Positions 1 to 64,000 of a DNA stretch of 64,000 nt are shown here, piece after piece; position 1 is the stretch's first letter, and every line of letters starts with the position of its first letter. The notes beneath the pieces were generated by a model. That model was given only the letters and a program-made list of their open reading frames with translations. It was not told the DNA's origin and did no database searches. Origin of the DNA: Candidatus Uhrbacteria bacterium. Its GTDB lineage: Bacteria > Patescibacteriota > Patescibacteriia > 2-12-FULL-60-25. The DNA lies in NCBI GenBank assembly GCA_020854265.1, contig JADZFU010000004.1, forward strand, positions 124,001-188,000, written 5' to 3'. Made by a program: the position numbers and the translations under genes.

Positions 1-273
1 TCGCTGCTTACGGTTCCACTCAAATACGAAACCATTCCGCATGCTGTCGAAGCAAAATTCGGCGCAGCCAAGATTTTGCTCAAGCCGGCTCCGGCAGGTA
101 GCGGTATCAAGGCCGGCGGTGCCGTACGTATCGTGCTTGAGCTTGCCGGCGTGCCGAACGTTGTCTCAAAGATTCTCGGTTCCGGAAACAAGATCAATAA
201 CGTGAAAGCAACCTTCGTTGCGCTCAAGAAGCTCCGCATGCCGATTACGAAGACCGAAGCATCGGAAAAATAA
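1..273 (+). CDS. rpsE: 30S ribosomal protein S5, C-terminal part
   Basis: The window opens inside this gene; the reading frame runs from base 1 to a TAA at 271-273 with no start in view. The visible 90 residues include the typical S5 C-terminal region, with the motifs LLKPAPAGSGIKAGG and VPNVVSKILGSGN. S5 sits in the small ribosomal subunit and helps translational accuracy. The next gene, L15, starts one base after the stop, so the two are surely co-transcribed. In most bacteria L30 (rpmD) lies between S5 and L15; it is absent here. Confidence 0.97.
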   Translation, partial: SLLTVPLKYETIPHAVEAKFGAAKILLKPAPAGSGIKAGGAVRIVLELAGVPNVVSKILGSGNKINNVKATFVALKKLRMPITKTEASEK

Positions 274-274
274 T

Positions 275-712
275 ATGACGCTTACTCTCCACACGCTCGC
301 TCCGAAACACGGAGCCCGTACCAAATCGTTCCGCATTGGACGCGGACACGGTTCTGGCCGCGGTAAAACCGCCGGAAAAGGTACCAAGGGTCAAAAATCC
401 CGTACCGGCGGCGGCAAAAAGCTCAAACTCAAGGGTTTGAAGCAGATGCTTTTGTCCTTCCCAAAGAATCGCGGTTTCCAGAGCCGCTACCAGAAATCGG
501 CCAGCGTCCAGCTCAAGCGCCTTGAAGCATTCAAAGATGGCGAAATCGTCAACTTGGCTTCGCTCCGCAAAAAGGGCATGATCAAGCGCACCGACCTCTC
601 GGCAAAAATTGTCGGTTCGGGAACGTTCGGTAAGAAGCTCGTGATCGAAAAGATCGGAGCAAGTGCAAGTGCCAAGGCCTCCATCGAGGCTGCAGGCGGT
701 TCGATCAAATAA
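275..712 (+). CDS. rplO: 50S ribosomal protein L15
   Basis: 145 residues. The N-terminus has the basic, glycine-rich L15 signature (GRGHGSGRGKTAGKGTKGQ, about residues 23-41), followed by the GGGKKLKLKG segment. The ATG at 275 is preferred over the upstream in-frame start at 218 because it gives the normal L15 N-terminus (MTLTLHTLAPKHGA) and directly follows rpsE. L15 is a late-assembling protein of the large subunit. There is no Shine-Dalgarno sequence before the start. It lies between rpsE and secY, the usual spc-operon place. Confidence 0.97.
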   Translation: MTLTLHTLAPKHGARTKSFRIGRGHGSGRGKTAGKGTKGQKSRTGGGKKLKLKGLKQMLLSFPKNRGFQSRYQKSASVQLKRLEAFKDGEIVNLASLRKKGMIKRTDLSAKIVGSGTFGKKLVIEKIGASASAKASIEAAGGSIK

Positions 713-734
713 ATTCTTTTTCTTTTTTCCGTCT

Positions 735-2012
735 ATGTGGGACAAGCTCCTGCAGGCCTGGCGCGTCAAGGAAGTCCGTAACGGGCTCTTGTTCGTCCTC
801 GGCGTCATGGTGATCTTCCGGATCGCCGCGAATATCCCGCTTCCGGGCGTTGACCTCATCGCGCTCCGGCGTTTCTTCGACGCCAATCAGGTGCTCGGTC
901 TTCTGAACCTGTTCTCGGGCGGAACGATCGAAAACTTCAGCATTGTCGCGCTTGGTGTTGCGCCGTACATCACGGCATCCATTATCTTCCAGCTTTTGGG
1001 GATGATGATTCCGCGTCTGGAAGAAATCCAGAAAGACGGCGAACAAGGCCAGCGCAAGATCAACCAATGGACGCGCTGGCTCACGGTTCCGCTGGCGATT
1101 ATCCAGTCGTTTGCGCTTTTGCAGCTCCTCCGACAATCGCAGTTTCCGATTCTTACCAATAACGATCCGCTCCATATCGTGATGATCGTTTGTACGGTGA
1201 CTGCCGGTACGCTGGCACTCATGTGGATGGGCGAACTCATGTCCGAAAAGAAAGTAGGTAACGGCATCTCGCTGCTCATCTTTGCCGGTATCGTTGCCGG
1301 GCTGCCGTCCCAAGCGACCCAGCTCATCAGCACGTATGACCAGAGCCAGTTGTTTACGATTGCCCTCTATGTTCTCGTCGGTATTGCGATGATTGCGGGA
1401 GTCGTGTTTGTCTCGGAAGGCCAGCGTAATATTCCGGTGCAGTATGCCCGCGCTTCGCGCGGAACCGGCTCATCGGTCGGCGGTGTTGCATCGTCGCTCC
1501 CGCTGCGCGTGAACCTTACGGGCGTTATTCCGATCATCTTTGCAATTTCACTTCTCCTGTTTCCGTCGGTGATTGCACAGTTCTTCGTATCGGCGCGTTC
1601 GGCATGGCTTTCGGGTGCGGCCCAGTGGGTGATTGTAACGCTCCAAAACCAGACGATTTACGGTATCTTGTATTTCCTTTTGGTGGTGTTGTTTACCTAC
1701 TTCTACACTTCGATTGTCTTCCAACCCGAGCGCATCGCGGAGAATCTTCAAAAACAGGGAGGCTTTATTCCGGGTATTCGTCCGGGCAAGCCGACCGTTG
1801 ATTATCTCAATGCGGTTATTAATCGCATCACGCTTGGCGGCGCCTTGTTCCTCGGTGCGATTGCCGTAGCTCCGATTGCGGCACAGGCGATTACCGGTAC
1901 TTCGACCATTGCCCTCGGCGGTACTTCGCTGCTTATCGTGGTTTCGGTGGTCATTGAATCCATCAAACAAATCGAGTCGCAGCTCACCATGCGCGAGTAC
2001 GACGTGTACTAG
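735..2012 (+). CDS. secY: SecY preprotein translocase channel subunit
   Basis: 425 residues with the usual ten hydrophobic membrane segments. SecY is the protein-conducting channel of the Sec machinery in the inner membrane and works with SecE and the ATPase SecA, encoded here at 32276. Family marks include NIPLPGVDL near the N-terminus, the PYITASIIFQLL segment, the cytoplasmic RNIPVQYA motif and the C-terminal IESQLTMREY. The ATG at 735 is chosen because the longer frame from 663 would overlap rplO. The 22-base gap after rplO has no clear ribosome-binding site. adk follows 23 bases downstream. Confidence 0.97.
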   Translation: MWDKLLQAWRVKEVRNGLLFVLGVMVIFRIAANIPLPGVDLIALRRFFDANQVLGLLNLFSGGTIENFSIVALGVAPYITASIIFQLLGMMIPRLEEIQKDGEQGQRKINQWTRWLTVPLAIIQSFALLQLLRQSQFPILTNNDPLHIVMIVCTVTAGTLALMWMGELMSEKKVGNGISLLIFAGIVAGLPSQATQLISTYDQSQLFTIALYVLVGIAMIAGVVFVSEGQRNIPVQYARASRGTGSSVGGVASSLPLRVNLTGVIPIIFAISLLLFPSVIAQFFVSARSAWLSGAAQWVIVTLQNQTIYGILYFLLVVLFTYFYTSIVFQPERIAENLQKQGGFIPGIRPGKPTVDYLNAVINRITLGGALFLGAIAVAPIAAQAITGTSTIALGGTSLLIVVSVVIESIKQIESQLTMREYDVY

Positions 2013-2035
2013 TTTTCCTTCGTCTTTCCAAATCC

Positions 2036-2587
2036 ATGCCTCGTAAACGGATCCGTGCCATCTTGTTCGGACCGCAAGGTTCCGGCAAAACCACGCAAGG
2101 CCAATTATTGGCCGAGCGTTATGGCGTTCCGTTTATCGAGGCGAGGGGAGCGCTGCGCGATGAAATCGAAAGCGAAAGCGCCATGGGAAAATTGGTCAAA
2201 GAATACGTTGATGCCAAGGTGCTTGCACCGGATGATTTGGTGAATGCTGTCATGGTCAAGCATCTCAAAAAAGCTGCGGACCAAGGATTTATTCTCGACG
2301 GATATCCGCGCAATATCGAGCAAGCCGAATCGCTCGACAAGATCGCCAAGATCCAGCTCGCAATCCAGTTCAAGATGACTGATGAGCGCGCCGTAAAACG
2401 TCTGGATGGCCGTTATAAAGAGGATGATGCGCGCCGCAAACTCGCGCTTTATCATTTTATGACCGAGCCGATGGCTTCCTATTATCGACAACGCGGCGTT
2501 TTGCTTGCTGTGAATGCGGATCAAAAAATGGAAGACTTGCAAGAAGAGCTGATTAAAAAAATGCGTAAACTCGGCTTTTCGTGCTAG
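2036..2587 (+). CDS. adk: Adenylate kinase (short, divergent)
   Basis: 183 residues. Adenylate kinase interconverts ATP plus AMP with two ADP in the cytoplasm. The P-loop is GPQGSGKTT (residues 12-20), and the NMP-binding motif reads LDGYPRN (88-93, usually LDGFPRT). The LID is short (about 121-133, with GRYKEDD) and has no zinc-binding cysteines. The C-terminal region is divergent, so a related nucleoside monophosphate kinase cannot be fully excluded. The place between secY and map is the classical one for adk and supports the call. Confidence 0.88.
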   Translation: MPRKRIRAILFGPQGSGKTTQGQLLAERYGVPFIEARGALRDEIESESAMGKLVKEYVDAKVLAPDDLVNAVMVKHLKKAADQGFILDGYPRNIEQAESLDKIAKIQLAIQFKMTDERAVKRLDGRYKEDDARRKLALYHFMTEPMASYYRQRGVLLAVNADQKMEDLQEELIKKMRKLGFSC

Positions 2588-2596
2588 CCTTTCCCT

Positions 2597-3379
2597 ATGT
2601 CCATGGTCAAATCTCCGGAGGAGATCGCGAAGCTGCGCGAAGGCGGAGCTTTGCTTTCGCGTACTTTGGCTGAAATCCGCAAGGCGTGCGTCGTCGGAGC
2701 TCATACGCAAGAGCTAGATGCGATTGCGCGCAAGCGGTTTGCCGAAGCCGGAGGCGAGCCGTCTTTTTTGGGATATAAAATTGATCCGAAAGGAATTCCG
2801 TTTCCCGGCGCTGTTTGTATTTCTATCAATGAAGAGGTCGTACATGGCCTGCCTATTCCTGACCGCGTCATTAAGGAAGGCGATGTTGTCGGATTGGATA
2901 TCGGGGTGTGGTACAAGGGTTTATGTACCGATATGGCGACAACGGTTATCGTCGGAGAGACGGATGAGAAAACCAAAGATCTCGTTGCTTCTACGCGCGA
3001 GGCATTGCGTATCGGAATCGAACAGATCAAGGCCGGCGCTTTCATCCACGATATCGGAAATGCGATCGAAGATTTTATTAAGCCGAAAGGATATGGCATC
3101 GTGAAGGATCTTGTCGGCCATGGGGTGGGGCACGCGGTCCATGAAGCACCGCAGGTACCGAATTACCGCGAGCGCCGAGCTCCGCAAGTAAAATTACAGG
3201 AGGGGATGGTGCTCGCTATTGAGCCGATGATTACGCTTGGCGATTGGCGTGTCTATATGAAAGATGACGAGTGGACCATTGCGACCGTTGACGGAAGCAC
3301 GTGCGCGCATTTTGAATTAACGGTTGCGGTAACAAAAGATGGGTACGAATTACTGACCCCGTGGCCGGATTTGGATTGA
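2597..3379 (+). CDS. map: Methionine aminopeptidase, type I
   Basis: 260 residues. The enzyme removes the initiator methionine from nascent proteins. The five metal ligands of the pita-bread fold are visible: D101 (LDIGV), D112 (TDMA), H175 (GHGVGHAVHE), E209 (IEPM) and E240 (HFE). The second active-site His is H182 and the substrate His is H83 (VVHG). It starts nine bases after adk and has no N-terminal SH3 or zinc-finger extension. In many bacteria infA, rpmJ and rpsM would follow; here the operon ends, and the -35 box of the next gene overlaps the map stop codon. Confidence 0.97.
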   Translation: MSMVKSPEEIAKLREGGALLSRTLAEIRKACVVGAHTQELDAIARKRFAEAGGEPSFLGYKIDPKGIPFPGAVCISINEEVVHGLPIPDRVIKEGDVVGLDIGVWYKGLCTDMATTVIVGETDEKTKDLVASTREALRIGIEQIKAGAFIHDIGNAIEDFIKPKGYGIVKDLVGHGVGHAVHEAPQVPNYRERRAPQVKLQEGMVLAIEPMITLGDWRVYMKDDEWTIATVDGSTCAHFELTVAVTKDGYELLTPWPDLD

Positions 3380-3404
3380 CAAATCAATAATTTAATGCTA
3401 GGTT
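3376..3404 (+). promoter_or_regulatory. Promoter of the solitary gene at 3437
   Basis: TTGACA (3376-3381), a 17-base spacer, then TAGGTT (3399-3404). The -35 box overlaps the map stop codon. A GGAGG ribosome-binding site lies at 3423-3427, ten bases before the ATG. The same TAGGTT box is seen before the gene at 28409. Confidence 0.65.
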
Positions 3405-3436
3405 GAGCCTTACGGATTGAAACGGAGGCTCTTTTC

Positions 3437-4546
3437 ATGACCCTGGCGTTTTTCGACGATTCGCTCGAGCGTACGTACAGCTACCGTCTTCCCGGCGTGC
3501 AGACACGCCGTAGGGCGTACCCGTTCCCGGATCACAAGGTCACGGTGCTCGGATCGAGCAAGTACGACGATGCCGAAGGGCAGATCATCGTGCACAACAG
3601 CGCGCTGCGCGAGTCCACCAAGGGTGTGACCGAGCACATGCGTCTCGGCCATGTCTATCTCGCGGAGCGGATGTTCCTTTCCATGGGCATCCGCAACCTC
3701 GACGAGCAGCGGCTACTCAAGCTGCGCATCAGCGAGCTCAAGCTGTGTGCGGACTTCATGCTGCGCATCGGCAAGATCGAGCGCGAGACGCAGTACAAGG
3801 AGATCTTCTCCCTGCTGCGTCTCATCGAGCGCGATCTCGGCGATCCCAAGCGCGACAAGCGAAAGCTTCGAGCGTCGCAGGATGTGTCGACGGCGCTCAA
3901 CTATCGGAGCCCCAAGGGTAAGCAGCCCGTGGGCCCGGTGGCGGCCATGTCCGCCCGTGGCGCGATCGCGCAGATCGAGGCGCGTATCCGCAACCTGCTC
4001 GGAATCGGAGCCTTCGCCGACCTGCATCATGCGCTGTTCAAGCAGCACATCCGCGACGGCGAGGCCGTGTTCCGTACGATCAAGGACGCCAAGAACGTCG
4101 ACGATCTGCGCGAGCCCGTCTCGAAGCTCGTGCGTCTCAAGGTCAATCCTTTTTTGCGGCCCGCGCGCCGCATCTTGGATGCCTACGAGAACCTGAACTC
4201 GGATCGCGGCCTGCTCCAGGTCGCGCATACGGAGGCGCATGGATCGCTTCTGCTCGGCTATGTCGAGCGGCGCGTGATCCGTCGTCTGTCCGACATCCAG
4301 CACGAGCGGGTGTCGGGTGCCGAGCTCTCGATCACGGTCGAACGGACCATCGCTCTCTCCAAGGCGCTCGAGTCGAGGCTTGTGGCCTGCGACGCCTTCA
4401 CCAAGGACGTGCGCGAGCTCGCCGTGACGAGGCTTCGGACGGCGAGGAACATCCTCTCCCAAGAGGACCTCTTCAGCAGCGAGCGGCGTCGAGCCATCTC
4501 GGCCAAGCGTGCGCTCACCGACCTCACTGGCCTCGTGGCCGCCTGA
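3437..4546 (+). CDS. Unknown alpha-helical protein, solitary gene
   Basis: 369 residues that I do not recognise. The protein is rich in Arg, Leu, Glu and Ala, apparently almost all helical, with no signal peptide and no clear membrane segment, so it is probably cytoplasmic. Residues 65-150 and 250-345 look like long amphipathic helices. Codon use stands out: third positions are mostly G or C (CGC, CTC, GAG, AAG, ATC), unlike map and mutM on either side. It is one of the few genes here with a good Shine-Dalgarno sequence, and it has its own promoter and terminator. The codon bias could mean high expression or foreign origin. No function is proposed. Confidence 0.85.
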   Translation: MTLAFFDDSLERTYSYRLPGVQTRRRAYPFPDHKVTVLGSSKYDDAEGQIIVHNSALRESTKGVTEHMRLGHVYLAERMFLSMGIRNLDEQRLLKLRISELKLCADFMLRIGKIERETQYKEIFSLLRLIERDLGDPKRDKRKLRASQDVSTALNYRSPKGKQPVGPVAAMSARGAIAQIEARIRNLLGIGAFADLHHALFKQHIRDGEAVFRTIKDAKNVDDLREPVSKLVRLKVNPFLRPARRILDAYENLNSDRGLLQVAHTEAHGSLLLGYVERRVIRRLSDIQHERVSGAELSITVERTIALSKALESRLVACDAFTKDVRELAVTRLRTARNILSQEDLFSSERRRAISAKRALTDLTGLVAA

Positions 4547-4552
4547 ACCCTA

Positions 4553-4592
4553 GAACCCCTTTGCCACCCGCTTGGCCGAGGGGTTCTTCTTT
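4553..4592 (+). terminator. Intrinsic terminator of the 3437 gene
   Basis: An 8-bp stem GAACCCCT (4553-4560) with AGGGGTTC (4579-4586), an 18-base loop, then a short T-rich run. It lies just after the stop codon at 4546. Confidence 0.75.
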
Positions 4593-4608
4593 ATGTTAAG
4601 GTTTTTGC

Positions 4609-5421
4609 ATGCCGGAATTACCCGAAGTCGAAACCGTCCGAACCCAGCTTGATGCGCAGATCCGCGGCGCTAAGATTTTGGATATTCAGATTTGGAAAAG
4701 CGGACGCGAGAAACCGGTCGGGGACAGATTTCGGAATTCTTTAGAAGGAAAAAAGATTATCGAAATACAACGAAGAGCAAAGCTGCTTGTGTTTCGATTT
4801 GAGGATGGGGGAGCGATGACGGCGCATTTGAAAATGACCGGCCGGTTCGTATTTGTTGACGCGGATTACGAGCCGTCAAAACATGACCGCATGCTGTTCC
4901 GGTTCGACAATGGAGCCCATCTCGTTTGGAATGATGTGCGGCAATTTGGCTTTGTCCAAGCCGTATCAGAAAAAGAATTGGAAAATATTCTGTCGAAGTA
5001 CGGACCAGAACCGCTTGAAACAAGCGTTGAAAATCTCGCCGTATGTATCGAGCATCCGAAAACAAGAACGATCAAAGCAGCCCTGCTTAACCAAGAGGTC
5101 ATTGCCGGTATTGGAAATATTTATGCGGATGAAGCGTGTTTCCGAGCAGGGATACGTCCGACCAGACGTATCGGAAAAATGAATCACGCGGATCGTTTGA
5201 ATTTGATGCGTCAGGTCAAAGAGCTTTTAAAGGAGGCTGTGGAGCAGCGCGGAACAAGTGCAAATGATTATGTTGATACGGAGGGAAAGAAGGGCGGGTT
5301 CTTGTCTTTGCTGCGTGTTTACGGGCGAGCGGGGGAGCCATGTGTGAATTGTAAAACACCAATCAAAAAGATTGTTTTGGCTCAGCGCGGAACGCATTAT
5401 TGCTCGGGGTGTCAAAGGTAG
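4609..5421 (+). CDS. mutM: Formamidopyrimidine-DNA glycosylase
   Basis: 270 residues. This base-excision repair enzyme removes 8-oxoguanine and formamidopyrimidines and cleaves the abasic site. The N-terminus MPELPEVETV supplies the catalytic Pro2 and Glu3. Lys58 sits in the conserved RRAKLL segment. The C-terminal zinc finger uses C245, C248, C265 and C268, with the DNA-binding Arg260 in QRGTHY. A TATGTT box lies 12 bases before the ATG and no Shine-Dalgarno is visible. It is the last gene before the accessory island. Confidence 0.97.
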   Translation: MPELPEVETVRTQLDAQIRGAKILDIQIWKSGREKPVGDRFRNSLEGKKIIEIQRRAKLLVFRFEDGGAMTAHLKMTGRFVFVDADYEPSKHDRMLFRFDNGAHLVWNDVRQFGFVQAVSEKELENILSKYGPEPLETSVENLAVCIEHPKTRTIKAALLNQEVIAGIGNIYADEACFRAGIRPTRRIGKMNHADRLNLMRQVKELLKEAVEQRGTSANDYVDTEGKKGGFLSLLRVYGRAGEPCVNCKTPIKKIVLAQRGTHYCSGCQR

Positions 5422-5450
5422 CTGGTTTTGCAGAAATTTAATACGGCTGA

Positions 5451-5558
5451 TATTCTTGTAGCGAATTTATCTATGCAAAATATCCATGGCAAGATAACTG
5501 CCAGTTTTTGCTTAAGAATTATTCGGTTGAAATGAGGAAACGATTCTTTGGCAAATAA
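5451..5558 (+). pseudogene. Possible tail of a lost toxin
   Basis: An open frame of 35 codons between a TGA at 5448 and a TAA at 5556 (begins YSCSEFIYAKYPW, ends EMRKRFFGK). It has no usable start codon at its head. It ends 12 bases before an Imm33-like immunity gene, the spacing expected for the end of a toxin gene. Two similar but clearer start-less tails occur further along the island. It could be chance, because the frame is short. Confidence 0.35.
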
Positions 5559-5570
5559 CAATTTTTATTT

Positions 5571-5924
5571 ATGAATATTAGAAACTTTTTTGATAGTCAG
5601 TCAGAAATTTGTGAAAAATATAAAGCAGTTTGTGATAGAGTCGGTGAAGAGTCCATCGCTGGAGTTGCTAAAAATGTTGGCCATGGTATTTTGCCAATTA
5701 ATGGTTTAAGACATAGTGGTTCGGATAATGCTTCTGGTTGGTATATTTGGGCTGGGGATTTTAAAGAAGATCCAGATTTTTTTGAACCTACTCATATTAA
5801 ACATTTGAGAGATAGATTTCCGTCAGTATTGAAGTATTTAGGTCTACCTCCTGGTTGGAGATTTCAAATTGATAATAATGATTACGAGGATGTCTGGGAG
5901 GATAAGAGCTTGCTAAATATGTAA
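5571..5924 (+). CDS. Imm33-like immunity protein
   Basis: 117 residues, soluble. The C-terminal two thirds match my memory of the Imm33 immunity family: a GWYIWAG strand, DPDFFEPTHIKHL, then the hallmark LPPGWRFQID followed by YEDVWEDKSLL. Such proteins bind and neutralise the toxic C-terminal domain of a polymorphic toxin encoded just upstream. No intact toxin precedes it; only a 35-codon frame does. The gene is clearly AT-richer than mutM, which suits a horizontally acquired island. The start is the only ATG consistent with the full domain. Confidence 0.75.
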   Translation: MNIRNFFDSQSEICEKYKAVCDRVGEESIAGVAKNVGHGILPINGLRHSGSDNASGWYIWAGDFKEDPDFFEPTHIKHLRDRFPSVLKYLGLPPGWRFQIDNNDYEDVWEDKSLLNM

Positions 5925-6161
5925 TTTAGTGAGCTGTTTAATGTTACTTTTTTAGATTAAAGGAATTCTCTAGTAGAGGATTTTTGTAAGGAAAAATAAT
6001 CGTTAGAGATCTGCTCTAGTATAAGTTCTTTAAAAAATTCGATTTTTTAGCATCTGAGACCAGAGTTCGAGTTATCTGCAGATAGAGTTTTGGGATAAGG
6101 ACTCAGATAAGAAAATGCCAATCCCCACGCCGTCACCGCAGTATCAACGACGGTTAATGGC

Positions 6162-7460
6162 GTGGCCGGTGGTGGACAGACGTTCTTCTACGATACACGC
6201 GGCAATGTTACGGAGATACGCAAGTTCAATACCTCCGGTACCGAGATCCTCGCTGAACGAAGGGTAAATGCATACGATATCGGTAACCGGATGAGTACAA
6301 GTACGGTTGGAACGGTAACCAGCACCGGATACTTGTATGACAAAGCGGGTATGCGCCTTACCCAAGGAGATGCATCCTCGACCATGCTGTATGTTTCTCC
6401 GGCCTATAACGCCACGTTAAACTCGGTTGGATCAGTCATTGATACCGAGAAGCATGTAGGGGATGGAGTCCGTACCTATGCCACCATAGACGGTACCGGT
6501 ATCCCTGCCCGTGTCCTGTTCTCCCATCCCGACCACCTATCTGGAGGCAGTATCATCACCAATTCTCTTAATCAAGTTGAGCAATTCCTCGACTACACCC
6601 CATATGGCTCGGTCTACCTTGATCAGCGTGTAGGCGCGTGGAGCGAGCAGAGACAATTCACGGGGCATGAATACGACTCTGGTACCAAGTACAATTACAT
6701 GAAGGCGAGGTATTATGAGCCGGGAGTCAAACGATTCTTAAGTGTAGATCCTGCTTTCCTCGAACTTTCCTTCAAAATTGAAGACCCGCAGAGCATGAAC
6801 AGCTATGCGTATGCTAGGAATTCTCCTTTAACGTATGTAGATCCAAATGGAGAAAGCGTAGGTGCAGTGGTGCCATTGCTAATATTGGCTGCATCTACCT
6901 TTGCTCCGATGGCTGGTTATTTTGCGGAGAATCCGGTCGAGGCTATCCAAAATGTTTCCAGAGTTGCTCCATTTTCTGGAGATGCGATCGACGTGTCAGA
7001 AGCGGTAACGGGGAGAGATCAGTACACAGGCGAGTCGCTTTCGCATATGCAGAGAGCGATTACCGCTGGTGCAGCTGTCTCGCCTGTTGTTCCGGGTAAG
7101 TTGGCACGGGGTGTAAGTGATATTGCTGCGAAGATGGAGGTAGTAAGAAATCTTGGTAAGGCAGGTGAGGATTTTGTATCAAGAGCAACTGGATTAGTTA
7201 AAAATACTAAAGCAATTGAAGTTAATGGTAGGACTCGATATCCCGACTTTAGCGGAGTCGTTGACGGAGTGGATAAATTGATTGAGTCAAAAAATGTTGC
7301 AAACTTATCTGCTACTAGGCAAATAAGAGACTTTGCTGACGCTGCGGAGAATAAGGGTCAAGTCTTTGAAATTTGGGTTAAACAAAACACGAATATCTCT
7401 GGGCCACTTTTGCAAATGCAGCAAGATGGCAGAGTTGATATTATTCGCCAATTCAAATAA
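6162..7460 (+). CDS. RHS tip with Tox-REase-7-like nuclease domain, 5'-truncated
   Basis: From the first GTG (6162) the frame codes for 432 residues. RHS homology begins earlier, at 6111, right after an in-frame TAA (6108-6110), where no start codon exists: the first readable residues are already repeat-like (NPHAVTAV). Residues 1-225 are YD repeats and the RHS core (FTGHEYDSGTKYNYMKARYY, then RFLSVDP, NSYAYARNSPLTYVDPNGE). The C-terminal part (about 325-432) resembles Tox-REase-7: GKAGEDF, RTRYPDF, IESKNV, SATRQIRDFADAA, SGPL. The Asp and the Glu-x-Lys would form a restriction-endonuclease-type metal site, so it is probably a DNase effector. No secretion signal or full RHS shell is present, so this is an orphan tip or a decayed gene. 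Confidence 0.85.
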   Translation: MAGGGQTFFYDTRGNVTEIRKFNTSGTEILAERRVNAYDIGNRMSTSTVGTVTSTGYLYDKAGMRLTQGDASSTMLYVSPAYNATLNSVGSVIDTEKHVGDGVRTYATIDGTGIPARVLFSHPDHLSGGSIITNSLNQVEQFLDYTPYGSVYLDQRVGAWSEQRQFTGHEYDSGTKYNYMKARYYEPGVKRFLSVDPAFLELSFKIEDPQSMNSYAYARNSPLTYVDPNGESVGAVVPLLILAASTFAPMAGYFAENPVEAIQNVSRVAPFSGDAIDVSEAVTGRDQYTGESLSHMQRAITAGAAVSPVVPGKLARGVSDIAAKMEVVRNLGKAGEDFVSRATGLVKNTKAIEVNGRTRYPDFSGVVDGVDKLIESKNVANLSATRQIRDFADAAENKGQVFEIWVKQNTNISGPLLQMQQDGRVDIIRQFK

Positions 7461-7473
7461 GTTATTGTTAATT

Positions 7474-8127
7474 ATGACCTCTAGAAACTGGTACAGAAAG
7501 ACTACTTGGAGCAAGGCTGATCAAGAGGATTTCGAGAAACACTTTAGCCGTGCGCGTGGTGTGACAAAACCGCAAGCACTTACAATTCAGGCGCATCACC
7601 TCATCCATGATATTGGGACCAGAGACGCAATCAATGCTGGAATTGGGCTTATTGATAGGATGCTCAAGGATTATTCTGCTGATTTTGAAAACGCAAGAGC
7701 TTATGATTTTTTGGGAGATGCGAATGAAAGATTGGGAAATTTTGACTCGGCGCTCGTCGCTTATTCGCTTAGTTTAGACGCGCAAAGGAAGTGTCCGGGC
7801 ATTACCGGTCAAGTTCATTTAAGCTTTGGAGATTTAGTTGCAAGATTGAAAATAAAAGAAAGATACGAAGAAGCTCTTAATGCACTTAAGGAGTTTGGTT
7901 CTAATGATCAGTTAACGCAAAAAACTCGTTTTATGCATGAGTCCATCCTTGCAAGGATTCTTTATGATCTAGGCGAAGCCGAAAAAGCAAAGCTTCATGC
8001 CTTAAACGCTTTAAAATCAGCTTATGTTGCTGACCAGTTTTTTACGAAAGAGAAAGGAATCGGAAAGCTCTCAAATGAAGATTATAGAAAGCTAGAAAAA
8101 GAAATCAGACAGATCGCGAACAGTTAA
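7474..8127 (+). CDS. Likely immunity protein for the RHS nuclease, TPR-like
   Basis: 217 residues from the ATG at 7474, 13 bases after the RHS stop; the in-frame upstream start at 7333 lies inside the toxin gene. The N-terminus (SRNWYRKTTWSKADQEDFE) is followed by TPR-like helix pairs (ARAYDFLGDANERLGNFDSA at about 85-104, and a second set near 165-190). Helical-repeat proteins with this NW..TTW start are found beside polymorphic toxins. Position and fold suggest it is the cognate antidote; direct binding is inferred. It is AT-richer than the core genes. Confidence 0.65.
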   Translation: MTSRNWYRKTTWSKADQEDFEKHFSRARGVTKPQALTIQAHHLIHDIGTRDAINAGIGLIDRMLKDYSADFENARAYDFLGDANERLGNFDSALVAYSLSLDAQRKCPGITGQVHLSFGDLVARLKIKERYEEALNALKEFGSNDQLTQKTRFMHESILARILYDLGEAEKAKLHALNALKSAYVADQFFTKEKGIGKLSNEDYRKLEKEIRQIANS

Positions 8128-8159
8128 AGTTTACGAAGATTTTTCATAATCTGAGTTAG

Positions 8160-8339
8160 CTCGGGATCCTGGAAAGAATATTAGTTCAGGAGTTTCAAAA
8201 TAATGGTGCCATTGCATATAGACAGCGTATACAAGTTCACGTAGAAAATAGATATTACGATACGAATGTTCTTGTTTATCCTTTCTTAAAGGCAGCTGAT
8301 TCAATTAAATCATTTGTAAGCAACAAACTAAAAAATTGA
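8160..8339 (+). pseudogene. Start-less toxin tail remnant
   Basis: 58 codons between a TAG at 8157 and a TGA at 8337, with no ATG, GTG or TTG at the beginning. The translation is protein-like: ILERILVQEFQNNGAIAYRQ, then HVENRYYDTNVLVYPFLKAA. It ends five bases before the ATG of the gene at 8344. I read it as the last part of a polymorphic toxin gene whose front was replaced. The toxin family is not recognised. Confidence 0.5.
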
Positions 8340-8343
8340 ACTT

Positions 8344-8688
8344 ATGAAAAAGGAAAATATTGTGCTTATAGTTTTTAGCCTCTCACTTCTACTGTACGTA
8401 ACCGTTAGTCTTTTTATGGGCTATGCGTATGTATTTAGTGATTTTTCAAAAACCTGCAAGAGTATACCATTGGGAATAGATGAGCTTGAGCTACGTCGGA
8501 TAATGAGCAAATACGCAAAGGAAGATGCTTTTGAGTATATTGAGGATAAGATCTTAGCGCGAACCTATAATCGAGAAACTTCATTTGTTACAATTATTGA
8601 AAAGAAGTACAGTATGCAAGATAACTGGCGGTGTATCGCGCTTTTTGATAAAGGAAAAGTTGTTGAAGTTGTACCAGATTTTGAATAG
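8344..8688 (+). CDS. Small membrane-anchored protein, candidate immunity
   Basis: 114 residues. Residues 5-30 form one strong hydrophobic segment (IVLIVFSLSLLLYVTVSLF) close to the N-terminus, so the rest is probably held outside or inside the membrane by this anchor. The remaining 80 residues are charged and mixed alpha/beta. The family is not recognised. It starts five bases after the toxin-like tail ending at 8339, which suggests an immunity role. An unrelated small membrane protein is possible. The region is AT-rich, as are its neighbours. Confidence 0.55.
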   Translation: MKKENIVLIVFSLSLLLYVTVSLFMGYAYVFSDFSKTCKSIPLGIDELELRRIMSKYAKEDAFEYIEDKILARTYNRETSFVTIIEKKYSMQDNWRCIALFDKGKVVEVVPDFE

Positions 8689-8810
8689 AAGATTGAGCAG
8701 TAGCGATGCCCGGAGAGCCCGCTACAAAATATTAGTTTGAGTTAATCATGAAGAGTTGAGAGAAAGATCAGACTAAATATTACAAGTTTTGTATGTTTGC
8801 TTGATTCTAA

Positions 8811-8954
8811 ACAGTTCGAATTTATGATGACAAAGCTAATACTTTTGGATCTTATGCTTCCGATTCAACCACGAAGACATATTTTAAACCAGAAAATGGA
8901 TCAAGTTACTGGAACAATCAAGTAAAAAATCCAGATAAAAATGTTAAACAATAA
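8811..8954 (+). pseudogene. Start-less toxin tail remnant (FGSY..TYFKP type)
   Basis: 47 codons between a TAA (8808-8810) and a TAA (8952-8954), with no start codon at its head. The text VRIYDDKANTFGSY, then TTKTYFKP, then YWNNQ closely resembles the last residues of many RHS and other polymorphic nuclease toxins. It ends 11 bases before the ATG of the gene at 8966. It is therefore most likely the 3' end of a displaced toxin module. 8689-8810 shows nothing else I can identify. Confidence 0.6.
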
Positions 8955-8965
8955 TTGCATTTATT

Positions 8966-9388
8966 ATGAATGGAAATAGTTCACAGGGTAAATCTTATAA
9001 AAATGAGCTGAGAGCAATGGTTTCGAAGTCAAAAGGAGAAGAGTATCAAGCTATCGAATCTTTAGAGGAGGCAAAACGGATTAAGAGTTCATATTTAATT
9101 TTACAAGGTGATGATGGAGGTCAGATATATGTCGTCTGTCCAATTAGTTTAGTCGTATGTGGCGAGGATTCCATTGCTAGATTGCTTGGTGAGATAGACG
9201 ACCTAATATGGAAGGACAGCACAATGGCAGGATATTATTTTGAGGCGCATGAACCAGGTGCGGTCATTAGCGGTGGCAAAGGAGGAGGTAGAGCGGAGGT
9301 TGATCTCTGGGTGCATCCTGAATTAGAGCCATTGAAAAATAAAATTGAGTTAGTTCTAAAAAATAAATTAGCAAGTATTACTGAATAG
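8966..9388 (+). CDS. Candidate immunity protein
   Basis: 140 residues, soluble, acidic. A central beta-rich block (QIYVVCPISLVVC) is followed by helices and a glycine-rich turn, AVISGGKGGGRAEVDLWVHP, then a C-terminal helix. I recall similar GGG..WVHPEL proteins beside secreted nucleases but cannot name the family with certainty. The gene sits 11 bases after a toxin-like tail, the standard place for an antidote gene. Base composition matches the rest of the island. Function is inferred from context only. Confidence 0.5.
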   Translation: MNGNSSQGKSYKNELRAMVSKSKGEEYQAIESLEEAKRIKSSYLILQGDDGGQIYVVCPISLVVCGEDSIARLLGEIDDLIWKDSTMAGYYFEAHEPGAVISGGKGGGRAEVDLWVHPELEPLKNKIELVLKNKLASITE

Positions 9389-9412
9389 TAAATATATAAA
9401 AATGAAAAAAAT

Positions 9413-10630
9413 ATGAATGAAACTGTGAAAAGTAAAGTTTTTTTAAACCATACTCCGCTCCATATCAGATTGTTTGGCGCGATGCTGTTAATGCTTCCTC
9501 TGGATATTTTTTCAATATGGTTGCTCTTTCATTTTTTTGATTGGAGTCTCCAGAGAGTCTTGAATTTTGAACCAAACCCATGGCTGGATTCCTCGGTGAT
9601 TTTAAAGTTGTCGATGATGCTCGTTGCCGTTTTAATCTCTTATGGATTAGGCTTTTACTTTTTATATAAGAAGCATGATTATAAGCCTTCCGAATTTGAT
9701 AAAGGTTCGGGAGAAGGCGAGGGGTCACGTAAGCTTGAAAAGTATAGGCGTTGGAATTGGGGAGCGTTTTGGGCGCCGGTTTCGTGGGGGTTATTCCATC
9801 GAGAGTACCTCTCTCTTTTAGCTCTGCTCCCTCTGATTCGTTTCATCGTCTCTATTTATTTGGGATTATTTGGATATCAGATTGCTTGGAAGAATGTGAA
9901 ATGGAAAAATGAAGAGGAATATCTTCAATATGAGCGGTGGTGGGGCATACTGTCTTCCATTTGGTGCGTCTCGGTATTTACCCTTGCTTGTGGCTTAGGG
10001 TTTATGAGTGCTGATGCAAGATTAAAAAATATTTTTTTTGAAAAAATATCTACACCTGCCTTCTCTTCATTAATAGACATCAATCAAGGCAGCGGTTCGA
10101 CAGAGGGTGAGTTATATTGGCGGGAATATGGTTCGCCAAATGGACATTTCCGAGTTCTTTTTCCTGCAAGACCGAATGTAAAATTCGCCATTCGTAACAC
10201 CGAAACCGGCTACCAAGCACAGGATATATCTTTTTCAGATGATACTGGATGGTTCTTCTTACTTGGTATTAACTCGTCAGATCCTGCGAATTCGCTTCAT
10301 GATATTTACGCGTCTCCAGCCACCCGCTTAGATGCGTTTTTGGAAATGTACTTTTCTGGTGATGAAAATGAAAAACCTACGATTTACACATCAAAAAACA
10401 TAACCGAACACTATGGTTACCCGGCAGTAGATTTTGAAATTGAGTATGATGGCCGGCCTATTAACGGTCGTGCGATTCTTTGGGGCCCTTGGGTATATGT
10501 TCTTGGAATTAATGGGGATCTTAGTGGCGATAATGCTTCCATTCTTAAAACCTACCTTAGCGGTTTTAAGCCATTTGCATTAATCCCTCCTCAGGCCCTT
10601 GAGGGTAGGAGCGCTACAAACACACGATAA
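9413..10630 (+). CDS. Membrane protein with extracytoplasmic C-terminal domain
   Basis: 405 residues. Residues 20-45 and 60-85 are two membrane segments. A short charged stretch follows, then WNWGAFWAPVSWGLFHREY with two or three more hydrophobic segments (about 115-210), similar to small membrane proteins of the NWGAF..W type (DUF2628-like). The C-terminal 180 residues form a separate, probably extracytoplasmic domain beginning YWREYGSPNGHFRVLFP. It starts 24 bases after the previous gene and closes the island. Its role is unknown; it could be immunity, cargo or a resident envelope gene. Confidence 0.6.
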   Translation: MNETVKSKVFLNHTPLHIRLFGAMLLMLPLDIFSIWLLFHFFDWSLQRVLNFEPNPWLDSSVILKLSMMLVAVLISYGLGFYFLYKKHDYKPSEFDKGSGEGEGSRKLEKYRRWNWGAFWAPVSWGLFHREYLSLLALLPLIRFIVSIYLGLFGYQIAWKNVKWKNEEEYLQYERWWGILSSIWCVSVFTLACGLGFMSADARLKNIFFEKISTPAFSSLIDINQGSGSTEGELYWREYGSPNGHFRVLFPARPNVKFAIRNTETGYQAQDISFSDDTGWFFLLGINSSDPANSLHDIYASPATRLDAFLEMYFSGDENEKPTIYTSKNITEHYGYPAVDFEIEYDGRPINGRAILWGPWVYVLGINGDLSGDNASILKTYLSGFKPFALIPPQALEGRSATNTR

Positions 10631-10672
10631 GTGGAGCTAGCTGGATTGGGATTTACCATGTAATGACAAGAG

Positions 10673-11707
10673 TCAACGGTAATTTGCTGGCTCGTAAACA
10701 TTCCGCGCATTCCAAATCAGCCATCCTGAGGCGCCTGCGTCGCGCGATGCCTTGATCTGCGCTTCGATCATGTCGGCCGTGTAGGTCGCTCCGATGTCGA
10801 AATCCTGTATCCACGGACGGAATTTTGGACGGCTTTCGGTCGAAGAGACAAAATGGTCGGTTTCCAAGATCTCGGCACCCTTATCGAGCGTGCTTTTTAC
10901 GACTTCATACGGATGCGCCGCCGGATTGTCGAATCCGAGATACCCCGGCCAGTAATGGGAAGGATATGCCATCGGAGAAACAAAGTCGGCAAAAGGGTAG
11001 ACGTCTTCCAGCCGTTGGCCGATCCCAAAGTCTGCGGCGGTTAAAAATGTCATCCCAAACAGATCAAATGAAACCGGTATCCCTTCTTGTTTCAGAGTTT
11101 CACCAACGTACTGGAAAAATTCCCGCATGATTTCAGATTTCTTTTTTGTTTTTTCGGCTTCGGTTTTGGCGATGGCTGAGAGCGCTCCATCGGATGCGTA
11201 ACGGATATAATCGAACTGTATTTCATCAAAACCCATCGCGTATGCCTCGCGAGCCAAATCGAGCGCTGCATCTGCAACTTCCTTTTTTGAAGGATCGAGC
11301 CAATGCGCGCCGGTTTTATCCATCCACAAATTCCCCGCGGTAGTTTTGATTGCGTGGTCGGGATGGGCGCGTGCAAATACCGAATCCCGCATGACAGGCA
11401 AACGCGCAATCCGGTAGATATTTTTTTGTCCCAGCTCATCCAATATTTTTTGCGGAGGCATGACGACTTCGCCATTGTCCATTTTTATGTCGATAACGAT
11501 GGTATTGATTCCGGTTTCCAACATATAAGCGAAAAGTTCGTTGGCGCGCGGGGTACGGGCTGTTTCAGCGGTCCAGTAAATACCGCGGACCTCGGCCGGA
11601 AGAGCAACGTGGTGCGACGACACGGTCGTTTCGGCATAGATGCCGTGGGCGCCAAAAATACTGCCCGTTATCAGCAGGGTAATCAACAGGCCTAAGCCGG
11701 AACCCAT
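10673..11707 (-). CDS. Secreted DUF4015-type glycoside hydrolase
   Basis: 344 residues, transcribed leftward. Residues 1-25 are a signal peptide (hydrophobic LGLLITLLITGSIFGAHG, ending near YAE). The body matches the putative TIM-barrel glycosyl hydrolase family DUF4015: VRGIYWTAETA, NTIVIDIKMDNGEV, GFDEIQFDYIRY, then FVSPMAYPSHYWPGYLG. Asp and Glu in the FDEIQFDYIRY strand are the likely active-site acids. It probably acts on cell-surface or environmental polysaccharide outside the cell. It lies 11 bases after the alkD-like gene, so the two probably share a transcript. Confidence 0.88.
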   Translation of the reverse strand: MGSGLGLLITLLITGSIFGAHGIYAETTVSSHHVALPAEVRGIYWTAETARTPRANELFAYMLETGINTIVIDIKMDNGEVVMPPQKILDELGQKNIYRIARLPVMRDSVFARAHPDHAIKTTAGNLWMDKTGAHWLDPSKKEVADAALDLAREAYAMGFDEIQFDYIRYASDGALSAIAKTEAEKTKKKSEIMREFFQYVGETLKQEGIPVSFDLFGMTFLTAADFGIGQRLEDVYPFADFVSPMAYPSHYWPGYLGFDNPAAHPYEVVKSTLDKGAEILETDHFVSSTESRPKFRPWIQDFDIGATYTADMIEAQIKASRDAGASGWLIWNARNVYEPANYR

Positions 11708-11718
11708 ATGGAAGGATT

Positions 11719-12408
11719 CTATGCTTTTTTCATGTAGTACGCACGTTTTTGTTCAGGGTGGCGCTCCAAGGCATAACGCAGGGCCGTGCGCGGCATGCGG
11801 CGGGCATGCGTATCGAGAAATTGATCGAGTACGGATGTTGAACATCTTTTTCCGACTTCGCGCAGCATCCAACCGACCGCTTTGTGCATGAGATCCTCTT
11901 TGTCATCAAGCAGGATCTCGGCTATTTGGAGCGCGGGAACCGGATTTCCTTTTTTTATTTCATGAAACGTGGCGAGCATGGCAATTCGCCTGTTCCAAAG
12001 CAGGGGATGGCGAGCAAGTTTTTTAAGAAACCCCATGCCTTTTGTTTTGATGAGCGGCCCCACGACTTGGGGTGCTGATACATCCACCAAATCCCAGTTG
12101 TTAATGCGGGCGGCATTTTTCAGATAAAAGGACCCGGCATCGTTTCGAGTTGAGAGGATGATAACGCCTGCCAAGCGAACTTCGTGGTAGCGGGAATCGA
12201 GGAGTTTTTGGATCTCCGGGAATGGAAGGTTTTTATAGGGTTTTACCAGGCGACGCGTCAGCGGCACTTTGAGTCCCAGAAAAATATCGCCATGGCCGTA
12301 TTGGCCTTTTCCGGTTTTAAAGAAACGCGCAGAAAATGCCGCTAAATCTGGATTTCCGTGCTCTTTTAACTCGCGGATTAGGGCGGAAGCTGTCGGAGTT
12401 TTAGACAT
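11719..12408 (-). CDS. DNA alkylation repair protein, AlkD type
   Basis: 229 residues, leftward. The protein is made of helical HEAT-like repeats typical of AlkC/AlkD glycosylases, which remove positively charged alkylated bases such as 3-methyladenine without base flipping. Characteristic text: FKTGKGQYGHGDIFLGLKVP, HEVRLAGVIIL, INNWDLVDVSAPQVVG and KAVGWMLREVGKR. The start ATG at 12408 lies six bases after a TACCAT box on the minus strand, which suggests a leaderless transcript. It probably forms an operon with the DUF4015 hydrolase. Confidence 0.92.
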   Translation of the reverse strand: MSKTPTASALIRELKEHGNPDLAAFSARFFKTGKGQYGHGDIFLGLKVPLTRRLVKPYKNLPFPEIQKLLDSRYHEVRLAGVIILSTRNDAGSFYLKNAARINNWDLVDVSAPQVVGPLIKTKGMGFLKKLARHPLLWNRRIAMLATFHEIKKGNPVPALQIAEILLDDKEDLMHKAVGWMLREVGKRCSTSVLDQFLDTHARRMPRTALRYALERHPEQKRAYYMKKA

Positions 12409-12413
12409 TCCGT

Positions 12414-12420
12414 TATGGTA
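12414..12420. promoter_or_regulatory. Overlapping divergent -10 boxes
   Basis: On the plus strand TATGGT (12414-12419) precedes the gene at 12433. On the minus strand TACCAT (12420-12415) precedes the alkD-like gene at 12408. The two boxes share five base pairs, so the two promoters may exclude each other. Because the upstream in-frame ATG at 12415 lies inside the -10 box, the ATG at 12433 is the better start. Confidence 0.45.
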
Positions 12421-12432
12421 TCATCAAATCCT

Positions 12433-12852
12433 ATGAACATGTTTAAGCCAAATACGGCCACATCAGTTGCCAATTATTTTACGCTCATCAAGGACGATAA
12501 ACGCCGAGCAGATATCAAAAAACTCCATGCCCTGATCCGCAAGACGGTGCCATCGTATAAACCGGTGCTTGTGTCCGGCATGATCGGATACGGGATGATG
12601 CCGTACGAAAGCAAGAGTGGTCGGAAAGGCGTTTGGCCCCGCATTGCGCTCGCAAGCCAGAAAAATTATATTTCGGTTTATGCATGCGCCGTTAACAAAG
12701 ACGGCAAGTATATTGCCGAACTCCACAAAAAAGAGCTGCCAAAAGCAAGCATCGGACGAAGCTGCATCCGTTTCAAAAACACCGAGGCGGTGGACCTCGA
12801 TGTTTTGAAAAAAATCTTCCGAGAAACGGCAAAGGGAACTTTTGGGGTTTAG
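12433..12852 (+). CDS. DUF1801 (YdhG-like) protein
   Basis: 139 residues from the ATG at 12433. It matches the small DUF1801 family: an N-terminal helix with RADIKKLHALIRK, then KPVLVSGMIGYGMMPYE, a strand-rich centre (IALASQKNYISVYAC) and IGRSCIRFKN, then a final helix beginning VDLDVLKKIF. Family members are soluble and similar to frataxin-like or iron-chaperone folds, but their role is unclear. It converges with the yceI-like gene and shares four bases (TTAG) with it at the stops. Confidence 0.85.
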   Translation: MNMFKPNTATSVANYFTLIKDDKRRADIKKLHALIRKTVPSYKPVLVSGMIGYGMMPYESKSGRKGVWPRIALASQKNYISVYACAVNKDGKYIAELHKKELPKASIGRSCIRFKNTEAVDLDVLKKIFRETAKGTFGV

Positions 12853-13574
12853 CGTTTTGCGGTGAATTCGATAGTAAGCGGTACTTCGTCTGCGACATCG
12901 GCGAGGAATGCAAGGCTTGGTACGATGAGATTGAAGTCGCTACGTTTGACCGTGGTTGATGCGTTTCCAACGAATTCGTTTTCCGAGTTGAATGTACCCG
13001 AGCCGGTGAATACGGCTGGTTTTGTTACGCCGCTGATTGTGAGATCGCCGGTGATCGAGTAGGTAAGAAGGGTGCCGGTTGCGGTACTGGTCGGCAGACC
13101 CTCGATAGAGATTGTTTTGAATGTGATGAATTCGTTGGCGTCGTCTTCGGTTTTCAGGATGGCGCGGCGCGTCGTGTTATCGCGCTGGCTGCTATCCGTA
13201 GAAAACGTGCGGGCATTGATATAGATGGTCCCGAGTTTTGCCTGCGAGAGATCGTCCATGTCGGCCATGAATACGCCTGAAATATTCGTCGTTGTTCCGA
13301 TGACGGTTTTTGGTTCTCCGCGTAGTATTTCAAAAATAGAAAACGTGGCTTTGGAAGATGCTGCGTCAATCCGGAAGGGGTTATCACCCATATTTTCTGT
13401 GGGCGGAGCGGTAAATTCCATGGGGGCTTGCGCTTGCGGTACGGCCGGTTTTGACGGGGCTTCGGCGACTTGGCTTGGTCCTTTGGTCGGGCTGACCATG
13501 AATGAGTAGAAGCCGAATCCGGCAGCTCCAAGAAGGAGGATAGCCGCAAGACCGATGACGAGAGGTTTATTCAT
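12849..13574 (-). CDS. YceI-family periplasmic/surface protein
   Basis: 241 residues, leftward. Residues 4-26 are a hydrophobic signal or anchor (LVIGLAAILLLGAAGFGFYS). A proline-rich linker follows to about residue 60. The rest is a YceI-like lipocalin barrel: NPFRIDAASSKATFSIFEIL, GTIYINARTFSTDSSQRDN, then TYSITGDLTISGVTKP. YceI proteins bind isoprenoid or lipid-like molecules in a long pocket. The C-terminus LTIEFTAKR fits the family. The promoter TTGCTT-N17-TACATT lies just upstream. Confidence 0.88.
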   Translation of the reverse strand: MNKPLVIGLAAILLLGAAGFGFYSFMVSPTKGPSQVAEAPSKPAVPQAQAPMEFTAPPTENMGDNPFRIDAASSKATFSIFEILRGEPKTVIGTTTNISGVFMADMDDLSQAKLGTIYINARTFSTDSSQRDNTTRRAILKTEDDANEFITFKTISIEGLPTSTATGTLLTYSITGDLTISGVTKPAVFTGSGTFNSENEFVGNASTTVKRSDFNLIVPSLAFLADVADEVPLTIEFTAKR

Positions 13575-13583
13575 AATGGGCGG

Positions 13584-13612
13584 AATGTAGCTATATTACG
13601 CATAGGAAGCAA
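13584..13612 (-). promoter_or_regulatory. Promoter of the yceI-like gene
   Basis: Read on the minus strand: TTGCTT (13612-13607), 17 bases, TACATT (13589-13584). The start codon follows nine bases later. Confidence 0.5.
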
Positions 13613-13679
13613 GGTTCTTTCGTCGCTATCCTTGCGGATGAAATGTTTGTAGACTGTCTGCGTATAAGTACTTATCGGC

Positions 13680-14255
13680 ATGTCTGAAAACGGATATTCG
13701 ATGTCTGACGAACAGGTCGTCGGAAGCGCCTTAGTAAATAAGGAAGCTTTTGGCGAGCTTGTGAAGCGGTATGAGGCGCGCTTAACCCGCTACCTGCATC
13801 GGCTGGGGGTTTACCGCCAAGAGGATACGGAAGACGTTCTCCAAAATATTTTTCTCAAAACCTACCGCAATTTGAACGAGTTTGATAAGAGTTTGAAATT
13901 TTCCTCTTGGATTTATCGTATTGCACATAACGAGGCCATGTCGTTTTTTCGGGCAAGGTCGGTTCGTCCCGAAGGCTCAATAATTGATGATTCGGAAAGC
14001 GCGCTCGAGATTTTGCGAAGCAATCTTGATGCGTCGCACGAGGCTGAGCGGAATATCGACGCCGAGCATCTTTCAAAAGCGTTGGCCTCTATCGATGCAA
14101 AATATCGCGATGTCATCGTGCTCCGGTACTTTGAAGAGCGGGAGTATACGGAAATTTCCGATATTTTGCGCATACCAACCGGCACGGTTGCCACGCTCTT
14201 GAATCGTGCCAAGAAAAAGCTTCAGAAAGAGCTTTCCCATCTCACCCAAGTATGA
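13680..14255 (+). CDS. ECF-type RNA polymerase sigma factor
   Basis: 191 residues. Region 2 (about 15-90) is visible: FGELVKRYEARLTRYLHRLG, EDVLQNIFLKTYRNL and the -10 recognition helix KFSSWIYRIAHNEAMSFFR. Region 4 (about 130-185) contains YRDVIVLRYFEEREYTEIS and the HTH IPTGTVATLLNRAKKKL. It directs RNA polymerase to a stress regulon, usually held by an anti-sigma factor. The stop overlaps the start of the next gene by four bases (ATGA), which suggests that the membrane protein there is the anti-sigma. A second ATG at 13701 is possible. Confidence 0.93.
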   Translation: MSENGYSMSDEQVVGSALVNKEAFGELVKRYEARLTRYLHRLGVYRQEDTEDVLQNIFLKTYRNLNEFDKSLKFSSWIYRIAHNEAMSFFRARSVRPEGSIIDDSESALEILRSNLDASHEAERNIDAEHLSKALASIDAKYRDVIVLRYFEEREYTEISDILRIPTGTVATLLNRAKKKLQKELSHLTQV

Positions 14256-15127
14256 ACGATCTCTCCAACAAGATCCTCGAACGCATCAACGACGAAAAGC
14301 TGGCGCCGCGCCCAGCTTGGCAGTTTGCGTGGAAGAACCGCATTTATTGGGGATTGTGGGCGCTTTCGCTTGCTTTTGCCTCGGCCGCTTCATCCGCTAT
14401 CCTGTTTTCGCTCGCAAATTCCGGTTGGGAGTTTTCTGAGCTGACGCATGATGGGACCGCGAGTTTCATGTTGTCGGTATTACCGACGGTGTGGATCGTG
14501 GTTATGGGAGTGGTGCTGTTCTTGGCGTATGAAAATTACCGTCAGACAAAGCATGGATACCGCATTCCGTTTATGGTGGCTGTCGGTTTGAGTTTGCTTG
14601 GTGCGACTGTCGGCGGAGTCGTGTTATACGCAGCAGGCATTGGCCAGCTTGTGGATGAGGATTTTGGAGGACGTTTTCCGGCGTATAAAACCGTCATGGC
14701 GCGCCAGCAGTCTTCTTGGGTGCATCCGGATAGAGGCCTGCTTGCGGGCGAGGTTATGGACGTGGACGGGGATTTTCGCTCATTCCGCATCAAATCGTTT
14801 GACGGAACGATTTGGATTTTGGGCGGGGACGATCTTACGCCAAAAAGCCGCGAACTTTTACTTCGTCACAAGTTTGTGCGCGTGGTCGGGTTTATGATGG
14901 ATGATGGAAACGGAAACTTGGTATTCAAACCGTGTTTTGTTTTCCCGTGGGAGATTAAGGGCGGGGTATCGGACCGCCTTATTTCGGTGCGTATGCAAGA
15001 GCGGTCCGAGCCGCCGGCGGTGCCTGTCGTCCCATTTGAAAGAAAGATCGGCGCGGTTCGTAGCACTGATTGTAAGGGCGTACGACCTTACGATTATCTA
15101 CGCCGGCTCCAAGACGGCCAGCGATAA
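14252..15127 (+). CDS. Membrane protein, candidate anti-sigma factor
   Basis: 291 residues. A cytoplasmic N-terminus of about 30 residues (SNKILERINDEKLAPRP) is followed by three membrane segments (about 32-54, 72-92 and 106-130). A C-terminal domain of about 150 residues has a beta-rich core (LLAGEVMDVDGDFRSFRIKS). The sigma gene overlaps it by four bases and is translationally coupled. By context it would hold the sigma factor at the membrane. I see no zinc-binding HxxxCxxC motif, so the anti-sigma role is inference. Confidence 0.65.
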   Translation: MNDLSNKILERINDEKLAPRPAWQFAWKNRIYWGLWALSLAFASAASSAILFSLANSGWEFSELTHDGTASFMLSVLPTVWIVVMGVVLFLAYENYRQTKHGYRIPFMVAVGLSLLGATVGGVVLYAAGIGQLVDEDFGGRFPAYKTVMARQQSSWVHPDRGLLAGEVMDVDGDFRSFRIKSFDGTIWILGGDDLTPKSRELLLRHKFVRVVGFMMDDGNGNLVFKPCFVFPWEIKGGVSDRLISVRMQERSEPPAVPVVPFERKIGAVRSTDCKGVRPYDYLRRLQDGQR

Positions 15128-15141
15128 CCAACCATACTATC

Positions 15142-15567
15142 ATGAATAAAAAACATCTCTTTTACACATCGGCTGCGGCGCTCCCGCTGCTTGCGCTTAC
15201 GCTCGCATCAGGAGTCCATGCCGCATCCACGGTTGCGTCGGCAGATTCTGCGGCAAAACCGTTATTCAATCGATTCCAGAATATCGAATTGACGGATGCC
15301 CAGAAGGAAGCCGTAAAACAGGCGCAGGCGCTACACGAGCAGGCCCGCGAGATACTCGAGAAAGCCGGATTGCCTGCACATCCTTTTGCGCACGGCCGAC
15401 CGTTCATGAAAAAGCTCAACCTTACGGACGAGCAGAAGGCTACGTTGGAACAGGCCATGACGCTTCGGAAAGAAGGCAAGCAGGATGAGGCCAAAGCCCT
15501 GCTAGAGAGTGCCGGTATCCAGATTCCTGGAAAAGGCATGCGCGGACTCGGGCATCGTCCGCAATAA
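15142..15567 (+). CDS. Secreted Spy/CpxP-like LTXXQ protein
   Basis: 141 residues. The signal peptide ends near residue 27 (ALTLASGVHA/AS). The mature protein is helical and carries two LTxxQ-type motifs, ELTDAQKEAV (about 50-59) and NLTDEQKATL (about 93-102), as in the periplasmic stress chaperones Spy and CpxP. It follows the ECF sigma module by 14 bases, so it is a likely target or member of the same envelope-stress response. In a cell without an outer membrane it would work at the outer face of the membrane. It ends inside a strong two-way terminator. Confidence 0.75.
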   Translation: MNKKHLFYTSAAALPLLALTLASGVHAASTVASADSAAKPLFNRFQNIELTDAQKEAVKQAQALHEQAREILEKAGLPAHPFAHGRPFMKKLNLTDEQKATLEQAMTLRKEGKQDEAKALLESAGIQIPGKGMRGLGHRPQ

Positions 15568-15610
15568 AATATAAAACCCGCTGTGGCATGGACAGCGGGT
15601 TTTATATTTT
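15566..15610. terminator. Bidirectional terminator
   Basis: A perfect 19-bp inverted repeat (15566-15584 with 15592-15610) around a seven-base loop. The arms read A-rich/GC-rich/T-rich from either side, so it works for both converging genes. The last bases of both stop codons are part of the stem. Confidence 0.9.
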
Positions 15611-18600
15611 AGCGATATGTATCGAGAATTGCGTTCAATGCATCGCGTGTTGCTGGTCCAACGGTTCCAGTCGGTGTAAACCCTCTCGATTGTTGAAACC
15701 GTTCTACCGCCGATGTTGTCGCATCTCCGTAGATGCCGGTTACCCGCGCCTCCGGATAAATTGAGGGGCCCAGAAACGCAAGTATTTCTTGTAGATAGCG
15801 TACGTCCAGACTGACTGCATCTGGCGCAAGTGGATTCTCAAACAAGAATTGCTTTGGAATAGTTGCGAATGGCCATTCTGATGCAGTTGTTTGTTTGCAG
15901 GCTAGCGGCAGAGTACGGTCCAGCGGATCGGAAGCGGAAGCGATCGGATTTCCGATAACGTAGTCATTGTAAAATGCATCGGAAATATCGGATACATACT
16001 TATTCCATTCAGGACCTGCAAGCGCGGAGGCGGTCGCTTCATCCGGGATACCACGAAGGATATTTTCCGGCTGCACAAGATACACCGTAGGCACGGTTAC
16101 GAATTTTACAAGTTTCAATCCCGGTTGAAACGTCATATTTTTTCCGAGCGGGATTCGGAACAGTAAAGAACTTTCCTTTACGCCTTCAAACGTACAGTAC
16201 TTCGAATTAAATACGGCTGGGTTAGGGAATGCATGTCTTTTTCCATCGACACCGATTTCATACACCGCGCTGTCTTCTTGAGTGAGAATGTCTCCATCCG
16301 TTGGAATTTTTACAAGATCCCCGGGGGAGAGTCCGAGAAGAGCAAGTGTTGCAAGCCGTTCAGCGAGGTTATCCGTATTGCTCGGTGTAGGAATTATCGG
16401 ATAGATAATGCTTCCACCCCCGCCACCACCCCCGCCGCCTCCTCCTCCACTACTTGGAGTTGCTGCACTTAAGGTGAGCGTGATGATTTGTTTTGGTTGA
16501 CTGAGCGAGGCGGTGACAGATGCGGAATTGTAGGAAGAGTTTGCATCCGAGGTCCACGTGTATGGATTGAATCCGCCCGAAGTGAGTGTGAGCGAGGAAG
16601 ATGAGAGGGTGAAGGCTGGCAATGGACTACTGAATGAAGAGAGTCCGCTTCCACTTGATACGAGCGAGGTGGAACTCGCGGCATTAGCTGATTCGCCGTT
16701 GACCGTAATTCCTGAAACACCGACCAGGGAAGTGTTTTGTGCGAGTACACGGGCGGAGAAAAAGGTATTAAGCTGACCATTTCCGGTCATGCTTACGTCG
16801 CTGATATCAAAGAATGAATCAATGAGCGTATTTACTCCGGAAGAAGTACCCATAATATCGTTTTCGCTATTCGTATCGACATCCGTATTTGTGAACGAAT
16901 TGCCTGATGCCGTGCCAGAAAGTGAAATACCCGTCGAGTTGCCGGTAGTGGTAACATTTGAAATCGTATTGTTGCTTGCATTGAGAAATGCAATTCCTGC
17001 CTCGGTGCCTCCGATAATGGTTCGGTCCAGGCGCGGAGGATTGGTTTCACCAGCTTTTGGGGATACGCCTGCGAGCGCCGCGGCTGCGGCATTGTACGTG
17101 TACGTACCGGAAGAAACTGTGTAGATGCTGCTCACTTCATGTTCGACGGTGACCTGTCCCGGGCTGGCGCAGCCGACTGCAGTTGCGGCATCCGGCACAA
17201 AACGGTCCGGGGCGAGCAAAGTAAGCTTGTTTCCGACGTAGTCAATCAAGAAAAGGTTCCAATCATCGGTTGCGCCTCCGACAATGGTCGTGACACTAAA
17301 ATTATCCGCATCATACAAGCTTGCATTACAGCTGCCACCGGAAGGAACTCCTCCGGCAATAATGACGGAATTTGCGAATCCGATACCTGCTCCGTCATCG
17401 TAATCGGTTGCGCCTGCGCTAAATTGCGAACGAGTGATCGTATAGGTCGATGTAACCGTAGAAGATGCTCCCGTGACGATGAAATCTTGGAATTCGGAGT
17501 CCGAAATTCCGCTTACGAGGATAGCGTTTCCTGTTGATGAAGCGTGAATTAAAGTATTTGAACCCGAACCGATAATCGAAACTCCTGAGGCAAGAGGAAC
17601 GGTGGATGTGTTCGACAGAAGGGTGATCGGTGAATAGCTGCCTGCGGCTATGTTCACCGTATCGTTGCTTCTCAAGTGATCAATTATGGGCGATGTATTT
17701 GTCGCATGGACGGTTGAATAGTCTATGGTCCCCGAGGCGTCGATTTGGAAGCTGTTCCCGCGAATACCTGCGCGAGCACCAATGTCCAGCGTCCCGTTTA
17801 CGTCCAGGAATGCGCTCCACGGAGCTTGTTCATAATCATTTGCAGTCGTGCCATCATCCGTCATGAGCGGATTGTAGGTTCGGACAATTGCGTTGGATCC
17901 TATTGGAAAATTCGTTACATCGTTGGTTGTATTGAGCGATACAACGCCTTCATACTCAGAATACGCAAACAGATTTGCCGATGGACCTGCTCCGGAAACA
18001 TTGTGGGCGTTATTGTTTGCCGAGCTTGAAGCGAAGCTCACAAATAAATTATAGGTCGAGGTAACGTAAATGACGTGAGAGGTGAATGCACCGGGTTGAA
18101 CGATATTGCACTGGGTGCAGAGCGATCCGAGTACAAAAGTATTATTCCGAACCACGGCTGAAACAGATTGAGTATTTGCATTTAAATTTACGCCAATTCC
18201 TCCACCTGATCCGTTCATAAAGAACGTATTTCCCGAGATAGTGACATTGTTTGCCGACATTTGCAGGACGCTCATACCGCCTCCGAATGAGGTAAGGAAC
18301 GGTTCAGAGAACGTATTCGTGGCAAAATAGATGTCGAAGCTTCCGTTTACAAAACTAATGACATCATAATTGTTATTTGTCGTTGTGGTATTGTCTTGAA
18401 TCACGTTTTCGGTGACTTGAATACTGGTTGCGTTTTCTAGGCGTATTGCCGCAATCGAGCCGTTGCCGGCGTAAGACATGACGGTATTGTCCGAAATGAC
18501 CGAGCTGGAGGTATTTGCAAACGAGATGTATTGGAGTCCTTTATTTCCGGTTGCCGTATTGCCCGAGACAATGATTTCCGACGCGTTGTTTGAAGTAATA

Positions 18601-19010
18601 CCCGAATTTCCGCGCCATACATTGTCCAGAATTTGAATGTCCGATTGATTCGTGTTCTGTATCCTTACATTTGAAAACGTACAGTTACGAAAAATATTTT
18701 CAGATTGCGAGTTTATGTAGGCAGTATTGTTTTCATCATCCGTACCAATAATGGCCCCGCTATTTTGGCAGTCCAAGGTAACTCCGGTCGGCAGGTTGAA
18801 TGAAAATGTTTCGGAGGTCGAGGCGTATGTAGCGCCGACCGCAATGACATCACCCGGACCTGGTGAAGCTGCAATCGCGTCCGTGATAGTCGTAAAATCA
18901 CAACCCGAAGCACAGACGGTTGAAGTAGCGGCGTGCACGTCGTTGAACATGCCTATTCCGACGAAACAAAACACCGCACTTAAAAGACTGAAGAAAAACG
19001 TTTTCACCAT
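15609..19010 (-). CDS. Secreted beta-helix surface protein with peptidoglycan-binding end
   Basis: 1133 residues, leftward. The signal peptide covers 1-27 (ends DVHA/A). Residues 30-850 are a right-handed parallel beta-helix with many short NTIxxN..G-type turns, as in pectate-lyase-like or adhesin folds. A 12-glycine linker follows (about 865-880). Residues about 906-1023 form a domain also found in the S-layer candidate at 41682 (DGKRHAFPN, PGLKLVK, VYLV, DAFYNDYVIG). Residues about 1068-1133 are a peptidoglycan-binding type 1 domain (VTGIYGDATTSAVERFQQ, TGTVGPATRDALN). It is probably anchored to the wall or S-layer and binds or cuts polysaccharide outside the cell. Confidence 0.88.
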   Translation of the reverse strand: MVKTFFFSLLSAVFCFVGIGMFNDVHAATSTVCASGCDFTTITDAIAASPGPGDVIAVGATYASTSETFSFNLPTGVTLDCQNSGAIIGTDDENNTAYINSQSENIFRNCTFSNVRIQNTNQSDIQILDNVWRGNSGITSNNASEIIVSGNTATGNKGLQYISFANTSSSVISDNTVMSYAGNGSIAAIRLENATSIQVTENVIQDNTTTTNNNYDVISFVNGSFDIYFATNTFSEPFLTSFGGGMSVLQMSANNVTISGNTFFMNGSGGGIGVNLNANTQSVSAVVRNNTFVLGSLCTQCNIVQPGAFTSHVIYVTSTYNLFVSFASSSANNNAHNVSGAGPSANLFAYSEYEGVVSLNTTNDVTNFPIGSNAIVRTYNPLMTDDGTTANDYEQAPWSAFLDVNGTLDIGARAGIRGNSFQIDASGTIDYSTVHATNTSPIIDHLRSNDTVNIAAGSYSPITLLSNTSTVPLASGVSIIGSGSNTLIHASSTGNAILVSGISDSEFQDFIVTGASSTVTSTYTITRSQFSAGATDYDDGAGIGFANSVIIAGGVPSGGSCNASLYDADNFSVTTIVGGATDDWNLFLIDYVGNKLTLLAPDRFVPDAATAVGCASPGQVTVEHEVSSIYTVSSGTYTYNAAAAALAGVSPKAGETNPPRLDRTIIGGTEAGIAFLNASNNTISNVTTTGNSTGISLSGTASGNSFTNTDVDTNSENDIMGTSSGVNTLIDSFFDISDVSMTGNGQLNTFFSARVLAQNTSLVGVSGITVNGESANAASSTSLVSSGSGLSSFSSPLPAFTLSSSSLTLTSGGFNPYTWTSDANSSYNSASVTASLSQPKQIITLTLSAATPSSGGGGGGGGGGGGSIIYPIIPTPSNTDNLAERLATLALLGLSPGDLVKIPTDGDILTQEDSAVYEIGVDGKRHAFPNPAVFNSKYCTFEGVKESSLLFRIPLGKNMTFQPGLKLVKFVTVPTVYLVQPENILRGIPDEATASALAGPEWNKYVSDISDAFYNDYVIGNPIASASDPLDRTLPLACKQTTASEWPFATIPKQFLFENPLAPDAVSLDVRYLQEILAFLGPSIYPEARVTGIYGDATTSAVERFQQSRGFTPTGTVGPATRDALNAILDTYR

Positions 19011-19064
19011 TGCTTCATTTTACCACAGTTTGGCTAGGCGTAGCAGAATTGCTATGGTCCCGTT

Positions 19065-19610
19065 ATGCCTTGGTTTATTTTTTTGATTTCCGTATTGTTT
19101 CAGACGGTCCATCCGATTTTCCAGCCTATGGAGTCCGCATCCGAACGCATACTCTATAAATCTTTGGGCACGCAGGTTTCGCCTTCGAGTTCTCCGGTAC
19201 AGCCTGAGCGATTCCGCGGATATCATACCGGAACGGATTTTGAAGTCTTTGATCATGAGCGTGATGCCGATGTGGCAGTATTTGCCATCTGCACGGGCAC
19301 TCTTTTACGAAAAACAACCGCGTCAGGGTATGGCGGATATGCTGTGCAGTCATGCAAGATCAACGGGCAAGATGTGACGGTTGTGTACGGGCATCTTCGT
19401 TTATCGAGTATTGCAGCGGCGGTTGGCGATGAAATAATTGCCGGCGAAAAAATCGCGGTACTTGGCACCGGATATTCGAAAGAAACGGACGGAGAGCGCA
19501 AGCATTTGCATCTTTCTATCAAAAAAGGAAAGACCATTGATATCCGAGGATATGTCCAAGCGAAAAGCGAATTGGACGGGTGGATTGATTATGAAAGCTT
19601 GATGAAGTAG
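19065..19610 (+). CDS. M23-family metallopeptidase
   Basis: 181 residues. A hydrophobic N-terminus (WFIFLISVLFQTVHPIF) acts as a signal or anchor. The LytM/M23 zinc site is visible: H54 and D58 in GYHTGTDFE, YGHL (about 128-131) and HLHLSI (about 165-170). Such enzymes cut peptide cross-links of peptidoglycan, or are inactive regulators; the ligands here look intact. The TATGGT box lies only six bases before the ATG and there is no Shine-Dalgarno, so the mRNA is probably leaderless. Confidence 0.88.
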   Translation: MPWFIFLISVLFQTVHPIFQPMESASERILYKSLGTQVSPSSSPVQPERFRGYHTGTDFEVFDHERDADVAVFAICTGTLLRKTTASGYGGYAVQSCKINGQDVTVVYGHLRLSSIAAAVGDEIIAGEKIAVLGTGYSKETDGERKHLHLSIKKGKTIDIRGYVQAKSELDGWIDYESLMK

Positions 19611-19617
19611 CCGCTAC

Positions 19618-19646
19618 TTGCTTTTTCTTGCTGAAGTATCTATATT
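19618..19646 (+). promoter_or_regulatory. Promoter of tRNA-Trp
   Basis: TTGCTT (19618-19623), 17 bases, TATATT (19641-19646), 19 bases before the first tRNA base. Confidence 0.7.
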
Positions 19647-19665
19647 TACGCAACAATTCGAGCAT

Positions 19666-19739
19666 AGGGGCGTCGTATAATGGTAGTACAACGGTCTCCA
19701 AAACCGTTAGCGCGGGTTCGATTCCCTCCGCCCCTGCCA
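19666..19739 (+). tRNA. tRNA-Trp (anticodon CCA)
   Basis: 74 bases including an encoded CCA end. The acceptor arm AGGGGCG (19666-19672) pairs with CGCCCCT (19729-19735). The anticodon arm is ACGGT/ACCGT around loop CTCCAAA, giving anticodon CCA. The T loop is TTCGATT; the T stem has one mismatch (C-T). A promoter precedes it and a terminator follows, so it is a single-gene unit. A plain CCA anticodon and TGA stop codons throughout support the standard code. Confidence 0.95.
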
Positions 19740-19741
19740 AG

Positions 19742-19773
19742 AAAAATCACCCCGTTTTGACGGGGTGATTTTT
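19742..19773 (+). terminator. Terminator after tRNA-Trp
   Basis: A perfect 14-bp stem (19742-19755 with 19760-19773), loop TTTG, ending in a T run. Confidence 0.9.
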
Positions 19774-19818
19774 GTTGCCGTTTGTCGCATGAGAATCGGC
19801 TTGATAGGGTAGGGGTAT

Positions 19819-20139
19819 ATGAAGAATTCAATCGTAAAAATTGCCGGACTCAATGCACTCGGAACCGCGCTTTATGTTGCGCTTGTCGCGTCGTTTCTCA
19901 CGTATGTGCCGCCAATGTTTTTTTCAAAAGCTGAAGATACGGTCTTGATTCCGATCGCGATGCTTCTTTTATTCGTACTCTCTGCCTCGATTACAGGTTC
20001 GCTTGTCGTGGGCCGTCCTGTTCTTTGGTACCTCGACGGAAAAAAGAAAGAGGCTGTTTCGTTGTTCATGATGACATTAGGATTTTTGTTCCTGACGACA
20101 ATTGTCGCGTTTGCCGTGCTTGCCTTGTTTAACAGATAA
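19819..20139 (+). CDS. Small three-segment membrane protein
   Basis: 106 residues with three hydrophobic segments (about 12-34, 44-66 and 80-104). Between segments two and three lies the polar motif [18 protein letters not shown] do not know its function. Similar short proteins with the [10 protein letters not shown] motif occur in other CPR genomes. The start follows a TAGGGT box by eight bases without a Shine-Dalgarno. msrA follows 10 bases downstream and may be co-transcribed. Confidence 0.75.
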
Positions 20140-20149
20140 ATTTTCGCAT

Positions 20150-20641
20150 ATGCAACCGAAGATCGCGGTTTTGGCAGGAGGCTGTTTTTGGGGGATGGAG
20201 GACCTGTTCCGGAAACAGCCCGGCGTAATCGACACGGAAGCCGGGTATACCGGCGGATCCAATGAAGATCCGACCTACCAGAATCATCCAGGGCACGCAG
20301 AAGCGCTGAAGATTACGTACGATCCGACAAAAACGAGCTATCCAGAGTTATTGGATTTCTTTTTTCGCATTCATGATCCAACGACGATGAATAGACAGGG
20401 GAATGATGTCGGGAGCGCGTATCGTTCGGCGATTTTTTATGGATCGGAAGAAGAGAAACACGATGCGGAACGTTTGATCGATCTTGTGAATCGCTCTGGG
20501 AATTGGCCCGATCCAGTCGTGACGACATTAGAGCCGCTCGGAACGTTTTGGCCGGCGGAACCGGAGCACCAGGACTATTTAGAAAAACATCCTGGCGGAT
20601 ATACATGCCATTTTGTGAGAAGCGTGCCGAGCTATCTATAA
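20150..20641 (+). CDS. msrA: Peptide methionine-S-sulfoxide reductase A
   Basis: 163 residues from the ATG at 20150. This repair enzyme reduces the S form of methionine sulfoxide in oxidised proteins. The catalytic Cys12 is in [11 protein letters not shown]. Further family marks are [31 protein letters not shown] and [13 protein letters not shown]. The upstream in-frame start at 20102 lies inside the preceding gene and gives a non-family extension. There is no fused MsrB domain. The C-terminal resolving cysteine is not obvious except Cys in GYTCHF. Confidence 0.95.
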
Positions 20642-20650
20642 CAGAGCTGC

Positions 20651-21004
20651 TTAAGCGGTTTTCTTGAACGTTACTTTGAAAACCGGCTCGTATTTTACGT
20701 CGTTTTCATCGGTGAGCTCGAGCGACTGCCCCTTCATGAGCATGGTGAGAGAAAGGTCGGTGAGAAGCATCTCGTCGGTTTTCAGATCAAGCGCAAGACG
20801 TTCCATTTGCTCCATTTCTTTTCCGAAATCGCTCCAAAGCTCCTGTTTTAATTGGATTTTTTTGGTATTCAATCTTTTCAGTTCTTCCAACACATCCTGA
20901 TATGGTTTTGATCCGGCAAGCACGTCTTTAAAAATGACATGGACTTTTTTCTTTTCATCGCGTTTAGCACGGATTCGTGCATGGAGTTCCTTTAAGTCAG
21001 GCAT
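20651..21004 (-). CDS. Coiled-coil hypothetical protein
   Basis: 117 residues, leftward. Most of it (1-90) is charged and helical, with heptad-like spacing (LKELHARIRAKRDEKKK; LEELKRLNTKKIQLKQEL). The last 30 residues look like two beta strands (YEPVFKVTFKK). There is no signal peptide or membrane segment. I do not recognise the family. It converges with msrA, with nine bases between the stops, and is divergent from the gene at 21083. Confidence 0.7.
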   Translation of the reverse strand: MPDLKELHARIRAKRDEKKKVHVIFKDVLAGSKPYQDVLEELKRLNTKKIQLKQELWSDFGKEMEQMERLALDLKTDEMLLTDLSLTMLMKGQSLELTDENDVKYEPVFKVTFKKTA

Positions 21005-21082
21005 ATGTATTGTTGGGCGTCGGGGAGTATACCACCTCGTACAAGAATGCGTTGGCTGTTATGCTCATGAGTGTTCCGTAAT

Positions 21083-21697
21083 ATGTATTCGCTTACAAAA
21101 AACGAGCTCGCACTTTTGCGATCGCTACGTACACCGAGAAAAATCCAGGATTATTTGAATTCATTGAAGCAAAATCATGAACCGGAGGGAGATACGTGTT
21201 TCTCGCCTAGGACGGTCATGAAAGAGAAGCGGGCCCATTGTATCGAGGGCGCGATGTTTGCTGCACTGGCATTTCGGATCCACGGGCAAAAACCGTTCGT
21301 GCTTGATCTGACAAGCAGCCGGCATGATTTTGATCATGTCGTTGCTCCGTTTAAGCAGCATGGGTGCTGGGGTGCGGTTTCAAAAACAAACCATGCCGTA
21401 TTGAGATACCGCGAGCCGGTATACAAAACAATCCGCGAGTTGGTGCTCTCGTATTTTCACGAGTATTTCGACAAAAAAGGATTCAAAACTCTACGGAGCT
21501 TCTCCCATCCCGTGGATCTTTCGCGATTTGATACGCAAAGCTGGATGACCAATCCCAACCATAATTGGTTCGTCGCGCAATATCTCGTCGATGTAAAACA
21601 CTACCTGCTTCTTTCGCGAGCACAAATTTCGTCCTTGCGGCGTGCAGATCCCGTCGAGATCAAGGCCGGGGAGATTGTGGAGTGGAGCAAGTTCTAG
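21083..21697 (+). CDS. Possible transglutaminase-like/cysteine-type enzyme
   Basis: 204 residues from the ATG at 21083; a GTG at 21071 would add four residues. A central part resembles the transglutaminase-like or papain-type core: HCIEGAMFAALAF with a Cys at the head of a helix (about residue 53), then DFDHVVAPF with a His (about 84), and NHAVLRYRE. Those would be the Cys and His of a catalytic triad; the acid is uncertain. It appears cytoplasmic. The stop overlaps the converging lipoprotein gene by four bases (CTAG). The assignment is tentative. Confidence 0.6.
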   Translation: MYSLTKNELALLRSLRTPRKIQDYLNSLKQNHEPEGDTCFSPRTVMKEKRAHCIEGAMFAALAFRIHGQKPFVLDLTSSRHDFDHVVAPFKQHGCWGAVSKTNHAVLRYREPVYKTIRELVLSYFHEYFDKKGFKTLRSFSHPVDLSRFDTQSWMTNPNHNWFVAQYLVDVKHYLLLSRAQISSLRRADPVEIKAGEIVEWSKF

Positions 21698-22110
21698 CCC
21701 CGATATTCCGGAGGGACTTCTTCCGGATACCACATTGGATATCCGCCATCAGCTCGCGGATGAACAAACCCGTGATAGATCGGATCATCAGATTCTGTTT
21801 GGTCAATGATGGCATCAACCGTGATTCCCGTGCTTGTCCGTTTGATCATGATAGACACGACTTTGTACTCCGGGAGGCCTTCGTAGTACGCCACGAGCGG
21901 TGTGACGACATTTGTCTGAATATCCGAGATTTCGCGGGCAGAAAAGGCAAGTTTGTTGAAGAAGTGAACCTGCGGTGTTTGCGGGCAGGTATTTTCTACC
22001 GGACTTGGTGTCGGGGATGACGGCATCACGATTGGCGTACCGTCGGGCATGGCGCAGCCTGCGCCAAGCAGAGCCAAAATTGGCAAAACAGCGAGGTGGG
22101 AGTGTTTCAT
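21694..22110 (-). CDS. Lipoprotein of unknown function
   Basis: 138 residues, leftward. The signal peptide with lipobox LGAGC places the lipid-modified Cys at residue 19. A Pro/Ser/Thr-rich linker (22-42) leads to a domain of about 95 residues with a helix-strand core (ISDIQTNVVTPLVAYYEG; YKVVSIMIKR; ITVDAIIDQT) and a tail rich in Pro and Trp. The family is not recognised. It lies 17 bases from the next leftward gene, a CAP-domain protein, and the two are likely co-transcribed. Confidence 0.75.
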   Translation of the reverse strand: MKHSHLAVLPILALLGAGCAMPDGTPIVMPSSPTPSPVENTCPQTPQVHFFNKLAFSAREISDIQTNVVTPLVAYYEGLPEYKVVSIMIKRTSTGITVDAIIDQTESDDPIYHGFVHPRADGGYPMWYPEEVPPEYRG

Positions 22111-22127
22111 ACGAGAATCATCTTACC

Positions 22128-22751
22128 TTATCGTTCCAAACTACCGTAATGAAAGACGAAATAGACACGGACATTGCCGTGTTCCGCTGGTTCGTACGCA
22201 TGGCCTACGCCGACCGAGTTCCAGTCCGGATGATAGATACTTTCGTAGTGGTCGCCACCCGGTCCTTCGGCTACGAATTCTGCCAGAACTTTATCCAGTG
22301 CAGTATTCAATCCGGAATCCGTCGGTTCGGCATAGTACCGAGCGATATTTTCAACAAAGTAATTCGATTTCCACCCGTTTGGAGCACCCTGTTTTGTAAA
22401 TGAAATATTTTTTGTCCCGATCCATTCGTGCATGGTCTTCCCGTCCGTCCGCGTATGCGTAATCTCTCCACGCGTTTTCATTTCATCGGCCCAGTCGGCC
22501 GCTGTTTGTATGAGACGGGGATCGACGGCAAGCAATCGGACATTTTTCTGTTTCCGAAGCTCGTTTATTTTTTCTAGCCAATATCGGTTTGTATCGGGGA
22601 TTGCGTGTTCCAGCGGCGCCGCCGATGAGAGTGTTCCGCTCCAATAACGAGAATGTTTTTGTCCGGCGCGCCCTCCAAGAATCCATCCTGCGCCAAAGAG
22701 GGCCGTATAGACAAGAAGGGCAAAAATTACAAGTGCGAACCGTGTGCGCAT
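22128..22751 (-). CDS. CAP/SCP-domain secreted protein
   Basis: 207 residues from the ATG at 22751; an upstream ATG at 22787 would add 12 residues before the signal sequence. Residues 1-30 are a hydrophobic signal anchor (FALVIFALLVYTALFGAGWI). The CAP (SCP/PR-1) domain follows: INELRKQKNVRLLAVDPRL, AADWADEMKTRGEITH, ENIARYYAEP, HYESIYHPDWNSVGVGHAY. Bacterial CAP proteins are secreted, with roles in cell-surface biology, rarely enzymatic. His in ITHTR and HYESI are the conserved pocket residues. Confidence 0.88.
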   Translation of the reverse strand: MRTRFALVIFALLVYTALFGAGWILGGRAGQKHSRYWSGTLSSAAPLEHAIPDTNRYWLEKINELRKQKNVRLLAVDPRLIQTAADWADEMKTRGEITHTRTDGKTMHEWIGTKNISFTKQGAPNGWKSNYFVENIARYYAEPTDSGLNTALDKVLAEFVAEGPGGDHYESIYHPDWNSVGVGHAYEPAEHGNVRVYFVFHYGSLER

Positions 22752-22802
22752 GACTGTATGGTAGCATCGAAACACGCTATACTTCATCTATCAAAAACAT
22801 GT

Positions 22803-23195
22803 ATGTCATTCCAAACGAATATCGCGATCGAGACTGAAGAAAATAGCCATTTTCGCAAGGTGCTGTTTACCGGTACAAAATCCCAGCTGGTGGTGATGAA
22901 TATCCCTCCTGGAGGCGAAATCGGCGAGGAGACTCATGATCATGTCGAGCAGACATTGTATTTTCAATCGGGAAACGGGGAGGCGGTTTTGAACGATGTT
23001 GTTTCTGCCGTCGGAGCAGGCGATGTTCTCGTGGTTACGCCTGGCACAAAACACAATGTTAAAAATACGGGATCGGACCCATTAAAAATCGCAACGGTAT
23101 ATGCACCGCCAAATCATATTGACGGCCGAATCCACAATACAAAAGCAGATGCTGATGCGGATCTTGAGGATGAGGCCTTCGGTCACGGGACGTAA
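22803..23195 (+). CDS. Cupin-domain protein
   Basis: 130 residues from the ATG at 22803; the upstream frame from 22653 overlaps the divergent gene. It is a single beta-barrel cupin: PPGGEIGEETHDHVEQTLYF (metal motif with H, H, E) and GDVLVVTPGTKHNVKNTG (second motif, H). Family members with the HDHVEQ.LY..G.GEA pattern are common small cupins whose substrate is unknown; a sugar-isomerase-like role is possible. A TATACT box lies at 22778-22783. It is followed two bases later by a P-loop kinase gene. Confidence 0.9.
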   Translation: MSFQTNIAIETEENSHFRKVLFTGTKSQLVVMNIPPGGEIGEETHDHVEQTLYFQSGNGEAVLNDVVSAVGAGDVLVVTPGTKHNVKNTGSDPLKIATVYAPPNHIDGRIHNTKADADADLEDEAFGHGT

Positions 23196-23197
23196 CT

Positions 23198-23641
23198 ATG
23201 CGAGTCACGGTATTACGAGGCATATCCGGTGCGGGAAAATCCACTTGGGTAAAACAGCACGCTGCCGATGCGCGGATCGTTTCTGCCGATCGTTTTTTTA
23301 TCGTGGATGGCGAGTATCGTTTTGATCCGTCAAAACTTCAAGAGAATCACGGCAAATGTTTTCGGGCTTTCATGGATGCCATACGTTCGGGCGAGCCGCA
23401 TATCGTGGTTGATAATACCAATATCGAGGCTTGGGAATATTCGCCGTATGTCATTGCCGCCGAGGCGTTTGGATATGTAGTCGAGCTCCTTACGCTCGAT
23501 TGTACGGTTGAGGCGTCATTGTCTAGAAAGGCCTTGGTCAATAAGGCGAGCTTGGAGCGCATGCACCAAGCACTGGCACGTGAGACGGAGCAGATGCCTA
23601 AGCGCTTCCAATATATCCACCGCATCGAGAAAACCTGCTAG
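23198..23641 (+). CDS. P-loop kinase, polynucleotide-kinase-like
   Basis: 147 residues. The Walker A motif GISGAGKST (8-16) is followed by IVSADRFF, VVDNTNIEAWEYSPYV and a C-terminal helical lid with basic residues. This arrangement matches small AAA_33/N4BP2-type kinases that phosphorylate nucleic acid ends or small molecules. The substrate cannot be told from sequence. It starts two bases after the cupin gene and is part of a rightward run through 26608. Confidence 0.85.
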   Translation: MRVTVLRGISGAGKSTWVKQHAADARIVSADRFFIVDGEYRFDPSKLQENHGKCFRAFMDAIRSGEPHIVVDNTNIEAWEYSPYVIAAEAFGYVVELLTLDCTVEASLSRKALVNKASLERMHQALARETEQMPKRFQYIHRIEKTC

Positions 23642-23650
23642 GGTTGGTGC

Positions 23651-24442
23651 ATGGCACTCCCGCCGGTTTTGCATGAGTTTTTCGTATTCGGACTGAAGCA
23701 GGCCCGATCATGTATTTTTGCTGGGTCATTTTTTGTCCTGCTATTTTTGTCGCATTATCTCCCGCTCGGACCGCTGCCACGTTATGATTTTTTGTTCTTG
23801 GCGGCATTGGCCATACAGGCGGTTCTGTATCTTACAAAGATAGAAACGAAAGACGAAATCAAAACGATTGCGCTTTTCCATGTACTAGGTTTATGTCTCG
23901 AATTGTATAAGACGCATCCGTCCATAGGTTCGTGGTCGTATCCGGAATTTGGGTACCTTAAAATTGGAACGGTACCGCTTTTCAGCGGATTTATGTATGC
24001 GGCGGTTGGAAGTTATATCAGCCAGTCGTGGCGTATGATGGATCTGAAGCTTACGGGCCATGTGCGATATTTTGCGACCACTATTCTCGCCATTGTCATC
24101 TATCTCAATTTTTTTACGAATCATTTTTTTCCGGATGTGCGAACCATTCTTATACCGCTTGTCTTTATCGTGTATTGGGGCGTTTGGGTCGAATTTGTTT
24201 CGACGGAAAAACGACGCCGCATGCCCTTGGCAATCTCCTTTCTGCTCATCGCTTTTTTTATCTGGATTGCGGAGAATATCTCTACTTATCTCGGCGCGTG
24301 GAAGTATCCAAACCAGCTCACGACATGGAATATGGTTTCCCTGCACAAGATTTCATCATGGTATCTGCTGGTCATCATCAGTTTTATCCTCGTGGCCAAC
24401 CTAAAGCATGTTAAAGAAAAACGTGTTAAGGTCATCCTATGA
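23651..24442 (+). CDS. DUF817 integral membrane protein
   Basis: 263 residues with about eight hydrophobic segments. The DUF817 hallmark is clear: LELYKTHPSIGSWSYPEFGY, then VPLFSGFMYAAVGSYI with a following tryptophan-arginine (QSWRMM). Function is unknown in all members. The stop overlaps the start of engB by four bases (ATGA), so the genes are translationally coupled. Confidence 0.92.
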   Translation: MALPPVLHEFFVFGLKQARSCIFAGSFFVLLFLSHYLPLGPLPRYDFLFLAALAIQAVLYLTKIETKDEIKTIALFHVLGLCLELYKTHPSIGSWSYPEFGYLKIGTVPLFSGFMYAAVGSYISQSWRMMDLKLTGHVRYFATTILAIVIYLNFFTNHFFPDVRTILIPLVFIVYWGVWVEFVSTEKRRRMPLAISFLLIAFFIWIAENISTYLGAWKYPNQLTTWNMVSLHKISSWYLLVIISFILVANLKHVKEKRVKVIL

Positions 24443-25017
24443 AATCCTCGTTTATCCGCAGTTACTCCGACCCGGCCATGCTGCCAAAAGAAGGCTTGCC
24501 GCAAGTCGCTTTTTTGGGACGTTCGAATGCCGGAAAGTCCTCTCTCATCAATTCGCTGACGGATTCAAAAAACTTGGCACGGGTTAGCGCGACGCCCGGT
24601 TTGACGCGGCTGATAAATATCTTTGATGTTGCCGGCAAATTCCATCTGGTCGATCTCCCCGGATATGGATATGCAAAAATGTCCCGTATTGAGCGCGAGG
24701 GATTAACGGCCCTTATCCATGATTATTTGAGTACGTCCAAGCTTCTTCAATTGGCTGTCGTGATTGTGGATAGCCGTATCGGTCCGACAAAAGACGATCG
24801 AGAGCTCATCGACAGCCTGCATCAGGCGGATATCCCTTTTATCCTTGTTGCGAACAAAGTGGACAAGCTGTCTCGGACCGAGCTTTCACAGATCATGTCT
24901 ACCTTGCAGGTAAGCGTGCCTGGCGTTCCGATTGTTGCCCATTCATCCGTGACGGGCGCGGGGAGCGGAGAATTGTACGAAGAGATTGTCCGGTATCTGA
25001 GCGCTTCGAAGGCCTGA
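24439..25017 (+). CDS. engB: Ribosome biogenesis GTP-binding protein EngB
   Basis: 192 residues. This essential GTPase acts in large-subunit assembly. Motifs: G1 GRSNAGKSS (27-35), G2 TPGLTR, G3 DLPGYGYAK, G4 NKVD, and a G5-like AHSSVTGAG. Length fits the family. It starts inside the end of the DUF817 gene and is followed by a LigT-like gene after 10 bases. Confidence 0.96.
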   Translation: MKSSFIRSYSDPAMLPKEGLPQVAFLGRSNAGKSSLINSLTDSKNLARVSATPGLTRLINIFDVAGKFHLVDLPGYGYAKMSRIEREGLTALIHDYLSTSKLLQLAVVIVDSRIGPTKDDRELIDSLHQADIPFILVANKVDKLSRTELSQIMSTLQVSVPGVPIVAHSSVTGAGSGELYEEIVRYLSASKA

Positions 25018-25027
25018 TCCAATTTCC

Positions 25028-25573
25028 ATGCGATACTTTCTTGCCCATATTCTTTCCGGCGATGACGCCGAACGGATGCAGGAACTGCGTCGCGAGATCA
25101 GCAAGCGGTTTCATGTCCATGCGGCGCTTAAACTTCCGCCGCATATCACTCTGGTCCGTCCATTTGAAAGCGTGGCGATGCCGGATTTTATTTCCGATGC
25201 GATTGCTGATGCCGGAGATTTGCTTGAGCCGCAAACGATCGGGACACGCGGATTTGCCGCATTTGGCAATGCGGTTTGGTTTTTGGATCTCGAGCAGCGT
25301 AAGCGCTGGTTTGAGGTAAAGGCGGAGCTTGAGAAGCGGCTGCGCGTCACGATTGCGTGGATTCCGGAAGAGTATGATATTGACGTGCATTTTCATTTGA
25401 CGCTTGCGTATAAGGATGTCGAGCCGCAGACGCACGAATTGATCGGCCGCTTTTTACAAACCCAACCGATCCCGATCAAGCGCATCCAGTTTGAAAGTTA
25501 TTCGTTGTTGCAACATGACGGAATGCGCTGGCAGGAGATTGAACGATTTCCGCTCGGTCGAAGATCGCGGTAG
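25028..25573 (+). CDS. 2'-5' RNA ligase/cyclic phosphodiesterase family protein
   Basis: 181 residues. Two HxT motifs define the 2H phosphoesterase fold: PPHITLVRPF (about 38-47) and HFHLTLAYKD (about 118-127). Related bacterial proteins (LigT, ThpR) join or cut 2'-5' RNA bonds or open cyclic phosphates; the natural substrate is unclear. It lies in the rightward run after engB. Confidence 0.9.
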   Translation: MRYFLAHILSGDDAERMQELRREISKRFHVHAALKLPPHITLVRPFESVAMPDFISDAIADAGDLLEPQTIGTRGFAAFGNAVWFLDLEQRKRWFEVKAELEKRLRVTIAWIPEEYDIDVHFHLTLAYKDVEPQTHELIGRFLQTQPIPIKRIQFESYSLLQHDGMRWQEIERFPLGRRSR

Positions 25574-25582
25574 AATATCCGC

Positions 25583-26302
25583 ATGCCGCCAAACCCGTTT
25601 TCTTCAGCCGATCTTGGCCGAGAGCGTATGGAAGCGTCCCTTATCCATCTTGCACAAAAAAAGCGGATATTGTTTTTAACGACATCGACGCGCTGGGTAG
25701 GCCAGAACGGAGAAAAGCCTAAAAGTACTTTGCTTGCCGAGCGGATGGCAGACCGTTTAGGGCGTGAGCGGGTTACCATTATCGACGCAACCGCGCTCAA
25801 TATTTATCCTTGCGAAGGAAATGTTTCTACCGCAAAAGGAAATACATGCGGAGAGAAGGGGGCGCTCCTTGATGATAAAAATAAAAATCCCTCAGGCTGC
25901 CACCGCTGTTATGCCAGTATCAATAATCCTGATGACGAGCTTTGGAAAATCAGCAAGCCGCTTTTGGAGTCCGACGCGGTCATGTTTTTTGGATCCGTAC
26001 GCTGGGGCCAGATGAATTCCTTTTACCAAAAACTGATTGAGCGTTTGACTTGGCTCGAAAACCGCCATTCGACGCTTGGCGAAGATAATCTTTTGAAGAA
26101 TATTGATGCAGGACTTGTCGCGATCGGACATAATTGGCGCGGCGAAGATATTGTCCAAGTCCAAAAGTCGGTTTTGGGATATTTCGGATTCCAAACACCG
26201 AATGCGCTCTTTTGGAATTGGTCATACACCACGCCCGAAGACGAATCAAACCGTTCGTATCAAGATGCGTTTCGCGCGTTTGAACAAGCATTTCTTATTT
26301 AA
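25583..26302 (+). CDS. NAD(P)H-dependent FMN reductase/flavodoxin-like protein
   Basis: 239 residues. After about 26 N-terminal residues the flavodoxin-like fold begins (RILFLTTSTR, with the FMN phosphate loop TSTRWVGQNGEKPKST). A cysteine-rich loop (CEGNVSTAKGNTCG, then GCHRCYASINNPDDE) resembles the cysteine loops of iron-sulfur flavoproteins, but clear cluster spacing is not evident. FGSVRWGQMNSFYQKLIERL is the second FMN contact region. A TAGAAT box sits six bases before the ATG, which suggests a leaderless start. Confidence 0.85.
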   Translation: MPPNPFSSADLGRERMEASLIHLAQKKRILFLTTSTRWVGQNGEKPKSTLLAERMADRLGRERVTIIDATALNIYPCEGNVSTAKGNTCGEKGALLDDKNKNPSGCHRCYASINNPDDELWKISKPLLESDAVMFFGSVRWGQMNSFYQKLIERLTWLENRHSTLGEDNLLKNIDAGLVAIGHNWRGEDIVQVQKSVLGYFGFQTPNALFWNWSYTTPEDESNRSYQDAFRAFEQAFLI

Positions 26303-26308
26303 CCTTTT

Positions 26309-26608
26309 ATGCTATTCATTTACGAGTTCATTATTTTTATCCGCGAACAGGGTGTGGTAGGGCTTGCAATCGGCTTTATCCTCGGCAGTTCGATCGGAAA
26401 AGTCGTTTCATCTTTGGTTCAAGATATTATCCAGCCTGCGATCGGTTTACTGGTCGGTTCGACCGACGGTTTGAATGCATGGCAGCTTGGTCCGATCATG
26501 CTCGGGAATTTCCTGTCGTCGCTTATCGACTTTGTCATCATCGCGTTCCTTATCTTCATCACATTTAAAATCCTCCGTTTGGACAGGATGGAGAAAAAGA
26601 AATCTTAA
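26309..26608 (+). CDS. mscL: Large-conductance mechanosensitive channel
   Basis: 99 residues, short for MscL. The channel protects cells from osmotic downshock. The first helix region reads FIREQGVVGLAIGFILGSSI and SSLVQDIIQPAIGLLVG, the typical pore-lining TM1. TM2 is IDFVIIAFLIFITFKIL. The cytoplasmic C-terminal bundle is almost absent (RLDRMEKKKS). It starts six bases after the flavoprotein gene, and its stop overlaps the converging VIT1-like gene by four bases (TTAA). Confidence 0.9.
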   Translation: MLFIYEFIIFIREQGVVGLAIGFILGSSIGKVVSSLVQDIIQPAIGLLVGSTDGLNAWQLGPIMLGNFLSSLIDFVIIAFLIFITFKILRLDRMEKKKS

Positions 26609-27114
26609 CCGATTTTGAAGACAAGGCCGACGACGACTCCGGCAAGAATGGCCAAACCGCCAAGCAGAAACATGCGCATGCCCGTCCTGAACGGTTTGCC
26701 GTTAAAGCGCCTCGCGCTTATGTAGCCAAGCAAAAACAAGCCTCCTAGCGATCCGGCGATAGACATCGGGAGGGCTTCTGTACGTTCAAGGAATGCGTAT
26801 GGAACAAGCGGGATGAGGCCGGCAATGATGTATGAAAAAAACATGATGGCGCCTCCGGCAAATGATCTTGATTCAGAGGGTTTTTTTCGGCCTTCGTACT
26901 CTTCAATAGATTCTTCCGATAAAAGGCTGCCGACTCCCATGGAGAAGGCTTCCACGATTACGAGAATTGCTCCGGTTAAAAAAATCGTGGCGCGCGGTAC
27001 ATCAGCAGCGGCGATACCGGCCAATAACCCGACGGTCGATACAAGGCTGTCCTCGACTCCGAATACGAAATTCCGAAGAAAAACAATTTTTGATTTTTTT
27101 GTAATGGACGGCAT
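26605..27114 (-). CDS. VIT1/CCC1-family transporter
   Basis: 169 residues, leftward. The family transports Fe2+ or Mn2+ across membranes. Seen: FVFGVEDSLVSTVGLLAGIA (TM1 with the conserved Asp) and EAFSMGVGSLLSEES (TM2 with the Met/Glu metal path). Three further hydrophobic segments follow. The long cytoplasmic ferritin-like loop of plant VIT1 is reduced to about 20 residues. The stop overlaps mscL. glyA lies 12 bases upstream on the same strand. Confidence 0.88.
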   Translation of the reverse strand: MPSITKKSKIVFLRNFVFGVEDSLVSTVGLLAGIAAADVPRATIFLTGAILVIVEAFSMGVGSLLSEESIEEYEGRKKPSESRSFAGGAIMFFSYIIAGLIPLVPYAFLERTEALPMSIAGSLGGLFLLGYISARRFNGKPFRTGMRMFLLGGLAILAGVVVGLVFKIG

Positions 27115-27126
27115 GCGGATAGTGTA

Positions 27127-28356
27127 TCACGGCTTTTGGTACGGGAGCGGGTGAGCGCGGCTGAGCTGCAAGACGAGCTGTTTTGCTTTATGAAGGGAGT
27201 CTGCCGAGCCTTTTGAAGACAGGATATCCAAAATGGCCACCGCGAGACTTCGTGATTCCTCGGCGTTTATCCCGCGTGTCGTGATTGCAGGCGTTCCTAT
27301 GCGCACTCCTGACGGATCCATCGGGGTGCCGGTATCAAACGGGATCATGTTTTTATTCACGTAGATTCCAACCGTATCCAGCAATTTTTCCGCTTCGTTC
27401 CCGCGCATTCCGTATCGGCTTACATCAATCATCATGAGATGATTATCCGTATGAATGCCAAATACCCGCGCCATAGCCTTGGCGTTTTCAAGAACGCGGG
27501 TTTGGTATTCGATGAAATCCGGTTGGAGCGCTTCAAAAAACGCGACAGCCTTCGCGGCAATAACATTGTCGAGCGGACCGCCCTGGATACCGGGAAATAC
27601 AGCGCTATCTATTTTTTTTGCCCATTCTTGTTTGCATAAAATTAATCCGCCACGCGGACCGCGAAGCGTTTTATGCGTCGTGGCAGTAACGATATCTGCA
27701 TGCGGGAAGGGATTCGGATGCAGCTTTGCTGCCACTAAACCTGCAATATGCGCCATATCAACCATTAATACAGCGCCGATTTCTTTGGCGATTTTTCCGA
27801 ATGATTCGAAATCAAGAGCGTACGGATATGCGGAAAATCCGGCAATGATCATTTGCGGATTGTATTGCCGAGCCAAGCGCGCGACTTCATCCATGCTTAT
27901 TAGCCCGGAATTTTTTTCTATGCCGTAGTGTACAAAGCGGTAGAGTTTGCCGGAGTAATTGACAGGAGAGCCGTGCGTCAGGTGGCCGCCATGCGACAAA
28001 TCCATGGCGAGGATGGTGTCTCCCGGTTTTACCGCAGCGAGAAATGCCGCCTGATTGGCCTGCGAACCGGAGTGCGGCTGGACATTTGCATGAGCGGCTC
28101 CGAAGAGCTTTTTGGCCCGTTCGATGGCAAGGCTTTCGATTTTATCAATGAATTCGTTGCCGCCGTAATATCGTTTGGAAAAATACCCTTCGGAATACTT
28201 GTTTACGAGCGGCGATCCCAATGCTTCGATGACCGCAGGGGATGCGTAATTTTCCGAGGCGATCAATTCCAGTCCGTCTTGCTGACGTTTGATTTCTTCG
28301 CCGAGGTATCCGGCCGTTTCCGGGTCGGTTTTTCGCAGGTGTTCGTACATGGCCAC
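27127..28356 (-). CDS. glyA: Serine hydroxymethyltransferase
   Basis: 409 residues, leftward. This PLP enzyme interconverts serine and glycine and loads one-carbon units on tetrahydrofolate. Marks: [47 protein letters not shown], and the PLP lysine K229 in [14 protein letters not shown]. The ATG at 28356 gives MAMYEHL; the second ATG two codons later is as likely. Length fits the family. The VIT1-like gene follows 12 bases downstream. Confidence 0.97.
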
Positions 28357-28360
28357 AGCC

Positions 28361-28389
28361 TAGACAAAATCGACGTTTTCTGCTAGGTT
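28361..28389 (+). promoter_or_regulatory. Promoter of the solitary gene at 28409
   Basis: TAGACA (28361-28366), 17 bases, TAGGTT (28384-28389). The -10 box matches the one at 3399. A GGAGG ribosome-binding site follows at 28400-28404. Confidence 0.6.
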
Positions 28390-28408
28390 GGGCGGGCTCG
28401 GAGGTATC

Positions 28409-28810
28409 ATGTCAAACAGCAACGGACATGCGGAGAAGACGCGTGCCGTGAAACTGATCGAGCATTTCAAGTCAAGAGGAACGGGTACTCTTCCGTCCAA
28501 TACCTTCCGCATCATCCTCATGGCAATGGGGAAGGTGTATCGGAACGTGGACCACAATATCGTCGACCACCCCACACGCGAGGTCCTGACTGTCGCGAAG
28601 GAAGTCGACGGCGTGAGCGAGCGAGAGCTCCTCGAGGCCATGATCACGGTGTTCGGTCTGGGTATCCCGATCGTCTATCCGGACCAGTTCAATCCCATTT
28701 TGATTCTCGCTCCCGACGGGAGCGAGCTGTGGAGCAGGCCCGCTCCCGAAAAGAAGGATGCTCCCGTCCTTCCGCCGCCGGCCGAGTCGGCCGAGTCGGC
28801 CGAACCCTGA
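28409..28810 (+). CDS. Unknown small protein, solitary gene
   Basis: 133 residues from the ATG at 28409, five bases after a GGAGG; a TTG at 28388 overlaps the -10 box and is rejected. The first 100 residues look helical and soluble (KTRAVKLIEHFKSRGTG; REVLTVAKEVDGVSERELLE). The tail is Pro/Ala/Glu-rich with an AESAESAE repeat. The family is not recognised. Third codon positions are GC-rich compared with glyA and murC. Promoter, ribosome-binding site and terminator are all its own, as for 3437 and 31338. Confidence 0.8.
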   Translation: MSNSNGHAEKTRAVKLIEHFKSRGTGTLPSNTFRIILMAMGKVYRNVDHNIVDHPTREVLTVAKEVDGVSERELLEAMITVFGLGIPIVYPDQFNPILILAPDGSELWSRPAPEKKDAPVLPPPAESAESAEP

Positions 28811-28816
28811 ACCTGA

Positions 28817-28856
28817 CCCCCGTAATTTCTAGCGACAGCTGGATTACGGGGGTTTT
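28817..28856 (+). terminator. Terminator after the 28409 gene
   Basis: A 10-bp stem CCCCCGTAAT (28817-28826) with ATTACGGGGG (28843-28852), a 16-base loop, then TTTT. Confidence 0.85.
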
Positions 28857-28881
28857 CTAATTCAGCCGGCTAGCGTAGCCT

Positions 28882-30300
28882 ATGTCCATGCAGATCGAGT
28901 CGCTTCGCCAGGTGCATTTCACCGGAATCGGCGGTATCAATATGTCGGGTGTTGCCAAGCTCTTGGTACGTGCCGGTGTGCGTGTCAGCGGATCTGATGC
29001 GGCGCGTTCCGAGGCGACTAAAGAGCTGGAAGCGTTGGGCGTGCCGGTTTCCATCGGTCATGATGCCAAGCATGTGCCTGCGGATTGCGATCTTTTGATT
29101 TATTCGTCGGCCGTCCCAGAAAAAAACCCGGAACGTCTCGAAGCACGTACGCGCGGCATCCGTGAGCTTACAAATTTTGAATTCCTCGGCCATTGGACGG
29201 CCGGCAAACGCACGGTTCTCGTAACCGGAACGCACGGAAAAAGCACGACAACCAGCTTAGCCGGACTTTTATTTGTCGCGGCACACCAAGATCCGACGGT
29301 TATCGTCGGCAGCCGCGTCCCCGGATTTCCCGATGGAAATGTTCGTTTCGGAAATTCCGACCTTGTCGTGATCGAGGGCGACGAATATGCCAAGCATTTT
29401 TTAGAGTTTCGTCCGTCGGCCGTCATCTTGAACAATATCGAGCTCGATCATACCGATATTTTTCCTGATCTCGCGGCGATCATGGATGCGTTCCACGAGA
29501 TGCTGGACCGTGTCGTTGACGGCGGGCTCGTTATTGCGAATGCCGATGATCCGAATGTCCAAACCCTTATCGGACGTGCCCGGGGAAGTTTGGACGAGCG
29601 GGGGATACGCATCCGGACATTCGGATTCGGTTCGCATGCGAATTACCAAATCAAAGACCATTTGTCTCGAACAGGCGAGCAGGTGTTCGCGCTTCGCGAT
29701 GAACAGGGTAAAACCGTACGATTCCGTTTGCATGTCCCTGGCAGAATGAATGTCATGAATGCTGCAGCCGCAGCTGCGTTATGCGCTTCGACCGGTTTAT
29801 TGCTACAGGAGCTGGTAGAATCGGTTGCAGAATTCAATGGGATTTGGCGACGATTTGAAAAAATTTCGGATAAAAACGGAATCATCGTTGTTTCAGATTA
29901 CGGACATCATCCCACGGCGGTTGCAGCAACACTTGAAGCAGCAAAATCGTTCTACCAAGGCAAGCGCATCGTGCTTGCGTTTCAACCGCATCACCGTAAT
30001 CGCACCAAACACTTGTTTGATGCGTTTGTTCCAAGTTTTGATCGAGCGGACGCTTTGCTTTTGGTGGAGATTTACGATGTTGCCGGACGCGATAATGCAG
30101 AGGATACCGATATCTCGTCACGCGATTTACAGGATGCAATCGTACGGCGCGATTCGGAGCGGGCAGTGTCGCGCTCGGTCGAGTACGCGCCAAATCCCGA
30201 TGAAGCTTTAGCTGTTTTAAAACGCTGGGCGCGTGAAGGAGATGTCGTCATCGTGATGGGAGCGGGGGACGTCTATCAGATAGCAAATAAAATTATATGA
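28882..30300 (+). CDS. murC: UDP-N-acetylmuramate-L-alanine ligase
   Basis: 472 residues. MurC adds L-Ala to UDP-MurNAc, the first step in building the peptidoglycan stem peptide. The N-terminal domain carries VHFTGIGGINMSGVA; the ATP loop is GTHGKST (116-122). Also seen are the NNIELDHTDIF segment, the ATP-contact HHPT in YGHHPTAVAAT, and AFQPHHRNRT. Tagged TAGCGT five bases before the ATG, no Shine-Dalgarno. murB overlaps its stop by four bases. Confidence 0.97.
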   Translation: MSMQIESLRQVHFTGIGGINMSGVAKLLVRAGVRVSGSDAARSEATKELEALGVPVSIGHDAKHVPADCDLLIYSSAVPEKNPERLEARTRGIRELTNFEFLGHWTAGKRTVLVTGTHGKSTTTSLAGLLFVAAHQDPTVIVGSRVPGFPDGNVRFGNSDLVVIEGDEYAKHFLEFRPSAVILNNIELDHTDIFPDLAAIMDAFHEMLDRVVDGGLVIANADDPNVQTLIGRARGSLDERGIRIRTFGFGSHANYQIKDHLSRTGEQVFALRDEQGKTVRFRLHVPGRMNVMNAAAAAALCASTGLLLQELVESVAEFNGIWRRFEKISDKNGIIVVSDYGHHPTAVAATLEAAKSFYQGKRIVLAFQPHHRNRTKHLFDAFVPSFDRADALLLVEIYDVAGRDNAEDTDISSRDLQDAIVRRDSERAVSRSVEYAPNPDEALAVLKRWAREGDVVIVMGAGDVYQIANKII

Positions 30301-31280
30301 TGCCGCTAACGGAAGAAAAAATTGCCGCGTATCTCGAACGTGTTCCCGTGTGCGTGCGGAATGAATCAATGGCCAAGCGTACGAGTTTTCGAGTTGGCGG
30401 CTTAGCAAAACTTCATGTGACGGCTCCGACATCGGAGGCGCTTGTGGCAGCGATATCATCCGCCTTGGATTTGGATATCCCATTTTATGTCTATGGAGGC
30501 GGTTCCAATTTGCTTGTTTCCGATGACGGTTATGAGGGAGTCATGATACAAGCGGCCAATCGCGGCATTACCGTCGAGGAAAATACGGTGCATGCCGAGT
30601 CGGGAGCCATCACCGGGATGGTCGCACGTACCTCGGTTGACAAAGGACTTACGGGATTTGAGTGGGCTGTCGGAGTGCCGGGAACAATCGGCGGAGCTGT
30701 ATATGGAAATGCAGGCTGTTACGGCGGCGAAATGAAAGACGCGATAGAAACCGTCGAAGTCTACGATTACAATTTGAATATTCGAAAGTCGTTTTCAAAT
30801 GGCGAATGCGGTTTTGGATATCGGGAGAGCATGTTCAAACACCGGCCATTCCTGATCTTATCCTGCGTACTGAGACTCGCGGAGTCAGCTGATCCGGCAA
30901 AGGGGAAGGAGCGGATGGATGAGATTATGCGGATGCGAAAAGAGAAGCAGCCGCTTGAATCCTCAAGCGCCGGATGCGCATTCAAGAATTTCGAATTTGA
31001 CGACGAGTCGGCGCTCGATATTTTGAAACGCTCGGTCGAAGTGCCGGAATCGATGTTAAAAAATAAATCGATTAGCGCTGGTTGGTTGATTGATCATGCG
31101 GGAATGATGGGGCAATCCGTCGGCGACGCGCAGGTAAGTACCAAACATGGAAATTTTTTTCTCAATACGGGAAAAGCGACAGCATCGGAAATCCTTGCCC
31201 TTATTTCGCGCGTCAAAATGAAGGTTCGGGACGAGTTTGGAATCGAGCTCCAAGAGGAGGTGCAATACGTCGGATTTTAA
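30297..31280 (+). CDS. murB: UDP-N-acetylenolpyruvoylglucosamine reductase
   Basis: 327 residues. This FAD enzyme makes UDP-MurNAc, the substrate of MurC just upstream; the ATGA overlap couples the two. FAD-binding text: YVYGGGSNLLVSDDGY and GVPGTIGGAVYGNAGCYGGE. The active-site Ser is in SSAGCAFKN (about residue 222), the mark of type I-like MurB. The C-terminal Glu is in GIELQEEV. Two adjacent ATGs at the start (30297 and 30300) are both possible. Confidence 0.96.
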   Translation: MMPLTEEKIAAYLERVPVCVRNESMAKRTSFRVGGLAKLHVTAPTSEALVAAISSALDLDIPFYVYGGGSNLLVSDDGYEGVMIQAANRGITVEENTVHAESGAITGMVARTSVDKGLTGFEWAVGVPGTIGGAVYGNAGCYGGEMKDAIETVEVYDYNLNIRKSFSNGECGFGYRESMFKHRPFLILSCVLRLAESADPAKGKERMDEIMRMRKEKQPLESSSAGCAFKNFEFDDESALDILKRSVEVPESMLKNKSISAGWLIDHAGMMGQSVGDAQVSTKHGNFFLNTGKATASEILALISRVKMKVRDEFGIELQEEVQYVGF

Positions 31281-31284
31281 TTTA

Positions 31285-31313
31285 TTGACACATTTCAATA
31301 GATACTGTAAGTC
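31285..31313 (+). promoter_or_regulatory. Promoter of the alpha-CTD-like gene
   Basis: TTGACA (31285-31290) right after the murB stop, 17 bases, then TAAGTC (31308-31313) preceded by TG. The -10 box is weak. GGAGGG lies nine bases before the ATG at 31338. Confidence 0.45.
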
Positions 31314-31337
31314 GAAATAGGAAGTTAGGAGGGATAG

Positions 31338-31814
31338 ATGACTGATCAAGCATGGGTTGATGTCTCTGTTCTTCAGGAGCTCGATCTCTGCCATGCGAAG
31401 ATTCGCGAGCTGGTATCAGCAGGCAAGGTCCCGCCTGTGCTCGCGATGCAGTGCTATCGAACCTTGCTCCTTGGTTTTGAACGCACAATCGCAAACACCG
31501 AGAGCATGGCAATGCTTTTCGTGAATACGACAGACACGAAAGGTGTAAGGGCTAACATGCAGACCCTGTGCAAGCATCGTGGAATCTGGCTGCTCGAAAA
31601 CATCGAATTCAGCGTCCGCGCGTCGAATGGTTTATACAGGGCTGGGATCCGAAACTTGTACCAGCTTGTTACTCTTACAGAGGCCGAGCTTCTTCGGAAG
31701 AAAAATTTCGGCAAAAGGACTCTCGACGAGGTTCGTAATTTTCTACAGAAATACGAATTGAGACTAGGCATGACGGATCAGCAGATCGTCGGATGGTGTT
31801 TGCAACAGAAGTAG
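31338..31814 (+). CDS. Free-standing RNA polymerase alpha-CTD-like protein
   Basis: 158 residues. Residues 85-145 match the C-terminal domain of the RNA polymerase alpha subunit: LLENIEFSVRASNGLYRAGI, LYQLVTLTEAELL, NFGKRTLDEVRNFL and LRLGM. That domain binds UP elements and activators. Here it lacks the alpha N-terminal assembly domain and is joined instead to an unknown helical domain (1-84). It has its own promoter, Shine-Dalgarno and terminator. It may act as a DNA-binding regulator or compete with the true alpha CTD; this is inference. GC-rich codons resemble the other solitary genes. Confidence 0.82.
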   Translation: MTDQAWVDVSVLQELDLCHAKIRELVSAGKVPPVLAMQCYRTLLLGFERTIANTESMAMLFVNTTDTKGVRANMQTLCKHRGIWLLENIEFSVRASNGLYRAGIRNLYQLVTLTEAELLRKKNFGKRTLDEVRNFLQKYELRLGMTDQQIVGWCLQQK

Positions 31815-31833
31815 CTAGTTCTCGCTACTTGAT

Positions 31834-31870
31834 ACACGTCGCCCTCGCTTGGAGCGACGTGTTTGTTTTT
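31834..31870 (+). terminator. Terminator after the alpha-CTD-like gene
   Basis: A 9-bp stem ACACGTCGC (31834-31842) with GCGACGTGT (31854-31862), an 11-base loop and a T-rich run. The T run also supplies the -35 box of hpf. Confidence 0.8.
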
Positions 31871-31891
31871 GGGCCTATCGCTTGCTAGGCT
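31863..31891 (+). promoter_or_regulatory. Promoter of hpf, nested in the terminator
   Basis: TTGTTT (31863-31868) in the terminator T run, 17 bases, TAGGCT (31886-31891). The ATG of hpf follows after eight bases, so the mRNA has almost no leader. Confidence 0.5.
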
Positions 31892-31899
31892 TGAATTGT

Positions 31900-32205
31900 A
31901 TGACTATCAATATCAATACGCGGAGCATGGAGCTTACGCCAGCTATCAAACAATACGTTGAAGAAAAGATGCAGTCCCTCGAAAAATACCTTGATTCTAT
32001 CCGCCACATAGATGTGGAAGTCGGTTTGGCGAATGGCCATCATAACAAAGGCGATATTTACGAATGTAAAGCCAATGTTCAGGTCGGCGGCGAAACATTC
32101 TTGGTCGAGCGTGATGCAGAAGACCTCTACAAGGCTATCGACAAAGTTAAGGATCATTTGCGTGAATCACTTACCCAGTGGAAAAAGAAGATGGAAGAGC
32201 GCTAA
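31900..32205 (+). CDS. hpf: Ribosome hibernation promoting factor (short form)
   Basis: 101 residues from the ATG at 31900; the frame open from 31849 would include the promoter. It is a short HPF/YfiA-type protein: INTRSMELTPAIKQYVEEKM, LEKYLDSIRHIDVEVGL, then YECKANVQVGGETFLVERDA and DLYKAIDKVKDHLRESL. It binds the decoding centre of idle 30S subunits. The long C-terminal dimerisation domain is absent. In many bacteria hpf lies beside secA, as here. Confidence 0.93.
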   Translation: MTININTRSMELTPAIKQYVEEKMQSLEKYLDSIRHIDVEVGLANGHHNKGDIYECKANVQVGGETFLVERDAEDLYKAIDKVKDHLRESLTQWKKKMEER

Positions 32206-32225
32206 AATTAGCCTAATTTACGCAC

Positions 32226-32255
32226 AAAAAGACGCCTTGTACATGGCGTCTTTTT
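32226..32255. terminator. Terminator between hpf and secA
   Basis: A perfect 11-bp stem AAAAAGACGCC (32226-32236) with GGCGTCTTTTT (32245-32255) and an eight-base loop. The loop contains the -35 box of secA. Confidence 0.85.
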
Positions 32256-32265
32256 GGGCTAAGAT
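32237..32265 (+). promoter_or_regulatory. Promoter of secA inside the hpf terminator
   Basis: TTGTAC (32237-32242) is in the loop of the terminator hairpin, the 17-base spacer runs through its 3' arm, and TAAGAT is at 32260-32265. The secA ATG follows after ten bases. Confidence 0.55.
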
Positions 32266-32275
32266 CGGCCAAACT

Positions 32276-34951
32276 ATGAATCTTCTCGCAAAGCTGTTTG
32301 GCGATCCGAATGCCAAGGAAGTCGCCAGACTGCGCAAGATCGTGGATCGGATTAACGGACTTGAAGCTTCGGTTTCGGTATTGGATGACGAGGCGTTAAA
32401 AGCCAAAACGGCCGAGTTCAAGGAGCGTCTCGCCAAGGGTGATACGCTTGATTCGATTTTAGCCGAAGCATTTGCCGTTGCGCGCGAAGCATCCAAGCGA
32501 GTACTCAAGCAGCGCCAGTACGATGTGCAGCTTATCGGTGGATTAGCTCTTCAATCCGGAACCATCGCTGAAATGCGGACTGGAGAAGGAAAAACGCTCA
32601 CGGCCATTGCTCCGGCATATTTGAATGCGCTTACCGGAAAAGGCGTGCATGTCGTTACGGTGAATGATTACCTGTCTCGCCGCGACGCGATCTGGATGGG
32701 ACAGGTGTATCACGCGCTCGGCCTCTCCGTTGCGTGTATCCAGCACATGTCGAGCTATGCGTATGATCCGTCATTCAAGAGCGAGCCCGAGCATGATCCG
32801 GAGCGCGATGCGACTGGTGCGTTTCGAGTGGATATGGACTACCTGCGTCCTATTTCGCGCAAGCAGGCGTATGCGGCCGATATCACATACGGAACCAACA
32901 ACGAATTCGGATTCGATTTTTTGCGCGACAATATGGTCCAAAAGCTGGAGGATATGGTCCAGCGTCCGCTTCATTACGCGATCGTCGACGAAGTCGATTC
33001 GATTTTGATCGATGAAGCTCGCACGCCGCTCATTATCAGCGCACCTGCTGCAGAGGCGACGGAGCAGTATTATCGTTTCGCAGAATTGGTTGCACGCATG
33101 GTAGAAGGCGAGGATTATAAAGTCGATGAAAAACTTCGTGCATCAACATTGACCGAGTCCGGAATAAGCAAGCTTGAAGGATGGCTCGGAGTCGACAATC
33201 TGTATGTCCAAGCCGGCCTTAAGGCCGTTCATCATATCGAGCAGGCGCTTCGTGCGCATGCGCTCTATAAAAAAGACCGCGACTACGTGGTACGCGATGG
33301 GGAGGTGATTATCGTGGACGAGTTTACGGGCCGGCTCATGCAAGGCCGCCGTTACAGCGAAGGTCTCCACCAAGCGATCGAAGCCAAGGAGCGTGTTACG
33401 ATCCAGCGCGAATCCATTACGCTCGCTACGGTCACGTTCCAAAATTATTTCCGCTTGTATGAAAAGCTGGCCGGTATGACCGGAACGGCTGTCACCGAAG
33501 CCGAAGAGTTCCACAAAATTTACAAGCTGGATGTTTTGAGCATCCCGACAAATAAAACAAACCAGCGCAAAGACTTGCCGGACAAGATGTACAAAAGCCA
33601 AGCGGCCAAGTTCAAGGCCGTGGCGCAGGAGATCAAAGAACGCCAAGCCAAAGGCCAGCCTGTACTTGTGGGTACGGTTTCGATCGAGAAAAACGAACTC
33701 TTGTCCGAGATTTTGAAACAGGAGGGGATTCCGCACGAGGTCCTTAATGCAAAAAATCACGAACGCGAAGCCGAGATTATCGCGCAAGCCGGTCGCAAAG
33801 GGGCAGTCACGGTTGCCACCAATATGGCAGGACGCGGCGTAGATATTATCCTTGGCGGCAATCCGCCATCCGAGGGCGAGGCGGATGCCGTCCGTGAGCT
33901 TGGAGGCTTGCATGTGATAGGTACCGAGCGTCATGAGTCTCGCCGTATCGATAACCAGCTGCGCGGACGCGCAGGACGCCAAGGCGATCCTGGTACGACC
34001 ACCTTCTATATATCCGCGGAGGACGACCTTATCCGTATTTTCGGACCAAGCCGTTTCAAATCGCTCATGAAGGATTTTCCGGATAATGAAGCGATTGAAA
34101 GCAAGATTTTTACGCGCATGCTCGGAGAGGCCCAACGCAAAGTCGAAGGGCATAACTTTGATATCCGCAAACACTTGCTGGAATACGATGACGTGCTCAA
34201 TAAGCACCGTTCCGTCATCTACAAAAAGCGCCGTGAAATTTTAGAAGCATCTGGCAAAGCGACAACCGAAGGCGTGAGTCCGCTGAGAGATACCGTCATG
34301 CAGATGGTCGAGGACGAAGTAGAGCAAATCGTGTCTTACCATACGGCCGCAGAAGATCCTGCCGAATGGGATATCGAAAAAATGGTCGAAGCGGTCCATG
34401 CAATTTTGCCGCAGAAACTCCAAAAGAATATTACGGCGGAGCTTCTCGTTTCCGGTATTGAAGGCAAGAGCGATATCGTGGAGAAGCGCACCGTGCTTGT
34501 TGAAACCGTGTTCGAACAAATGAAAAAAGCGTATGACGTGTTTACGGAAGACGCAGGGGATATTGCTGTACAAACCGAGATCGAAAAAGCCGTGATGCTG
34601 CGCGTGCTTGATGATTTGTGGATCAGCCACCTCGAATCCATCGATTACTTGCGCCACGGCGTCGGTATGCAAGGGTATGGCCAGCGCGATCCTTTGGTCG
34701 AATACAAGAAAGAAGCATACCGACTATTCCACTCGCTTCTTTCATCCCTCCATCAGCGCGTGAGCCAGATGATTTTCAAGGTACAGATCGGACGCGAGGC
34801 GGCAGCGGAGGAGTCTCCCATGGTTATAACAGCCGGCGGTCCGGCGCCGGCAGAAATCAAAGAGCCGGCAGCCAGCGGCAATACGGTCGGACGCAATGAT
34901 CCGTGTCCGTGCGGATCGGGAAAGAAATTCAAGAAGTGTCACGGAGCCTGA
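32276..34951 (+). CDS. secA: SecA preprotein translocase ATPase
   Basis: 891 residues from the ATG at 32276; earlier in-frame starts lie in hpf or its terminator. SecA drives proteins through SecYEG using ATP. Seen: Walker A MRTGEGKT, TVNDYLSRRD, DEAD-type DEVDSILIDEARTPLIIS, IVDEFTGRLMQGRRYSEGLH, TNMAGRGVDIILGG, RGRAGRQGDPG, and the C-terminal zinc motif CPCGSGKKFKKCHG. An insertion with acidic and aromatic residues lies around 160-205, as in some SecA forms. A MutT-like gene follows 13 bases later. Confidence 0.98.
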   Translation: MNLLAKLFGDPNAKEVARLRKIVDRINGLEASVSVLDDEALKAKTAEFKERLAKGDTLDSILAEAFAVAREASKRVLKQRQYDVQLIGGLALQSGTIAEMRTGEGKTLTAIAPAYLNALTGKGVHVVTVNDYLSRRDAIWMGQVYHALGLSVACIQHMSSYAYDPSFKSEPEHDPERDATGAFRVDMDYLRPISRKQAYAADITYGTNNEFGFDFLRDNMVQKLEDMVQRPLHYAIVDEVDSILIDEARTPLIISAPAAEATEQYYRFAELVARMVEGEDYKVDEKLRASTLTESGISKLEGWLGVDNLYVQAGLKAVHHIEQALRAHALYKKDRDYVVRDGEVIIVDEFTGRLMQGRRYSEGLHQAIEAKERVTIQRESITLATVTFQNYFRLYEKLAGMTGTAVTEAEEFHKIYKLDVLSIPTNKTNQRKDLPDKMYKSQAAKFKAVAQEIKERQAKGQPVLVGTVSIEKNELLSEILKQEGIPHEVLNAKNHEREAEIIAQAGRKGAVTVATNMAGRGVDIILGGNPPSEGEADAVRELGGLHVIGTERHESRRIDNQLRGRAGRQGDPGTTTFYISAEDDLIRIFGPSRFKSLMKDFPDNEAIESKIFTRMLGEAQRKVEGHNFDIRKHLLEYDDVLNKHRSVIYKKRREILEASGKATTEGVSPLRDTVMQMVEDEVEQIVSYHTAAEDPAEWDIEKMVEAVHAILPQKLQKNITAELLVSGIEGKSDIVEKRTVLVETVFEQMKKAYDVFTEDAGDIAVQTEIEKAVMLRVLDDLWISHLESIDYLRHGVGMQGYGQRDPLVEYKKEAYRLFHSLLSSLHQRVSQMIFKVQIGREAAAEESPMVITAGGPAPAEIKEPAASGNTVGRNDPCPCGSGKKFKKCHGA

Positions 34952-34964
34952 TATACTTGGCAAT

Positions 34965-35438
34965 ATGGCGATTAAATTGACTCTGGTTTTTCTGCGCAGG
35001 GGAGACGAGATTCTTTTAGGTTATAAAAAACGCGGATTCGGACAGGGGCAATGGAACGGGTTGGGCGGAAAAGTTGAAGAAGGGGAGAGCATCGAACAGA
35101 GCGCCCGGCGTGAAATGAAAGAAGAAGCGGGCGTTGAGGTTGGCGAGCTTACAAAATTCGGTATCGTCGAATGTGATTATCGAAATGTTGAAAAACCTGG
35201 AGTGGTGGAGATTCATTTATATGAATCGAGCGATTTTACAGGCGAGCCAAGCGAGACGGAGGAGATTCTTCCAAAATGGTTTAAGATTTCCGAGTACCCC
35301 TTCGATAAGGCTTGGCCAGATGATCGTTATTGGTTTCCCTTTTATCTTGAAGGAAAGTCATTCCGCGGAAGTTTTTTGTTCGATGGATACGACAAAATAA
35401 CTTCGTACGAAATTATTCCGCAAGAACTTCCGGATTAA
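34965..35438 (+). CDS. NUDIX hydrolase, MTH1/MutT-like
   Basis: 157 residues from the ATG at 34965, seven bases after a TATACT box; the frame from 34896 overlaps secA. The NUDIX box is complete: GGKVEEGESIEQSARREMKE followed by EAG. The preceding LLGYKKRGFGQGQWNGLGG and the later PDDRYWFPFYLEGKSFRG are very like human MTH1 (8-oxo-dGTP and 2-OH-dATP hydrolase) rather than E. coli MutT. It probably cleans oxidised nucleotides, complementing MutM. Converges with a methyltransferase gene, sharing TTAA. Confidence 0.92.
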   Translation: MAIKLTLVFLRRGDEILLGYKKRGFGQGQWNGLGGKVEEGESIEQSARREMKEEAGVEVGELTKFGIVECDYRNVEKPGVVEIHLYESSDFTGEPSETEEILPKWFKISEYPFDKAWPDDRYWFPFYLEGKSFRGSFLFDGYDKITSYEIIPQELPD

Positions 35439-36217
35439 ACAATTTTCACGGCTCGGATTCCCATGAAGAGCGGGATCTCTTTTCGTGCCGTGTTTTCTGC
35501 ACGGGCCTTTGGACCAGAGTCGCTTATTTTATTCGAAACCCATTCTTTCAGTGCATCAACCATGAAGCCGTGTTTGGCGAGCGTATTGATATAAACCGAT
35601 AGCGGACGATGGTACGAGTAGGTTTTTACCGTCGGCGCAGATCCGGGGTGGGCGATAATTGGCATTTCGTATTCGCTCATGTATTTGTCCACGCGGCGAT
35701 ATTGGAGCTTGCGTTCTTCATCCCAACCCCAGCCGCTTTGTCTTGGCTGACGATACGCCGGATGGTTCATGGTGATGACAAGATACCCGCCTTGTTTGAG
35801 CGTGCGCGCCGCTTGTTCAAATACGGGTTCAATCGGATCAATATTTTGTATGGCGAGATTGCAGACAATGCCGTCCATGCTTTCTGCGGGAATAAGTTTG
35901 GCAAACGATATCGCATCTCCGACCAAGAATTTAATAGATTTTGGCATGACGCGTTTTGCCTGGCTGATGAGGCTGGCGGATGCATCAATACCAGTGATCG
36001 ATGCTTTTACGTTTTGCGAAAGCAGACGGCTGAACGCGCCTTGCCCACAAGCGAGATCAAGATAGTCGCCGCCATCTACGGGATCTAACAACCGAAGAGC
36101 TCCGGGAAAAACGATATCTTTTTGGTAATCGCCGCCTTCTTTTCCCATATACTCCCCATACCATTTTGCAACGGGTTCCCATGAACCTTTCGGACGTTTC
36201 ATCATATCGTAAATCAT
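35435..36217 (-). CDS. Class I SAM-dependent methyltransferase
   Basis: 260 residues, leftward. Motif I is YLDLACGQGAFSRLL (about 51-65), motif II ITGIDAS, motif III region AESMDGIVCNLAIQNID, then LKQGGYLVITMNHP. The second half (160-260) holds KLQYRRVDKYMSEYE and HRPLSVYINTLAKHGF, as in methyltransferases acting on small molecules. The substrate is unknown. Two Met codons at residues 5 and 6 are alternative starts. Confidence 0.9.
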   Translation of the reverse strand: MIYDMMKRPKGSWEPVAKWYGEYMGKEGGDYQKDIVFPGALRLLDPVDGGDYLDLACGQGAFSRLLSQNVKASITGIDASASLISQAKRVMPKSIKFLVGDAISFAKLIPAESMDGIVCNLAIQNIDPIEPVFEQAARTLKQGGYLVITMNHPAYRQPRQSGWGWDEERKLQYRRVDKYMSEYEMPIIAHPGSAPTVKTYSYHRPLSVYINTLAKHGFMVDALKEWVSNKISDSGPKARAENTARKEIPLFMGIRAVKIV

Positions 36218-36246
36218 GCTACGCTATCTACAGAATCATTCAATCT

Positions 36247-36525
36247 ATGGAGATCTTTGTCCGTTTACTCGTCGGATTCACTATGGTCGGTATCGGAGCA
36301 TTTTTTGTCCTTCGTACCGCCGTGGTTTACGACTTTTTCGGTTCGCTTCCATCCGCAGAAAAATATTTAGGCGGTGGCGGAACACGGCTTGCATACAAAT
36401 TGATCGGCATATTGATCTGTCTGATCGGTTTTATTTGGGCGTTCAACCTTTGGGAGGCTTTTCTCCAAGCGACCATAGGTCAGTTATTCCCAGCGCCTGA
36501 TCCAGCCGAGCAGTACACTCCGTAA
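36247..36525 (+). CDS. Small two-segment membrane protein
   Basis: 92 residues from the ATG at 36247; the frame open from 36166 overlaps the divergent gene. Two hydrophobic segments (about 5-25 and 50-75) flank a short loop with KYLGGGGTRLAYK. It resembles small CPR membrane proteins of unknown role. It lies four bases before the next methyltransferase gene and is probably co-transcribed with it. Confidence 0.7.
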   Translation: MEIFVRLLVGFTMVGIGAFFVLRTAVVYDFFGSLPSAEKYLGGGGTRLAYKLIGILICLIGFIWAFNLWEAFLQATIGQLFPAPDPAEQYTP

Positions 36526-36529
36526 AACC

Positions 36530-37129
36530 ATGCGCCATAGCGGCAACGAGCTCATCAATCCGTTCAAGACTCTCGAATATGCGGGATTGCGTCCGGCGAT
36601 GACCGTGGCCGATCTCGGATGCGGAGCCTTGGGCCATTTTGTTTTTCCTGCTGCGCAGATGGTGGGCGGAGACGGGCGCGTATACGCGGTTGATATCGAC
36701 AAGTCCGCTCTTAAAGCAATTGAGCGCTCTGCCCGTTATGATCAGTACTGGAATGTCATTCCGGTTTGGTCGGATATCGAGGTGGTACGTGCGGCACGAA
36801 TTCCCGACCATAGCGTCGATTTGGTGATCGTTGCGAATAATCTTTACCTATCGCAAAACCGCGCCGGATTGGTATCCGAATCCATGCGCTTGACCAAACC
36901 GGGAGGAAAAATTTTGGTTATCGAATGGAAGCCAATAAAGACAACAGTAGGTCCGCCAATTGAAAACCGCATGGCTCCTGCAGAGGCCAAGCGGTATTTT
37001 GCCGATCCGGAACTCACGCTCCAATCTGCATATGATGCGGGCGATTCTCATTATGCATTGCTGTATCGGAAGGGTATTTTGCCTGAGGAGACCGAGGTCT
37101 TGTCTCATCACAACCCATCTGATAGTTAA
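36530..37129 (+). CDS. SAM-dependent methyltransferase
   Basis: 199 residues. Motif I VADLGCGALGHFVFP (about 27-41), acidic loop VYAVDIDKSAL, then VDLVIVANNLYL and LTKPGGKILVIEWKP. The overall text is like the UbiE/Methyltransf_25 group. The substrate is unknown. It follows the small membrane protein by four bases. Confidence 0.9.
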   Translation: MRHSGNELINPFKTLEYAGLRPAMTVADLGCGALGHFVFPAAQMVGGDGRVYAVDIDKSALKAIERSARYDQYWNVIPVWSDIEVVRAARIPDHSVDLVIVANNLYLSQNRAGLVSESMRLTKPGGKILVIEWKPIKTTVGPPIENRMAPAEAKRYFADPELTLQSAYDAGDSHYALLYRKGILPEETEVLSHHNPSDS

Positions 37130-37153
37130 TGACGATCAAATAACCCTTCTGCT

Positions 37154-37558
37154 ATGAATCTGCTATCTTTCGGTTTCTGGTTCGGTTACACGGCATTGCC
37201 CATGACCCCTTGGATTTTTCAAGCGCTCGGACTGGCGAATGCGGCGTTGTTTGTTGCAGGTTTCGTGGTTTTGGCAATTCAAAAATGGTCGGGAATGTCC
37301 AAGCTCATGCGCCAAAGCATGCGGCGTTTGGCTGGACTGCTTTCCACCATGGGCTTTGTCGGTTTGTCTTTGTGCTTTTTTGTCTGGCAGGGGATACCGT
37401 TTTTGAGCATGCGTGTTTTTTGGATCGCGTGGTTTGCCGTCTTCATCTGGTGGGGATGGTGGGTTTGGAAGCAATATAAACAGGGGATGAAGGTTCTGCA
37501 GTCGGCAAACGAGAACGCTTCCTACGAAAAATGGCTGCCAAAACCCAAGGGAAAATAG
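37154..37558 (+). CDS. Membrane protein, three or four segments
   Basis: 134 residues with hydrophobic segments at about 3-20, 22-44, 62-84 and 86-108. The last part is charged (KQYKQGMKVLQSANENASYE). The family is not recognised; similar short proteins rich in Trp occur in CPR. There is a 65-base gap to yraN with a TTGACA (37589-37594) but no convincing -10 box. Confidence 0.7.
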   Translation: MNLLSFGFWFGYTALPMTPWIFQALGLANAALFVAGFVVLAIQKWSGMSKLMRQSMRRLAGLLSTMGFVGLSLCFFVWQGIPFLSMRVFWIAWFAVFIWWGWWVWKQYKQGMKVLQSANENASYEKWLPKPKGK

Positions 37559-37623
37559 GGCTGTGGATAACTTTCTTGGGATAGGGAATTGACAAAACAA
37601 TAAAATAATGGAACGGGGTAGGA

Positions 37624-37983
37624 ATGCCCGACACAAGAAAAATATTCGGATATTCCGGTGAAGATATGGCTGCACGTTATCTTGAAGCGCGCGGATTCCG
37701 TATTCTCGATCGCAATTGGTCCCATCGCCTCGGTGAAATTGATTTGATTGTCGAACGTCACAATGAAGTCAGATTTGTAGAAGTCAAAATGCGCCGTACC
37801 AAATCTTATGGATTCCCCGAGGCTTCCATAACCGCAAAAAAGCTTCGGCATCTCGGGCGCGTCATCGAATGCTGGCTTGAGACGCGATCCGTTGAGCCAA
37901 CGCGCTATCAGGTCGATGCAATTGCGATTACCTGGCTCCCCTATGCCGAGCCAGAATTTTGCTGGATTGAGGGTATTTTATAG
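37624..37983 (+). CDS. yraN: YraN/UPF0102 nuclease-fold protein
   Basis: 119 residues. It matches the UPF0102 family: GYSGEDMAARYLEARGFRIL, NWSHRLGEIDLIVE and VRFVEVKMRR, with the Glu, Asp and Glu-x-Lys of an endonuclease-like active site, then YQVDAIAI. Its role is unclear, possibly in DNA processing. The start ATG has a GTAGGA five bases upstream, one of the few plausible ribosome-binding sites here. Confidence 0.93.
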   Translation: MPDTRKIFGYSGEDMAARYLEARGFRILDRNWSHRLGEIDLIVERHNEVRFVEVKMRRTKSYGFPEASITAKKLRHLGRVIECWLETRSVEPTRYQVDAIAITWLPYAEPEFCWIEGIL

Positions 37984-37985
37984 GA

Positions 37986-38014
37986 TTGACAAAAAGCGGT
38001 TTTTTTGCTATATT
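37986..38014 (+). promoter_or_regulatory. Promoter of the GT4 gene
   Basis: TTGACA (37986-37991), 17 bases, TATATT (38009-38014), immediately after the yraN stop. An open frame using the TTG of the -35 box as start is therefore wrong; translation starts at 38031 or 38046. Confidence 0.8.
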
Positions 38015-38030
38015 GAGCGGTCATCCTTTA

Positions 38031-39221
38031 ATGGATGCCATCACTATGGTAATTGCCATGATTGGTCAAAAAGGCGTCCCGAGCCGCTCGGGAGGCGTAG
38101 AACGCCATGTCGACTTCTTGTCGCGTGGTTTGGCTTCGCGCGGACACCGCGTGATTGTTTTTGGACGCCGCTGGTATGTCGGCAATGCTCCGACTCCGGC
38201 CGGCATTGAGCAGGTTTTTGTGCCCAGCATCCGCACAAAACATCTTGATGCCCTTACCCATAGCGTGGCTTCCTTGTTTGCAGCCATCAAATATTCACCG
38301 GATATCATCCATCTCCATGGAACCGGTATTGCTTTGGTTGCGCCTCTGGCCCGCATTCTTTTCCCCAAGTCCAAAGTTATCGTGACCTTCCATTGTATGG
38401 ATCGTCTGTTTTCCAAATGGGGTTTGATTGCCCGTTTGGCATTCCATGTCGGCGAATGGATGGCCTGTAAAGCCGCCCATAAAACGATTACGATCTCACA
38501 AGAGCTGGCCCGTTATTGTCTTGATGCGTATGACACGCAGACCACCTTTATTCCGCATGCATTGCCAGTTCCGGAACCGGTAGTCGATGCAGGATCGATC
38601 TTGGATAAGCACGGCTTGAAATCGAACGGATACTTTTTGTTTGTCGGCCGTCTGCTTCCGCATAAACGCGCCCATGTATTAGTGGATGCGTATGCCAAGG
38701 CACGCGAGGCTCGTCCTGATATGTTTGCGGATAAACCGCTTGTCATTGTCGGCGGCGCCTCTTGGACCGATCGTTATGCGCAGTGGCTGTGTAAAATGGC
38801 TGCATCGGTTCCGGGCGTGCATATTGTCGGAGAGAAACACGGCCGTGAATTGGCGGCGCTCCAGTCGAATGCATATGCCCATGTCTTCCCTACCTCGAAT
38901 GAAGGAATGTCGCTCGCAGTCATCGAGGCGTGTCAGTATGGACGGCTCGTAATCGCCACGGATATCGATGCGAATCGCGAGGCAACAGGCGGACACTTCT
39001 TTGCTGTTCCGACCCTCGATACCGAGGTTTTGGCAACGCATCTCATTTTGGCCTGTGCTACTCCGTCTTTTGTCCGAGAACGTGTCGCCGGTATGGCGTA
39101 TGAATATGTCCTCCGCAGCCACAACCAGAATGACCGTGTCGATGATACGCTGCGATTCTATCAGGATGCATTAGATGGTCGCCGCGAACTCGTCACCATG
39201 CCGTCACTTGCCATGGCGTAA
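38031..39221 (+). CDS. GT4-family glycosyltransferase
   Basis: 396 residues from the ATG at 38031. GT-B fold: N-terminal MIGQKGVPSRSGGVERHVDF (acceptor side) and C-terminal FLFVGRLLPHKRAHVLVDAY with PTSNEGMSLAVIEACQYGR, containing the E-x7-E of retaining GT4 enzymes. The N-terminus with GVPSRSGGVE is like RgpA/DUF1972-type rhamnosyl or mannosyl transferases. It probably adds a sugar to a lipid-linked surface glycan on the cytoplasmic side. It sits apart from the main glycan cluster. Confidence 0.92.
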   Translation: MDAITMVIAMIGQKGVPSRSGGVERHVDFLSRGLASRGHRVIVFGRRWYVGNAPTPAGIEQVFVPSIRTKHLDALTHSVASLFAAIKYSPDIIHLHGTGIALVAPLARILFPKSKVIVTFHCMDRLFSKWGLIARLAFHVGEWMACKAAHKTITISQELARYCLDAYDTQTTFIPHALPVPEPVVDAGSILDKHGLKSNGYFLFVGRLLPHKRAHVLVDAYAKAREARPDMFADKPLVIVGGASWTDRYAQWLCKMAASVPGVHIVGEKHGRELAALQSNAYAHVFPTSNEGMSLAVIEACQYGRLVIATDIDANREATGGHFFAVPTLDTEVLATHLILACATPSFVRERVAGMAYEYVLRSHNQNDRVDDTLRFYQDALDGRRELVTMPSLAMA

Positions 39222-39225
39222 TAAA

Positions 39226-39260
39226 AAAAACGCAAGCCAGATATCAGGGCTTGCGTTTTT
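39226..39260. terminator. Bidirectional terminator
   Basis: A 13-bp stem (39226-39238 with 39248-39260) and a nine-base loop, A-rich on the left and T-rich on the right. It serves the GT4 gene and the leftward regulator gene, whose stop codon is in the loop. Confidence 0.85.
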
Positions 39261-39543
39261 CGTTTTGCGGAGGTCGGGGAGAATATTTTATATTTCGGAT
39301 TCTCCATTGATCCACCCACTGGCCTATGCCTGCCTTGTCGCGCTTTTGCCGTATGAGCGGCTGGGTCTGCGACCATTCGACAAGGGATGGAAAGGTGATT
39401 TTGTAGCGGTTGCGGACAACGATATACCGGAGCGATCCGCCAGTTATCGCTCTCCGGATGGTTCTCGGATTTACGCCAAAAAGTCGTGCAGCCTCGCTGA
39501 CGCTTACCCTGACTTGAAGGTCGGATTGGCGGTTATTTTCCAT
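39244..39543 (-). CDS. Excisionase/MerR-like HTH regulator
   Basis: 99 residues, leftward. Residues 12-60 form a winged helix typical of the HTH_17 (excisionase) group: VSVSEAARLFGVNPRTIRRA, then GSLRYIVVRNRYKI. The rest is basic and probably disordered (PRPPQNEKRKP). It probably binds DNA; no integrase is nearby, so a transcriptional role is more likely than excision. Its promoter TGGACA-N17-TAAGAT ends six bases before the ATG, and an inverted repeat covers the -35 box, which suggests self-control. Confidence 0.8.
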   Translation of the reverse strand: MENNRQSDLQVRVSVSEAARLFGVNPRTIRRAITGGSLRYIVVRNRYKITFPSLVEWSQTQPLIRQKRDKAGIGQWVDQWRIRNIKYSPRPPQNEKRKP

Positions 39544-39549
39544 GGTTCA

Positions 39550-39578
39550 ATCTTAGCCAAATACTGATTTTTTGTCCA
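39550..39578 (-). promoter_or_regulatory. Promoter of the HTH regulator gene
   Basis: On the minus strand TGGACA (39578-39573), 17 bases, TAAGAT (39555-39550), six bases before the ATG at 39543. Confidence 0.6.
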
Positions 39579-39591
39579 CAATATTGTAGAC
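39574..39591. promoter_or_regulatory. Candidate operator (inverted repeat)
   Basis: GTCCACAAT followed directly by ATTGTAGAC, an 18-bp palindrome with one mismatch per arm. It overlaps the -35 box of the leftward regulator and lies about 60 bases before the promoter of the ECF sigma gene. Binding by the neighbouring HTH protein is an inference. Confidence 0.45.
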
Positions 39592-39652
39592 TTATCTATA
39601 CCATATCCCCTGATGATACAGGGTCGGATGAATTCAAAAAAACTCCAATTTC

Positions 39653-39681
39653 TTGATTAAAATAAGCTTTTTTGGTAGCTT
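39653..39681 (+). promoter_or_regulatory. Promoter of the second ECF sigma gene
   Basis: TTGATT (39653-39658), 17 bases, TAGCTT (39676-39681), 42 bases before the ATG. A small hairpin CCCTG/CAGGG lies upstream at 39608-39623. Confidence 0.5.
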
Positions 39682-39723
39682 GTGTGAACCTTTCCTTGGT
39701 TTTTTCCGCACGTAGGACTGCGC

Positions 39724-40299
39724 ATGAACCAACTCGTTGACCACTATCTTCTCTATCGTGTACGCGCCAAGCGCGACGCGGAGGCTTTTGGGCGTTTATA
39801 TGACCAGTATGTCACTTCGATATACCGGTTTGTTTATTTAAAAGTCCCTACGCGTGAAATTGCCGAAGATGTCACATCCGAGACTTTCCTGCGTTTTTGG
39901 CAGGCGGTGCTTGATTCTCAAGATATTCTTAATATCCGCGCTTATCTATATAGAATTGCCCGCAATCTCGTTGTCGATTATTACCGCAAACAAGAATCAA
40001 CCGAGCCCATTTCCGGAAGTGTAACGTTTTCGGATGAAAATACGTCTACTGATCATGAAGGCGAATTGTCCGATCGATCACGCCATGTGCGCTTGATCGA
40101 GGCTCGGGCAGATCTCCAAATCGTACTTGATCGGATCGGCCGGCTTAAAGAGGATTATCAAGATGTCCTTAAGCTTAGACTGATTGACGGCCTCGCATTT
40201 GGTGATATCGCCAAAATTATCGGTAAGTCGGCTGGAAATGTCCGCGTGATTTATCACCGCGCATTGAAAGCCTTGGATGCCCTCGACCCTACTCCATGA
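39724..40299 (+). CDS. ECF-type RNA polymerase sigma factor
   Basis: 191 residues. Region 2: FGRLYDQYVTSIYRFVYLKV, EDVTSETFLRFWQAV and IRAYLYRIARNLVVDYYRK. Region 4: DYQDVLKLRLIDGLAFGDIA and the HTH KSAGNVRVIYHRALKAL. It is distinct from the sigma at 13680. The stop overlaps the DUF5667 membrane protein by four bases, so the latter is the likely partner. The S-layer candidate gene follows that pair, which makes it a possible target. Confidence 0.93.
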   Translation: MNQLVDHYLLYRVRAKRDAEAFGRLYDQYVTSIYRFVYLKVPTREIAEDVTSETFLRFWQAVLDSQDILNIRAYLYRIARNLVVDYYRKQESTEPISGSVTFSDENTSTDHEGELSDRSRHVRLIEARADLQIVLDRIGRLKEDYQDVLKLRLIDGLAFGDIAKIIGKSAGNVRVIYHRALKALDALDPTP

Positions 40300-41417
40300 A
40301 CAAGCGCGATCTCCTGCAGAAACTTGCATCCGTCCGATCGACGGAGCGCGGAATCGTGCCTGACCAGGCTTGGGTTGCGCGTACCCGTGAGACGCTTTTG
40401 ATGCAGGTACGTAATAGCGCTTCCACGGCTCCTGTCCGCAGCCAGCGCCAAGCCAAGATCGCCGTCCAGCATTTCATTCCGGAAAAACTCATGAACTTGC
40501 TCCGCGCTCCGGCTTTGGCCATGTCGGCGGTATTGATGGCGGTACTCGGCGGTTCCATTGCTAGTGTAAATGCTTCCGAGCGCTCGGTGCCCGGTGATTT
40601 CTTGTATCCGATCAAAATTGCATCCGAGCAGACCCGTTTGGCTCTTGTGTCCGATAAAAGCGATAAACTTAAATTGAAAACCGAGTTTGTCGAGCGCCGC
40701 GTCCAAGAAATCAAATCCATCGCAACCGCCGTTGAAAAAAAACCGGCCTTGCTCAAAGAAGCTGCTGCAGGACTCAAGCGCGATTTGGATACCGTGAAGC
40801 AGCAGCTTGCAGATGTGAATAAAAACGAATTGCCCGCCGATGCCGCCCAAGCTGCCAAGCTTGTCGATCAAAAAACCGAGGCTATTGTCAATGAGCTCAA
40901 GCAGGTCAAGAGCGAGATTTCATCCGAGGCAGGATCCTCGCTCTCCGAGGTCGAGGCGGCTGCCGTCCATACCGGAGTTACCGCTATCGAGGTGCTTCTC
41001 CAGACAAAAAATAATCCGGATGCCCAGAGCGTTGTTTCCGAGGCGGATGTTCTCCAATCCATTACAAATAAAGTTGCCAGCTTGCAGAACACGCTCGACA
41101 TCACGGCGCAAAAACTCCAATCCTTGTCTTCATCGACAACGCAATCAACATCATCGTCTTCGGTTCCCGAGATTTTGATGGCAAGCACCACGCTCGAGCA
41201 GGCAAAAACCTTGGTGAGCGAAAACAAGCTCGATCAAGTATCTGACAAGTTGATCGAGGCCGCCAAAACCACGGCGCAGGCAGAGGCCTCGGTAAACCAG
41301 CTCGCCGCATCCAGCACGAGCGCGATTGTTCCTATTCCCGAGCCGGTATCCGAGACATCAACAACTCCGGTTGTTGAGGTCCCATCATCAACTACGGCTA
41401 CCACAACTCCGCCGTAA
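40296..41417 (+). CDS. DUF5667 membrane protein, candidate anti-sigma
   Basis: 373 residues. A cytoplasmic N-terminus (1-65) precedes one membrane segment (about 70-90, PALAMSAVLMAVLGG). Right after it comes the DUF5667 signature SVPGDFLYPIKIASEQTRLA with LKTEFVERRVQEI. The remainder is a long extracytoplasmic coiled-coil region and a Ser/Thr/Pro-rich tail. DUF5667 proteins are often encoded after ECF sigma genes. The four-base overlap suggests a sigma/anti-sigma pair sensing the cell surface; this is inferred. Confidence 0.85.
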   Translation: MNKRDLLQKLASVRSTERGIVPDQAWVARTRETLLMQVRNSASTAPVRSQRQAKIAVQHFIPEKLMNLLRAPALAMSAVLMAVLGGSIASVNASERSVPGDFLYPIKIASEQTRLALVSDKSDKLKLKTEFVERRVQEIKSIATAVEKKPALLKEAAAGLKRDLDTVKQQLADVNKNELPADAAQAAKLVDQKTEAIVNELKQVKSEISSEAGSSLSEVEAAAVHTGVTAIEVLLQTKNNPDAQSVVSEADVLQSITNKVASLQNTLDITAQKLQSLSSSTTQSTSSSSVPEILMASTTLEQAKTLVSENKLDQVSDKLIEAAKTTAQAEASVNQLAASSTSAIVPIPEPVSETSTTPVVEVPSSTTATTTPP

Positions 41418-41429
41418 ACAAGACATGAC

Positions 41430-41509
41430 GTTCTCCCTCGACCAGGGCGACGCTGTCTTTATCCGCTACGGCGGACAAGCGGCAGAGCCGTCCTGACGAG
41501 CGGGAGAAC
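41430..41509 (+). ncRNA. Candidate structured RNA in the S-layer leader
   Basis: The transcript can form one long branched-free stem: GUUCUCCC (41430-41437) with GGGAGAAC (41502-41509), UCG with CGA (41438-41440/41497-41499), AGGGCG (41444-41449) with CGUCCU (41489-41494, one G-U), CUGUC (41453-41457) with GGCAG (41481-41485, one G-U), and a tip UCCGC-UACG-GCGGA (41462-41475) with a UNCG-type tetraloop. It begins 13 bases after the DUF5667 stop. No T run follows, so it is not a plain terminator. It may be a 5'-UTR element, processing signal or small RNA. The fold was made by hand. Confidence 0.5.
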
Positions 41510-41649
41510 CTCCAACGAGGTCCACCCTTTCGCTCGCGCTCGATTCCAACTCGATCCCGGTACTAAAGGTCGAATTCCGATCTAATGTCGGATTGCCGGG
41601 TATCTCTATTCAGACCAACACTTCTGTTCCCGAGGATTCTCACGGATTC

Positions 41650-41681
41650 GGAGGAACACAAAAACCCGCAAGGGTTACATT
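41650..41681 (+). promoter_or_regulatory. Ribosome-binding region with hairpin before the S-layer gene
   Basis: GGAGGA (41650-41655) lies 26 bases before the ATG, too far for direct use. Between them a small hairpin AACCC-GCAA-GGGTT (41663-41676) would bring the two to about 12 bases when folded. The stretch 41510-41649 is otherwise without a gene I can support. Confidence 0.35.
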
Positions 41682-44600
41682 ATGAGCAATATCTTTAAGA
41701 AAATTTTCTCAGGTTTCGTCAGCTTGACGACCATTGCATGGTCCGTCGGTTTCGGAACGTTCGTCGCTCTCCCCAGCGTCGCGTCCGCAGCTACCCCTGG
41801 CGAACTGATCAAGGCTTCAACCCCGGCAGTGTATTACTTCGCTGCTGACGGCAAGCGCTATGTCTTCCCGAATGAGAAGACGTATTTCTCCTGGTACAAT
41901 GACTTCTCGTCGGTTCGGACCATTTCCGACGCAGAACTCGCTTCGTACTTGATCGGTGGTAACGTTACCATCCGCCCTGGTACCAAGCTCGTGAAGATCA
42001 CGACCGATCCGAAGGTGTACGCTCCGTCCCACGACGGCGTCTTGCACTGGATCGAATCCGAATCCGTCGCTACGGCACTCTACGGAGCCTCATGGGCTTC
42101 GCGCGTCGTTGACGTACCGGACGTATTCTTCATCAACTACTCGATCGGTTCCTCGCTCTCGTCCCCGGTTCACCCGGACGGTACGGTCGTCTCCATGGGA
42201 GGCAGCCGCTACGTCGTGACTGGTGGCATGAAGCGCATGATCGCATCGGACTCGGTGTTCGCCTCGAACGGCTACAACACCTCGAACGTTATCTCCACCT
42301 CGGTGTCCTACCCGAATGGTGCTGACGTGACGGGTCGCGAAGGCCGCTTGGCTGATCCGATCTACATCGGTAGCGTCGCTGTCGGCGGTAACCTCACGGT
42401 TGCCCTCGCTTCAGACACGCCGGCTGGTGTGACCGTCCCGAAGGGTGCTTCGAGCGTTATGCTTTCGAAGTTCAACTTCACGGCCGGCTCTGCCGCTGCG
42501 ACGATCGCTGGTCTTACCATCCGCCGCGTTGGCGTTGGTGCGACCTCCGATTTCTCGAATGTCTACCTTTACAAGGCTGACGGTACGCGTTTGACCACGG
42601 GCCGCACGATCAATTCGTCCTCGAATCTCGTGTCGTTCAACAGCTTGAATCTCGTGATTCCGGCCGGTCAGACCATGTCCCTCATGCTCGTTGGTGACAT
42701 CAACCCGTCCGTAACGACCACCGGTGGTCAGCACGCCTTCGAAGTTTCGGATGCTGCTTCCACGGTCTTGTCGGCTGCTGGCACGGTTTCCGGTTCGTTC
42801 CCGGTACGTGGCAACACGTTCACCATCGGTACGACGAGCGCTTCGCGTCTCGACGTGCAGAAGGGTTCGACCCCGAGCAACCCGCAAATCGGCTCCGCCG
42901 AAGCGGAAATCTCGAACTTCAAGCTTGTCGCTGGCAACAACGACATTGAAGTCCGCCGCATCACGTTGATCCAGGCCGGTTCGGTTACGAACACGGACTT
43001 GACCAACTTGAAGCTCTACCAGGGCACGACGCTTGTTGCGTCCGCTCCGGTCATGGTTGGCGACAAGATTGTCCTCAACTTCAACCCTCCGTATGTGATC
43101 ACCGATGGCTCCACCCGCACCTTCTCCTTGAAGGCGACGGTTGCCGGCCGCTCGGCTCGCACGATCAAGACCTACGTCGAATACTCGACGGATGTCTACG
43201 CTATTGACACCGAGTTCAACACCGGTGCTCAGGTTTGTGTCGACAGCACTTCACCGTGTGCCGGTACATTCGATGGCAACAGCACGAACTTCATTGAGGT
43301 AACGACCGAAGGCGGTCAGTTCACCACGACCTTCAACGGTCCGGCAGCTTCCAACCTGGCCAAGGGTCAGCAGGATGTTCCGCTCTACAAGTTCGCTCTC
43401 ACGTCGTCTGACAGCGCGATCGAAGTCCGCAAGATGTACTTCGCTATCCAGGGTGCAACCTCGGCCGATGAGGTCAAGGGTGGATCCGGTACCGAATACT
43501 TCCGCGACATCAAGATCAAGAACCTCGACAACGGTCAGGTCCTCATGGGCCCGATCTCCATGCCGAGCACGGTTGCCAACAACGCATCCGACACAGGTGT
43601 CATGACCTTCACGGATTCGTTCACGATCAACCCGGGCCAGACGCTTAACCTCGCGGTTACGGCTGACCTCTCGAACACGGAAGACAACGCCAACGAATTC
43701 TTTGGCGACAACAACAACCAGTACCGCGTTGTTCAGGGTAACGGCACGAACCTCTTTGGCTCGTCCGACCTCCGCATTGTTGAAACGGGTGAATTCCTCC
43801 CGTCCGGCGATGTAGTACCGAACAGCCCGATTACGGGTAACTTCCACACAGTGAAGGCCGCAAGCCTCACGGTGTCCCTTGCTGCCAACCCGACTGCGGG
43901 TACGGCTGTCAAGAAAGAACAGAACATCCCGACTGCTGGATTCGTCTTCTCGGCGGGTTCAGAAAGCGAGATCTTGGTCCGCACGGTCAAACTCACGGGT
44001 CGCGCTGACGTTACCACCACTGGTACGTACGCCCTCGCTGACTTGAACGACGCGATCACGACCTGTTCCCTCTGGAACGGCACGACGCAAGTCGGTACGG
44101 CCCAGAACCCGGATGCCACGACTGGCTCCATGACGATTGACAATGTCAACGTTACGGTTCCGGCAGGTGGTTCGCTTACGCTTGTCGCCAAGTGTACGGC
44201 TGACTCCACGCTTACGAGCTCCGAAGACAAGTTTGCCGTTGGTATCGCCGCCGCAGCTGATGTTACGGCCGACGATCAGGACGACAACTCCGTCACGGCT
44301 TCGCTTAGCGCGAACGTCTCCGGCAATGCCGGCGCAACGCCTTCCTTGGTCCAAACGATCAAGAACGGCGGTATCCTTACCATCGCTACGGACAACCTCC
44401 GCCAGTCGACGATTCTCGTCGCCGGTGGCGATGTCTGGCAGAACTTCGCTCAGTTCAAGGCTACGGCTCAGTTCGAAGCCATGAACCTCGAGCGTCTCAA
44501 CGTCACCTCCACGGGTGAATCCGCGAACTTCTCGCAGATTGCTGTTGCCATGGATGGTTCGCCGAAGGGTATGGAAACCCTCTCGTCGGGCTTCTCCGGT

Positions 44601-45575
44601 AACAAGGACGTTGATATTACGTCCTCGCCGATCATGGTTCCGAAAGATGGTTCGGTCACCTTCCAGCTGTGGGGCAAGCTCGGTCCTGTCCAGGCTTCCT
44701 CGACGGTTAGCGGTGCAACGACGGGCGCAGCCCGCTCGGGTGCTCGCGTACGTCTCGGTCTCGGTGCAAACCTCCAGACCGGCAACTGGGATGCCAACTA
44801 CGCAGGCATGTTCAATGTCCGCGCAGTCGGTCAGGCCTCTGGTGATATCGTCTACTCGACTGGCGTAGCCACGACGGGTAACGAATTCGTCATCCGCAAG
44901 TCGAAGCCGACGGTCACCCGTCAGACGCTTTCGACCACGACGCTCGCCAACGGTACGAACATGGATCTTTACCGCATGCAGATCTCGGCAGACGCTGCCG
45001 GCTCCGTGGCTGTGAAGAAACTCACGTTCGATGTATCGAAGACGGGTTCCACAACGCTTGCCAACTTCCGCGTCCGCAAGGGCTCGTCCGAATTGCCGCT
45101 CAACACCGTCACGATTACTGATGGCGTTGGCGTCGATCTCGAGGCAGGCACCGTACCGGCCGGTACGTCCACGCTCCGCGTTGTCGTCGTATTCGCCGAT
45201 CCTTCCACGGCTAACACCGAGGAAACGATTACTGGTTCCGGTAACGTCTACACGCTTACCGCAACGGTTGCAGGCACGATTGCTAGCGACACGGTTAGTG
45301 TCTCGCCGGCTCGCGACCTCGCAGGTACCATCGTTACGGGTTACATCGATAACGATGCATTCGCCCTCAACGGCACGTCCGTTGTTGGCCCGAACCTTGA
45401 TGCTTCTGGCTCCGGTATCGCCGATGGCGCTGCCGATCAGCCGGGTTCGCTTGTCTGGTCGGATCTTTCCGAAGTTCCGCACTCGTCAGCCGAAGGCGCA
45501 TCTGGTGGTTCTTACGACTGGACGAACGACGTCTTCGTCGAAGACCTCACCCAGGTCCAGACCCTTTCTCGCTAA
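41682..45575 (+). CDS. Probable S-layer/major surface protein
   Basis: 1297 residues. The signal peptide ends near residue 37 (SVASA/A). Residues 46-153 form the domain shared with the beta-helix protein at 15609: YYFAADGKRYVFPN, RPGTKLVKITTDPKVYA, LHWIESE and DVFFINYSIG. A second, weaker copy follows (about 165-235, RYVVTGGMKRMIASDSVF). The rest is Thr/Ser/Gly-rich, made of repeated Ig-like beta domains (many VPAGxTxTL segments). Codons are strongly biased to C-ending, optimal forms, unlike neighbours, as in highly expressed genes. It probably builds the outer surface layer and may be glycosylated by the next locus. Confidence 0.82.
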   Translation: MSNIFKKIFSGFVSLTTIAWSVGFGTFVALPSVASAATPGELIKASTPAVYYFAADGKRYVFPNEKTYFSWYNDFSSVRTISDAELASYLIGGNVTIRPGTKLVKITTDPKVYAPSHDGVLHWIESESVATALYGASWASRVVDVPDVFFINYSIGSSLSSPVHPDGTVVSMGGSRYVVTGGMKRMIASDSVFASNGYNTSNVISTSVSYPNGADVTGREGRLADPIYIGSVAVGGNLTVALASDTPAGVTVPKGASSVMLSKFNFTAGSAAATIAGLTIRRVGVGATSDFSNVYLYKADGTRLTTGRTINSSSNLVSFNSLNLVIPAGQTMSLMLVGDINPSVTTTGGQHAFEVSDAASTVLSAAGTVSGSFPVRGNTFTIGTTSASRLDVQKGSTPSNPQIGSAEAEISNFKLVAGNNDIEVRRITLIQAGSVTNTDLTNLKLYQGTTLVASAPVMVGDKIVLNFNPPYVITDGSTRTFSLKATVAGRSARTIKTYVEYSTDVYAIDTEFNTGAQVCVDSTSPCAGTFDGNSTNFIEVTTEGGQFTTTFNGPAASNLAKGQQDVPLYKFALTSSDSAIEVRKMYFAIQGATSADEVKGGSGTEYFRDIKIKNLDNGQVLMGPISMPSTVANNASDTGVMTFTDSFTINPGQTLNLAVTADLSNTEDNANEFFGDNNNQYRVVQGNGTNLFGSSDLRIVETGEFLPSGDVVPNSPITGNFHTVKAASLTVSLAANPTAGTAVKKEQNIPTAGFVFSAGSESEILVRTVKLTGRADVTTTGTYALADLNDAITTCSLWNGTTQVGTAQNPDATTGSMTIDNVNVTVPAGGSLTLVAKCTADSTLTSSEDKFAVGIAAAADVTADDQDDNSVTASLSANVSGNAGATPSLVQTIKNGGILTIATDNLRQSTILVAGGDVWQNFAQFKATAQFEAMNLERLNVTSTGESANFSQIAVAMDGSPKGMETLSSGFSGNKDVDITSSPIMVPKDGSVTFQLWGKLGPVQASSTVSGATTGAARSGARVRLGLGANLQTGNWDANYAGMFNVRAVGQASGDIVYSTGVATTGNEFVIRKSKPTVTRQTLSTTTLANGTNMDLYRMQISADAAGSVAVKKLTFDVSKTGSTTLANFRVRKGSSELPLNTVTITDGVGVDLEAGTVPAGTSTLRVVVVFADPSTANTEETITGSGNVYTLTATVAGTIASDTVSVSPARDLAGTIVTGYIDNDAFALNGTSVVGPNLDASGSGIADGAADQPGSLVWSDLSEVPHSSAEGASGGSYDWTNDVFVEDLTQVQTLSR

Positions 45576-45601
45576 TTCGATTTAGCAGTCAGGTCTAAAC
45601 C

Positions 45602-45629
45602 AAACCCCCCGCAAGGGGGGTTTTGGTTT
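45602..45629 (+). terminator. Terminator of the S-layer gene
   Basis: A 9-bp stem AAACCCCCC-GCAA-GGGGGGTTT (45602-45623) followed by a T-rich run. Confidence 0.9.
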
Positions 45630-45660
45630 TGTATTTATGCTATGCTGGGGGCCAATCAAT

Positions 45661-48012
45661 ATGACTCGCTCACAAGCCATCAAGTTTTTTAAGTGGATTG
45701 CCCTGATCGGGATTTATGGCGGACTTTTGGTGCCGCTGATGTTTATCCCAGTGGTTATTTTTCCCTTCGTCTTTTCCAAGCTGATTTATTTCCAAATTCT
45801 TGTTGGTTTAACTTTTCCGGCATATCTGGCTTTGGCCTGGATGGAGCCCAAATATCGTCCAAAAAAGCATCTTTTATACTTTGCGATTTTGGCGTATTTC
45901 GTGGCGCTGGCATTATCCGTCATATTTGCGGTCGATCCGGCTCGTGCATGGTGGGGGAATCAAGAACGCATGAATGGCCTGTTTACGCTTCTCCATTTCT
46001 TTGCGTGGATGACCATGGCTACGGGTGTTTTGCAGAAATGGGATGATTGGAAGAAATTGCTGATTTACGAAGTCTGTTTGTCCGGAATCATGGCCATAGT
46101 CGCCATCATGCAAAAATTGAATCCGAACCTGCTCTTGTTTACGGCTGGAGGCCGTGTCGGCGGATTGGTCGATAATCCGATTTACATGGCGGCATACCAG
46201 ATCTTCAACTTCTTCTTTTTGGCTCTCTTGTTTTGGAAAATCCAATCAAATAAATGGCGCGCGTTTTTTGCCGTCATTTTTGCGTTGGACATGGTGGCAT
46301 TTCTGCTCGCGGCATCGCGCGGCGCCTTGGTCGGTTTGGCTGCCGGACTTTTGGCATTTGCGATTTACGTCAGTATTTTCAGCAAATCAAAAAAAGTCCG
46401 CTTTTCGATTTTCGGTGCCTTGCTCATTTTAGCCGGAAGCTACGGTTTGCTGTATGCGGCCCGCGAAACCCCGCTCATCAAGGGGTCGCCGGTGTATCGT
46501 TTGACGGATTTGAGCACGACGGTCAGTACGCGTCTCATCGCATGGGAGATTGCATGGGAGGGCTTCCTCGAGCGTCCGCTTACCGGATGGGGATTGGATA
46601 ATTTCCACATTCTGTTCAACAACAAATACAATCCGGTTTCCCTGCGTTTTGGTACGTACGAAACCTGGTTTGACCGCGCCCACAATACGGTCATGGACGT
46701 GCTTGCGATGACGGGTATTGCTGGATTTGTGACATTCTTTTCGATTTTTGTGGCGGTATTCCTGTCCTCGATCAAGGCATTCAGGAAAGGCTGGATTGAC
46801 CTTCCGATTGCGGCGATCTTGTTCTCTCTTCCGATTGCCTATTTCGTCCAAAATTTATTCGTGTTTGACCATCCGGCAGGGTTCTCGATGAGTTATCTGC
46901 TATATGCACTCATTATTGCCGCGACGCGAGGAGAGTTTGTCGGCGATATCTCCAAAGAAGAAGTAAAAGCCGAGACCGAAGCGCGGGCTGATGCACCGTG
47001 GACGGCCTTTGTCGTCTTGCAGGTGGTGATGGCTTTGGTTGTCTGGCGAACGTCGGTATTGCCGTTCCAAGCATCGAGAATCTCGCTCCAGTCGAATGCC
47101 GTTATCATGTCGAATCCGACTATCGGTTTTGCATTGGCAAAACAGGCATCGGAAATTCCTACCATGTATATCGATGAGCAATCATTCTTGCTGTCGCGTA
47201 ATTTGATTGCCATGTACGCAAACGGAGTCCTGCAAAAAATTCCCAATTGGCAGGAAATGTATGCATTGGCGAAAAAATTATCCGAAGAAGAGATCAGCCG
47301 GCATCCACGCAATACCCATCCAAAATTCATTTATGCCCGCATGGCACAGGAGATCATGATGCTGCAGCCGAGCGAAGCTCCGGTTGCCGAGATCCAATAC
47401 AAGGCGGCAATTGAAACCAGTCCCAAACGCCAACAGCTCCATTACGGACTTGCTCGTCTTTATCTCCAAACGGGAAATCTTGATCCGGCGATCACGGTGT
47501 TCCGCAATGTTGCAGAATTCGATCCGGAAAATGGCGAGCCGTTCTGGAATCTTGGTCTGACGCTTTTCTACGATAAAAAAGCGTTCCAAGAGGGCGCCGA
47601 GTATATCCAAAAATCACAGACGGTTAAATTCAAGTACCGGATGTTGTCGGCTCGCGAGTACGTGCCGCTCGTCGAGGCTCTGCTTTTCTTGAATGATGAA
47701 GCCTTGATCAAAGAATTCATCGCCAAGCTTGCTGATCCCGAATACTACATCCCGGGTACGGCCGATGTGTATGCGCAAATCGCATACCGTTTACAACAGA
47801 CAAACAAAATCGAGCTTCGCGACCAACTTTTGGCTGAAGCGGTCAAGGTTGATCCGAAAACGGTAGACGTGTTTAATGCGCTGCTCACGCAAGCCTCGGC
47901 TGTGCCCGAGACAATGCCAGCTGCAGCCGCGCCTGTACCTGCACCGGTCGCTGTACCATCCGTGCCGGTTGCAACGAATACCGTCCCATCATCGGGCGGT
48001 CCACGGCGTTAG
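45661..48012 (+). CDS. O-antigen-ligase-type glycosyltransferase with TPRs
   Basis: 783 residues from the ATG at 45661, 14 bases after a TATGCT box. About 12 membrane segments fill 1-450. The Wzy_C/WaaL core is visible: SRGALVGLAAGLLAF, GLDNFHILF and the loop with FDRAHNTVMDVLAMTGIAGF. Residues about 540-740 are TPR-like helices (HYGLARLYLQTGNLDPAITV; WNLGLTLFYDKKAF). The tail is Ala/Pro/Val-rich. Such enzymes transfer lipid-linked glycans to lipid or, as PglL/PilO types, to protein. Its place right after the S-layer gene suggests protein glycosylation. Confidence 0.87.
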   Translation: MTRSQAIKFFKWIALIGIYGGLLVPLMFIPVVIFPFVFSKLIYFQILVGLTFPAYLALAWMEPKYRPKKHLLYFAILAYFVALALSVIFAVDPARAWWGNQERMNGLFTLLHFFAWMTMATGVLQKWDDWKKLLIYEVCLSGIMAIVAIMQKLNPNLLLFTAGGRVGGLVDNPIYMAAYQIFNFFFLALLFWKIQSNKWRAFFAVIFALDMVAFLLAASRGALVGLAAGLLAFAIYVSIFSKSKKVRFSIFGALLILAGSYGLLYAARETPLIKGSPVYRLTDLSTTVSTRLIAWEIAWEGFLERPLTGWGLDNFHILFNNKYNPVSLRFGTYETWFDRAHNTVMDVLAMTGIAGFVTFFSIFVAVFLSSIKAFRKGWIDLPIAAILFSLPIAYFVQNLFVFDHPAGFSMSYLLYALIIAATRGEFVGDISKEEVKAETEARADAPWTAFVVLQVVMALVVWRTSVLPFQASRISLQSNAVIMSNPTIGFALAKQASEIPTMYIDEQSFLLSRNLIAMYANGVLQKIPNWQEMYALAKKLSEEEISRHPRNTHPKFIYARMAQEIMMLQPSEAPVAEIQYKAAIETSPKRQQLHYGLARLYLQTGNLDPAITVFRNVAEFDPENGEPFWNLGLTLFYDKKAFQEGAEYIQKSQTVKFKYRMLSAREYVPLVEALLFLNDEALIKEFIAKLADPEYYIPGTADVYAQIAYRLQQTNKIELRDQLLAEAVKVDPKTVDVFNALLTQASAVPETMPAAAAPVPAPVAVPSVPVATNTVPSSGGPRR

Positions 48013-49124
48013 GCTTCCAGCGCTTCCAAATTGCCGCGGTAGGTCGCCTCCTCTTGAAAGCTGGAGGCGGCTTTGTTTTTTGCGTTTTCTGAAAGCTGAT
48101 TGCACATAGCCTCGTTGCTCGCCAGGTCTATCATGGCATCGGCTAATGCCCGCGGGTTTTGCGGCGGTACAACTACTCCGCAGTTATCGGAGAGCATCCA
48201 TTTAGCGGCTCCGACATCGGTGGCTATGCTCGGGATACCGGCTGCCATGGCTTTAAGCAAGGCCCAGCTCATCCCTTCTTTGGAGGAGGGGAGCACGAAG
48301 ATATCGAATGCGTTGTATGAAATATCAGCGTCTTCGCGTGTGCCGGCAAGCATTACCTGTTTTTCCAGTCCATACGTTTTGATTGCGGCTTCGATTTGGC
48401 TGCGCTGTTCTCCGTCACCGATCAGCAAAAAGCGGGCTTGAGGCATTTTTTGCGCGACAAGGGAGCAGGCTTCTATGTAACGAGGAAGATCTTTTGGCGG
48501 ATAAAAATTGGCGATTGTTCCAAAAACGAATCCATCAATCCCAAGTGCGACACGCGCTTGTCCGCGCGGGAGCTGGGTTAAACGGAATTGTTCGGCGTTA
48601 ATCCCATTCGGGACGGAGATGATTTTTTGTTTTGGTTTGATTTTGTAGGTGTTCGCAACCTCAATGTCCGCAGGATGGACGCAAATAATGATGTCTTTGA
48701 CACGAGCCGTGTATTTTTCTGCCAAAATGTAGATTTGTTTTTTCCACGCCGGAAGATCTTCCAAAAAAACCCAACCTCCAATGCGGTATGTCACGCGTTT
48801 TACTTTTGCCAAATGCGCAGCAATAGATCCAATGATTCCGGTCTTGGTGCTATTCAGATGTACGGCATCGGGCCTGAATTGCGTCAGGGCATCTTTTATT
48901 TCTTTGATAGCCAAAAGGTCGTGCACGGGATGTATCTCGCGTTTCAGGTGTTTGAGCCGGATAAAGGGGATTTGAGCTTCTTCACAGCGTTTTTGGAGCC
49001 AGCCATCCGTCCCGCAAAAAACGGCTACCTCATGTCCATTTTTTTTAAGCCAATGCATAAAACGGGCCAAAAGATCTTGGACACCGCCATGCTCGCCTTG
49101 GGTGACGATAAGGGCTATACGCAT
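48009..49124 (-). CDS. GT4-family glycosyltransferase
   Basis: 371 residues, leftward. N-terminal domain: RIALIVTQGEHGGVQDLLAR and FMHWLKKNGHEV. C-terminal domain: VFGTIANFYPPKDLPRYIEA, ARFLLIGDGEQRSQIE and LPSSKEGMSWALLKAMAAG, with the E-x7-type donor site. It resembles PglA/WbnE-like enzymes of surface glycan pathways. It converges on the ligase gene with a four-base overlap (TTAG) and is divergent from asnB. Confidence 0.92.
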   Translation of the reverse strand: MRIALIVTQGEHGGVQDLLARFMHWLKKNGHEVAVFCGTDGWLQKRCEEAQIPFIRLKHLKREIHPVHDLLAIKEIKDALTQFRPDAVHLNSTKTGIIGSIAAHLAKVKRVTYRIGGWVFLEDLPAWKKQIYILAEKYTARVKDIIICVHPADIEVANTYKIKPKQKIISVPNGINAEQFRLTQLPRGQARVALGIDGFVFGTIANFYPPKDLPRYIEACSLVAQKMPQARFLLIGDGEQRSQIEAAIKTYGLEKQVMLAGTREDADISYNAFDIFVLPSSKEGMSWALLKAMAAGIPSIATDVGAAKWMLSDNCGVVVPPQNPRALADAMIDLASNEAMCNQLSENAKNKAASSFQEEATYRGNLEALEA

Positions 49125-49171
49125 GGGGCTTACCGTAGCCGAAAATGGCCATTTCGGCTAGGCTTGAGGCT

Positions 49172-50935
49172 ATGTGTGGGATCGCCGGTGAAATCCGTTT
49201 ATCTGGCCAAAAAATCGATCAGGACCGCCTCCGGCGCATGTCCGAGGCTTTGTCGCGCCGCGGTCCTGATGGAGAGGGGCTTTGGGTTGAGGGCCAGGCG
49301 GGCTTGGCGCACCGCCGACTTGCCATCATCGACTTAACGGAAGGCGGAAAACAGCCCATGTCGACTCCGGACGGCCGTTATACGATTACATTTAACGGTG
49401 AAATATATAATTATAAAGAGCTAAAGGAGCAAATAACGAACAGCGAATATCGATTCATTTCAGAATCGGATACCGAGGTTCTGCTCGCATTGTATGCGCT
49501 GGAAGGAGAAAAGATGTTGGAAAAAATCCATGGCATGTTCGCATTTGCCATTTGGGATCGGGATACATCCACGCTTTTCTTTGCCCGCGACCGTATTGGC
49601 AAAAAACCATTTTTTTATCGCGCAGCATCCGACGCATTCACATTCGCATCGGAATTGAAAGCGATTCGTGCGGTTGATTCGTTAGAGATCGACGAACTTT
49701 CCGTAAAGCTTTTTCTCGGACTCCAGTATGTTCCGAGTCCGATGACGGGCTTTGTCGGCATTTCATCGCTTGCGCCCGGGATGTGCGGCACGTGGAGAGA
49801 AGGCCAATTCGCGTTGAGAAAATATGTGCGCGATGCGGGATCTTCACCGGATTCTTTTGAAAAAGCTGCGATGCATGTCAAATCGCTGCTGGATGAAAGC
49901 GTGCGGCTTCGATTGATTGCCGATGTACCGGTCGGAATATTTTTATCCGGCGGGATCGATTCGTCGGCAATCGCCGCACTCGCATCGAAACAAGGAGCAA
50001 AACTTTCTTCATTTACGCTTGGATTTGACGATGAAAAATTCGACGAACGCGACGAGGCAGCCGATCTCGCCAAGCGTTTCGGGTTTGAGCACCATTCCTT
50101 TGTTGCAAGGCCGGAGGACTTGCTCGCTATCGCAGATGATGTCATCAAGCACTATGACGCTCCGTATGCTGATTCGTCCTCGCTTAATACATGGCTCATT
50201 GCCAAAGAAACGCGGAAATACGCAAAAGCTGTTTTGACCGGCGATGGCGGCGATGAGTTGTTCGGCGGTTATCGTCGGTATCGGTATTTTGAAAAAGCCC
50301 TTCGTTTTCCTCGTAGCACGTATCAGATAGCTCGCGGCATCGGAAAAATGACAGGCAATACAAAAATCCAGCGTTTCGCTGAAACGATAAACGGAGGGTA
50401 CGCAGCATTGTTTTGCGGAGCGTACTTTCAACAGCCAGAGGCGCTGACGTTCATACGCGAACGGTTCAACAAGGAAATGGATCCGATCGGGGCAGCCATG
50501 GATTTTGATTTACGTTCTTATTTGCCGGATGATTTGAATGTGAAGATGGACCGGGCGACCATGGCGCACGGCTTGGAGGCGCGCTGTCCGCTGCTGGACC
50601 AAGATCTTGTCGCTTACGTTACTTCGTTACCAACGAGTTATCGGTTTTCATCCACGAAACAAAAAGCGCTGCTGGTTGAGGCGGTGAAAGACCTTTTGCC
50701 GCAAGATGTGCTGACTCGACCGAAGCGCGGGTTCCAAATTCCGCTTGCCGGATGGTTTCGTGGGCCGCTCCGCCGTGCATTTGTTGAGCGGTGTATCGGA
50801 AACAAGAAGCTCGAGCAGTATATTTCTCCGTCTGTTATCGAAACGCTTGTGCGAGAAAATGACCGAGGTTCCGATCATGGCAATCGTCTATGGATGACCT
50901 ACTCGCTTGCCACATGGCTTGAAGTATATGGATAA
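49172..50935 (+). CDS. asnB: Asparagine synthase-like amidotransferase 1
   Basis: 587 residues from the ATG at 49172, which gives the required Met-Cys N-terminus (MCGIAGEI, Cys nucleophile after processing); the frame from 49145 would bury it. The glutaminase domain (1-200) has RRGPDGEG, HRRLAIIDL, NGEIYNYKEL. The synthetase domain has the PP-loop SGGIDSS (about 261), TGDGGDELFGGY and MDRATMAHGLEARCPLLD. It may make asparagine, but its place in a glycan locus suggests amidation of a sugar acid, as for WbpS-type enzymes. A TAGGCT box lies seven bases upstream. Confidence 0.9.
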   Translation: MCGIAGEIRLSGQKIDQDRLRRMSEALSRRGPDGEGLWVEGQAGLAHRRLAIIDLTEGGKQPMSTPDGRYTITFNGEIYNYKELKEQITNSEYRFISESDTEVLLALYALEGEKMLEKIHGMFAFAIWDRDTSTLFFARDRIGKKPFFYRAASDAFTFASELKAIRAVDSLEIDELSVKLFLGLQYVPSPMTGFVGISSLAPGMCGTWREGQFALRKYVRDAGSSPDSFEKAAMHVKSLLDESVRLRLIADVPVGIFLSGGIDSSAIAALASKQGAKLSSFTLGFDDEKFDERDEAADLAKRFGFEHHSFVARPEDLLAIADDVIKHYDAPYADSSSLNTWLIAKETRKYAKAVLTGDGGDELFGGYRRYRYFEKALRFPRSTYQIARGIGKMTGNTKIQRFAETINGGYAALFCGAYFQQPEALTFIRERFNKEMDPIGAAMDFDLRSYLPDDLNVKMDRATMAHGLEARCPLLDQDLVAYVTSLPTSYRFSSTKQKALLVEAVKDLLPQDVLTRPKRGFQIPLAGWFRGPLRRAFVERCIGNKKLEQYISPSVIETLVRENDRGSDHGNRLWMTYSLATWLEVYG

Positions 50936-53018
50936 GAAGCGTGTTTTGATTTTTGCTACGACCTACTATCCCGTTTACAGCGGTGCTGAAGTTGCCGTAC
51001 ATGAATTGACTGATCGGATTGACGATTTCGAATATGATTTGATCTGCGCCCGTTTTAAAAGCGGATTGTCCCGCTCTGAACGGATTGGAAACGTGATGGT
51101 GCACCGTGTCGGATTAGGCCGGCCGTTGGATAAATATTTATTACCTGTTCTTGGTCCATTGCGCGCACTCCGTCTCAAAAAGCCCGACATCGTATGGTCC
51201 CTCATGGCAAGTTATGGAGGATTCGCCGCCCTGTTTTTTTCATGGCTAAAACCGAAACCTCGTTTATTGCTTACGCTTCAAGAAGGCGATCCGCTCGAAC
51301 ACTATACAAAGCGTCTCGGGATTTTTTCTCCGCTCCATCCGCTGCTCTTTGCACGTGCTGATGCTGTCCAGGCGATTAGTCATTTTTTAGCGGATTGGTC
51401 CAAACGAATGGGTTTTTCGGGCGAGCCCGAAGTGATTCCTAACGGTGTTCCGATCGAGCAGTTTACAAAGCGTATTCTACCTGAGGAGCGTGCACGAATC
51501 CGTTCTGGGTTTGGGTTTTCCGAATCCGATACGGTTTTGATCCATACCGGACGGCTGTCTAAAAAGAATGGCGTTGATGATTTGATCCGTTCTCTTTTGA
51601 TTTTGCCGTCTTCGTTCAAGATTCTTCTCATCGGCAATGGAGAGGATGAAAACGCATTAAAGAATCTTGCAGAACAGCTGGATGTTTCCAAGCGGATCGT
51701 TTTTGCCGGACCGAGGCCATATATTGAATTGCCGCCCTATTTACAGGCGAGCGATATTTTCGTGCGCGCATCCTTGTCTGAAGGGCTCGGGAATTCGTTT
51801 TTAGAGGCGATGGCATGCGGTATCCCCGTTATCGGGACTCCGGTTGGCGGGATTCCGGATTTTTTGACGGATGGCGAGACGGGAATCATGTGCCACCCAC
51901 GCGATCCAAAATCAATCGCCGAAGCTGTTTTGCGCCTGATAGGCGACCGCGATTTGCGAGACAGGCTCGTACAGAATGGTTCGCGTTTGGTTGCCGATAA
52001 ATACAATTGGGATCGTTTGGCCGACGCATTTGGAAAATTGCTCGCCAAGCTTGTCGTCATGAAAAGGATCCTGGTTGCAACAGGTGCGTATCCACCAAAG
52101 ATCGGCGGTTCGGCAATCATCTCAAAAGAAATGACGGATGATTTCCGCAAGAATGGACATCATGTCGATGTACTTACATATGGCGAACGTGTCCGTTATG
52201 TCCCATTTGCATGGAAGGCTAGACGTTTGCTCAAACGCATGGATCAGGCGATGGCATTCGATGCATACTCTTCAGGTATCCCCGTGCGGCTTGCGCTTAT
52301 CGGATTATCAGTAGAATTTGTGATCCGCTTGGGAGGGGAGTGGATCTGGGAGAGCTCGGTGCTGAAAGGGAAAACAAAAAAACCATTACGAATTTTTTGG
52401 AAGGAACAAATATTCTCTTTTTCCGACAGGTTGAAGCTCGTTTTGTATCGTTGGGTTTTAACGCGTACGGATCGAGTGATCGTTCCGTCGGCATTCATCG
52501 GAGACATATTGCCCACGATCGAGCCGTCAGTTGCCGGTAAAATCTCGATTGTGCCAAACGAACGGCGTTTTGAATCGATTGCACAGCGGCCGCCGAGAGC
52601 TCCCGGGCCGCTGCGGCTTATTTTTGTCGGCCGCTATGTCCCGGTAAAAAATCTTCCATTCCTTGCGGATATTTTAAAAGAGCTGCATCAGGAGGGCCTG
52701 GTTTTCTCCATGACGTTTATCGGAGACGGGCCGGACGAAAACCGTCTCAAGGAGATTCTGAAGGGGATAGAGGGCATACGATTTGCCGGACGGCTGCCGC
52801 ACGATGAAGCGATGCGTGAAATCTCAAAAGCCGACCTCATGCTGCACCCTTCTCTTTCTGATATTTCGCCAAATACCGTCGTTGAAACCATCTCCCTTGG
52901 TGTGCCATGTTTGATTACAACCGAGCATGGTTTAACAAGACCGCTTCATGGCTGTACGGAGATCCCTCCGGATGACCGTGATGGATGGAAGCAGGCAATT
53001 AAACAATTCAAGGTATGA
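50928..53018 (+). CDS. Tandem GT4 glycosyltransferase fusion
   Basis: 696 residues from the ATG at 50928, which overlaps the asnB stop by eight bases. Two complete GT4 enzymes are joined. The first (1-375) has YPVYSGAEVAVHEL, HTGRLSKKNGVDDLIRSL and ASLSEGLGNSFLEAMACG. The second begins at M378 (MKRILVATGAYPPKIGGSA) and has FVGRYVPVKNLPFLADIL and HPSLSDISPNTVVETISLG. No linker or leftover stop separates them. Two consecutive sugar additions by one chain are plausible. An internal start at 52059 is possible. Confidence 0.9.
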   Translation: MDKKRVLIFATTYYPVYSGAEVAVHELTDRIDDFEYDLICARFKSGLSRSERIGNVMVHRVGLGRPLDKYLLPVLGPLRALRLKKPDIVWSLMASYGGFAALFFSWLKPKPRLLLTLQEGDPLEHYTKRLGIFSPLHPLLFARADAVQAISHFLADWSKRMGFSGEPEVIPNGVPIEQFTKRILPEERARIRSGFGFSESDTVLIHTGRLSKKNGVDDLIRSLLILPSSFKILLIGNGEDENALKNLAEQLDVSKRIVFAGPRPYIELPPYLQASDIFVRASLSEGLGNSFLEAMACGIPVIGTPVGGIPDFLTDGETGIMCHPRDPKSIAEAVLRLIGDRDLRDRLVQNGSRLVADKYNWDRLADAFGKLLAKLVVMKRILVATGAYPPKIGGSAIISKEMTDDFRKNGHHVDVLTYGERVRYVPFAWKARRLLKRMDQAMAFDAYSSGIPVRLALIGLSVEFVIRLGGEWIWESSVLKGKTKKPLRIFWKEQIFSFSDRLKLVLYRWVLTRTDRVIVPSAFIGDILPTIEPSVAGKISIVPNERRFESIAQRPPRAPGPLRLIFVGRYVPVKNLPFLADILKELHQEGLVFSMTFIGDGPDENRLKEILKGIEGIRFAGRLPHDEAMREISKADLMLHPSLSDISPNTVVETISLGVPCLITTEHGLTRPLHGCTEIPPDDRDGWKQAIKQFKV

Positions 53019-54034
53019 AAAAAATAATCGCACTCGTATTTGTTGCATTGGCTGCTTTTTTGAAATTACGGTTCGTGCCATTCCAGATATCCGCGGATTA
53101 CTATACCTACCTTCAGACCGCGGATCTATTCGCGGGATTGCCGGTTGAACAAATGTACGGATTCCGTATTTTAAAACCGCTTACGAGTTACGGACTTTTG
53201 TGGGTCTCATCTCTCACCGGATCGTACGAGAGTGCGTTTTGGTGGATTATGATGGTAGGTTTTGTCGCGTGTTTGCCAGTTGCGTATTCAATCGGCAAGC
53301 ATTTTTTTGGCAAGGAAAAATCGGGCATCGTGTATATGCTGTGGATCATGCTTTCTTATCCGATGCTCAAATACGGATTGGAGATGGCAACTGATAGCGT
53401 GGCTTGGCTCTTTTATTTTTTATCGACGCTGTTTCTTGTTTTGTATTGGATCCAGAAAAAGGAATCAGCCCTATGGATTGCGATGGTATGGATTACGCTC
53501 GGTTTTTTTTGGAAGGAGTATGTGGTGGTATCGCTTATCGCTTTGCATGTGCTCGTGCTCTTGGACAGGAAGCGTCCGTTAATCGATTCCATCGTTCTGT
53601 TAGCAAAGCTCGATGCATTGTTCGTTATCCCGCATGCCGTGTGGCAAGTTTATGTTTTTCAGACGTATGGTTATACGTATTTTGACTGGTATTTTGTTCA
53701 AGATCGTCCGTATCGAGAATGGACGCCGTATCATTATGGAAAGAGCCTGTTTGCTCTTTTGATGCTCGGATGGGCTTTTGTATTCGTTGGCTTGAAGCAA
53801 TGGAAACAATTCGGATACGAGAAATTGCTTTTGGCGGCTGTGCTGGTATTCGCGGCTAGCTTTTGTTTTATTTGGGGCTGGCCTTCATCGCGTCTCTTTT
53901 TTGTCCTGACTCCTCCGCTCGCTTTGGTTGGGGTTTATGGATTCGAGCGAATTTGCAAAAAGGATTGGCAATACTGGTTCGGATTGATTGTGGTTTTGGG
54001 CGGACATCTTGCCTGGCTCCTCATGAACAGGTAA
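53015..54034 (+). CDS. Polytopic membrane protein, GT-C-like
   Basis: 339 residues with eight to ten membrane segments. An acidic loop after TM1 (SADYYTYLQTADLFAG) and the general pattern resemble GT-C-fold glycosyltransferases or the DUF2029/PMT-like group, which use polyprenyl-phosphate sugars outside the membrane. No family-defining motif is certain. The start overlaps the preceding GT fusion gene by four bases (ATGA), so it belongs to the same operon. Confidence 0.7.
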   Translation: MKKIIALVFVALAAFLKLRFVPFQISADYYTYLQTADLFAGLPVEQMYGFRILKPLTSYGLLWVSSLTGSYESAFWWIMMVGFVACLPVAYSIGKHFFGKEKSGIVYMLWIMLSYPMLKYGLEMATDSVAWLFYFLSTLFLVLYWIQKKESALWIAMVWITLGFFWKEYVVVSLIALHVLVLLDRKRPLIDSIVLLAKLDALFVIPHAVWQVYVFQTYGYTYFDWYFVQDRPYREWTPYHYGKSLFALLMLGWAFVFVGLKQWKQFGYEKLLLAAVLVFAASFCFIWGWPSSRLFFVLTPPLALVGVYGFERICKKDWQYWFGLIVVLGGHLAWLLMNR

Positions 54035-54043
54035 AACACTCGC

Positions 54044-55291
54044 ATGCGGCTTAGTATCGTGATCCCTTGCTACAACGAACGCCAGACGATCGAGGGGGTT
54101 GTGGCCCGCGTCCGGAATGCGCCTTTGCCATCCGGCTGGGAGCGCGAGCTTATTATCGTGGATGACGGTTCAAATGACGGTACGCGCGACTTACTTGCGG
54201 GTATCTCCGGCCGCGGCGAAGCTCGGGTGATTTTGCATGAACAGAATAAAGGGAAGGGCGGTGCGCTCAAAACCGGTTTTCAGGCGGCCGAAGGCGATTA
54301 TCTTTTGATTCAAGATGCCGATAACGAGTACCATCCGGAGGATTACCACGTTTTAATCGAGTCCGTAATCTCGAATCCCGAAGGCAGCGTGTTTGGCTCT
54401 AGAACTATGGGGAGCAATAATGTTCCGGTCAGCATGGTCTATTTTTATGGCGGGCAGATGATTGGCAAAATTTTTAATGCCGTACACGGGACTTCGCTTA
54501 CCGACATCACGACTTGCTACAAGGTTTTTCCTCGCTGGGTTGTTCCGCAATTACTCCGCAGCCGCCGGGATGATTTCGTCTTTGATGCGATTGATTTGAC
54601 CCATGCCCTGGTGCAGGCCGGTCCGATTGTCGAAGTACCGATTCGGTACACTTGCCGCGATGCTTCGGAAGGAAAAAAATTGAAGTTTTCCGACGGCTTG
54701 AAATGTTTTACCGCCCTTCTCAAGCAGGCGTTTTCTTTGGATAGCCTTATCCAGTGGCTCCGATTCCATCAAGTCGGGCGAGAGGTTAGAGCCGGTGCTA
54801 TCGTCGCAGATATCGGATGCGGATTAGAGTCGGCATTTTTGTCGCGTATTCGAAACAAGATAGCTGGAGGATTAGCGATAGATAAACGAGCTATTCCAAG
54901 TACGCGCGGTACCATCCAAACAATCCCAGTTGATTTCGATCATCACGATGCGGAACGTATCTTCTCGGAGCTCCCGACATTTGATCAAGCGTTCATGTTG
55001 GCCGTACTCGAGCACCTGCACCATCCGGAAGCGGTTGTACGGGCAATCTTTGCGCATCTGCCGCCGGGAGGGTCGTTTGTCATGACCACGCCTTCGCGCG
55101 GATCAAAACCGGTGCTCGAGTTTCTTGCATTCAAGCTGCATTTGATAGACGCGCATGAAATCGAAGACCACAAACACTATTTTTCAAAAACGGAATTGAT
55201 CGATTTGATGCGGCGTGTCGGTTTTACGGATATCACGCACCGTTATTTTGAGTTCCGGATGAACCATTTTGTTTCGGTGCGGAAACCGTGA
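54044..55291 (+). CDS. GT2 glycosyltransferase fused to a methyltransferase
   Basis: 415 residues. Residues 1-225 are a GT2 domain like dolichyl-phosphate mannose synthase: IVIPCYNERQTIEGV, LIIVDDGSNDGT, GKGGALKTGF, IQDADNEYHPED. Residues 235-415 are a class I methyltransferase with VADIGCGLESAFL, AVLEHLHHPEAVV and LPPGGSFVMTTPS. The first domain probably makes a polyprenyl-phosphate sugar donor; the second may methylate a sugar. The last 59 bases overlap the converging methyltransferase gene. Confidence 0.9.
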   Translation: MRLSIVIPCYNERQTIEGVVARVRNAPLPSGWERELIIVDDGSNDGTRDLLAGISGRGEARVILHEQNKGKGGALKTGFQAAEGDYLLIQDADNEYHPEDYHVLIESVISNPEGSVFGSRTMGSNNVPVSMVYFYGGQMIGKIFNAVHGTSLTDITTCYKVFPRWVVPQLLRSRRDDFVFDAIDLTHALVQAGPIVEVPIRYTCRDASEGKKLKFSDGLKCFTALLKQAFSLDSLIQWLRFHQVGREVRAGAIVADIGCGLESAFLSRIRNKIAGGLAIDKRAIPSTRGTIQTIPVDFDHHDAERIFSELPTFDQAFMLAVLEHLHHPEAVVRAIFAHLPPGGSFVMTTPSRGSKPVLEFLAFKLHLIDAHEIEDHKHYFSKTELIDLMRRVGFTDITHRYFEFRMNHFVSVRKP

Positions 55292-56054
55292 CGATGAATC
55301 CTGTTCCAAGACGGCGCAAGATCGGAGTGCGGCCAAAGCGTTCCAGCTGTTCCGAGATCCAACACGCCAATGCCGGAAGTATTTTATCGAGCGGGCGAAG
55401 CGCGATTTTCATATTGTAAAAAACCACGTCGTCAATCTGCCATCCGGCTGATGTAAGTGCCGAGAGCGTCGATTGAAGATCGTATTCACGGTGTTTGACG
55501 CCTGGACCTGATTTTCCTTTGCGGACGATCTGTAATATGGGTTTAGCTATCGCATGCGTCAGTCGATCCCATATGCGCGCAGGACTCATGCGGTGCGGAT
55601 AGGTGACGGTAAAAATCGCACCAGGTTTTGCGACACGCAGACATTCTTTTAAAACAGCATCCTCGTTGTTGAGGTATTCCATGAGTCCCATGGCCGCCAA
55701 CCCTTCTACGGATGCATTTGGCAGCGGAATCTGTTCGGCATTCGCAACTAAAAATGTGCAGTCTGGATCCGATCCGTACAGCTCTTTGCTGAGCTCGATC
55801 ATGTGCGGGGCGATGTCGAGACCGATAAATTTATAGTCACGTTTCCGTAGGTCTTCTACAAATGTCGCAGGGCCGCATGCGACATCCAAAACCGTACTGC
55901 CGGCCGGAAGCTTGGCGAGCTGTTCAAGGCAGCGCGTGCGGCGTATGCGGAAGGAATGCCCGTCTTGATTACGTGCCTTGTACCATTCGAAATACGGTTT
56001 CGCGAGCGAATCAAAATGGGAGGTGACGCGTTCTTGTGGTTGAAATTCGGCCAT
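55233..56054 (-). CDS. Class I SAM-dependent methyltransferase
   Basis: 273 residues, leftward. Motif I STVLDVACGPATFVEDL (about 53-69), KFIGLDIAPHMIELSKELYG, then LVANAEQIPLPNASVEGLAA and RVAKPGAIFTVTYPHR. The N-terminus AEFQPQERVTSHFDSLAKPY is like UbiG/Coq3-type enzymes. In this locus it probably methylates a sugar or lipid carrier. The C-terminal 20 residues are coded in the overlap with the GT2 fusion gene. A NodB-like gene lies four bases upstream on the same strand. Confidence 0.9.
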   Translation of the reverse strand: MAEFQPQERVTSHFDSLAKPYFEWYKARNQDGHSFRIRRTRCLEQLAKLPAGSTVLDVACGPATFVEDLRKRDYKFIGLDIAPHMIELSKELYGSDPDCTFLVANAEQIPLPNASVEGLAAMGLMEYLNNEDAVLKECLRVAKPGAIFTVTYPHRMSPARIWDRLTHAIAKPILQIVRKGKSGPGVKHREYDLQSTLSALTSAGWQIDDVVFYNMKIALRPLDKILPALACWISEQLERFGRTPILRRLGTGFIVTVSAPKQNGSSGTQNNGA

Positions 56055-56058
56055 ATAT

Positions 56059-56940
56059 TTAACGTTTTATGGCACGCAGTTTCGCACGCAGATCCAAAGC
56101 GGTCAATGCAAAGCGTACCGGATCGGACCAATAATCCACCGGATTGCGCTTTAACAAGAAGGGATCGTCATGTTTATGCACTTTTCCGTCGATCGTCGTG
56201 AGGCAGGTTTCATAGCCCGCATGTTTGATTGTATTTACAACCGCATCATTCCAGTCGGAAGGCTGGCCATTGGGAAATGCAAAATGACGGCAGTTGTTAC
56301 CGAGTTTTTCCTCGATGCGTTTTTTGCTTCCGAGAATCTCATGCTCCATTCGTTCTGCGGCACAAGCAGCCAAAATCGGATGGGTAATAGTATGCGCACC
56401 AATTTCAAATCCTTGCTCCAAAAGATCGGAAGCTTGTTCCCATGTCATTGGTTTTTGGAGTGGAAATAATTGGCTCGCACCGGTGCGCTCTTCTAGCTCG
56501 CGTAATTTTGTTTCGCGTACATCCTCCGGAAGTTTTTTGAATTCTGCGCGGAGCTTTTCATCCGCTTTCGGATCAGGATTTATTTTTCTAAATGCATTTT
56601 CAAAACGGTCGACCCATAACGCATGGGTTCCGTCGATAAATCCGGTTGTCAGATAAAAGATAGCCGGCACTCCTTCGTCACGAAGAATTTTTGCAGCCGT
56701 TGTTGCATTGTCTGCATATCCATCGTCAAACGTTACGCACACGGCACGTTTTGGAAGCGTATCTTCTCCTTTGAGCCAGCCAGAGGCTTGTTTCATCGAA
56801 ACCGGATTCATCCATCGTTTTACCCATCGGATATTTTGCCTGAACTGCCTTTCGGATACGTGCTTTTTACGGATATCAGGAGATTCCCGGTCGGAATCGG
56901 GCCGGACGCCATGATAAAGCAAAAATTGCAGGGAAGACAT
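56059..56940 (-). CDS. Polysaccharide deacetylase (NodB domain)
   Basis: 293 residues, leftward. The catalytic motif 1 is VTFDDGYADN (about 69-78), with the Asp pair, and motif 2 is GAHTITHPIL (two metal His, about 185-194). It starts with LQFLLYHGVRP, typical of this family. These enzymes remove N-acetyl groups from amino-sugar polymers. No signal peptide is visible, so it may act on a cytoplasmic or membrane intermediate. It is divergent from the GT fusion at 56961. Confidence 0.92.
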   Translation of the reverse strand: MSSLQFLLYHGVRPDSDRESPDIRKKHVSERQFRQNIRWVKRWMNPVSMKQASGWLKGEDTLPKRAVCVTFDDGYADNATTAAKILRDEGVPAIFYLTTGFIDGTHALWVDRFENAFRKINPDPKADEKLRAEFKKLPEDVRETKLRELEERTGASQLFPLQKPMTWEQASDLLEQGFEIGAHTITHPILAACAAERMEHEILGSKKRIEEKLGNNCRHFAFPNGQPSDWNDAVVNTIKHAGYETCLTTIDGKVHKHDDPFLLKRNPVDYWSDPVRFALTALDLRAKLRAIKR

Positions 56941-56960
56941 GAAAATGGCAAGCTCGTTAT

Positions 56961-59009
56961 ATGAGGATTCTGGTTATTGGTTGGGATACCACGGTGGCTA
57001 ATCTTACGTCAATTTCAGCCAAAAGACAGCTGGCGTATTTTCGCGGCTGGAATGCGGATATTCTTGTCGTAGGAAAGGGAACTGAGCAAACTGTTTCGCT
57101 ATCGCCACAGGTGACCGTGCATATTACAGGCGGGTCAAATCCACTGTCGGTCGTTTATCGTGCGTGGAATTTGGCACGCCGTTTATCTCGAAAAAACGGA
57201 TATGATGTTGTTTCGGTTCAGGAGCCGCTGGTTTGCGGATGGATTGCTTTTTTGTCCAAATCCCGTTTGAGCGCTCTGCATGTTCAGGATCACAGCGCGC
57301 GCGTGAAACATGTGCTGGCAAAATTTATTGCGCGGAACGCTGATCGTATTCGGACCGTGAGCGTGCGAGGAAAAAGAGCATTGGTTGAATTGGGCGTGAA
57401 TGAATCGCGTATCGATACGGGTTCGGTGGCTATCGATCTTGAGCGCTATTTTTCAACCGTCCGCCATCCGTCTGATCCGCGCATCGTGTGTATTGCTCGT
57501 TTATATAAGGAAAAAGGCGTGGATATATTGATGCGGGTTTTTTCCGAAGTCATAAAACGCGTGCCGATGGCGAAGCTTGTTCTCGTAGGCGATGGTCCGG
57601 AGCGTTCAAATCTAGAAACACTCGCAAAAGAGCTTGGCGTTTTTTCATCGGTCGAGTTTGTCGGCCATCAAACCGATATCGCTCCGTATTTGGCGAGCGC
57701 TTCGGTCGTGGTACAGCCTTCGCATTATGAAGGCTGGGGGCTGTCGATTACCGAAGCTGCGGCGGCAGGCTGTCCGATTGTGATGACGGATGTCGGTTGT
57801 GCCGGAGAAGTAATTATCGACAAAGAATCAGGGTTGGTGGTTCCTGTTGGCGATGAAGTACGCATGGCAGAAGCAATATTGTCAGTTTTGACAAATACAT
57901 CACTGGCAGATCGATTAGGAAAAAATGCACGAGAAGCGGCAAAACGATTGCCGAGCGCCGAGGAATCTGTCGAACGCGTCCGCATGTCTTTGGAGAAATC
58001 GGTAAAACCGATTCGTTTGCTTGTTGTCGCGCAAGCTGTTGATGCCGACGATGCCTTGTTCGGATTTTTTACGGGCTGGCTCAAGTCAGCCGCATCGGTG
58101 TTTGAGCGTTTGACTGTCGCTGGTTTGCGTGTCGGAAGATATGATTTGCCACCGAACGTTTCGGTGTTTGCCATGCGCCGCAAAGAATCCCGCAGCAAAA
58201 TTGAACCAATTATTACTTTGATGCGCGAGAGCTGGAAACGCCGCCACGACTACGATGCGGTGTTTGTGCGGGGAGATGCACAATATACGGCATTGCTTGG
58301 CTGGTGGTGGAAGTTGCTCCGCAAGCCCGTCGTGTTTTGGTATACGCACGTCACAGCACGTAGTATTTGGTTTTGGCTTGCTGTGCCATGGGCTTCGCGC
58401 GTCGTGACGGCTGTTCCGGAATCCAATCCGCTAAAATCCGCCGTACGCATCGGACATCATATCGATACCGAGCATTTTGCCGCTGCGGATCATCCAGAAC
58501 ATGATCCACCGATCTTGCTGATTTTTGGCCGCGTCTCGCCGGTAAAGAGGGTGGATTGGATTTTGGAGGCGCTTCAACCATTGGTCGAAGCCAGAAAACT
58601 CAAGATATGTATTGTCGGATCAGCTTCGGATGAAGAGACGGCAAAACGCGTCCGATCATACGTGAACGCGAATGTCGAATGGAATGAACAGGCAATCCCT
58701 GGCGATAAAGCTCCGAAGATCTATGCATCGGCCGATTTTTTGGTGAGTGCAACAGATGGATCTATGGACAAGGTCATCATCGAGGCGGCTGCCTCGGGAC
58801 TCGCCGTATTCGCGGCCACAAAAGGGCACTTTTCTTCGATGCAATTTTCTACCCAAATGGAATTGCGCCAATCCGTAGAGACATATCTTGCACTTGATGC
58901 CGATCAACGGAAACGAATTAAAGAACAGCTTCGGGCTTGGGCAGAGTCACAACACGGGATTGCCGGACATCTAAAACGTCTCCGCGAAACGTTTCTCGGG
59001 GTATACTAG
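56961..59009 (+). CDS. Second tandem GT4 glycosyltransferase fusion
   Basis: 682 residues. The first GT4 domain (1-350) shows ILVIGWDTTVANL, IVCIARLYKEKGVDILMRVF, LVLVGDGPERSNLE and PSHYEGWGLSITEAAAAG. The second (about 352-682) starts KPIRLLVVAQ and has LLIFGRVSPVKRVDWILEAL and SATDGSMDKVIIEAAASG. The two halves are only distantly alike, and unlike the fusion at 50928. Both keep the C-terminal donor-binding glutamates, so both may be active. Confidence 0.88.
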   Translation: MRILVIGWDTTVANLTSISAKRQLAYFRGWNADILVVGKGTEQTVSLSPQVTVHITGGSNPLSVVYRAWNLARRLSRKNGYDVVSVQEPLVCGWIAFLSKSRLSALHVQDHSARVKHVLAKFIARNADRIRTVSVRGKRALVELGVNESRIDTGSVAIDLERYFSTVRHPSDPRIVCIARLYKEKGVDILMRVFSEVIKRVPMAKLVLVGDGPERSNLETLAKELGVFSSVEFVGHQTDIAPYLASASVVVQPSHYEGWGLSITEAAAAGCPIVMTDVGCAGEVIIDKESGLVVPVGDEVRMAEAILSVLTNTSLADRLGKNAREAAKRLPSAEESVERVRMSLEKSVKPIRLLVVAQAVDADDALFGFFTGWLKSAASVFERLTVAGLRVGRYDLPPNVSVFAMRRKESRSKIEPIITLMRESWKRRHDYDAVFVRGDAQYTALLGWWWKLLRKPVVFWYTHVTARSIWFWLAVPWASRVVTAVPESNPLKSAVRIGHHIDTEHFAAADHPEHDPPILLIFGRVSPVKRVDWILEALQPLVEARKLKICIVGSASDEETAKRVRSYVNANVEWNEQAIPGDKAPKIYASADFLVSATDGSMDKVIIEAAASGLAVFAATKGHFSSMQFSTQMELRQSVETYLALDADQRKRIKEQLRAWAESQHGIAGHLKRLRETFLGVY

Positions 59010-59014
59010 TGCTT

Positions 59015-59614
59015 ATGCAATATCAGCAGTGGAAGCGTTACGAAAATCCAGAACGCTGGACAAGCTATTTTACCCAAATAGACCGTGTACTTTCGTTCCA
59101 GCCAGCGAGCGTGCTTGAGGTCGGGGTGGGTAATCATATCGTGACACATGCGCTCAAACAGCAAGGCTTGGATGTGACGACATTGGATATTGATGCGGGG
59201 CTCACACCCGACCTTGTAGGAAGTGTTGAGAAGATTCCGGCTGCAGACCAGAGTTTTGATGTCGTATTATGCGCCGAAGTGCTCGAACATCTTCCGTATG
59301 AACGCTTTGAAATTTGTTTGTCAGAATTGAAACGCGTTTCGCGTCACGGGGTTGTATTGTCATTGCCGCACTGGGGATACACAAAGCGTTTGATCCTGGA
59401 TGTTCCCGGCTTGCCAAAGATCCGTTACGCTTGGAAATTTCCATTTTCAAAAAACAACGACACAGGCAGTCCGCATGAATGGGAAATCAACCGAACCGGC
59501 TTTCCACTGTCACGAATCAAAACGGATATTGAAAAACATTTTTCGATTGTCGAACATTTTTTGAGTCCGTGGATGCCGTACCATCATTTTTTCGTATTGA
59601 AACCGAAGCGCTGA
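59015..59614 (+). CDS. SAM-dependent methyltransferase
   Basis: 199 residues from the ATG at 59015, seven bases after a TATACT box; the open frame from 58937 overlaps the GT gene. Motif I is SVLEVGVGNHIVTHAL, with VTTLDIDAGLTPD, FDVVLCAEVLEHLPYE and HGVVLSLPHWGY. It resembles Methyltransf_11/23 members in glycan clusters. Its own -10 box sits in the end of the preceding gene, which suggests an extra internal promoter. Confidence 0.88.
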   Translation: MQYQQWKRYENPERWTSYFTQIDRVLSFQPASVLEVGVGNHIVTHALKQQGLDVTTLDIDAGLTPDLVGSVEKIPAADQSFDVVLCAEVLEHLPYERFEICLSELKRVSRHGVVLSLPHWGYTKRLILDVPGLPKIRYAWKFPFSKNNDTGSPHEWEINRTGFPLSRIKTDIEKHFSIVEHFLSPWMPYHHFFVLKPKR

Positions 59615-59615
59615 T

Positions 59616-61334
59616 ATGTGCGGCATCCATGCATTAATAGGCGATGTTTCACGTTTGGACGACATGGTCCAAGCAACCGCCAATCGCGGTCCTGATGCGA
59701 CGGGCGTTTGGTCGGAAGCGCGTCTTGGACTCGGACATAACCGCTTGTCGATTTTGGATTTGTCAGAAGCAGGATCACAACCGATGTGGAATGCGGATAA
59801 AACCATCGGCATTGTTTATAATGGAGAAATTTATAATCATCTAGATCTAAGAAGCCGAATAACCAATAGCGAATTTCGATTTAGATCTACGTCGGATACG
59901 GAAACGATCCTTGCTTTGTACGAGGAAGAAGGAATCCGTTTAGTCGACAAGCTTTGGGGGATGTATGCATTTGTCCTGTTCGACAAGCGGAACAATACGA
60001 TACATGCGGTACGCGATCCGGACGGCATGAAGCCGCTCGTATATGCCGAGCGAAAAGGGGAATGGGCGTTTGCATCGGAACTGGCATCGCTTTTCGCCCG
60101 TTTCAAGCCGGAAGCCATTGATCCTGAGGCGCTGCGCTGGTATTTGGCCATGGGGTATGTGCCTGCGCCGCGGACATTCTACAAAGGATTTTCAGCTCTT
60201 CGTCCTGGAGAAATATTGAGCGTCTCCATTGCCGATGGAACGCAGACGCATGGAAACGTGCAGCGCGCACGCCCCATCCGTCCTGCGGATTTTTCATCGA
60301 GCCTTCGTGCATCTCTCGAGCGACATTTGCTGTCGGATGTTCCCGTCGGATTATTTTTGTCCGGAGGTTTGGATTCGAGCGTACTTGCGGCTGGTTTGGT
60401 GAAAGATTTGAATGTCCGTCCGGAATCTTTCCATGTATCGATACCTGGTCGACGCGATACCGAGAATGCACACGTCGTCGCGAGCTCGCTCGGACTTAAA
60501 TTGCATGAAGTCTCCTGGTCAGGCGAGGATGCTGTGCGTCAAGTCGAAAATGCTATTCTTACATTGTCCCAACCGTTGGCTGATATTGCGTTTCTTCCCT
60601 TGCTTAAAGTGTCCGAACTCGCATCCAAATATGTGAAGGTTGTGCTCAGCGGAGATGGGGCGGATGAATTATTTTTCGGTTATGGAAGGCACTCCTACAT
60701 CGCAGGACGCGCGGTGAAAAAATCGGATGACGTCATGATGGGCCTGTATTCTTTATTGCCGCGCAGGCTCCGTGCTGGCGCTTTGCGCTTTAGCGGAGAT
60801 ACGCTCGGAGTGTATTTGGATCAAATGCGCTTGTCGGATAGGGGTATTGTTCCTTCGGCCAAAGAATTGCAGATGCTTCTTGAACAGAGAAATATCAAAC
60901 AAGGCGAGGATTTGGATCGGCACGTCTATCTGTCCGAAGATTTATTACCGAAGACCGATTGGGCCGGTATGCATTTCGGTTTGGAGGGCCGCCTGCCATT
61001 TCTCGATCCGGTGATGCAGGATTTTGCGGATGGATTGCCGGCAGATCAGAAACGAAAAAATGGGATTGGAAAAACACCTTTGAGAAATTTTTTGAAAGAG
61101 CGAGGACTCGGAAGTATAAGCATGCAAGGCAAACAAGGATTCGGGATTCCCGTACGGGAACTCGTTCAGGCAAACCGCTCAAAATTTGATGCGTCGATTC
61201 GAATGTTTTTAAAACGCCCCGAAGCTCAGCAGATTTTTGGAAAAACAACGTCGTCCGAGCTTTTGGACCGCGAACCTGTGATGGCGTATGCCTGCGCGAT
61301 GGCAGAGTTGGTGAGCCGTAAAAACGGTGTTTAA
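59616..61334 (+). CDS. Asparagine synthase-like amidotransferase 2
   Basis: 572 residues, starting one base after the methyltransferase stop. The glutaminase part starts MCGIHALIG, with NRGPDATGVW, NRLSILDLSEAGSQPM and YNGEIYNHLDL. The PP-loop is SGGLDSS (about 251) and VLSGDGADELFFGYGRH follows. The segment normally reading KVDRMTMAHGLEARCPLLD is changed to KTDWAGMHFGLEGRLPFLD, so substrate choice probably differs from true AsnB and from the first copy. It likely amidates a component of the surface glycan. It converges with a methyltransferase gene (four-base TTAA overlap). Confidence 0.87.
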   Translation: MCGIHALIGDVSRLDDMVQATANRGPDATGVWSEARLGLGHNRLSILDLSEAGSQPMWNADKTIGIVYNGEIYNHLDLRSRITNSEFRFRSTSDTETILALYEEEGIRLVDKLWGMYAFVLFDKRNNTIHAVRDPDGMKPLVYAERKGEWAFASELASLFARFKPEAIDPEALRWYLAMGYVPAPRTFYKGFSALRPGEILSVSIADGTQTHGNVQRARPIRPADFSSSLRASLERHLLSDVPVGLFLSGGLDSSVLAAGLVKDLNVRPESFHVSIPGRRDTENAHVVASSLGLKLHEVSWSGEDAVRQVENAILTLSQPLADIAFLPLLKVSELASKYVKVVLSGDGADELFFGYGRHSYIAGRAVKKSDDVMMGLYSLLPRRLRAGALRFSGDTLGVYLDQMRLSDRGIVPSAKELQMLLEQRNIKQGEDLDRHVYLSEDLLPKTDWAGMHFGLEGRLPFLDPVMQDFADGLPADQKRKNGIGKTPLRNFLKERGLGSISMQGKQGFGIPVRELVQANRSKFDASIRMFLKRPEAQQIFGKTTSSELLDREPVMAYACAMAELVSRKNGV

Positions 61335-62107
61335 GCTTTCTTGCAGACGAAAATGAAACGAGCGGGTTTTTGATGCTGCAAACATTCGTTACAAGAGCTT
61401 GTATACCATTTTGCTAGCAGACGGCAGAACAGATTGAGTCTCCAATATTTGTTATCAAGCAAGCGCCAACCGTGCTGAAGAATCCATGAGGCAGGGTGGT
61501 TCAATCGGTAATTATAGATGCGCTCGGTGATGGACCATCCATTTTCTGTCATCAAATCCACAAATTCTTTTTCTTCAACATGCACGTAATGCCAGCGCTC
61601 GTTTAATGGAAGATCTCGGCTCGGCAAGCTTACGATGAATATTCCGTCGTCTGTAAGATGGGATTTGATATCCGCCAAAACCCTCGGGTAGTGTTTTGGA
61701 TGAAGATGCTCGAGCACTTCTACCATGATAATGCCTTGCGCTTGGCCATGTACGGGCAAGGCATCCTTCTCAAGATCCACTACGTGGAACGAATCGCGGC
61801 GATTGATTAATTTTGCAAAACCTATCGCATCCGGACTGAAATCGAAACCGGTTACGTCGTAGCCTGATTCGATCATCAAGCTGCTCATTTTACCATCTCC
61901 GCAACCTATATCAAAAACATTGGATCCGGTTTTTACATATTTTTTAAGGGTCTTGAGCACCAGATCCAGATATCCGAAGTACTCCATGCCGAATTGCTCA
62001 TCTTTTTTAAAGATCCAGTGTATGGGCACGGGATAACGCGTTCGATAGTCCTGTACGTTCGGATTTGCGCGGGCAGACAGGATCTCATGGGCGTTCATAG
62101 TCCTCAC
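61331..62107 (-). CDS. Class I SAM-dependent methyltransferase
   Basis: 258 residues, leftward. Motif I SNVFDIGCGDGKMSSLM (about 62-78), YDVTGFDFSPDAIGFA, IIMVEVLEHLHPKHYP and DDGIFIVSLPSRDLPLNERW with H residues after it (HYVHVEEKEF). A cysteine pair occurs in SSCNECLQHQK near the C-terminus. It is probably a sugar methyltransferase of the glycan locus. Residue 4 (Met) is a possible alternative start. Confidence 0.88.
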   Translation of the reverse strand: MRTMNAHEILSARANPNVQDYRTRYPVPIHWIFKKDEQFGMEYFGYLDLVLKTLKKYVKTGSNVFDIGCGDGKMSSLMIESGYDVTGFDFSPDAIGFAKLINRRDSFHVVDLEKDALPVHGQAQGIIMVEVLEHLHPKHYPRVLADIKSHLTDDGIFIVSLPSRDLPLNERWHYVHVEEKEFVDLMTENGWSITERIYNYRLNHPASWILQHGWRLLDNKYWRLNLFCRLLAKWYTSSCNECLQHQKPARFIFVCKKA

Positions 62108-62150
62108 AAGATTGACTTATGCCCGAATTTCTCGCAAGCTCTGCCCATAT

Positions 62151-62960
62151 ATGTCTGATGGCCGCATTCCGGTTTCCGTAGGTATACTGACTCTGAATTC
62201 GGCGTCATGGCTTGGACCGACACTTGATAATTTATCGGATTTTTCCGACGTATATATCTGCGACGGAAACTCGACAGATGGAACGCAGGATTTAGCCCGC
62301 AGCAAAGGAGTGCGCGTGGAGAAGCAGTTCGACAATGACGAGCCAAACCAGCGAATCAAAAGTTTTGGCGAAGCACGGACACGCTGCATGTCGTTTGCAA
62401 AAGAGCCGTGGTCGCTTCGTGTTGATTCGGACGAGCTCGTTTCCCAAGAGCTCAAGGACGAGGTTCGCCGGATATCGACCAATTCGAAACCAAAGTTTTT
62501 CGCTTACAAAATTAACCGAAAATATTTGTGGAAGGGGAAGGTCATTGACCGATGTATTACTTATCCGAACTGGCAGCCGCGATTTTTCCATCGAAGCGTG
62601 CTGCTCGGTTATTCGAAAGCGACGCATGAACGACCGGAGCTTGTCCCTGGTACAAAATACGGAAGGCTAAGGCAGGCGCAGCTCGTTCCGCTTCCGGATG
62701 AGTATTTGGCGTTTTGGAAAAAATTCGAGAACGGATTGTATTTTGACAAGATTCAGCATAAGGATGTTTCGCTTTATAGCTGGGTGTATGGAACCATACA
62801 CACCGCGGCATGGCTTTGTATTTATACGTGGCGTTTGTTTTGGTCGCGTGTTTTGCCCGGGAATAAGCTTCCAATCGAGTTCGAGTTTGCCAGATTTAAA
62901 TACCTGACGAAGGTCTGGTGGCTGACGACACGCTTCTTTTTTCAGAAGAAAAACATATGA
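62151..62960 (+). CDS. GT2-family glycosyltransferase
   Basis: 269 residues from the ATG at 62151; a TTG at 62112 gives a longer, less likely protein. The GT2 fold (GT2_WaaE-like): VSVGILTLNSASWLGPTLDN, DVYICDGNSTDGTQDLA, GEARTRCMSFAKEPWSLRVD with the D-x-D-like VDSDE metal motif, and NWQPRFFHRS. The C-terminal 90 residues include one or two amphipathic or membrane-associated helices, as in WaaE enzymes. Its stop overlaps the next gene by four bases. Confidence 0.9.
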   Translation: MSDGRIPVSVGILTLNSASWLGPTLDNLSDFSDVYICDGNSTDGTQDLARSKGVRVEKQFDNDEPNQRIKSFGEARTRCMSFAKEPWSLRVDSDELVSQELKDEVRRISTNSKPKFFAYKINRKYLWKGKVIDRCITYPNWQPRFFHRSVLLGYSKATHERPELVPGTKYGRLRQAQLVPLPDEYLAFWKKFENGLYFDKIQHKDVSLYSWVYGTIHTAAWLCIYTWRLFWSRVLPGNKLPIEFEFARFKYLTKVWWLTTRFFFQKKNI

Positions 62961-63979
62961 GAATGTCCTTGCTTGAGCATTTGGCATGTCCGTCATGCGG
63001 AGGGGATTTCGATGTGCACGTCATCCGCAAAAATGAGCCGGCCGGCATGGAAGAGATCCAAGAGGGCGCGCTCGAGTGCCGGAATTGCAAGATGCTGTTT
63101 CCGATAAAAAATTACATCCCACGTTTCATACCAGACCAGACAAATGAATTACAGACGGCCACCATTCGTAATTTCGGTTTTGAATGGCAGACATGGAATG
63201 CCTTTGGATGGGGTGACTCTGTTCCAATGGAGACGACGCGTGCGATTTTTGACTATAAGGTTCTAAAGAAGCGCGGCGAACTCGAAGGCAAGCTCGTATT
63301 AGATGGCGGATGCGGCAATGGGCGCTATACAGCCGTCGCATCAGAATACGGAGGTACGGTTATCGGAATTGATTTGTCGACGGCGGTGGATGTTGCTTTT
63401 GAAAATCTTAAACACGATCCAAAGGTACATATCGTGCAGGGCGATCTTTTTCACCCGCCGTTCAAAAAAGAACGATTTGATTTCATTTTTTCCAATGGCG
63501 TGCTTATGCATACGGGAAATGCAAAGCGCGCATTCCAAAGTCTTTGCCGTTTTTTAAAACCCGACGGCGAAATCACGATCCATTTGTATCACAAAGGAAA
63601 TTTCATATACGAAGCTGTGGACGCTAGCCTGCGCTGGCTTATTCTCAAGCTCCCACTCAAGACTGCGTTGGCCATATCGAAGGTTATGGCCAGCATTGCT
63701 TCGTGGATCCCAAAAGGGAATGCGTCAACTCTTGTGAATGGTTTTATCCGTCTCGAACCGCATCCGCATTATGTTTTTGATTGGTATACGGCGCCGATTG
63801 CCACGCATCATACGTATCCGGAAGTGTATCGCTGGTTGGAAGAGGAAAAACTTTTCCTTGTACACGATCACAATGCCACGGCACAGGGTTGGAAACGCAA
63901 GGTTATTCCGTTTTTATTTATGACCGTCAAGGCTTCAAAACTTCCACCGAACGGACTTCCGCTGCATACTCGTGAATAG
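62957..63979 (+). CDS. Methyltransferase with Trm112-like zinc domain
   Basis: 340 residues from the ATG at 62957 (ATGA overlap with the GT2 gene). Residues 1-65 are a Trm112p-like zinc domain with CPSCGG and CRNCKMLFPIKNYIPRFI, giving four Cys ligands. Then follows a class I methyltransferase: LVLDGGCGNGRYTAVASEYG, VIGIDLSTAVDVAFENL, FDFIFSNGVLMHTGNA and LKPDGEITIHLYHKGN. Such fused forms are common in polysaccharide clusters; the target is unknown. Confidence 0.9.
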   Translation: MRMSLLEHLACPSCGGDFDVHVIRKNEPAGMEEIQEGALECRNCKMLFPIKNYIPRFIPDQTNELQTATIRNFGFEWQTWNAFGWGDSVPMETTRAIFDYKVLKKRGELEGKLVLDGGCGNGRYTAVASEYGGTVIGIDLSTAVDVAFENLKHDPKVHIVQGDLFHPPFKKERFDFIFSNGVLMHTGNAKRAFQSLCRFLKPDGEITIHLYHKGNFIYEAVDASLRWLILKLPLKTALAISKVMASIASWIPKGNASTLVNGFIRLEPHPHYVFDWYTAPIATHHTYPEVYRWLEEEKLFLVHDHNATAQGWKRKVIPFLFMTVKASKLPPNGLPLHTRE

Positions 63980-63982
63980 CTT

Positions 63983-64000
63983 ATGTTCCAACGCGTTCCC
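63983..64000 (+). CDS. Possible start of a further gene
   Basis: An ATG three bases after the preceding stop opens a frame (MFQRVP) that runs off the window. Only six codons are visible, so no product can be named. The tight spacing fits the operon pattern. Confidence 0.35.

Follow-up and report, generated by a model that had tools for sequence, protein, structure and literature searches.

A class-wide AAGGUCG-bulge hairpin in the structured leader of a putative S-layer gene of Patescibacteria

Introduction

What is the function of a 264-nt gap that precedes a large gene for an exported protein? The gap (41418-41681, + strand) lies in a window of 64,000 nucleotides (contig C4:124001-188000) taken from a Candidatus Uhrbacteria genome of about 1.0 Mb, and it separates a DUF5667 protein gene from a putative S-layer gene. 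The lineage is presumably an ABY1-type branch of the Patescibacteria (CPR), an assignment that we draw from the names of its relatives and from background knowledge. Patescibacteria are mostly uncultured, and to our knowledge almost nothing is known about their gene regulation. An earlier note, made from the letters of the window, had read the gap as a strongly structured leader with an 80-base stem, of the kind known to protect long-lived S-layer mRNAs. Here we describe the structure of this leader, its conservation among related genomes and the regulatory role that it may have.

Results

The leader belongs to a conserved locus

All window features described below are on the + strand. The conserved locus begins with an ECF-type sigma factor gene (39724-40299; Pfam Sigma70_r2/r4_2, NCBIfam sigma70-ECF), which overlaps by 4 nt the gene for the DUF5667 protein (40296-41417; Pfam DUF5667, 4e-9). 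The DUF5667 protein has an apparent membrane-spanning segment and is possibly an anti-sigma factor or sensor. Following the gap is the putative S-layer gene (41682-45575), which encodes an exported protein of 1297 amino acids; a consensus scan placed an intrinsic-terminator-like hairpin behind it (45602-45623), which would end the S-layer transcript, and its downstream neighbor encodes an O-antigen-ligase/TPR membrane protein (45637-48012; Pfam Wzy_C, TPR).

No database that we searched names the 1297-residue product, as Pfam returned a sub-threshold fn3_5 match only and neither the PDB nor NCBIfam returned a match. Its large size, its export, its presence in 55 of 57 relatives and the O-antigen-ligase-type gene that often lies downstream (37 of the 56 loci with enough flank) lead us to infer that it is an S-layer protein. 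The near relatives that have names are Candidatus Uhrbacteria, and the farther ones with this gene include Falkowbacteria, Kerfeldbacteria and Kuenenbacteria. Its N-terminal domain (residues ~27-163) recurs in several other proteins of ~180-600 amino acids per genome, as was noticed for many of the loci. The sequence of 69 loci extended 2.5 kb or more upstream; in all 69, an ECF sigma gene was found on the same strand, 1.2-3.0 kb upstream of the S-layer homologue, and in 57 a DUF5667 protein was encoded between the two.

A bulged hairpin forms the conserved core

To define the leader family, we gathered 84 distinct leaders by protein similarity of the downstream gene alone. Within 600 nt upstream of that gene, 82 of them contained AAGGTCG or a one-base variant of it, for which we estimate by arithmetic a chance expectation of ~1/9 per leader; the two leaders without the motif were L088, for which only 165 nt of upstream sequence was available, and L096. 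In the window, the motif lies in the bulge of a hairpin, H2 (41553-41604), with a lower helix P1 (41553-41562 paired with 41594-41604), the bulge (41563-41575; conserved part AAAGGUCG, 41565-41572) and an upper helix P2 (41576-41581 paired with 41587-41592). The layout common to the leaders consists of P1, usually of 8-10 bp, 2-4 nt, AAGGUCG, one purine and P2 of 4-8 bp, which leads directly back into P1; the consensus of the bulge between the two helices is [A/C]AAGGUCG[A/G]. The unpaired TATTCA just 3′ of the core (41607-41612) is conserved in the leader alignment of the Uhrbacteria family. In one leader, L029, P2 has grown to a perfect helix of 20 bp, indicating that the length of P2 is free.

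We then examined the helices in core alignments built from a padded seed with Infernal. In the 41-sequence alignment, all 16 pairs of the model showed two-sided changes, 93.9% of the paired cells could pair as compared with 50.1% for shuffled data and no more than 49% when the alignment was slid, and the covariation score was 1.04 versus 0.24. A 57-sequence alignment, which includes 3 matches that are partial or outside the leader core and that the 41-sequence set leaves out, gave the same covariation picture. The sequence of the helices is thus free as long as pairing, G-U pairs included, is kept. A fixed descriptor that needs no fitted alignment (P2 of at least 4 bp, P1 of at least 7 bp) was matched by 53 of the 82 leaders, as against a mean of 3.2 and a maximum of 9 after shuffling of the flanks, and by only 5 of the 92 AAGGTCG sites found in other parts of these loci. 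Because the helices still pair while their sequence changes, the element is an RNA; at the level of sequence comparison, these results show a core that would act as RNA, is under strong structural constraint and is tied to one gene.

The window copy is a weaker, atypical member of the family. It was matched by the covariance model (R2) at 41556-41600 with 20.8 bits, no other site in that genome matched at E ≤ 0.1, and when it is folded as a single sequence, an alternative local structure of slightly better energy buries part of the bulge. Its structure is decided by the comparative evidence rather than by the single fold. The small TCCGA/TCGGA hairpin (41576-41592) that the earlier note had pointed out is present, but it is only P2, the upper helix of the larger and far more conserved hairpin at 41553-41604.

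The core is mainly a feature of one class

We searched 381 genomes of the class with a covariance model that holds no protein information. This RNA-only search matched 103 genomes (strict filters, 85 genera), nearly always with one copy each. Sixty matches, some of them from training-set genomes, were fetched with their flanks and inspected: 52 stand before an S-layer homologue, and the other eight are at contig ends (two), before genes for other exported proteins (three) or in unclear positions (three). A phylum-wide draw of 380 genomes gave 11 matches, only 3 of which were outside the class, and we therefore consider the core to belong mainly to this class. The leader is single-copy in the genome of the window, which excludes a multicopy element.

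Several other occurrences of the motif deserve mention. Extra cores precede tandem exported-protein genes that share an AFEAHIINVTA segment (two copies in L249, and L260 and L255); such operons occur in genomes G258, G245 and G401, the last of which is outside the class, and one of them has a VWA domain and another a DUF642 domain. A core also precedes another exported-protein operon, matching between the two genomes, in G024 and G013, which represent two genera of the Uhrbacteria family (L250:214-260 and L259:6234-6279). A look-alike, TTTTGTTTTTNAAAGGTCG, is found before unrelated short genes (L258:3022, L262:1405 and L218 at ~1000) and comes after CAAATCTYTCAGCCG in L258 and L218; it may represent a different element, perhaps one associated with mobile genes. 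Genome G361 has seven identical AAGGTCG hairpins at or near contig ends (L253, L254 and others); the assembly probably breaks at this repeat.

Three further hairpins flank the core in the Uhrbacteria family

In Uhrbacteria leaders, the core is flanked by three more hairpins, H1, H3 and H4. H1 is the ~80-base stem with a UACG loop (41430-41509) that the earlier note had folded by hand, and it is present as described: its outer arms are 41430-41437 and 41502-41509, and its inner hairpin (CAGGG...CCTG) spans 41443-41495. Folded alone, H1 has an energy of -44.1 kcal/mol (z -4.46), and none of 200 shuffled sequences was equally stable; with flanks, z is -5.0, and the energies of the stem lie between -44 and -45 kcal/mol. 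Unusual stability is likewise seen for the whole 273-nt leader (z -3.0). In this whole-leader fold, the 3′ arm of H1 (ACGAGCGGG, 41496-41504) pairs not with the outer 5′ arm but with a downstream segment (TTCGCTCGC, 41529-41537). This pairing, PX (41496-41537), excludes the outer arms of H1 and has an energy of -19.6 kcal/mol on its own; the outer block of H1 is one of two competing pairings.

We compared own with swapped arms in 22 relatives, with arms for H1 and PX chosen by eye. Of 20000 permutations, none was as good for the inner part of H1 and one for its outer part, so that H1 co-varies within the family, the support that the earlier note had asked for in its stems; our arm-swap tests, here and for H3 below, count related species as independent, and their permutation counts are indicative rather than exact probabilities. 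The co-variation of PX was weak (473 of 20000 permutations as good), and we do not regard PX as a proven switch. In the relatives, the PX partner is a C-rich downstream segment that pairs strongly with the H1 3′ arm, and the two competing pairings are near-equal in mean energy (-16.4 and -17.2 kcal/mol). Both H1 and PX are seen in the Uhrbacteria family only, whereas the AAGGUCG core is class-wide. The stem that had been taken for the main element is thus a real structure, but the part shared by the class is the bulged hairpin downstream of it.

Nearer the start codon, H3 (41625-41658) has the form UGUUCC-CGA-GGAUUC-UCAC-GGAUUC-GGA-GGAACA. In 25 relatives, its own arms gave -13.7 kcal/mol as compared with -6.7 kcal/mol for swapped arms, and none of 20000 permutations was as good. 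The GGAGGA that had been noticed earlier (41650-41655) is present and forms part of the 3′ strand of H3, but it is not kept in the relatives, and we reject it as a conserved Shine-Dalgarno sequence. The hairpin noted between the GGAGGA and the ATG is H4 (AACCCGCAAGGGTT, 41663-41676; AACCC-GCAA-GGGUU), which ends 5 nt before the ATG; a hairpin of this type, 3-10 nt upstream of the ATG, recurs in 19 of 31 family leaders, as against a mean of 5.5 and a maximum of 11 in shuffled sequences.

Promoters, terminators and start signals

Of 47 sigma genes from outside the Uhrbacteria family, 32 have TGTAAC-N16/17-CGT or a closely similar sequence, located ~31-82 nt upstream of the ATG. The motif, more fully TGTAAC-N16/17-CGT[CA]T, is an ECF-type promoter that in many cases ends a few bases before the ATG, which suggests autoregulation and a leaderless sigma mRNA. 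The motif was found in only 1 of 47 S-layer leaders, where ~8 were expected, and we therefore rejected an ECF promoter of the S-layer gene's own. Consensus scans showed no enrichment of sigma70-type sites in S-layer leaders. No promoter consensus was enriched downstream of the core, a scan that may miss weak or atypical promoters, and none was enriched downstream of the stem end at 41509, where a promoter, as the earlier note had pointed out, would leave the stem outside the mRNA. A consensus scan of 41418-41681 likewise found no intrinsic terminator with a U-tract on the + strand, and an attenuator or riboswitch that works by intrinsic termination was rejected on this ground.

Among 49 ORFs of the window, only 3 have a Shine-Dalgarno-like sequence, and 8 have TGnTAnnnT beginning exactly 15 nt before the ATG. 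The latter position suggests that leaderless mRNAs may be common in this genome. A structured leader of 264 nt is exceptional against this Shine-Dalgarno-poor, leaderless-type background.

Discussion

The structure described here carries compensatory changes and stands on the same strand before the same gene, as expected for a cis-regulatory leader. We lean towards the view that it represents a new family of cis-acting mRNA leaders, in which the core docks a trans-acting factor that sets the stability or the translation of the S-layer mRNA. The earlier note was right in reading a functional structured leader, as the stems show compensatory changes and have no Rfam match, but it missed the class-wide core and the linkage to the ECF sigma factor and DUF5667. 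Since the leader has no recognizable promoter, the S-layer mRNA is probably, at least in part, the distal part of a sigma/DUF5667 operon transcript, unless it starts from a promoter that our scans do not recognize. H1, directly after the DUF5667 stop codon, could then form the protected 5′ boundary of an abundant and more stable S-layer segment. The factor, most likely an RNA-binding protein, would dock at the invariant bulge and adjust the stability or translation of the mRNA, and H4 beside the AUG may influence how translation begins in this genome, where Shine-Dalgarno sequences are seldom used. Among the leaders, 63 to 509 nt separate the core from the ATG, a spread that disfavors sequestration of the start codon as a shared mechanism; stability, processing or elongation is the more likely shared output.

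A docked factor has to be weighed against other readings of the same leader. The earlier note's own reading was that any strong hairpins shield a long-lived S-layer mRNA from nucleases and that no specific partner is involved. The high stability of H1 towards the 5′ side, the strong hairpins along the whole leader, the presumably very abundant product and the stabilizing S-layer leaders of Lactobacillus all agree with such a role. Generic protection, however, has no need of an invariant bulge amid changing surroundings, and H1 is seen only in the Uhrbacteria family whereas the core is class-wide; we consider this reading unlikely. That the bulge instead binds a small molecule or ion, with the H1 and PX alternatives of the GACGRGCGGG strand as the switch, is brought to mind by the 7-8 unpaired bases strictly conserved between variable helices and by the near-equal competing pairings. 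Yet PX co-varies weakly, H1 and PX are seen in one family only and so cannot be what the core acts through in the class as a whole, the leader has no terminator, a single bulged hairpin offers little room for a metabolite to bind, and surface proteins, rather than transporters or enzymes, are encoded downstream. A ligand-sensing riboswitch is accordingly improbable in our judgment.

Feedback, in which the S-layer protein or another sensor of surface assembly binds the core and represses its own mRNA, would produce the pattern of an autogenous site, namely one element per genome that is nearly always before the S-layer gene, and the linked sigma/DUF5667 pair could sense the envelope. The core also precedes genes of unrelated exported proteins, however, so that a single self-binding protein cannot cover all cases, and the S-layer protein is itself exported; we give this possibility little weight. 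An imperfect palindrome upstream of a gene might also be a DNA-level element, such as a protein-binding inverted repeat or a cruciform, or belong to an independent small RNA. Against this stand the freedom of the helix sequence as long as pairing is kept, G-U pairs included, the constant strand and downstream gene, the co-varying hairpins that run on to the ATG, and the lack of a promoter or terminator of its own, which together make either alternative very improbable.

The earlier note had also remarked that the element resembled no known riboswitch and may be new, and our searches agree. Rfam 15 (4227 families) gave nothing in the window above its curated thresholds except a tRNA, permissive thresholds added, for the leader, nothing but eukaryotic families with sub-threshold scores, and 20 related loci gave no match. 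By eye, we rejected an attC-like site, as the ends GTTCTCCC/GGGAGAAC lack attC polarity, and a T-box-type bulge, as there is no UGGN. S-layer mRNAs of Lactobacillus (slpA) have long structured 5′ leaders that are stabilizing. They share with the leader described here their length, their structure and a position before (putative) S-layer genes, but we know of no invariant bulge common to them and of no ECF-sigma operon upstream. Bulged hairpins that bind proteins are also found in bacterial leaders, for example at the autoregulation sites of ribosomal proteins. These resemble our core in having a short invariant unpaired motif, freely varying helices and one copy per gene; they differ in that none of the 4227 Rfam families matches the core and that the protein partner here is hypothetical. 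We found no S-layer leader RNA of Patescibacteria in the literature searched. The nearest described candidate is the SLH RNA motif of Stav et al. (2019; PMC6429828), a candidate cis-regulatory RNA before S-layer-type genes; it was reported upstream of genes for SLH-domain proteins in Synergistaceae, Clostridia and Negativicutes. It shares with our leader the position upstream of S-layer-type protein genes, but the gene here has no SLH match in Pfam. We regard the leader RNA as an undescribed family of cis-acting mRNA leaders, set apart from the SLH motif by the description of that motif only.

The extra cores before other coat-protein operons raise a broader idea, which we put forward tentatively. 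The AAGGUCG hairpin may mark an RNA regulon of surface proteins throughout Patescibacteria, in which one trans-acting factor or ligand would read the bulge wherever it precedes an S-layer or other coat-protein operon and, with the linked ECF sigma/DUF5667 sensor, would adjust coat production to the condition of the cell surface, in bacteria whose remaining genes mostly have no Shine-Dalgarno sequence.

The gap offers a naturally occurring example of a long structured leader in a genome where Shine-Dalgarno sequences are seldom used, and a covariance model is available for annotating the family. The S-layer is where these tiny cells meet hosts and phages. A single-copy, class-wide RNA with fixed neighbors, namely an ECF sigma factor, usually a DUF5667 protein, and the S-layer gene, offers a testable handle on how they make their main surface protein.
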